Shown piece after piece: positions 1 to 32,777 of a DNA stretch of 32,777 nt. The first letter of the stretch is position 1. Each line of letters begins with the position of its first letter. The stretch is from NCBI GenBank assembly GCA_002784625.1, contig PFLP01000050.1, forward strand, positions 1 to 32,777. The letters are read 5' to 3'. A program made the position numbers and the translations under genes. The notes beneath the pieces were generated by a model, which had not been told where the DNA came from, made no database searches, and was given only the letters and a program-made list of their open reading frames with translations. The DNA is from Candidatus Pacebacteria bacterium CG_4_10_14_0_8_um_filter_42_14. GTDB lineage: Bacteria > Patescibacteriota > Microgenomatia > UBA1400 > PJMF01.

Positions 1-32
1 ATGGAAAGTAACTAAAAAACCAACACAAAAGT

Positions 33-530
33 TTACTTAACCCGATATGCACCAATGATGCTTCCCGCCGCTGCAGCAAAATAATGAACGCTTCCACTCT
101 TAGATAATACTGAATCATAAATATGAACTTTATTTTTATTTTCTAAGTAATCGTAGATGTATGCTTCGAGAGAGCCCGAAATAAAGGAAATACCCAGCAT
201 CCACACTGCTGCAAGGACTGCAAAGTGCAATGTAGTTATTAAATATGTCCACATGAGTGACGTGGCTGCAAGGATTATTAATCCCATGATCACACTTGCC
301 TTTCTTCCAAACTTGTCGCCAAAATATCCTGTTGGAATTTCGAACAGAAAACCTGCTACGGAGAATATAGCAAAGATTATTCCTATATCTGTATAGCTAA
401 GGCCCTTGGCAAGGAAGAACAAAGCAATAATTACATTGATTGGATGTAAACCGTAGAAGACTTTAAAGAGTAGGTATAAGACTAACGTCTTATCTTCTAG
501 AATCTCTTTTGGTAAAAATAGTTTGAGCAT
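33..530 (-). CDS. MFS-type transporter, N-terminal part only (short or truncated ORF)
   Basis: 165 aa; 'FEIPTGYFGDKFGRKASVIMGL' matches the MFS loop 2-3 motif (G-x-x-x-D-x-x-G-R-R/K). Only about 4-5 TM segments precede a stop 33 nt from the window edge, versus about 12 expected. Confidence 0.65.
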   Translation of the reverse strand: MLKLFLPKEILEDKTLVLYLLFKVFYGLHPINVIIALFFLAKGLSYTDIGIIFAIFSVAGFLFEIPTGYFGDKFGRKASVIMGLIILAATSLMWTYLITTLHFAVLAAVWMLGISFISGSLEAYIYDYLENKNKVHIYDSVLSKSGSVHYFAAAAGSIIGAYRVK

Positions 531-566
531 AGATGCTACTTTATTGTATATCTTGATTCAGATTTC

Positions 567-884
567 CTATTTATTCAATTTATAAATAAAATGACCCAGC
601 CCCGCTCCTAAAATCAATGTCATACCCATGATGGGGAATAATGAGAGTGGTTGCTGCCAACCTATGAGAATGGCTGATGGAAGTAACACAAGCATTGAAA
701 TAACTATTCCGTTTTGATAACCCTCAAACCTAAGGCTAGATGTGCTTATTAAAAAACCAGAAACAATCCAAAGGAAAAACGCTGACAGGTTGGCATCCCA
801 GGTTAGTCCTTGAACTATCATAGGAATCAAATCAATAATCCCCGCCGCAGTGCCCAGGACAATACCCCAGTGATTTTTATTCAT
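567..884 (-). CDS. small integral membrane protein, function unknown
   Basis: Track ORF 567..947. The likely start is the internal ATG at 884 (MNKNHWGIVLGTAAGIIDLIPM...), which overlaps the upstream GNAT stop in the octamer ATGAATAA. Several hydrophobic segments. Confidence 0.6.
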   Translation of the reverse strand: MNKNHWGIVLGTAAGIIDLIPMIVQGLTWDANLSAFFLWIVSGFLISTSSLRFEGYQNGIVISMLVLLPSAILIGWQQPLSLFPIMGMTLILGAGLGHFIYKLNK

Positions 885-1467
885 GTTGTTTCTCGCCTTT
901 CTTAACCATGAAGACAACGGGAATTCTCTTGCCCGAGGGCAGCACATTCCAATCTTCTTTTGGAGGTTGGACTAGATCTGGCTTTTCTACAAAACCATAC
1001 TTTGCATAAAGCGCTTTTGCCCTCTCATTATATGTAGCTACTTCCAGTTGGATTGGTTTTGAGTTTCCGAATTCTCGTAAGGCGAAGTCTATTAAACGTT
1101 TTCCATATCCTTTGCCTTGCTCAGAAGGTATGAGATAAATTTCTACAAGATCGTTTAATTCTGGCTCAAATAGAAGATGAATATATCCAATGATTTGAGT
1201 GTTCAAATGAACAACAAAAAACTTGTGAGATGAATCATTCATATCCGCTAAAATGAGTTGCTCTCGTTTTGGCATATCAACAAATCTTTTTTCCACATCT
1301 TCAACAGTAATTCCATGCTCCTGGTTTGGATAAGCTGACAGCCATGACTGTTTTTCTATTGCAGCAATTGTAGAAATATGAGAACCATTCGCAGGTTCAA
1401 TGCTTGGAAAAATTTGCGACTCTGCTTCTTTACTACTAATTTCCTTACTGTCAGAAGTATTAATCAT
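877..1467 (-). CDS. GNAT-family N-acetyltransferase
   Basis: Acetyl-CoA binding motif 'VEIYLIPSEQGKGYGKRLIDFAL' and 'NERAKALYAKYGFVE'. Likely start at 1467, giving an ATGA overlap with the ALDH stop. Confidence 0.85.
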   Translation of the reverse strand: MINTSDSKEISSKEAESQIFPSIEPANGSHISTIAAIEKQSWLSAYPNQEHGITVEDVEKRFVDMPKREQLILADMNDSSHKFFVVHLNTQIIGYIHLLFEPELNDLVEIYLIPSEQGKGYGKRLIDFALREFGNSKPIQLEVATYNERAKALYAKYGFVEKPDLVQPPKEDWNVLPSGKRIPVVFMVKKGEKQHE

Positions 1468-2840
1468 GCCTTCTCCGTCGCCACTACCTTGATCTGGCAA
1501 AGCTCGTGAAAACCATATTTTCCGTGTACTCGTCCTAAGCCTGAGTGTTTGTAGCCTCCAAATGGGCTAGAAGGGTGGAGGTAGAGAGTTCCGTTAATGC
1601 TGATCATGCCAGTTTTAAGTTTTCCTGCTACGCGAGCCGCTGTTTCTTTGTTTTCTGTGAAAACATATCCACCCAATCCATACTGAGTATCGTTAGCAAG
1701 CTCCAATGCTTCTTCCTCACTTTTAAAGGTCATAATTGGTAATACAGGTCCAAAAGTTTCTTCATTCCAAACTTTCATGTCATTGGTAACATTTGATAGA
1801 ACTGTCGGTTCAAAGAATGCCTCAGAAAGACCATTTGGTTTTTTGCCACCAATGAGAACTTTGGCTCCTTTATCGATCGCATCACTTACTTGAACTTTTA
1901 GGGCTTCAGCTTGTTTTATTGAAACAAGTGGGCCGAAATCGACGGTTGGATCTTCTGGATCTCCTAGTTTCTTAGACTCAAGCATTTTGACAATCGATGA
2001 TGTGACTTTACTGGCAATATCTTCATGAACAATGAGGCGTTTTAGTCCATCACAAATTTGTCCAGAGTTAGCGAAACGATTAAAGAAAACTGCCTCGGTG
2101 ACTTTTTCAATGTCCGCGTCTTTAAAAACAATGGCTGGGGCAGATCCACCAAGCTCTAAAAGAATTCTGATGAGTTTTTCTGCTGCGATAGCATAAAGTT
2201 GTTTTCCGACCTTCGTGCTTCCTGTGAAACTTATCAGATCAATATCTTCATGAACTAGCATGTCGCCGACTTCTCCACCTCCATAAACTTCTGAGAAAAC
2301 TCCTTTAGGAAGTTTAGAATCATTTATGCAGTCCTCGATAATCTTTCCCACTGATGCACATTCAGCCGCATGTTTATACACAACGGTATTTCCAACGACT
2401 AAGTTGGGAATTACCTGCCAAACGAAATTGGAGACTGGGAAATTCCAAGGAGAGATAACTGCAGCAACTCCGATTGGTTCATAATAAACAGTGTTAATAC
2501 TGCCCTCGTCTTCGTTTGAGATTTCGGGAGAAAGTGACTTTTCTGCGTTTTCAAGGTACCAGCGAAAGTACTCGACTCCTGCTTCAAGATCTAATTCTGT
2601 TCTCAGAGAGGAAGGCATGCCGATTGATTTAGTAGAAAGTTCGCCGATTTCTTCTAGTTTGTTTTCTAGTTTACTAAGTACGTTTTTCAAGATTTCGACT
2701 CTTCCAGATGTTCCAAGATCTGCCCAGGCTGATTGCGCGTGATGAGCGTCCTCGACTTTTGTATGGACTTCATTTTTAGTGGAGGTCTCCATTTCGTCAA
2801 TAATTTTATTTGTAGTTGGGTTTGTGTTTTGTAACTTCAT
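1464..2840 (-). CDS. NAD(P)-dependent aldehyde dehydrogenase (succinate-semialdehyde dehydrogenase-like)
   Basis: 'SPWNFPVSNFVWQ', 'FTGSTKVGKQ', 'LELGGSAPAIVFKDAD', catalytic Cys in 'NSGQICDGLKRL', 'EETFGPVLPI'. Start taken at MKLQNTNPTTNK (2840). Confidence 0.92.
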   Translation of the reverse strand: MKLQNTNPTTNKIIDEMETSTKNEVHTKVEDAHHAQSAWADLGTSGRVEILKNVLSKLENKLEEIGELSTKSIGMPSSLRTELDLEAGVEYFRWYLENAEKSLSPEISNEDEGSINTVYYEPIGVAAVISPWNFPVSNFVWQVIPNLVVGNTVVYKHAAECASVGKIIEDCINDSKLPKGVFSEVYGGGEVGDMLVHEDIDLISFTGSTKVGKQLYAIAAEKLIRILLELGGSAPAIVFKDADIEKVTEAVFFNRFANSGQICDGLKRLIVHEDIASKVTSSIVKMLESKKLGDPEDPTVDFGPLVSIKQAEALKVQVSDAIDKGAKVLIGGKKPNGLSEAFFEPTVLSNVTNDMKVWNEETFGPVLPIMTFKSEEEALELANDTQYGLGGYVFTENKETAARVAGKLKTGMISINGTLYLHPSSPFGGYKHSGLGRVHGKYGFHELCQIKVVATEKA

Positions 2841-2849
2841 AGTAAGTAA

Positions 2850-2855
2850 AGTATA
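2850..2855 (-). promoter_or_regulatory. putative -10 box (TATACT) 9 nt before the ALDH ATG
   Basis: Reverse complement reads TGGTATATACT-tttacttact-ATG. Confidence 0.5.
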
Positions 2856-2897
2856 TACCACTACCTCTCAACTCTTCTCGCATCTACAACAAACTGA

Positions 2898-2903
2898 TAC
2901 ACT
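2898..2903 (+). promoter_or_regulatory. putative -10 box (TACACT) 7 nt before the Nmad1-like ATG
   Basis: gaTACACTatctaacATG. Confidence 0.4.
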
Positions 2904-2910
2904 ATCTAAC

Positions 2911-3216
2911 ATGAACAAACCAAAACAAGAACCCAAAACCCTTGACGCCGCTTTTGAGCTCGTCAGTGAAGAATTACTGGAAATGTTTTTGCAGAAACAT
3001 AAAGATTACGGAAAAGGCAACATTATTGCTAACGGTGAACTTGGTATCGCCATGCGCATCAGTGAGAAAGTCGAGAGGATTAAGCATCTCTTAGTTTCAG
3101 GAAATACACCAGCTAATGAGACAGTCGAAGAGACATGGGTCGATATTGCTGTATATGCTGTTATAGGTGTTATGTATTCTAGAAAACAGTTCCAGGAATT
3201 AGAAGTCAAGAAGTAA
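2911..3216 (+). CDS. DUF1599 / nucleotide-modification-associated domain 1 (Nmad1)-like protein
   Basis: Start moved from the track ORF to MNKPKQEPKTL (101 aa). 'FLQKHKDYGKGNI...GELGIAMRISEKVERIKHLL...NETVEETWVDIAVYAVIG' resembles the MazG-like DUF1599 pattern (KxxDYG...R..EK..R...L....NE...D...D...Y). Confidence 0.6.
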   Translation: MNKPKQEPKTLDAAFELVSEELLEMFLQKHKDYGKGNIIANGELGIAMRISEKVERIKHLLVSGNTPANETVEETWVDIAVYAVIGVMYSRKQFQELEVKK

Positions 3217-3218
3217 GA

Positions 3219-4148
3219 CTATTGTTGTCTTAGTTTCGCCAGGGCCATTTTTAAAGCTCCGTTGACAGGAGGGTTTTCTGGGAAGACTAAATTTAGGCCA
3301 GAGTAGGTTCTAGTTAACTCTTCAACTAATGGGTCTTTTATGACCGGAAGTTGGACTACAGCTCCAGCAAATATGCAGTCGAAATTTTGGTCTTCAAGCT
3401 CAAGCTTTTCAATGAGAGTCTTTAACATCAAGAATAAATCTGCTACAGCTTTATGAATAATTTCGTGGGCGGCTTGATCATTTTGTGCGTAGGCAGCAGT
3501 ACAAATTCTTGCCAGACCACCAATCTCCACCTTAGATAAAAGAGGGTTGTAAACCTTATGTTTAAGTTGAGAGATGCTCGTAATCTTAAAATGTTGTAGA
3601 ACCATTTCTTCCAAAATTGATTTTGATCTTCTCCCGTCATGACTTTTTACTGCTTCACGAAGTACTTGTCTGCCGATGGCATATCCAGATCCCTGGTCGG
3701 TGAGTAAGAAGTCCATTCCTCCAGTTCTGGCTGTAATGCCTGCAGAATTTTTTCCATAACAATTAGAGCCTGTGCCAGAAATAATAATGATCGCGTTTGG
3801 TTGATCACTACCATTTTCAAGGGCAATGATGGCATCGTTTACCAAGGTAAAGTTTGTTACTGAAAACTGAGAGAAAACTTCTGAGAACATATTTTCGGCT
3901 AGTTGGCGTTCTTCTTCGCTATCCATTCCTGCCAGACCCATAACTAATTGATCGTAGGTAGTTTCGGGGGGAAGGGCTTGAGTAGCTTGTCTGATGACCT
4001 CGCGCAAATTAAAGCTAGCCGCACCAACAGAAGTGCTGGTCAGGTTTGTGGGGCCTGAAAGACCGGTGCCGACAACTGTACCGTTTTCGTCGGCACAAAG
4101 AACGTTAGTTTTTGTACCACCTCCATCGACTGCGATAACATATTTCAT
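3219..4148 (-). CDS. BadF/BadG/BcrA/BcrD ATPase family sugar kinase (N-acetylglucosamine kinase-like)
   Basis: 'MKYVIAVDGGGTKTNVLCADENGTVVGTGLSGPTN' phosphate-1 motif; 'LVNDAIIAL'; 'IIIISGTGSNCYG'. Confidence 0.85.
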   Translation of the reverse strand: MKYVIAVDGGGTKTNVLCADENGTVVGTGLSGPTNLTSTSVGAASFNLREVIRQATQALPPETTYDQLVMGLAGMDSEEERQLAENMFSEVFSQFSVTNFTLVNDAIIALENGSDQPNAIIIISGTGSNCYGKNSAGITARTGGMDFLLTDQGSGYAIGRQVLREAVKSHDGRRSKSILEEMVLQHFKITSISQLKHKVYNPLLSKVEIGGLARICTAAYAQNDQAAHEIIHKAVADLFLMLKTLIEKLELEDQNFDCIFAGAVVQLPVIKDPLVEELTRTYSGLNLVFPENPPVNGALKMALAKLRQQ

Positions 4149-4160
4149 AAGTGAGCTCCG

Positions 4161-6164
4161 TTATAGTTCATGGATAAGACTGGGATCAATAGGAGATTTT
4201 AGTTCCTGCTTTCTTTTTAGATAGGCAAGGACAGTTTCAATATAAACTGAGTGGCTCCAAACAAGAGGAGTTGCAGATAAAGACTGTCCAGTAGATGGAT
4301 GAAGTTGTTCAGCAAGAATACCCGAGTTATAAAGGTGAGAGGCAACCCAATCAAAGGTTTCGATAGCTCTCTCAAGCTGCATTAAATCCGTATCGGGATG
4401 GCGAATCACTCTTTGCGTTTCCCAAAGAGTGGTGATGAACCAAGGATTTGAAAGCTGGCCAGACTTAAAGTAGTTGTCATGCTCATAGCGAATGTAGCCA
4501 CCAACACTATCGGGATTGACTAGACGCTTATTAACTTGCTCGGCTGTTTTTTGGAGAAGTGGGTGTTTCATCTCGAGCATGCCGAAGTACCAGAGACCAA
4601 AAAGAGAGCTGGCATCGATTGTTTCGTCTTGAATGACTTTACCATTAACGATCCTTGCGAGGCGAATGAATGATTGTTGTTTCTCGCTATAAAGATGAGT
4701 TATGGCTGCTTTGCGAATTTCCTCTGCAGCTTTTTTATAGATTCTCATGTGATTGCGCTTATCAAGAAGTTCGGAAAACTTTGCTGCTGCCTCTAAGCCA
4801 CCGTAAACAGAGGCACATGTATAAGTGGAGACACCAATCATTTCTTCCCAAAGATCATAGGAGGGCATTGGTAGACCAGTTTCTTTATCACGGAAGTTAA
4901 CGAGGAAGGTGGCAATTTTTTCGATCAAAGGTTTATAAAGTAACTCGATAAACTCTAGATCTCTTGAGGTTTCGTAGTATTTCCAAAGGGCAAATAAGAC
5001 GCTCGCACTCTCATCTTCCTGAATAGGGAGCTGAAGAACTTTGTCATGTAGCCACTCGTCTTGAGCCGTGCTGGCATGCCAAGTCGAACCTAGACTTTCG
5101 TCAGAACGGAATCGATGATGCAAGTAGCCATCCGGGTGAAGTACATCCTTGCAGAAAAGAAAAAACGGCTTGGTAATTTCTTCGAATCCGGCCTGGCACA
5201 TGGTTGAGATGATGAAGGCAGCATCTCTTGGCCACATATAAGAGTAGTCATCCTTGCCGTACTCGATCATGGCACTATCAGCCGAAGCGATAACACTACC
5301 CTTGTTATCCATGTGACAACGCAAGATAAACAGAGAAGTCTCAAAAAGTTTTTTCTGTGCTTTGCTTAATCCAGAAAGGTCTGTTTGTTGCGTTTTTATC
5401 CAAGCGTGCCAGTAAGATTCAGTGGAGTGAATCATGGCAGCCGGAGTTTTTTGCATTACTAGTTCGTTGAGAGAGTAAGCTTCGTCAAGATTTTTTCCGG
5501 CGCAAATCCAGTAGTATGTCCTAGCCTTTTCATTTGGTTCGCAAGTTCCGCAAAATCTAACTACTGAATCTACAGAGCCATGTTCGACAGCGTTCTTTCC
5601 AAGTTTGCCATCCTCTGCATCTCGAAAAGTGCCCTCTTTGCCTTCATATTGGTAAGCACCAACAGAGTAGTCATCGATAGAGGTTCCTTGGGCAGTTCTG
5701 CCGTTAACAATGAAAACCCGTTTACCTTTATAGTGAACAATGGCATTGTGGGTGGGATCATAAAAAGCCGTATTGCGTTTTTTATTTTCCTCGATCATGA
5801 AGACTTGATGAAAGAAAAGCTTAACTTCTAAAGCTTCCTCACGATGATTGTAGATGTCAACCTGGCGGAGAAAAATATTCTCTTCGTTATAGACAATATC
5901 CTCCATTGAAACCGTTACTCCAAGCTTTTCGTTCTTGCAAACAAGATAGCCGACCATAGTTTCAGGTTTATAGCCAATTGAGATACTCCAGGTATCGTCG
6001 TCGAGCCATGAGAACGAGTCATTGACCATGACACCAATTCGATGTTTTTGCCCAGACACGTGATTCTCAAGACCAACATATGGATAGTAAAAATCCCTCA
6101 CGAAACCGTGGCGGTCAAGACAAACTAGGCAGGATCCATTTCCCAAGGTAAGTGCGCGGGCCAT
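4161..6164 (-). CDS. glycoside hydrolase family 15 protein (glucoamylase/glucodextranase-like)
   Basis: 667 aa; N-terminal 'LTLGNGSCLVCLDRHGFVRDFYYPYVG' and catalytic-domain 'DDYSYMWPRDAAFIISTMCQAGF' are typical of prokaryotic GH15. Confidence 0.88.
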   Translation of the reverse strand: MARALTLGNGSCLVCLDRHGFVRDFYYPYVGLENHVSGQKHRIGVMVNDSFSWLDDDTWSISIGYKPETMVGYLVCKNEKLGVTVSMEDIVYNEENIFLRQVDIYNHREEALEVKLFFHQVFMIEENKKRNTAFYDPTHNAIVHYKGKRVFIVNGRTAQGTSIDDYSVGAYQYEGKEGTFRDAEDGKLGKNAVEHGSVDSVVRFCGTCEPNEKARTYYWICAGKNLDEAYSLNELVMQKTPAAMIHSTESYWHAWIKTQQTDLSGLSKAQKKLFETSLFILRCHMDNKGSVIASADSAMIEYGKDDYSYMWPRDAAFIISTMCQAGFEEITKPFFLFCKDVLHPDGYLHHRFRSDESLGSTWHASTAQDEWLHDKVLQLPIQEDESASVLFALWKYYETSRDLEFIELLYKPLIEKIATFLVNFRDKETGLPMPSYDLWEEMIGVSTYTCASVYGGLEAAAKFSELLDKRNHMRIYKKAAEEIRKAAITHLYSEKQQSFIRLARIVNGKVIQDETIDASSLFGLWYFGMLEMKHPLLQKTAEQVNKRLVNPDSVGGYIRYEHDNYFKSGQLSNPWFITTLWETQRVIRHPDTDLMQLERAIETFDWVASHLYNSGILAEQLHPSTGQSLSATPLVWSHSVYIETVLAYLKRKQELKSPIDPSLIHEL

Positions 6165-6168
6165 TCGT

Positions 6169-7398
6169 TTAGTGTATCAGTTTCAGAGATGGGTGATCAA
6201 GCAGCTGATGAACTTTTGCCTTAATATCAGATAGAACGATGCTGTAACGTCGGTATGCCTCATAAGGAGAATCGAACGGGCTAAAGTAAGCGTGCACGTC
6301 CCCATCATTTGCCCACTTGGTGCACATGTAGTAAAAATGATCGCTTGTTTGCAAGTATCGCCACTGTTTTATGAGCTTTTCATCACCAATTGCCAAGATT
6401 TGTTTTTCTAAGCTGTAAAGAATTCGGAGCGAATCTTGCTGAAACGGATTATCAATCCAGGCAGTTAAATCTCGATCAACGTCAGCCCAAGATATAGGTA
6501 CTGGTACGTCGTAGACTTCAAGTTTTGTTGCTGGCTCGGAGGCGAACTGTGCGAAAATACTTCTTGGGAGCACGAAAGCGTGCTTGTCTTGAGCCACTGC
6601 AACCAGATTTGAAAAGAACTCGAAAATTCCAGTGTCCTCCCACTGGTGTTCTCCAAAAGTCTCGAAGTCCATGAAAAGATTGATTAACTCTTCATCTCCG
6701 TATCGATCGAGCCAATGAAGATATTTTTCTACTGTAAGAGGATATCCAGACCAGCTTTTATCCGAAAAACGAAAAGCAATGTCGTCAGAGAGTTCTGCGT
6801 GCTTGAGTAATATCGGCAGATGGCTGGGAGTGTAGCTATGATAAAGTCTGGTTTTTTGTCTATTTCCCAAATAGCGCGGCACGGCTTCAGTGAGTGTCCC
6901 TTCAAAACCTAGGGCTGCTACTTGTTCAGCGACGGCGTTTGAGTAAATCAATTCTGTGTTTCTAAAAGTAGTCGGGATTACTCCAAAGTAATCTAACATC
7001 GCTCGCTGATGTTCCATAACTTGGGCTTTAAACTCAGTGGGCGAGTAAATACTTGCCAGTGAGTGATAGTAAGTTTCACTAAAAACCTCAACCTGTCCTG
7101 TGGCAATAATATCTTGTAGCAGCGTCACAATTCCAGGTTCCCACTGCTGAGCTTGCTCTAGGAAAAGACCGCTGATTGATAAAGAAAAAACAAAGCTTGG
7201 ATACTTCTTCAGAAGCTTTTTCAGTAAAGACAACATGGGAAAGTATGATTTAGAAGCGACTTTATGAAAAACAACTTCGTTGGTGTCGTTTTCAGAACTC
7301 GAGACATACTTAGCAGCCTCGTCCCCAAGATCGAAAATAGAAAAATCTGCCAGTCTGCGTGGTTGATGCAGCTGGAAATAAACACAAATCTGAGCCAT
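6169..7398 (-). CDS. glycoside hydrolase family 57 (alpha-amylase-like)
   Basis: 'ICVYFQLHQPRRL' (GH57 HQP motif), 'TTFRNTELIYSN' (nucleophile region), 'NLFMDFETFGEHQ' (acid/base region). Confidence 0.9.
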   Translation of the reverse strand: MAQICVYFQLHQPRRLADFSIFDLGDEAAKYVSSSENDTNEVVFHKVASKSYFPMLSLLKKLLKKYPSFVFSLSISGLFLEQAQQWEPGIVTLLQDIIATGQVEVFSETYYHSLASIYSPTEFKAQVMEHQRAMLDYFGVIPTTFRNTELIYSNAVAEQVAALGFEGTLTEAVPRYLGNRQKTRLYHSYTPSHLPILLKHAELSDDIAFRFSDKSWSGYPLTVEKYLHWLDRYGDEELINLFMDFETFGEHQWEDTGIFEFFSNLVAVAQDKHAFVLPRSIFAQFASEPATKLEVYDVPVPISWADVDRDLTAWIDNPFQQDSLRILYSLEKQILAIGDEKLIKQWRYLQTSDHFYYMCTKWANDGDVHAYFSPFDSPYEAYRRYSIVLSDIKAKVHQLLDHPSLKLIH

Positions 7399-7411
7399 AG
7401 GTAAAGACTAT

Positions 7412-8662
7412 TTAAGCCCCAAGAAAAACGTCTCTATAAACTTGGTTGATTCTTTCAGCGGCCTTAGGCCAAGTGATCAAGCGAAGATCTCGGTGCTGGT
7501 TATCGACAACAATTTTACTTTGCTTGGTATCTTGAAGAAGGGAAACAACTTGATCAGCCATTAGATCTGTATCCCAGAAATCAGCTTGGATAGCGCTCGG
7601 TAGTACCTCCGCGACTCCAGAATTCTTTGAAACGATTACTGGGGTATTTCTCTGCGCTGCCTCTAGAGCTACTAAGCCGAAAGGTTCTGAAACAGAAGGC
7701 ATAATGAAGACATCAGAGCGGTCAAGAAGTCGCTCCCGTTGGGTATCGCGAACAAATCCAGAAAAAAGCATCGAGGTTGAAAGGCCGGCTGAGGCTGTTT
7801 TCCAGAGAAGCTCATGATACATATCACCATCTCCGGCCATGATGAACAAAGCATCGGGAATTCTAGCCAAGACTTTTTCTGCTAACTCTAGAAAAAATTC
7901 AGTACCTTTTTGCATCGTGAAGCGACCCATGAAAGTAATTACTGGACGCTTCGGGGCAAATGAGTCATGAGGAATGCGATTGGCGGAAAGTGGGTCGATG
8001 CCATTGTGGACAATTGAAATTTTATCTCTGGGAATGCCGTACTTGGTTACTAATATTTCCTTCGTATAAGCACTCACCGCAATAACCCGACTAGCTTTCA
8101 TGAGACCTTCATACTCGGTTTGGAGGATGAATGAACTGCCGTTGCCATTGGGCACCCTGTCGAATTCAGTTGAGTGAATGTGGGCGATGAAAGGTTGATT
8201 GGTAGCTTTCGATGCAGCAACGGCTGCTGGAAATGACATCCAGTCATGGGCGTGAATAACATCTGTTGAATTTTTGTGAGAAAAAGCTTCTTGGGCAACT
8301 GCGTCTGCATAAATCCCTACTCTCGATTCAATTTCAGACTGCGGCAAAGTCGTTAGTTTGGCTTTATCTAATGGTAACTGAAAAGAAGAAGTAGGAATTT
8401 TCGCAGTGTTTATGTATGGAGAGAATGGGGCAGAGTAGAGCTGTCCTGGTACTAAATTTCCAACAATGCTCGGAGCTACACAAGAGAGGATATCCATGTG
8501 AGAACTTCCACCAGGGACAGAATAAGGTAGGGTGAAATAAATATGATTATTGAGCTGGTTGAGAGCCTTGGTCATGCCTTGGCAAGCAACACCCAAGCCA
8601 CCACTATTATGCGGCGGGTACTCCCACCCCACCATAAAAACACCCAATTGCGCTGAGTTCAT
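7412..8662 (-). CDS. glycosyltransferase (GT4/GT5, glycogen-synthase-like)
   Basis: Start at MNSAQLGVFMVGWEYPPHNSGGLGVACQG; 'VIHAHDWMSFPAAVAA', 'FMGRFTMQKGTEFFLELAEKV', 'FIMPSVSEPFGLVALEAAQRNTPVIVSKNSG'. Confidence 0.88.
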   Translation of the reverse strand: MNSAQLGVFMVGWEYPPHNSGGLGVACQGMTKALNQLNNHIYFTLPYSVPGGSSHMDILSCVAPSIVGNLVPGQLYSAPFSPYINTAKIPTSSFQLPLDKAKLTTLPQSEIESRVGIYADAVAQEAFSHKNSTDVIHAHDWMSFPAAVAASKATNQPFIAHIHSTEFDRVPNGNGSSFILQTEYEGLMKASRVIAVSAYTKEILVTKYGIPRDKISIVHNGIDPLSANRIPHDSFAPKRPVITFMGRFTMQKGTEFFLELAEKVLARIPDALFIMAGDGDMYHELLWKTASAGLSTSMLFSGFVRDTQRERLLDRSDVFIMPSVSEPFGLVALEAAQRNTPVIVSKNSGVAEVLPSAIQADFWDTDLMADQVVSLLQDTKQSKIVVDNQHRDLRLITWPKAAERINQVYRDVFLGA

Positions 8663-8755
8663 ACTTTTCTTTCCAGAAATTAAGTTATATCTAGTGTAGC
8701 GATCTTTACCACTCCAGCACAAGCCTCATCTTCTGCATCTGTCAGTGATTTGGGA

Positions 8756-8761
8756 TACACT
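8756..8761 (+). promoter_or_regulatory. putative -10 box (TACACT) 8 nt before the transketolase ATG
   Basis: ggaTACACTaatgtcacATG. Confidence 0.45.
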
Positions 8762-8769
8762 AATGTCAC

Positions 8770-9618
8770 ATGCTTGCCCCACATGCGACTCACCATCTCC
8801 AAAACATTGCTGCTTCGATACGAAAAGATACAATTCTTATGCTTCAAAAAGCAGGGAGCGGTCATACTGCTGGAGCCCTTGGTATGACTGATGTCTTTTC
8901 CGCTCTTTACTTCGTTTTGCTTAATCACCGTCCAGACGAGCCTAATTGGCCTGGTCGAGATTATGTATTTTTGTCAAGTGGACACATCAACCCTGTCTTA
9001 TATGCAACATTGTCCGAGGCAGGTTACTTTGATAAACAGGAGTTGAGTACTTTAAGACAAATTAACTCACGACTTCAGGGTCATCCGCATCTTGGATCAT
9101 TGCCCGGAATTGAGAGTACCAGTGGCCCACTTGGACAAGGTCTTTCTCAAGCAGCGGGTCTAGCCCTAGGCTTAAAAATGGATGGAGAACCTAATCGGGT
9201 TTATTGTCTGATGAGCGACGCCGAGCAGCAAGAAGGTCAAGTGTGGGAAGCTTATATGCTTATCGCCAAGTATCGACTTAATAACTTGACCATTTTCATT
9301 GACAGAAATAATATTCAGATTGGTGGCAAGACAGAAGATGTGATGCCGCTCGAGTCTCTATCAGCCAAGCTTAAGAATTTTGGTCTGCGAGTGAGTGAGA
9401 TTGATGGCCACAATTTTGAAGAAATCATTGATGCAGCCAAGGAAGCCCAATCATTTAAAGAAGGAGCGACTGTAATTATTTGTAATACTACTTCCGGCAA
9501 AGGCGTTTCCTTTATGGAAAATAAATTTGAGTGGCATGGGAAAGTTCCCGATGAGAGTCAAACTAGGAAGGCAATCGAAGAGATAGATATTAAGTTAAGG
9601 GAAATACAAAGTGAGTGA
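8770..9618 (+). CDS. transketolase, N-terminal (TPP-binding) subunit
   Basis: 'QKAGSGHTAGALGMTDVFSALYF', 'GHINPVLYATLSEAGYF', 'STSGPLGQGLSQAAGLALG', 'LMSDAEQQEGQVWEA'. Confidence 0.93.
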   Translation: MLAPHATHHLQNIAASIRKDTILMLQKAGSGHTAGALGMTDVFSALYFVLLNHRPDEPNWPGRDYVFLSSGHINPVLYATLSEAGYFDKQELSTLRQINSRLQGHPHLGSLPGIESTSGPLGQGLSQAAGLALGLKMDGEPNRVYCLMSDAEQQEGQVWEAYMLIAKYRLNNLTIFIDRNNIQIGGKTEDVMPLESLSAKLKNFGLRVSEIDGHNFEEIIDAAKEAQSFKEGATVIICNTTSGKGVSFMENKFEWHGKVPDESQTRKAIEEIDIKLREIQSE

Positions 9619-10558
9619 TCAAAAACAATCAACACGAGATGGCTTTGGAGTTGGTCTACTTGAACTGGCAGCATCAAACCCCAAGGTTGTCGGTCTTTGC
9701 GCCGATCTGACAGAGTCGACTAGAATGCAAGGTTTCGCCGACAAATATCCCGAGAGGTTTATTCAAGTCGGGGTGGCAGAGCAAAACATGGTTGGAGTTG
9801 CCGCAGGTCTAGCTCTCGCAGGGAAAATTCCCTTTGCAGCCAGCTATGCCGCTTTTCAGCCTGCGAATTCTTGGGGAGTAATCAGGACAAGCGTCACCTA
9901 CTCAAATCTCAACGTTAAGTTAGTAAGTTCTCATGCTGGATTGGCAACTGGTCCTGATGGAGCCACTCATCAGTCACTTGAAGATGTGTCATTAATGAGA
10001 GTCTTACCGAAAATGACTGTTATTGTCCCAGCTGATTTCGAAGAGGCCCGGAAGGCCGTCCACGCCGCTGCCGCACATAAAGGTCCTGTTTACCTTCAAG
10101 TTAGTCGGTCTATAACTGATCCGATCACTAAAGTTGATTCACCTTTTCAGATTGGAAAGTCGAGTAGGTTGCTAGAAGGAGATGATATTACTTTTATATC
10201 TTCCGGCCCAATCATTGCAAATGTTTTAGCTGCGGCAAGCAAGTTAGTTGAGATTGGCATTCGAGCCCGAGTTATCAACATGGCCACTATAAAACCTCTT
10301 GATGTGGCGGTTATCAGAGAAGCACTTTTTCAAACAAAAATGATCATTACAGTTGAAGATCAACAAAGAATAGGAGGACTTGGCTCCGCTGTGTGTGAGG
10401 TGGCAGCATGCATAGCTACAGAGAAAACAGTTCATCGTGTCGGCGTTGATGATACATTTGGGGAATCTGGTTCGCCAGACGATTTATTCAAAAAGTATCA
10501 CCTAGATGCTGAGTCAATTTTTACAAAGACTCATGAACTACTGGCGAAGGTGAGCTAA
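9611..10558 (+). CDS. transketolase, C-terminal subunit
   Basis: GTG start overlapping the N-subunit stop by 8 nt; 'RFIQVGVAEQNMVGVAAGLALAGKIPFAASYAAF', 'ATHQSLEDVSLMRVLPKMTVIVPAD', 'VTVEDQQRIGGLGSAV'-like segment. Confidence 0.93.
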   Translation: MSDQKQSTRDGFGVGLLELAASNPKVVGLCADLTESTRMQGFADKYPERFIQVGVAEQNMVGVAAGLALAGKIPFAASYAAFQPANSWGVIRTSVTYSNLNVKLVSSHAGLATGPDGATHQSLEDVSLMRVLPKMTVIVPADFEEARKAVHAAAAHKGPVYLQVSRSITDPITKVDSPFQIGKSSRLLEGDDITFISSGPIIANVLAAASKLVEIGIRARVINMATIKPLDVAVIREALFQTKMIITVEDQQRIGGLGSAVCEVAACIATEKTVHRVGVDDTFGESGSPDDLFKKYHLDAESIFTKTHELLAKVS

Positions 10559-10564
10559 TTTGCC

Positions 10565-10570
10565 TATACT
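10565..10570 (+). promoter_or_regulatory. putative -10 box (TATACT) 9 nt before the LDH ATG
   Basis: gccTATACTtattttattATG. Confidence 0.5.
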
Positions 10571-10579
10571 TATTTTATT

Positions 10580-11500
10580 ATGATCTATGACTCCAACAAA
10601 GTTTCAATTATCGGTTGCGGCAAGGTCGGCATGTCTGCTGCTTACTCTTTGCTTCATCAGGGAATGGTAAACGAGCTGGTTTTATATGGTAGAGACAAGA
10701 GTCAAATTATTGGCGAAGAACTTGACCTTGAACACGCAATAAGTTTCTTGCCTTCGGCGAGTATTAAGGCCACTGACAACTATGCTGACTTGGAAAATAG
10801 CGATGTTGTTGTTATTACCGCTGGAGCAGCGCAAAAGCCAGGTGAAACTCGCCTAGATTTAACCCAAAAAAATCTTACTATTATTGAAAGCATTATTCCA
10901 AATGTCGTAAAGTACGCCCCGAATTCAATTATTCTCATTGTTTCTAATCCAGTTGATATCTTGACTTATCGTGCCTATCAAATTGCCGGTTGGCCAAAAG
11001 GTCGCATCTTTGGCTCTGGAACAACACTAGATACAGCCAGATTCCGTTTTCATCTTTCAGAGTTTCTTAGAGTCAGTCCAAGAAGCATTCACGCCTACAT
11101 TCTTGGTGAACACGGCGACTCATCATTTCCAGTTATTTCTAGTGCCATGGTTGGTGGCCAACCAATGACGACTTTAGATTATTTTTCTGAAGAAAAAGCC
11201 TTGAAAGCTTATGAAAAAGCTAAAGAGGCCGCCTACAAAATAATTGCTTCTAAGGGCTCTACCTTTTATGGAATTGGTGTGGTCATTTCTCACATTGTTG
11301 GCAAAATTCTCAGAGATGCTAAGTCAGTCTTGCCCGTTTCGATTCCATTACATCAATACTATGGTCATTCAGATATGGCAGTGAGTGTGCCTTGTGTGAT
11401 TGGAAGAAGTGGGGTAGAGAAGGTTCTTGAAGCCAAACTAGACTGGAATGAGAAACAACAGCTAAAGAAATCTATTGAAACCTTAAAATCTTATGTTTAA
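10580..11500 (+). CDS. ldh: L-lactate dehydrogenase (LDH/MDH superfamily)
   Basis: 'VSIIGCGKVGMSAAYSLL', 'AGAAQKPGETRLDL' (Gln at the substrate-specificity position, LDH-type), 'ILGEHGDSSFPV' catalytic His. Confidence 0.88.
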   Translation: MIYDSNKVSIIGCGKVGMSAAYSLLHQGMVNELVLYGRDKSQIIGEELDLEHAISFLPSASIKATDNYADLENSDVVVITAGAAQKPGETRLDLTQKNLTIIESIIPNVVKYAPNSIILIVSNPVDILTYRAYQIAGWPKGRIFGSGTTLDTARFRFHLSEFLRVSPRSIHAYILGEHGDSSFPVISSAMVGGQPMTTLDYFSEEKALKAYEKAKEAAYKIIASKGSTFYGIGVVISHIVGKILRDAKSVLPVSIPLHQYYGHSDMAVSVPCVIGRSGVEKVLEAKLDWNEKQQLKKSIETLKSYV

Positions 11501-12342
11501 ACCTGGCAATTCGGACAATAAAATGTTCCTCGTCCACCAATTTTTGTTTTCTTAATAATTCCAGCGCAATTAAAACAAGCCAAATTCTCTCTTTGATAGA
11601 CCAAGACTTTGGTTTGATAATTTCCAGAGAAACCATCAATATTTCTGAAGTTGCCAATCGTCGCCCCACCATGCTTAATTCCTAGATTAATTACTTCAAT
11701 CATGGCATCCAGAAGTTCTTTTGTCTCGTTTTGAGTGAGTGAATTGGCAGGTTTGTTTGGATGAATTTTAGCCAGATTTAGAGCGTCATTAGCATAAATA
11801 TTGCCAACTCCCGCGATGATACTGGAATCCATAATGACCACCTTGATCGGGCGAGAAGTCTTTGAGAATCTAGAGAAAATATATTCTAAAGTCACTGCTG
11901 GATCGATTATGTCTGGCCCGTATCTAGAAAATTCAACCGATGCTCCTTCTTCAGAAAGATGCTTAATCCACCCAAAAACTCGCATATCATTAAAGAACAA
12001 AGTGCTGTGATTACTTAGTCTGAAAATTACTCTTGTGTGCTTGCTTGGCAATGAGTCTACCCAATCGGCTGTGGGATGGCCGCCTCCGAGTCTTTGCAAC
12101 TGGTCCTGATAAATCAGCTGACCCGTCATTTTCAAATGAATAAGTAAGTGACTAGAATCGCTGAGTTTAATGTCGAGAAGTTTGGCTTTTCTAGAAACCT
12201 CGACTATCTTCTTGCCAATTATGGAGGTTGACAACCCTTGAAGACTCTTTTCTCTTAGAACCTCAATATTTTGAATTGTCTTTCCGATTAAAACCGGAGC
12301 CAGTCTTTTACAAATTGTTTCAACTTCGGGTAATTCTGGCAT
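11497..12342 (-). CDS. mutM: formamidopyrimidine-DNA glycosylase
   Basis: Start at MPELPEVETICKRLAP (12342); 'GVGNIYANDALNLAKIHP'; C-terminal zinc finger 'CFNCAGIIKKTKIGGRGTFYCPNCQ'. Confidence 0.95.
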   Translation of the reverse strand: MPELPEVETICKRLAPVLIGKTIQNIEVLREKSLQGLSTSIIGKKIVEVSRKAKLLDIKLSDSSHLLIHLKMTGQLIYQDQLQRLGGGHPTADWVDSLPSKHTRVIFRLSNHSTLFFNDMRVFGWIKHLSEEGASVEFSRYGPDIIDPAVTLEYIFSRFSKTSRPIKVVIMDSSIIAGVGNIYANDALNLAKIHPNKPANSLTQNETKELLDAMIEVINLGIKHGGATIGNFRNIDGFSGNYQTKVLVYQRENLACFNCAGIIKKTKIGGRGTFYCPNCQV

Positions 12343-12353
12343 CTTTCGGTCAG

Positions 12354-12359
12354 AGTATA
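12354..12359 (-). promoter_or_regulatory. putative -10 box (TATACT) 11 nt before the Fpg ATG
   Basis: Reverse complement GGGTATACTctgaccgaaagATG. Confidence 0.4.
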
Positions 12360-12380
12360 CCCGTATTGAGAGTTTCTTGC

Positions 12381-12386
12381 TATAAT
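12381..12386 (+). promoter_or_regulatory. putative extended -10 promoter (TGCTATAAT) for tRNA-Lys
   Basis: ttTGCTATAAT ends 15 nt before the tRNA 5' end. Confidence 0.6.
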
Positions 12387-12401
12387 TCACTCCACTTCTG
12401 T

Positions 12402-12475
12402 GGGTCCGTAGCTCAGTTGGTTAGAGCAGGAGCCTTTTAAGCTCTGTGTCCTGGGTTCGAGTCCCAGCGGACTCA
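12402..12475 (+). tRNA. tRNA-Lys (anticodon TTT)
   Basis: Cloverleaf folded by hand: acceptor GGGTCCG/CGGACTC with discriminator A; D stem GCTC/GAGC; anticodon stem GGAGC/GCTCT with loop CTTTTAA (TTT); T stem CTGGG/CCCAG with TTCGAGT loop. CCA not encoded. Confidence 0.97.
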
Positions 12476-12495
12476 CAACATTCCTGTCGAGGTGG

Positions 12496-12501
12496 TATAC
12501 T
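12496..12501 (+). promoter_or_regulatory. putative extended -10 box (TGGTATACT) 8 nt before the ATG of the PilM-like gene
   Basis: gTGGTATACTatttctagATG. Confidence 0.55.
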
Positions 12502-12509
12502 ATTTCTAG

Positions 12510-14189
12510 ATGCTCAACACCGAGAAGCTACTTTACGTTTTACCTGACGTCTCTTATATTGCGGAATTGTTACCGACTAAAAAATCAAACACCTTCTCAG
12601 TTCAATCTTTTCACCAAATCAACGGCACGTTCATGGATGACAATGTGTTCATTCCCGAGCATATTGTTAAGCTTTGTGACAAACTCGATCCTGGAGAGTC
12701 ATACCACCTAATTCTTCCAGATTTTCTTTTTACAAATACAATTGTTTCAGTTAATGAGACCTCAGACGCAAAAATCAAGCAGTATTTAAAAACTGAGTTA
12801 CTTCCTTCCTTAGATCTCTCCATCGAGACTCATGAAATAGAAACTTTCATTTTGACAGAACTTAAAGGTGTTTCTAAGGTTCAGATCTCTGCAATCGAAA
12901 AATCGCTGTTGGCTCCAATTAGGGCAGGCTCAGATGCTGTTTCAGCAAAAATTTCTGCAGTTTCTCCCCTAAGCTGGGCGATCAAGTCAGTTATCTCACT
13001 TGAACCATCGATCAGTGTTCTCCAGATTGGCGACACTCTGCACAGCGCTCTCCATTACATTGGTGTTGATCAAACAATGCAAAGTACAGTTTCTGATGTT
13101 GAAACTATTGCCGAGACCATCAAAACCCTAAAAGGCGCCCAGCCAAGTATCCAAACTGTTTATCTTCTCACAAATGAATTAGTCCAGACGAAACTCAAAG
13201 AACTACTCAGTGACACTTTGCCACTTCAACAATTGAGCTCTTTCTCTGACGATCACGATAAGCTACCATCATATGTAAGAAGCATTATTGAGTCGAGCAT
13301 GCGTACGCTCTCGATCGAACAGTTTCCTGTTCCACGATTCAAGCTCGGAGTTGCTTCCCCTGAAGAAAGAGAACAGTACCAACAATACAAGGAAAAAAAT
13401 ACTAAAAAGGAACCTATGCCAGCTGCCGATCTGCCCAAACCAACAGCTCCTGCTTCTACTGAAAAAGAAGTAGCCAAAGAAATAGTCGTCGATGACGAAC
13501 CTAAAACAGAAGAACCTGATAAAACAATTGAGACAGAAACGAAGGTGTCTGATACCATGGACGACGTTAATATTTTGCAGTTCACGCACGGTGTTGAAAA
13601 AGCTAGCGTGGAAATAGTAAATACTACAAAAATCAGTGAGAAAGATATGCCGGAAAAAACAGAATCCCCAGTTATTAAAAATAAAACAGGCGTTGGTCCA
13701 ATGGTAAAAATGATATTTATCACCGTCACAGCATTCGCAGTGACCGTCGCCGTTGGAATTGGGATTGGTTTAGCATTTCTGAAAATCTCTGACAAGAACT
13801 CAACTGACGTAAGTCCTGTTGTGGAAGTCGAGCAACCAGGCATGGCTGAATCATCACCTACTCCAGAACCTTCTCCTGAGCCAACTGTAGAACTGGCTGT
13901 CGCTGACTTGAAGATTTTGGTCGTTAATGCGACAACAAAGGCAGGCTATGCTGGTCAAATTGGTGCAAAACTTGAGAGTGCTGATTTTGCTAAGGCAGCA
14001 ACTGGTAATGCTAAGGGTGAGTATGCTGATGCTGGTACTTACCTACTGGTTTCGGAAGAATATGCCGATAATGCAGAACTTCTTGCTGCCGTTAACAAAG
14101 CAACTGAACTCGAAGTGACTTATTTGAGTGGAAAAGATACGGAAGATCCAACCGGAAAATACGACATGGTTTTGGTATTAGCGAAGTAA
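12510..14189 (+). CDS. PilM/SHS2-like N-terminal domain, acidic linker, one TM helix and a C-terminal LytR_C-like domain
   Basis: N-term 'LILPDFLFTNTIVSV...DAKIKQYLKTELLPSLDLSIETHEIE...KVQISAIEKSLLAPI...ISAVSPLSWAIKSV' resembles PilM-type actin-like proteins. TM 'MIFITVTAFAVTVAVGIGIGLAFL'. C-term 'LKILVVNATTKAGYAGQIGAKLESADF' resembles LytR_C. Domain calls are by eye. Confidence 0.55.
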   Translation: MLNTEKLLYVLPDVSYIAELLPTKKSNTFSVQSFHQINGTFMDDNVFIPEHIVKLCDKLDPGESYHLILPDFLFTNTIVSVNETSDAKIKQYLKTELLPSLDLSIETHEIETFILTELKGVSKVQISAIEKSLLAPIRAGSDAVSAKISAVSPLSWAIKSVISLEPSISVLQIGDTLHSALHYIGVDQTMQSTVSDVETIAETIKTLKGAQPSIQTVYLLTNELVQTKLKELLSDTLPLQQLSSFSDDHDKLPSYVRSIIESSMRTLSIEQFPVPRFKLGVASPEEREQYQQYKEKNTKKEPMPAADLPKPTAPASTEKEVAKEIVVDDEPKTEEPDKTIETETKVSDTMDDVNILQFTHGVEKASVEIVNTTKISEKDMPEKTESPVIKNKTGVGPMVKMIFITVTAFAVTVAVGIGIGLAFLKISDKNSTDVSPVVEVEQPGMAESSPTPEPSPEPTVELAVADLKILVVNATTKAGYAGQIGAKLESADFAKAATGNAKGEYADAGTYLLVSEEYADNAELLAAVNKATELEVTYLSGKDTEDPTGKYDMVLVLAK

Positions 14190-14203
14190 TAACTTGTCGC
14201 CCC

Positions 14204-14231
14204 TTGTCGAGCGGGATAAGATCGGTATAAT
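14204..14231 (+). promoter_or_regulatory. putative sigma70-type promoter for the ATP synthase operon
   Basis: TTGTCG-16 nt-TATAAT, 33 nt upstream of the atpB ATG. Confidence 0.6.
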
Positions 14232-14264
14232 CTGCCCGTGTAGAAACTGATAGTAAGATTATTA

Positions 14265-15119
14265 ATGTCAACAGACTCAATTCACATTTCTCTCTCAGCT
14301 GAACCAATTTTTAATATTGGTTCGTTCCCAATCACTAACTCGATGTTTACCAGCATGATTGTCAGCTTGATTCTGATTGGTTTTGCACTAATTGTTAGAT
14401 CAAAACTTGCAAACACTTCTCGTCCATCTGGCTTACAAAATATTGCAGAATGGATTGTTGAATCTTTTTATGCTTTTGTTTACTCAGTAACGCTTGATAC
14501 AAAAAAAACTGTTCAGTTCTTGCCAATTATCGCAACATTCTTTCTGTTTATTCTTCTAAATAATTGGCTTGGTCTTCTTCCCGGAGTCGGTAGTATTACG
14601 ACCACTCCATTAGAATCTGGATATTCTCCAGAGACAATCGTCGCTGAGCAGCACGAAGAGGACGTTACTCTTTATGAATCTGAAGAACCTATGCTTGTTG
14701 AAGAGCCAGCCCATAAAGCTAGAGCCCCATTATTCCGCCCTGGCACAGCTGATCTAAATACGACTTTTGCTCTCGCCCTTATCTCGATTTTTCTCACTCA
14801 ATACTATGGTTTAAAAACTCAGAAGTTCTCTTACCTGAAAAAGTTTTTGAACTTTGAAAGTCCAATTATGTTTTTTGTTGGCATTCTCGAGATAATTTCC
14901 GAGTTTGCAAAAATCATTTCCTTCGCATTTCGTCTTTTTGGTAATATTTTTGCCGGAGAAGTGCTCTTAGTTGTTATCGCTGCTTTAATTCCAATCGGCA
15001 TTCCATTACCATTCTATGGTCTGGAAATATTTGTGGGTTTTATTCAGGCTTTGGTGTTTGCAATGTTAACACTAGTATTTATTAATATGGCTACAATAGG
15101 TCATGATAGTCATGAATAA
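14265..15119 (+). CDS. atpB: F-type ATP synthase subunit a
   Basis: 'LLNNWLGLLPGVGSI', 'TADLNTTFALAL', 'ISFAFRLFGNIFAGEVLL' (conserved Arg), C-terminal 'IQALVFAMLTLVFI'. Confidence 0.95.
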   Translation: MSTDSIHISLSAEPIFNIGSFPITNSMFTSMIVSLILIGFALIVRSKLANTSRPSGLQNIAEWIVESFYAFVYSVTLDTKKTVQFLPIIATFFLFILLNNWLGLLPGVGSITTTPLESGYSPETIVAEQHEEDVTLYESEEPMLVEEPAHKARAPLFRPGTADLNTTFALALISIFLTQYYGLKTQKFSYLKKFLNFESPIMFFVGILEIISEFAKIISFAFRLFGNIFAGEVLLVVIAALIPIGIPLPFYGLEIFVGFIQALVFAMLTLVFINMATIGHDSHE

Positions 15120-15122
15120 TAA

Positions 15123-15347
<225 letters not shown>

Positions 15348-15356
15348 AAAGCATTC

Positions 15357-15842
15357 ATGGAGATTCAACTTTCTCAAATAGTATTTCAAATAATCAATTT
15401 TTCGATTGTCTTCGGTGCTTTGTCGTACCTGCTATATAAGCCAATTCTGAAAATTTTTTCTGAAAGGTCAAAAAGAATTGAAGAAGGGCAAAAAGCAGCT
15501 GAGGCGGCCATACTTGAAAGAGAAAAAATTGGCCAACTCAAGCAAAAGAGTCAAAACGCAATTGAAAAAGAGAGAGCCAAAATTTTAGCTGAAGCAACAA
15601 AACTAGCTACGGCTCAAAAAAAGGAAATCATTGCAGAAGCTAGAGTTGGCGCTGAGGAAGAGGTTGCACAGATCAAACAGCAGTGGAAAGATGAGCAGGC
15701 TCGTCAAGTTGCAGATATGCAACAAAGTATTGTTGATCTGGTGATTGAGACAACGGCTAAAGTTTCGGGAGAAATGCTCTCGGATAAGAAGCATCACAAA
15801 TTAATTGCTGATGAAATACAATCACTTTCGAAAGCACTCTAA
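15357..15842 (+). CDS. atpF: F-type ATP synthase subunit b
   Basis: N-terminal TM then long charged coiled-coil; operon position. Confidence 0.93.
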   Translation: MEIQLSQIVFQIINFSIVFGALSYLLYKPILKIFSERSKRIEEGQKAAEAAILEREKIGQLKQKSQNAIEKERAKILAEATKLATAQKKEIIAEARVGAEEEVAQIKQQWKDEQARQVADMQQSIVDLVIETTAKVSGEMLSDKKHHKLIADEIQSLSKAL

Positions 15843-15845
15843 AGT

Positions 15846-16289
15846 ATGGACTCTAAGCGTCAAATCACAATTGTTACCGCATCTGAGCTTGCCAAAGAGC
15901 AACGTCAAGATGTCCAAGCCCTTCTAAAAAAAAAGCTTGGTCTAGCGGAGATAATTTATGTAATCGATCCTCGTATAGTTGGTGGTGTCCAGCTAAACGT
16001 TGATGGTCAGGAACTTGACGCTAGTATTTTAGGAGAGCTTCAAAAACTTGACCCACAACTTCCTAAGGTTGTGATTACCTCCGCAGTAGCCCTCTCATCA
16101 GACGAGAGAAAATTACTGCATAACTTAATTTCAGACAAGATCGGGCCAGCCCAATATCAAGAAAATGTTGATAGAAGCTGCATTGGTGGTCTCAAAATTA
16201 TAGTTGGTGATAAAGAATACGATGGTACTATCCAGGGAAAGCTGGCAAATTTGCGCCGCACCCTTTTGAAGAAAACTGCAGGAGCATAG
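15846..16289 (+). CDS. atpH: F-type ATP synthase delta subunit, atypical: two tandem C-terminal-type domains
   Basis: Operon position; 'ENVDRSCIGGLKIIVGDKEYDGTIQGKLANLRRTL' matches the delta C-terminal signature, and the first half repeats it ('YVIDPRIVGGVQLNVDGQELDASILGELQKL'). Confidence 0.88.
   Translation: MDSKRQITIVTASELAKEQRQDVQALLKKKLGLAEIIYVIDPRIVGGVQLNVDGQELDASILGELQKLDPQLPKVVITSAVALSSDERKLLHNLISDKIGPAQYQENVDRSCIGGLKIIVGDKEYDGTIQGKLANLRRTLLKKTAGA
15864..16049 (+). repeat. protein-level tandem repeat, copy A of the delta C-terminal-like domain (aa 7-68)
   Basis: Hand alignment, ungapped over 62 aa with copy B, 18 identical positions. Confidence 0.8.
16068..16253 (+). repeat. protein-level tandem repeat, copy B of the delta C-terminal-like domain (aa 75-136)
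   Basis: Ungapped with copy A at an offset of 68 aa; shared xD...GG...V..xE.D..I.G.L..L core. Confidence 0.85.
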
Positions 16290-16298
16290 GACACACTC

Positions 16299-17823
16299 AT
16301 GAAAAACAAAAGCGATCAATTACAAACAGTTCTAAGTAAACTAATTGCCGAAGCGAATATTACCCCAACACCTGAATCGGTTGGCACGGTAATGTCCTTT
16401 GGTGATGGTGTTATTCGAGTTAAGGGCTTGGCAGAAGTTCAGGCTGGAGAGCTTGTTGATATTGGCAATGACGAGTTTGGACTTGCATTAAATCTCGAGA
16501 AAGACCAAGTCAACATTGTCGCTTTAAGTGAGGCAAAAAGTTTAACTACTGGTGATACTGTTAAAAGAACGGGGAAAATTCTTTCGATTGGAGTTTCAGA
16601 TAAAATTATTGGTCGAGTAATCGACGCACTCGGCAGACCAATTGATGGTTTACCTGCCTTAAAATCACCAAAAGATATGTTATTAGAACGAATCGCCCCA
16701 GGTGTTATGAGCAGACAATCCGTTACGGTACCTCTTCAGACTGGTATTAAAGCCATAGACGCCATGATCCCGATCGGTCGTGGTCAAAGAGAACTTATCA
16801 TTGGCGACAGAGCTACCGGAAAAACTGCAATTGCTCTCGGCACAATTCTTAACCAGAATGATCAAGATGTAATTTGTGTTTATGTCAGCATCGGTCAAAA
16901 GAGATCATCATTAGCCCAAATTTCCCAGACTTTACGTGAAGCAGGATCTCTTGACTATACAGTCATTGTCGCGGCTACTGCATCTGACACTGCTGCAGAA
17001 CAATTTCTTGCTCCATACGCAGGCCAAGCAGTCGCGGAATACTTCTTAGAAAAAGGTAAAGACGTATTAATTATTTTTGATGATCTTTCAAAACACGCCC
17101 AAGCTTATCGTGAAATTTCACTATTACTTCGTCGACCATCGGGCAGAGAAGCTTATCCTGGAGATGTCTTTTATCTTCACTCGCGCTTGCTTGAAAGAGC
17201 TTGCCGTCTTAATAAAGAACATGGTGGTGGTTCTATCACCGCCCTTCCAATTATTGAAACTCAGGCCAATGACGTAAGTGCCTATATTCCTACCAACGTT
17301 ATTTCTATTACTGATGGCCAAATTTATCTCGAATCTGACCTTTTTAATGCTGGTACAAAACCAGCTATCAACGTTGGTTTGTCTGTCTCAAGAGTCGGAT
17401 CTGCAGCCCAAATTAAGCTTATGAAACAAGTAGCCGGAACTATGAAATTAGACCTGGCTCAATTCAGAGAGCTACAAGCATTTGCTCAGTTTAGCTCCGA
17501 TCTAGATGATCGAACACGAAAACAACTGGAAAGAGGAGCTCGTGTAAACGCAGTTCTCAAACAAGGTTGGAACAACCCACTAAAAGTTGAGGAACAGTCT
17601 ATAGTTATTTATGCTGCTACACACGGCTTTTTAGATAATATTCAGGCTGACAAAATTACAAAATGGGAAGCTGAGTTCATTCTCAATATCAGAAGCTCAC
17701 AAAAAAAACTTCTTACTGAAATGAAGAAGGATGCCAAGCTAACTGACAGCACAGAAAAAGAATTAGAAAAAGTAATTACAGCATTTAACAAAATGCATCC
17801 TGAACTGGCAAAAGAAGATACGG

Positions 17824-17837
<14 letters not shown>
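16299..17837 (+). CDS. atpA: F-type ATP synthase subunit alpha
   Basis: Walker A '[12 protein letters not shown]', '[35 protein letters not shown]', '[31 protein letters not shown]'. Confidence 0.98.
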
Positions 17838-20093
<2,256 letters not shown>

Positions 20094-20096
20094 ATA

Positions 20097-20504
20097 ATGA
20101 CAACTTTTTTGCTACGAATTATTTCTCAAGAAAGAGAACTTGTGAACAAGTCAGTTCAGTCAGTTTCTGTTCCTGGTGAGCATGGCGAGCTAACAATTTT
20201 GGCTAATCACACTGCCATTCTTACTAGACTCCAGATGGGAGAATTGAGATACACAGCAACCGGCGTAGAAAACTCAATGGTCATTTCCAGAGGGTTTTTA
20301 AGTGCGTCACATAAGAATGAGGTTCTCATCATTGCTGACACCGCCATAGAAGCCAGAGAAATTAGTGTAAAGAAAGCTCAGGAAGCGATTGATGCGGCAA
20401 AAAGGCGAATTCTAGGGTCTAACAAGCTGGAGGAACAAATTCAAGCCGAAGCCTCTCTAAGACTAGCAATGCTGGAACTGAAAATCGCAAAAAGAAGCAT
20501 TTAG
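20097..20504 (+). CDS. atpC: F-type ATP synthase subunit epsilon
   Basis: 'VPGEHGELTILANHTAILTRLQMGELRY' beta-sandwich plus helical C-terminus. Confidence 0.95.
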   Translation: MTTFLLRIISQERELVNKSVQSVSVPGEHGELTILANHTAILTRLQMGELRYTATGVENSMVISRGFLSASHKNEVLIIADTAIEAREISVKKAQEAIDAAKRRILGSNKLEEQIQAEASLRLAMLELKIAKRSI

Positions 20505-20520
20505 CAACCATAAGGTCTTC

Positions 20521-20548
20521 TTGCCACACAAACAAAACCCTCTATACT
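20521..20548 (+). promoter_or_regulatory. putative sigma70-type promoter for greA
   Basis: TTGCCA-16 nt-TATACT; only 6 nt between the -10 box and ATG. Confidence 0.65.
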
Positions 20549-20554
20549 CTACAT

Positions 20555-21058
20555 ATGCCAAAAACGGCCAAAAAGACACTAGATACAGCAGAACTTCAAG
20601 TTATTGAATTAACTCAGGCTGGTTTTGACGAACTTAAACTAGAACTTAATGAGTTACTTGATAAAAAACTCCCAGAAACTATTGCTCGTGTAGCAACTGC
20701 AAGAGAACACGGAGATTTGTCTGAGAATGCTGAGTATCATAGTGCCAGAGATGAGCAGCAGCTACTTGAGGCTCGCATTGATGAAATTCAACATGTTTTC
20801 TCAATTGCAAAAGTTGTAAAAATTCACCAGAATGTCGGAGTCGTCAGTCTTGGCTCACAAATCACAATAAAAAATTTTAAGACAAATACAAATAAAACTG
20901 TTTCTCTAGTAGGCGAGTTTGAAGCCAAACCAGCTGAAAACAAAATCTCCAGTGCGTCTCCTCTGGGAAAGGCACTCGTTGGTAAGAAAAAAGGCGACAA
21001 AATTTCAGTCGTCGCACCAGCGGGGGAGATCGAGTACAGCATAGAAGCCATAAAATAA
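20555..21058 (+). CDS. greA: transcription elongation factor GreA
   Basis: 'REHGDLSENAEYHSARDEQQLLEARIDEI' and C-terminal 'SPLGKALVGKKKGDKISVVAPAGEIEYSI'. Confidence 0.96.
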   Translation: MPKTAKKTLDTAELQVIELTQAGFDELKLELNELLDKKLPETIARVATAREHGDLSENAEYHSARDEQQLLEARIDEIQHVFSIAKVVKIHQNVGVVSLGSQITIKNFKTNTNKTVSLVGEFEAKPAENKISSASPLGKALVGKKKGDKISVVAPAGEIEYSIEAIK

Positions 21059-21080
21059 AAATAAAAAGCAGTACAAGATC

Positions 21081-21107
21081 CCCCGCCACAAGCGGGGTTT
21101 TTATTTT
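21081..21107 (+). terminator. Rho-independent terminator downstream of greA
   Basis: CCCCGC-CACAA-GCGGGG stem-loop followed by TTTTTATTTT. Confidence 0.92.
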
Positions 21108-21148
21108 ATATGAAAAAAGAGTACGAACCAGTACAATAGGTGAGCAAT

Positions 21149-23512
21149 ATGAAAACAATACAACAATCAAATCATTGGATTGACGAAGTTGCAACTAGAG
21201 TGGCTGAGTGGCAAACAAAACAAAACATTTCTCATTTACATGTCGACGACATGAAGACACCCTCTGGGAGAGTTCATACCGGCGCTCTGCGAGGTGTGGT
21301 ACTCCATGATCTGACAGCAAAAACTCTTAATAGAAAATTCGAAAGTATGGTAACTAGCACTTATGTTTTTAACGACATGGATCCAATGGATGGACTGCCA
21401 GGTTACTTGCCTACAGAGAAATTTGAAAAATACATGGGTGTGCCCCTATATCTAATCCCTGCTCCAAGTCTCGAAGAGTCTGGGGTAGATTTTTCACTTG
21501 CCTCAGAGGCTGAAAAAAAACGCTACTCAGATACGAAAAGCTTCGCAGAATTTTACGCTTTAGATTTTATTGATGCCTTTCGAACACTCGGTTGCACTCA
21601 AAAAATTATCTGGAGCCACGAGCTATACGAATCTGGAAAAATGGACTCTACAATTAAGATTGCTCTAGACTCAACCAAAAAAATTAAAACTATTTATAAA
21701 GAAGTTGCAGACTACAAACTACCGAGCAACTGGTTTCCCTTTCAAGTCACCTGTCCACAGTGTGGCAAAGTAGGAACGACGATTACAACTGATTGGGACG
21801 GTAAGGAAGTCACTTTTGAGTGTCAACAAAATAAAGTTACTTGGGCTGTAGGTTGTGGATATAAAGGATCCATATCTCCATTTGGAGGAACAGGAAAGTT
21901 GCTCTGGAAAGTTGATTGGCCAGGTCATTGGGCTGCTCTGGGAGTAACAGTTGAAGGCGCTGGAAAAGATCATACTAGCGCTGGTGGTTCTCGAGACATG
22001 GCTAATGTTATTTGCAAAGAAGTATTTAATATTGAAGCCCCATTTGACATTCCGTATGAGTGGATTCTTATCAGAGGAGCAAAAATGAGCTCAAGTAAAG
22101 GAATCGGCACCTCAGCTAGAGAGTTTGTTCAGTTATTCCCACCGACTATCGGTCGATTTTTATTTGCCAGTAAGGAGTACAGCCAGGTTATTGATTTTGA
22201 TCCTACCTCACTTTCAATCCCAGATTTATTTGATGAATATGATCAGGCTGCACGAATTTTTTGGGAAAAAGAAAAAGGTGATAAACGACTCGGTCGAGCT
22301 TTTGAGATTTCACAAATTGATCAAATTCCTGAAGAACACTTCTTACCAAGATTCCGTGATTTAGCTCTTTGGATGCAACATCCTGAAATAAATCTGCAAG
22401 ATAAATTCTCAGAGATCTCCGGATCACCTCTTTCACAACTAGAGAAAGAAGAACTTGAAATAAGGCGTACTTTTGCAGAAAAATGGGTCAAGTATTATGC
22501 TCCAGAAGATTACCAGCTAAAACCAAAAAATGAACTGCCACCAGAGGCATCACAGCTCACCGTGGAGCAAACAACATTTTTGCAGGAGGCCTTAGATCTT
22601 ATTGAAAGTAAAAGTTGGCAAGCGACTGATCTACAACAAGAGCTTTTTGAAGTAGCAAAAAGAGGCATTGGAACGAGAAAAGCGTTTCAAGCTATATATC
22701 TAGCATTTATAGGGAAAAAATCTGGACCAAGAGCTGCATGGTTTTTACTTTCAATTGATCCGGAGTTGAGATCTAGGAGAATTAGAGAATTGCAAAACCT
22801 AGACGTCAGCCCATCTGCCGAAACCACATTAGATGCAGATAACCTCATTAGTTCTGAAGTCAAACAACAGTTTCCTGGCATCTTTTTTGCTACTGTGAAG
22901 ATTTCTGGCGTATATATTCAAAAAGAAATTCCAGAGCTGCAAGAATTGACAAAAAAGATATTAAGATCTCTCACCGTCAGCTCGACCTCTGAAATTGCAG
23001 CTCTTGAGCCTATACAAGCATATCGCTCGCTGTTCAAGGCTACAGGCACAGATTTTCATAGTAAGAGACCATCTCCAGAAGCACTTTTACGCAGGGTTGT
23101 GCAAGGTAAGGATTTATACCAGATTAATACGGCTGTGGATGCATACAACTTAGCAGTACTCGAAACTGGAGTTGGGCTTGGAGGCTTTGATGCTAAGAAA
23201 ATATCAGGAAAAGTTAGGCTTCGCTTCTCAAGACAGGGTGAACCAATGAAGCTACTTAGTGATTCAAAGCCAACATTAACAAGAGAAAATCAACTTGTTT
23301 ATGCAGATAAAGAAAAAGCTATCACCATAGACCTCAACTACAGAGACATTGATGAAACAAAAATCACCACGTCCACCTCTGATATTCAGTTGTTTGCTGA
23401 TGGTGCCCCAAACCTGGAAGAAAAAGTTATAATTGAAGCACTACAAAAAGGTGCTGAATATATTCATAAGTTTTGTGGTGGCACGATTGGGACTGTAGCA
23501 GTTAACAAATAG
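21149..23512 (+). CDS. lysS: class I lysyl-tRNA synthetase with a C-terminal B3/B4 (PheRS-beta-like) domain
   Basis: Class I LysRS: 'TPSGRVHTGALRGVVLHD' (HIGH-like), 'RGAKMSSSKGIG' (KMSKS), CxxC zinc-like segment. C-terminal ~215 aa: 'YRSLFKATGTDFHSKRPSPEALLRRVVQGKDLYQINTAVDAYNLAVLETGVGLGGFDAKKISGKVRLRFSRQGEPM', typical of COG3382/PF03483 proteins. GTG at 21140 is an alternative start. Confidence 0.9.
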   Translation: MKTIQQSNHWIDEVATRVAEWQTKQNISHLHVDDMKTPSGRVHTGALRGVVLHDLTAKTLNRKFESMVTSTYVFNDMDPMDGLPGYLPTEKFEKYMGVPLYLIPAPSLEESGVDFSLASEAEKKRYSDTKSFAEFYALDFIDAFRTLGCTQKIIWSHELYESGKMDSTIKIALDSTKKIKTIYKEVADYKLPSNWFPFQVTCPQCGKVGTTITTDWDGKEVTFECQQNKVTWAVGCGYKGSISPFGGTGKLLWKVDWPGHWAALGVTVEGAGKDHTSAGGSRDMANVICKEVFNIEAPFDIPYEWILIRGAKMSSSKGIGTSAREFVQLFPPTIGRFLFASKEYSQVIDFDPTSLSIPDLFDEYDQAARIFWEKEKGDKRLGRAFEISQIDQIPEEHFLPRFRDLALWMQHPEINLQDKFSEISGSPLSQLEKEELEIRRTFAEKWVKYYAPEDYQLKPKNELPPEASQLTVEQTTFLQEALDLIESKSWQATDLQQELFEVAKRGIGTRKAFQAIYLAFIGKKSGPRAAWFLLSIDPELRSRRIRELQNLDVSPSAETTLDADNLISSEVKQQFPGIFFATVKISGVYIQKEIPELQELTKKILRSLTVSSTSEIAALEPIQAYRSLFKATGTDFHSKRPSPEALLRRVVQGKDLYQINTAVDAYNLAVLETGVGLGGFDAKKISGKVRLRFSRQGEPMKLLSDSKPTLTRENQLVYADKEKAITIDLNYRDIDETKITTSTSDIQLFADGAPNLEEKVIIEALQKGAEYIHKFCGGTIGTVAVNK
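22855..23509 (+). other. B3/B4 tRNA-editing-type domain fused to LysRS (approximate boundaries)
   Basis: Begins near 'QQFPGIFFATVKISGVYIQKEIPELQEL' and runs to the LysRS C-terminus; pattern match to freestanding B3/B4 proteins by eye. Confidence 0.75.
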
Positions 23513-23518
23513 AATATT

Positions 23519-24055
23519 ATGAACCTTTCACATCGCGACAAGGCCCAAGCATTACTTGAGAAATACATCAAAAATGAAAGCCTGCGCAAGCATTGCTACA
23601 TGGTCGCTCAAGCCATGGAGGCCTACGCAGCGGCGCTTGGAGAAGACGCGGAACTTTGGTACCAAGCAGGTTTATTACATGATCTAGATTGGGAAATGTT
23701 TCCTGACGAGCATCCAAATAAAGCTATTTCTGAAATTTTGGTCGATTTCCCAAGTGAGATGCTAGGTGCTATTGCCGCTCATGCACCAGACAGAACGGGC
23801 AAAAAACCAGAAACTCAAATAGAGAGATATCTTTTCGCATGTGATGAAATGTCGGGATTTTTACATGCTGTCTCCCTGGTTAGGCCAGAAGGCTTTTCAG
23901 GTATGATGCCAAAGTCAGTGAAAAAGAAAATGAAAACCACTGCTTTCGCTGCCAACGTAAGCCGCGAAGACATGAAGCTAGGTTTTGAGTTGATTAATAA
24001 AGAACCGGACGAGCACATTAGATTCTTGCTCGCGGTCTTTGGAAAACAGGAGTAA
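23519..24055 (+). CDS. HD-domain phosphohydrolase-like protein
   Basis: 'SLRKHCYMVAQAMEAYA', 'WYQAGLLHDLDWEMFPDEHPNKA'. Confidence 0.85.
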   Translation: MNLSHRDKAQALLEKYIKNESLRKHCYMVAQAMEAYAAALGEDAELWYQAGLLHDLDWEMFPDEHPNKAISEILVDFPSEMLGAIAAHAPDRTGKKPETQIERYLFACDEMSGFLHAVSLVRPEGFSGMMPKSVKKKMKTTAFAANVSREDMKLGFELINKEPDEHIRFLLAVFGKQE

Positions 24056-24060
24056 ATACC

Positions 24061-25332
24061 ATGTTAGCCATCTCTTTTATTCGTGAAAATTCCGAGGAAG
24101 TTCGCCAGGCTTGTCGAGATAAACAACTTGACCCAGCCGTAGTTGGCACTTTGCTTGCTAGTGATGAAAAACGTAGAGCTCTACAGGGAAAAGTTGACGA
24201 TCTGCGTCAGCAGAGCAATGAACACGCCTCGTTAATCAAAACTCAGGTGCAAGAAGGATCGAAGCCTACAGACGAACAAATTGCTAAAGGCAAAGAAATC
24301 AAAACTCAACTTAAAGAGATCGAACCTGAACTTAAAGCCATTGAGGATGAATTTGCAAAATTATTACTTTACATTCCGAATATTCCTGCCAAAGATGTTC
24401 CGGTCGGCCCTGATGAATCTGGAAATAAAGTTGTGCGCCAGGTGGGAAAAGTTCCAAAGCTAGATTTTGAGCCAAAACCTCATCAAGAACTTTTAGAGAA
24501 TCTTGATCTTTTAGATACTAAACATGCGGTAAAGATTGGAGGATTCCGTTCGTACTTTCTAAAAAATGATGGTTTGCTTCTTGAACAAGCTCTCCTACAG
24601 TACGCTATGAAGAAATTACAAACTGAAGGTTTCTCACCAATGTCAGTTCCAGTTTTAGTTAACGAAGAAACCATGTGGGGGACAGGCTACTTTCCCTGGG
24701 GAGAGGAAGATCATTACAAAACTCAAGACAACCAATTTTTAGCTGGTACGGCTGAGGTAGCTCTCACCGCTTACTATGCTGGCGAAACACTTCGAGAAAA
24801 AGATTTGCCAATTAAAATGGCTGGAATTTCTCCTTGCTTTAGACGAGAAGTCGGTTCGTATGGCAAGGACACGCAGGGAATCATTCGTGTTCATCAGTTT
24901 AATAAAGTTGAAATGGTCGTCTACACCGTTGCAGATGAGGAAGAAACTAGTCAATGGCACGAGAAAATGACTGGGCTAAGCGAGTCCCTTCTCAGAGACT
25001 TAGAACTCTCTTATCAAGTACTCCTGATGTGCACGGGTGACATGGGAGCGGGCCAGCGCAAAAAATACGACATTGAGACATGGTTTCCCAGCCAGAATCA
25101 GTACCGAGAAACCCACTCAGCTAGTTACTTTAACGATTTCCAATCTCGACGCCTCGACATTAAATACCAAACCAAACAAGGTGATATGAAACACGTATAC
25201 ACTCTAAATAACACCATGGCTGCTTCGCCTCGTCTTTTGGCAGCCATTGTTGAGAATTATCAGGAAGCTGATGGTCGCATCAGAGTTCCAAAAGTGTTAC
25301 AACAGTACCTCGAGAAAGAAATGATTGGTTAG
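24061..25332 (+). CDS. serS: seryl-tRNA synthetase
   Basis: 'MLAISFIRENSEEVRQACRDK', 'LAGTAEVALTAYYAGETL', 'GISPCFRREVGSYGKDTQGIIRVHQFNKVEM', 'NNTMAASPRLLAAIVENYQ'. Confidence 0.97.
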   Translation: MLAISFIRENSEEVRQACRDKQLDPAVVGTLLASDEKRRALQGKVDDLRQQSNEHASLIKTQVQEGSKPTDEQIAKGKEIKTQLKEIEPELKAIEDEFAKLLLYIPNIPAKDVPVGPDESGNKVVRQVGKVPKLDFEPKPHQELLENLDLLDTKHAVKIGGFRSYFLKNDGLLLEQALLQYAMKKLQTEGFSPMSVPVLVNEETMWGTGYFPWGEEDHYKTQDNQFLAGTAEVALTAYYAGETLREKDLPIKMAGISPCFRREVGSYGKDTQGIIRVHQFNKVEMVVYTVADEEETSQWHEKMTGLSESLLRDLELSYQVLLMCTGDMGAGQRKKYDIETWFPSQNQYRETHSASYFNDFQSRRLDIKYQTKQGDMKHVYTLNNTMAASPRLLAAIVENYQEADGRIRVPKVLQQYLEKEMIG

Positions 25333-25335
25333 CCT

Positions 25336-28269
25336 ATGTTAAGATTTTTGTCTAATTTTTTTGATGATAATAAAAGACAACTTGATGGTTATCAAAAGAT
25401 TGTTGCTTCAGTAAATGCAGAAGAGGCGACAGTAAAAAAACTTTCTGACACAAAGCTTGCAGCCCAGACCAAAAAGTTTAAAAAACAAATTCAAGAAATG
25501 CGGACATCTGGAGAAGACGACGCTGGTATTCTAAAAACACTTTTACCAGAAGCTTTCGCCACTGTTAGAGAAGTTTCCCGCCGCGTACTTGGCTTAAGAC
25601 ATTTTGATGTTCAGCTGATCGCTGGAGCTGCTCTGCACTTTAGCTCTATCACCGAGCAAAAAACTGGAGAAGGCAAGACTTTAACAGTCTCAGCGCCTCT
25701 TTATCTAAATGCTCTTCTTGGTAAAGGTGCTCACCTAGTCACCGTTAATGACTACCTAGCAGAGCTTGGAGCTGGCTGGATTGGCCCTATTTATCACTTC
25801 CTTGGTCTTTCAACGGCTGTTATCACTCACGAATCCTCTCGTCTTTATAATCCTGGCTTTGATTCCGCTGAGAAGGGTGATGAAAGATTAGAGCATTTTG
25901 AGCCAATTACCAGAAAACAAGCTTATGCGGCGGACATTACCTACGGCACAAATAACGAGTTTGGCTTTGATTACTTGCGCGACAACATGGTGCAATCTAT
26001 TGAACAAATGGCCCAACGACCAGTTGATACTCATCACTACGCTATTGTTGATGAAGCTGACTCTATTTTGATCGATGAAGCTCGAACACCGCTGATTATT
26101 TCAGCTCCAGATTCTGAACCGACTCAACAGTACTACGAGTCTTCTCGACTGGTGACTTCACTCGAGTCTGGCAGTGATTTTACCGTCGATGAGAAATCTC
26201 GAACAGTTAACCTCACCGACTTGGGAGTTAAGCGCGTGGAACAGAAACTTGGCGTGAAAAACCTTTACGAGGAGAGTTTCGACACTATTCATCATATTGA
26301 AGCCGCTCTAAAAGCCAAGACCCTTTTTACTCGAGACAAAGACTATATTGTTCGCGAAAACGAAGTTGTAATCGTCGATGAACACACTGGAAGATTGATG
26401 TTCGGTCGCCGTTACTCCGACGGACTTCATCAGGCTATTGAGGCAAAAGAAAACGTACCTATTCAGCAAGAATCTAGAACCTTGGCATCTATTTCAATTC
26501 AAAATTACTTCAGGCAGTATTACAAGCTTTCAGGAATGACTGGTACGGCTCTGACCGAAGCTGAGGAATTTAAAAAGATTTATAACATTGACGTTTTGGT
26601 TGTACCAACAAATGTGCCTGTAGTTAGAGATGATCGATCGGACATTGTGTATAAAACTGCATCAGCAAAATACTCTGCCATCGCCAACATGGTGGAAGAA
26701 ATTCACGCCACCGGTCAACCAATTCTTATTGGAACGAGATCAATAGAGCATAACGAGACCATCGCCAAATTCCTCAAGAGGAAAGGTGTGCCTCATCAAG
26801 TTCTTAATGCAAAAAATCATGAGAGAGAAGCTTTCGTCATTGCCGATGCCGGAAAAAAAGGCGCAATCACTGTTGCTACCAATATTGCTGGACGCGGTGT
26901 GGACATCGTTTTGGGAGGCTCAAAACCAGAACTCAAAGATTTTCGAAAAAAAGGCAATTCAAATTCGCTTTCTGAATCGGCTAAAAAACTTGCTGCTGAG
27001 TTGAAGCTTCCGCCTTCTGTTAATCCAGCTAACTACAAGTTGGCTGATTACCAAAAGTCTCTAGATAAGTGGAAAAAATCTCACGAAGAAGTTGTTTCTT
27101 CTGGTGGTTTATTCATTCTTGGCACTGAAAGACATGAATCCCGACGCATCGATAATCAGCTCAGAGGACGCGCTGGTCGCCAGGGAGACCCTGGGGTTAG
27201 TCTTTTCTTCATTTCTCTTGAAGACGACATCATGAGAATTTTCGGAGGCGAGCAGATTTCCAAGGTTATGGACTTCTTGAAAATCGAAGAAAATCAACCA
27301 ATTGAGCATAAAATGATTGGTAAGTCTATTGAATCAGCGCAAGTTAAAGTGGAAGGTTTCTTTTTTGACCAACGCAAGCGCCTAGTTGAGTTTGATGACG
27401 TCATGAATAAGCAGCGCGAGATCATTTATAAACGACGGCGCAGACTTCTCGAACAATCTTCGGGTGTAACAAAGCCAGAGATCGAGTCTTCCGAGAACTT
27501 AAAGGAAGAAATTCTTTCTTACATCGAAGACGAAGTTGAAGCCATTGTTTCGCTAAATGCCCCAGAGCAATACAACGACGAAGAATATAACGCTATCGTT
27601 CGCGACTTCTCAAAACTCGTTCCATTTGATCCAACTTCACAAAGGGCTTTAGCAACAAAGCTTGGTGAACTTACAACAACTGACGAAATCACTGATGAAC
27701 TAATTAAATTGGCAACAAAAGCTTACGAATCTCGAGAGCGTCAATATGGAGCAACTCAGATGAGATTTCTTGAGAGGGCGGTTTCACTCTCAACAATTGA
27801 TGAGAAATGGATGAATCACCTCGATGCCATGGACGGGCTGAGAGATGGCATTTGGCTAAGAGGCGATAAACAAACTGTGCTTTCAGAGTACAAAAAAGAG
27901 GCATTCGCCATGTTTGATGAGCTAGTTGACTCGATGGAATCCACGGTTGCGAATAGAATGTTCAGAGTTCAGCTTCGAAATTCAGAAAATCTAACTCAGA
28001 CACCCGTCAATACTATCGAACATAAGGACGACGTAAACGAATCGCTAGCAAAAGAAGTTGCTGATGCGACTCCGCCAACATCACAACCAACCATGACCAA
28101 GGGCTCAAGTTCTGATTTAGCAGCTGCTCTACTTAATGCCAAAGCTACAGCTAAGCCGCAGCCAGGCTCAAAGAAAGCTACGATTGGCAGGAATGATCCT
28201 TGCCCATGCGGAAGTGGTTTAAAATATAAAAAGTGCGGACTGATCGACGCACCCGAGCATCGAAAGTAA
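25336..28269 (+). CDS. secA: preprotein translocase ATPase SecA
   Basis: 'EQKTGEGKTLTVSAPLYLNAL', 'YGTNNEFGFDYLRDNM', 'IVDEADSILIDEARTPLIIS', 'TERHESRRIDNQLRGRAGRQGDPG', C-terminal SEC-C 'RNDPCPCGSGLKYKKCG'. Confidence 0.98.
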   Translation: MLRFLSNFFDDNKRQLDGYQKIVASVNAEEATVKKLSDTKLAAQTKKFKKQIQEMRTSGEDDAGILKTLLPEAFATVREVSRRVLGLRHFDVQLIAGAALHFSSITEQKTGEGKTLTVSAPLYLNALLGKGAHLVTVNDYLAELGAGWIGPIYHFLGLSTAVITHESSRLYNPGFDSAEKGDERLEHFEPITRKQAYAADITYGTNNEFGFDYLRDNMVQSIEQMAQRPVDTHHYAIVDEADSILIDEARTPLIISAPDSEPTQQYYESSRLVTSLESGSDFTVDEKSRTVNLTDLGVKRVEQKLGVKNLYEESFDTIHHIEAALKAKTLFTRDKDYIVRENEVVIVDEHTGRLMFGRRYSDGLHQAIEAKENVPIQQESRTLASISIQNYFRQYYKLSGMTGTALTEAEEFKKIYNIDVLVVPTNVPVVRDDRSDIVYKTASAKYSAIANMVEEIHATGQPILIGTRSIEHNETIAKFLKRKGVPHQVLNAKNHEREAFVIADAGKKGAITVATNIAGRGVDIVLGGSKPELKDFRKKGNSNSLSESAKKLAAELKLPPSVNPANYKLADYQKSLDKWKKSHEEVVSSGGLFILGTERHESRRIDNQLRGRAGRQGDPGVSLFFISLEDDIMRIFGGEQISKVMDFLKIEENQPIEHKMIGKSIESAQVKVEGFFFDQRKRLVEFDDVMNKQREIIYKRRRRLLEQSSGVTKPEIESSENLKEEILSYIEDEVEAIVSLNAPEQYNDEEYNAIVRDFSKLVPFDPTSQRALATKLGELTTTDEITDELIKLATKAYESRERQYGATQMRFLERAVSLSTIDEKWMNHLDAMDGLRDGIWLRGDKQTVLSEYKKEAFAMFDELVDSMESTVANRMFRVQLRNSENLTQTPVNTIEHKDDVNESLAKEVADATPPTSQPTMTKGSSSDLAAALLNAKATAKPQPGSKKATIGRNDPCPCGSGLKYKKCGLIDAPEHRK

Positions 28270-28272
28270 CAA

Positions 28273-29169
28273 ATGAAAGTCTTAGGTGGCACCGGAAACG
28301 CAAAGTTAACTGAAGAGATTGCTAAAGAACTCGGAGTAGAGCTGGTTTTGCCCGAATTCAAGCTTTTTGCCAACGGAGAACAACGCATCTGGATTCCGAA
28401 AAAACTCGGCGGCCAACAAGTGATTTTGGTACAAAGTCTCGCTGCCCCAGTCGACACTCACATTATCCAGCTGCTCCTTCTAATTGATGCACTTGAAAGG
28501 CTTGGAATCAAACAATTATTTCTCGTCGTTCCTTGGATGGGTTACTCCTTACAAGACAAGGTATTCCGAGAAGGTGAGCCAATCGCTGCCAAAGTCGTTG
28601 CCCAGTTACTATCTTCTAGAAATATCAGCAGAACCTTTTTGCTTGATTTGCATAACTCGGCCATCGCTGGCTTTTTTGAAGGACCCAACACTCATCTCTC
28701 TACCCTAGATCTATTTGTTGATTTCGCAAAAAGACAAGACTACTCAGAAAACACAGTGGTAGTTTGTCCAGATATTGGCGGCCTTAGAAGAGCTCAAAAC
28801 TTTGCCGATAAGCTGAATTTACCCATGGCTAGTATGGAGAAACAACGAAATCTGGTCACCGGCGAAGTAACAACGGGAAGAATACACGGGGATGTTTCTG
28901 GTATGAACTGTCTCGTTTATGATGATGTGATTATGTCAGGCAGCACCTTGGTAAAAACCGCTCAAGCCCTGAAATCAAACGGTGCTAAAAAAGTCATTTG
29001 TTTGGCATCTCACGGCGTTTTCACCAAACCAATTGAAACCCTATTTGCCGACAAATTGATTGACGAAGTTATCATTACTGACAGCGTTGAGCAACGCGTC
29101 GCTCATAAAAAAATCACGGTACTAAGTGTCGCCAAACTTTTGGCAGAACCTATATCTGAATACTTATGA
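28273..29169 (+). CDS. prs: ribose-phosphate pyrophosphokinase (PRPP synthetase)
   Basis: 'FANGEQRIWIP', 'VVPWMGYSLQDKVFREGEPIAAKVVAQLL', 'DLHNSAIAGFF', PRPP loop 'CLVYDDVIMSGSTLVKTAQAL'. Confidence 0.9.
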   Translation: MKVLGGTGNAKLTEEIAKELGVELVLPEFKLFANGEQRIWIPKKLGGQQVILVQSLAAPVDTHIIQLLLLIDALERLGIKQLFLVVPWMGYSLQDKVFREGEPIAAKVVAQLLSSRNISRTFLLDLHNSAIAGFFEGPNTHLSTLDLFVDFAKRQDYSENTVVVCPDIGGLRRAQNFADKLNLPMASMEKQRNLVTGEVTTGRIHGDVSGMNCLVYDDVIMSGSTLVKTAQALKSNGAKKVICLASHGVFTKPIETLFADKLIDEVIITDSVEQRVAHKKITVLSVAKLLAEPISEYL

Positions 29170-30851
29170 AATACTCAAAACTTCTCGGCAAAACAGCTAA
29201 AAATGATTCAAAAGGATCTAAGTTCGCTAGTCAAAGATACTTGACCAGAGGTGGCTTTATCAAAGAATCTACAGCCGGACGATACTCATTTTTACCACTC
29301 GGCTGGAGAGTTCATGAAAAGATTAAGGCAATTGTTAAAGACGAAATGGACAAAACTGGTGCCCAAGAAATGCTTGTCCCGACCCTGCATCCTCTAGAGT
29401 TTTGGGAAGAAACAAATCGTACAAACTCCGTTGGCTTTGAGCTCATGACTGTTAAAGATCGACGGGAAGCTTTTTTTGCCCTGGGCGGTACTGCTGAGGA
29501 AATGTTTGTTGACGTCGTCAGAAACTTGCACCTATCCTATCGAGATTTACCATTCACGATCTATCAGTTTTCTAACAAATTTAGAGACGAGCTTCGGGCT
29601 CGAGGCGGTCTCTTGAGGCTTCGAGAATTCGTCATGAAAGATGGCTACTCTTTTCATACTGATAAGGAAGATTTTGAGAATGAATATCAGGTCATGTCTG
29701 ATGCTTATGCGAGAATGTACAAACGCATCGGCCTAGACGCACTAAAGGTAGCTGCTGACAACGGCTATATCGGTGGTGAGTACTGCCATGAGTTCCAAGT
29801 AGAGTGTGATCTCGGCGAAGGTCGTTTTTTTGTTTCAGAAGACGGAAGCTACTGTGCCCACGAGGACATTGCCACATTTACAAGGGATAACAAAAACCTC
29901 GACGAGCCTCTCCAAAAATATCAAGTCGTCGACGCTGTCAGAGGCACGACTATGGAGGACGGCGTTAAATTTCACAATTTGCCTTTGTGGCGACAAATCA
30001 AAGACGTTCTCTACGCGACAGAAACTGGCAAACTTGTTTTAGCAATAACCAGAGGAGATCTAGATATCAATGAGATTAAACTTGCTCATGTCGTGAGTGC
30101 CCTCTCACTTAGACCAGCTTCAGTGGAAGAAGTTAAGTCGCTTGGTTCAGAACCTGGATTTATCTCGCCGGTTGGTTTGGCAGGAAAAGTCACTATTGTT
30201 GCTGATCCTTCGCTTCGAACCACAGTTAACGCTTTTGGTGGGGCTAATGCCTTGAATAAAGATGCTATCAACATCAATATCGATCGAGACTACACAGCAG
30301 ATATCGAGGCTGATATCGCCATGGCTCAAGACGGTTTTTTGAGTGAAAATGGAAAAAGCTTGCTGATAGAGAAGAAGGGCATTGAGGTTGGAAATATTTT
30401 CCAACTTGGCCTCCACTACTCGACTAAAATGAAAGATGCAAACTTTGCTGATAGCGCTGGTGGGCAAACGCCTTACTACATGGGTTGTTATGGATTTGGT
30501 CTGGCTAGAACGTTAGCGACTGTGGTTGAAAAACATCACGACGACAAGGGAATAATTTGGCCAGCGTCAATTGCCCCGTTTGCCGTTCACTTGGTTTCAC
30601 TGCCAGGAGCAGAAGATTTTGCAACTAGCCTCTATGAGGAGCTTCTCAAGGCTGACATTGAAGTCCTTTGGGATGATCGTTCAGTCTCCGCAGGCGTTAA
30701 ATTCGCTGATGCTGATCTCATCGGTATTCCCATTAGACTAGTTGTTTCAAGTAGAAATGGTGAAAAGGTCGAGTGGAAAAATAGAGCAGACTCAAAATCA
30801 ACCTTAATGAATAGAGAAGACGTTCTGAAAAAACTTTTAATTACCGAATAA
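29166..30851 (+). CDS. proS: prolyl-tRNA synthetase, bacterial type with INS editing domain
   Basis: 'RGGFIKESTAGRYSFLPLGWRVHEKI', 'QFSNKFRDELRARGGLLRLREFVMKDGYSFH', YbaK-like insertion (~'LVLAITRGDLDINEIKL...GAN'), 'YMGCYGFGLARTLATVVE'; ATGA overlap with prs. Confidence 0.95.
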   Translation: MKYSKLLGKTAKNDSKGSKFASQRYLTRGGFIKESTAGRYSFLPLGWRVHEKIKAIVKDEMDKTGAQEMLVPTLHPLEFWEETNRTNSVGFELMTVKDRREAFFALGGTAEEMFVDVVRNLHLSYRDLPFTIYQFSNKFRDELRARGGLLRLREFVMKDGYSFHTDKEDFENEYQVMSDAYARMYKRIGLDALKVAADNGYIGGEYCHEFQVECDLGEGRFFVSEDGSYCAHEDIATFTRDNKNLDEPLQKYQVVDAVRGTTMEDGVKFHNLPLWRQIKDVLYATETGKLVLAITRGDLDINEIKLAHVVSALSLRPASVEEVKSLGSEPGFISPVGLAGKVTIVADPSLRTTVNAFGGANALNKDAININIDRDYTADIEADIAMAQDGFLSENGKSLLIEKKGIEVGNIFQLGLHYSTKMKDANFADSAGGQTPYYMGCYGFGLARTLATVVEKHHDDKGIIWPASIAPFAVHLVSLPGAEDFATSLYEELLKADIEVLWDDRSVSAGVKFADADLIGIPIRLVVSSRNGEKVEWKNRADSKSTLMNREDVLKKLLITE

Positions 30852-30971
30852 AGTACGGTAAATATTAGAACCTATATTAAACATTTCTCAAACCAGCAAA
30901 CTTGCTATAGATTGATCATAGAAGCAATTTTTCTCATAGGTATTTTATATATCACGCCGTATAGTACTCAT

Positions 30972-31049
30972 ACATTCCGGTGAGGAACACCCACTGCGAC
31001 TGTCCTGGTTTTGTAAAAGACTTTGGCTGTTGCGGTGGGGTTTTATTTT
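30972..31049 (+). ncRNA. candidate small structured RNA or intrinsic terminator/leader
   Basis: Longest intergenic region in the window (229 nt). Possible -10 TATAGT at 30960-30965; 11-bp stem CCCACTGCGAC (30990-31000)/GTTGCGGTGGG (31029-31039, two G-U pairs) followed by TTTTATTTT; upstream GGTG-AGGAA-CACC mini-hairpin. Confidence 0.4.
30990..31049 (+). terminator. Rho-independent terminator-like hairpin with T tract
   Basis: 11-bp stem (two G-U), 28-nt loop, then G-TTTTATTTT. Confidence 0.65.
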
Positions 31050-31066
31050 GTCTTGGTCGTCAATGT

Positions 31067-31072
31067 TATACT
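31067..31072 (+). promoter_or_regulatory. putative extended -10 box (TGTTATACT) 8 nt before ATG
   Basis: aaTGTTATACTagtggaagATG. Confidence 0.55.
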
Positions 31073-31080
31073 AGTGGAAG

Positions 31081-31956
31081 ATGCCTCAACAAAAATTAAT
31101 TATCACTCACCACGCACCTGATCTTGATGCTATTTCATCGGTTTGGCTCTTAAAACGCTTTGATTCCCAAAATTATGCAAACGCCAAAATAGGCTACGTG
31201 AACCCAGGCCTCTCCTTGGATCCAAACATGGCTGATAACTACGGTATCTTGCCTCACAACGTAGTTCACGTCGACACCGGTCGCGGTGAATTTGATCATC
31301 ACACCTCAGAAAAGAATAGCCGAGACATTTGTGCTGCCACTTTGGTTCGTGATTATTTGATTAAGTCACATCCAGAATTAGCCAATGATTCGGCGTTAAA
31401 GGCAATTGTTGACCATGTGACTGAGATCGATCATTTTGGTGAAATATTTTGGCCTGAACCAGATAGCTATCGTTATAACTTTATGCTTCACGAGCTAATT
31501 AGGGGCAGTGAGTTTATGGCCCAAAATACCGATGACTCACAAATGCAGTTTGGAATGCAGGCTTTAGACAATGTCTATGCGGTTATGAAACAAAGTCACA
31601 AAGCTTCACAAATTCTCGATAATGATGGACTTATATTCCAAATTTCAGCTGGCAAATGCCTCGCCATCTCAACAAAAAATGATGACGTCATAAAGCTAGC
31701 TCAGAAACGAGGCATGATGCTGGTTGTCAGAAAAGACCCCTCCCTTGGTCACATTCGCATAAAAGTCAGACCGGATAGTTCTCTAACTCTTGAGAAACTC
31801 TACGAAAGAGTCCTGAAACTTGATCAGAAAGGTACCTGGTATTATCACCCGGGTGGGAAAATGCTCATCAACGGCTCACGCAAACATCTTGATCAGCAAC
31901 CCTCGCCTCTGAGCTTGCAAGAAATTGTAACTGCAATAAAAGACTTATATGAATAA
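31081..31956 (+). CDS. DHH/MYG1-like putative metal-dependent phosphoesterase
   Basis: 'IITHHAPDLDAISSVWLLKRF', 'VVHVDTGRGEFDHHTSEKNSRDICAATLV', 'AIVDHVTEIDHFGEIFW': conserved Asp/His motifs of DHH-type phosphoesterases. Confidence 0.6.
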   Translation: MPQQKLIITHHAPDLDAISSVWLLKRFDSQNYANAKIGYVNPGLSLDPNMADNYGILPHNVVHVDTGRGEFDHHTSEKNSRDICAATLVRDYLIKSHPELANDSALKAIVDHVTEIDHFGEIFWPEPDSYRYNFMLHELIRGSEFMAQNTDDSQMQFGMQALDNVYAVMKQSHKASQILDNDGLIFQISAGKCLAISTKNDDVIKLAQKRGMMLVVRKDPSLGHIRIKVRPDSSLTLEKLYERVLKLDQKGTWYYHPGGKMLINGSRKHLDQQPSPLSLQEIVTAIKDLYE

Positions 31957-32440
31957 ATCAGATTGTATTTTTTGCAAAATTGTTTCTGGTGATGCGCCAG
32001 CTCACGTGATTTGGTCAAGTGATTCTCACATGGCGTTTCTTTCGATATTTCCCAACACCGATGGTTTTACTGTGGTGATCCCAAAAGAGCATCATGGCAG
32101 CTATGCTTTTGAACAAAGCGACGAGGTTCTCTCAGAGCTGGTTATTGTTACAAAAACTGTAGCTAAAATTATTGACAACTACTACAAAGATGTGTCGAGA
32201 ACAGGAATGTTCTTTGAAGGCTTCGGCGTAGACCATCTTCACAGCAAGCTTTTTCCGATGCATGGAACTGGTGATTTGGAGCAATGGAAAAACATTGAAA
32301 GCTCATCTAACAGCCAATTCTTTCCAACTTATCCTGGCTTCTTACCTTCAAATGACTCGAATCGTGCGAATGATGATGACTTATCAAAATTAGCAAGCAA
32401 TATTCGTGCCTCTTACCAAGATGGAAATCATCAAGTATAA
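31949..32440 (+). CDS. HIT-family protein
   Basis: 'DCIFCKIVSGDAPAHVIWSSDSHMAFLSIFPNTDGFTVVIPKEHHGS' HIT N-terminus; triad region 'GVDHLHSKLFPMHG'. Overlaps the upstream gene by ATGAATAA. Confidence 0.85.
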   Translation: MNKSDCIFCKIVSGDAPAHVIWSSDSHMAFLSIFPNTDGFTVVIPKEHHGSYAFEQSDEVLSELVIVTKTVAKIIDNYYKDVSRTGMFFEGFGVDHLHSKLFPMHGTGDLEQWKNIESSSNSQFFPTYPGFLPSNDSNRANDDDLSKLASNIRASYQDGNHQV

Positions 32441-32441
32441 T
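32436..32441 (+). promoter_or_regulatory. putative -10 box (TATAAT) overlapping the HIT stop codon, 10 nt before rpsU
   Basis: aagTATAATtaccaatcttATG; TAA of the HIT gene lies inside the box. Confidence 0.4.
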
Positions 32442-32451
32442 TACCAATCTT

Positions 32452-32700
32452 ATGCCAATTGTTATTAGAGCAAAACAGAACGATAGCACTAATGATGTTA
32501 TTAAACGCTTCAAAAGAGCAGTCACTCAAGTTGATATTGTCCAAAAAGCTAAAGACGCGGCTTTCTTTATCAGTAAAGCCAGTATGCGAGCATCAAAACG
32601 CATGGACATGAACAGACTTCGTCGACGCGCTAGATCACTCAAGCGCATGAAAAACGTTTCTGAGTTATCTCTTCAAAGAATTAACGATCGTCTTCACTAG
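32452..32700 (+). CDS. rpsU: ribosomal protein bS21
   Basis: 'MPIVIRAKQNDSTNDVIKRFKRAVTQVDIV...RRRARSLKRMKN' S21-like N-terminus and basic tail. Confidence 0.75.
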   Translation: MPIVIRAKQNDSTNDVIKRFKRAVTQVDIVQKAKDAAFFISKASMRASKRMDMNRLRRRARSLKRMKNVSELSLQRINDRLH

Positions 32701-32718
32701 ACTTGTCGCAAAATAAGG

Positions 32719-32766
32719 AACAACACTTCCCCCTCCCCAAATTCAGTTAGAGTGTTGTTGATTTTG
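32719..32766 (+). terminator. putative terminator downstream of rpsU
   Basis: 9-bp perfect stem AACAACACT/AGTGTTGTT with 23-nt loop, then gaTTTT (weak T tract). Confidence 0.45.
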
Positions 32767-32777
32767 TAAAGTTGTAC

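Follow-up and report, generated by a model that had tools for sequence, protein, structure and literature searches.

What does an F-type ATP synthase do with a delta subunit that has lost its N-terminal domain (NTD) and carries its C-terminal domain (CTD) twice? In known enzymes, the delta NTD sits on the symmetry axis of F1 and takes up two alpha N-termini, so that a single stalk is formed (PMC12229609). The question is raised by the atpH gene in a 32,777-nucleotide stretch of DNA (the window) from a Candidatus Pacebacteria genome of 0.98 Mb, which is assembled in 75 contigs and ~90% complete. An initial annotation, made from the nucleotide sequence of the window, had described the atpH product as an internally duplicated delta subunit and had proposed a redesigned peripheral stalk.

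Results

The window delta subunit

The delta subunit encoded in the window is a tandem of two delta/OSCP C-terminal domains, hereafter C1 and C2, without an NTD. Its gene is part of a complete atp operon with the standard order (a, c, b, delta, alpha, gamma, beta, epsilon; Table 1), and atpH likewise lies between atpF and atpA in the intact operons of relatives. Directly 5′ of atpB is an open reading frame for 559 aa (12510-14189), whose sole Pfam match is a LytR_C domain at aa 466-535.

Table 1. Features of the atp operon in the window
Feature	Position	Strand	Basis
atpB, sole a gene, 284 aa	14265..15119	+	best solved match over full length is Chloroflexus a
atpE, c subunit, 71 aa	15132..15347	+	ORF, operon profile
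atpF, sole b gene, 161 aa	15357..15842	+	best solved match is Chloroflexus b
atpH, delta subunit, 147 aa, two tandem C-terminal-type domains, no NTD	15846..16289	+	ORF, translation, PF00213 matches in both halves
C1, first C-terminal-type domain, aa 1-71, invariant GG (46-47) and D58, last helix ~8 residues	15846..16058	+	Pfam, alignment of ten tandem deltas, AlphaFold2
Inter-domain junction, aa 67-73, length constant in ten tandem deltas from five genera	16044..16064	+	alignment; coil in AlphaFold2 model
C2, second C-terminal-type domain, aa 72-147, nearer to stand-alone CTD deltas, last helix ~17 residues	16059..16286	+	Pfam, profile scores, AlphaFold2
atpA, alpha subunit, 512 aa	16299..17837	+	Pfam
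Putative docking helix at the alpha N-terminus, aa 1-21; absent where relatives fuse a CTD to alpha	16299..16361	+	translation, comparison with relatives
atpG, gamma subunit, 287 aa	17824..18687	+	ORF, operon profile
atpD, beta subunit, 465 aa	18696..20093	+	Pfam
atpC, epsilon subunit, 135 aa	20097..20504	+	ORF, operon profile

The position and length assigned to atpH in the initial annotation were confirmed by the open reading frame and its translation, and the internal duplication was reproduced to the exact count. Specifically, residues 7-68 and 75-136 align without gaps at 18 identities over 62 positions, and none of 5000 shuffles reached either this identity or the local alignment score of 83 (the best shuffle scored 50). 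The further claim that both halves are of the delta C-terminal type also held when each was searched separately against the PF00213 (OSCP) profile: the first half (aa 6-69) matched profile positions 104-169 with an E-value of 1.2e-12, and the second matched positions 104-172 with an E-value of 3.7e-13. The NCBIfam delta models matched each half in their C-terminal region only, and the full-length protein scores above the Pfam and TIGR01145 cut-offs. Profile positions 1 to ~100 of PF00213, corresponding to the six-helix NTD, found no match in the window delta or in its ~90% complete genome, in agreement with the annotation that the NTD is absent and is supplied by no neighbouring gene. A search of the same ~90% complete genome for a second OSCP, a or b gene found none.

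In terms of fold, AlphaFold2 predicts two strand-helix-strand domains, each closed by a helix (8 residues in C1, 17 in C2), with a pLDDT of ~95 over most of C2. The two models (pTM 0.54 and 0.58) inform the folds of the domains and not the mutual orientation of C1 and C2. A helical bundle at aa 1-70 is absent from both, and this segment is thus not predicted to be a canonical helical NTD. Overall, the window protein resembles canonical bacterial delta and mitochondrial OSCP (PF00213, TIGR01145) in that both of its domains are the CTD of that family and its gene occupies the usual place between b and alpha; it differs in lacking the helical NTD and in the doubling of the CTD. The delta stop codon (16287-16289) precedes the alpha start at 16299, and the CTD is therefore not fused to alpha in the window. 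The translation of atpA also bears out the earlier statement that the alpha N-terminal segment is kept.

Delta forms in the family and class

We typed the delta subunit in all 44 ATP-synthase-bearing genomes of the window's family (f1). In this survey of atpH layout, the tandem form was found in 11 of the 44, distributed over six genera (G000-G003, G006, G013, G014, G020, G023, G032 and G033) and located within complete atp operons. The commonest form is a single stand-alone CTD of 70-80 aa (24/44); an NTD remnant is kept in seven genomes, and the remaining two have the CTD joined to the N-terminal end of alpha. Across the order, delta and alpha co-occur, both or neither being present in nearly every genome when fusions are counted. 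Family f11 (16 genomes), genus g5, G036, G042 and G077 gave no delta match and no alpha match above the cut-off, and these close relatives seem to have lost the F-type ATP synthase.

Natural fusions of a single CTD to alpha occur in three separate lineages of the class: G004/G026 (loci L116 and L137, respectively), G043/G054 (L164 and L152) and G291 (L165). The alpha N-terminal helix is missing in all three, whereas unfused relatives keep it. The last helix of these fused CTDs is shortened, yet each is the sole CTD of its operon.

Three further observations concern operon layout. Second, divergent F-type operons stand beside the main one at L145 (G018) and L146 (G014), with deltas of 151-158 aa and, in L145, a b subunit of 224 aa. 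In an Oscillospiraceae atp operon (L105), a full-length delta gene (3743-4327) is followed, just before alpha, by a gene for a 100-aa CTD-only delta (4581-4883). An apparent alpha-gamma fusion and split gamma in two relatives were rejected, as both were produced by runs of N.

Order of evolution

In a tree built on alpha and beta, with the alpha N-terminus excluded, the tandem deltas are nested in the CTD-only clade (99% SH-aLRT), which is itself placed among relatives with deltas of 112-135 aa. This nesting argues that erosion of the NTD preceded the tandem, and for the same reason a one-step replacement of the NTD by a second CTD was rejected. The redesigned stalk of the initial annotation survives in part: a changed stalk attachment is supported, but not the direct exchange of NTD for CTD, since relatives show NTD erosion first and the tandem later. 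One group of short deltas has an extra 45-60 residues that match the start and the end of a normal NTD, so that its middle must have been lost first. On sequence comparison, the path is from a full delta through a shortened NTD to the CTD alone and from there to the tandem or the fusion, with sizes passing from ~180 to ~130, ~115 and then 70-80 aa.

With respect to the duplication itself, a tree of single domains clusters the ten C1 domains together (92/92) and the ten C2 domains together (85/66), a pattern that fits one old event. G006 stands separately: both of its copies group with its single-CTD sisters, and they share an identical block of 78/78 nt. Its tandem lies at L118:5719-6105 in a single-contig genome of 100% completeness, and the first copy is without the last helix. 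As read from these groupings, the tandem deltas are the products of one old duplication and one independent, recent one (G006). The f1 members with deltas of 133-135 aa branch elsewhere in the tree, which may reflect replacement of their operons through transfer.

Conservation of C1 and C2

Alignment of the ten tandem deltas of the old clade, from five genera, shows that the GG pair, the D before the last helix and the length of the junction are invariant. Saturation of synonymous sites makes dN/dS unusable for most pairs; in the few pairs with unsaturated synonymous sites it is 0.16-0.21 for C1 and 0.07 for C2. Judged by these values, purifying selection is acting on both halves in at least one sequence pair. 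The two domains are nonetheless not equivalent. C1 evolves faster than C2, C2 scores above C1 against the stand-alone CTD profile in every tandem, and the last helix of C1 stops halfway, or in G006 is missing entirely.

Comparison with solved and engineered enzymes

Among solved structures, the F-type ATP synthase of Chloroflexus aurantiacus (PDB 9itj, 9itk and others) gives the best matches to window a, window b and the tandem-delta profile. The a subunit matches over its full length with an E-value of 5.9e-64 (next best structure, 2.8e-26), b with 8.9e-18 (next, 1e-7) and the delta profile with 2.1e-13, a likeness that may reflect kinship of the phyla alone. In the PDB, six Chloroflexus entries contain 18 alpha and 12 delta chains and eighteen contain 36 a and 72 b chains, which for every three alpha amounts to two copies each of delta and a and four of b; a 2025 structure paper in PNAS reportedly describes a pair of stalks joined via a delta dimer. 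The two Chloroflexus deltas are separate, short chains of 157 aa, each with one CTD preceded by ~80 residues, whereas the window has two CTDs in one chain.

Subunit a of the window has a long, acidic loop before its FR-x-GTADLN motif (14559-14741), which is variable in length and is also present in relatives and in Chloroflexus a. Not every lineage conforms, but its median length is ~77 aa in the CTD-only and tandem lineages versus 29 aa where a remnant of the NTD persists. We dropped this loop as a marker of two-a enzymes, as it occurs also in Brevibacillus and in one NTD-remnant relative and ranges from 23 to 110 aa.

In Bacillus PS3, removal of the NTD together with CTD-alpha fusion yields enzymes that carry as many as three stalks, with an H+/ATP ratio of 5.8 (PMC12229609; 2025), and Acidaminococcus fermentans has a natural NTD-less delta-alpha fusion (PMC12229609). 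PDB 9jc1, the deltaDeltaN-alpha fusion engineered in Bacillus PS3, has a CTD on each of three alpha subunits. This enzyme and the Acidaminococcus protein share with the window a delta that has no NTD and is expected to allow several stalks; in the fusions the CTD is at the alpha N-terminus, whereas the window delta is a separate protein with two CTDs. Natural counterparts of the Bacillus PS3-type design are instead the CTD-alpha fusions of the three lineages described above, which lack the alpha N-terminal helix.

Discussion

A tentative model for the tandem delta

The reading that we favor, with confidence somewhat short of even, is that, with the NTD gone, the tandem covalently links two stalk-docking domains and possibly serves two stalks. 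The window protein would then be the working delta of an ordinary F-type operon in a patescibacterial lineage without the delta NTD. CTD-type domains would directly contact the alpha N-terminal helices and so fix delta to F1, and this mode of attachment is probable. The alpha N-terminal helix would be the dock for the CTD, dispensable once the link is covalent, since the fusions lack it and unfused relatives keep one. Within the tandem, C2 would be the standard connector from the b dimer to one alpha N-terminus, and C1 a second stalk-facing domain tethered to C2. With the NTD gone, nothing would limit the enzyme to one stalk, and the likeliest use of the tandem would therefore be to take two b2 stalks, each paired with an a subunit of its own, in the manner of the Chloroflexus delta pair but with the two domains covalently joined. 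That the tandem-delta enzyme does carry two stalks is possible, although we hold it to be doubtful.

Several lines of comparison are consistent with this reading. The gain of up to three stalks in Bacillus PS3 upon NTD removal is one, and the closest solved relatives of the window a, b and delta are Chloroflexus chains, from entries with two delta, two a and four b. Sister lineages hold CTD-only deltas or helix-less CTD-alpha fusions, and both copies have been kept in five genera with a junction free of indels. Against two stalks, the faster evolution of C1, its lower scores and its half-length last helix, absent in G006, would suit a single stalk-bearing copy, and the ~7-residue coil junction may be too short to span two alpha sites. 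The short last helix of C1 would nonetheless be compatible with b binding, as the alpha-fused CTDs, each the only one in its operon, are shortened likewise.

Alternative roles for C1

The initial annotation had proposed that each CTD may bind one b chain or that one copy has taken over alpha binding; for a third possibility, a b dimer on each CTD, Chloroflexus supplies a natural example among solved structures. The strongest alternative, which we consider unlikely, keeps one stalk and makes C1 a substitute for the NTD: C2 would bind b2 and one alpha, and C1 would cap F1 at the usual site of the NTD and grip the other alpha N-terminal helices. C1 does hold the N-terminal place of the NTD in the chain, the three alpha subunits keep their N-terminal helix, and in both independent duplications it is, without exception, C1 that diverged and C2 that was conserved. 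The CTD-only relatives, however, manage without a cap, which argues that none is needed, and C1 retains GG and D-[ST], the core of a CTD that binds b, with no assignable new conserved surface.

The single stalk might instead be shared by giving each b chain its own CTD, an arrangement that we regard as quite improbable. Its model is the flagellar export ATPase complex FliH2-FliI (PDB 5b0o), a solved structure in which one FliI subunit carries two delta-like domains, the first bound to its N-terminal helix and the second to a neighbouring surface (PMC9114704). The likeness to the window lies in two delta-like CTDs held together on one ATPase subunit, with homology considered at the level of the domain, and the short, rigid junction would hold C1 and C2 side by side. 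In FliH, however, the two CTDs are fused to separate b-like stalk chains, so that the pair is carried on two chains and not on one. In known F-type enzymes, moreover, a single delta CTD serves both b chains. A fold search of the tandem delta gave no convincing FliH match over both domains (TM-score ~0.4, 7-10 Å rmsd), and a FliH-like pseudo-dimer was rejected as fold-search evidence on these values.

It is slightly more improbable still that C1 is a largely idle passenger, tolerated after NTD loss and kept since C2 depends on it for folding or dosage. The duplication did occur twice, and the G006 repeat, with its identical block and truncated C1, is recent and may be neutral. The old clade, by contrast, keeps C1 at a fixed length with invariant core residues in five genera, and dN is well below dS in its resolvable pairs. 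Finally, an assembly or gene-calling artefact, or a mis-split gene with the NTD nearby, might be suspected in so fragmented a genome, but is refuted by the same layout in ten other genomes, among them the single-contig, complete G006, and no OSCP N-terminal match lies nearby; we give it next to no credence.

Novelty and implications

The initial annotation had also put the architecture forward as undescribed. This stands for the tandem-CTD delta, of which we found no description in the open-licence papers searched, but not for the absence of the NTD as such: both an NTD-less delta and a CTD-alpha fusion are already known (Acidaminococcus fermentans and the engineered enzyme; PMC12229609). The same search of open-licence papers found no description of the CTD-only delta as the rule in a bacterial family, or of repeated CTD-alpha fusions in Patescibacteria.

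The delta NTD is regarded as the limit to one stator stalk, and this lineage shows its graded natural loss, with three natural end states: the CTD alone, the CTD in tandem and the CTD fused to alpha. A plain "delta" annotation hides these differences in architecture. Extending the preferred reading to the class, NTD loss might have given rise to natural F-type enzymes in which stalks and a subunits number two or three; the tandem would hard-wire two and the fusions, which evolved three times, would allow three, a broader proposal that we consider somewhat unlikely. The natural variants could in any case be used to probe how many stalks and a subunits an ATP synthase carries. They also bear on a possible trade-off in reduced, host-dependent bacteria, in which speed would be given up for the ability to make ATP when the proton-motive force is low: if two or three stalks are indeed present, the higher H+/ATP ratio would permit ATP synthesis at low proton-motive force in these low-energy symbionts.
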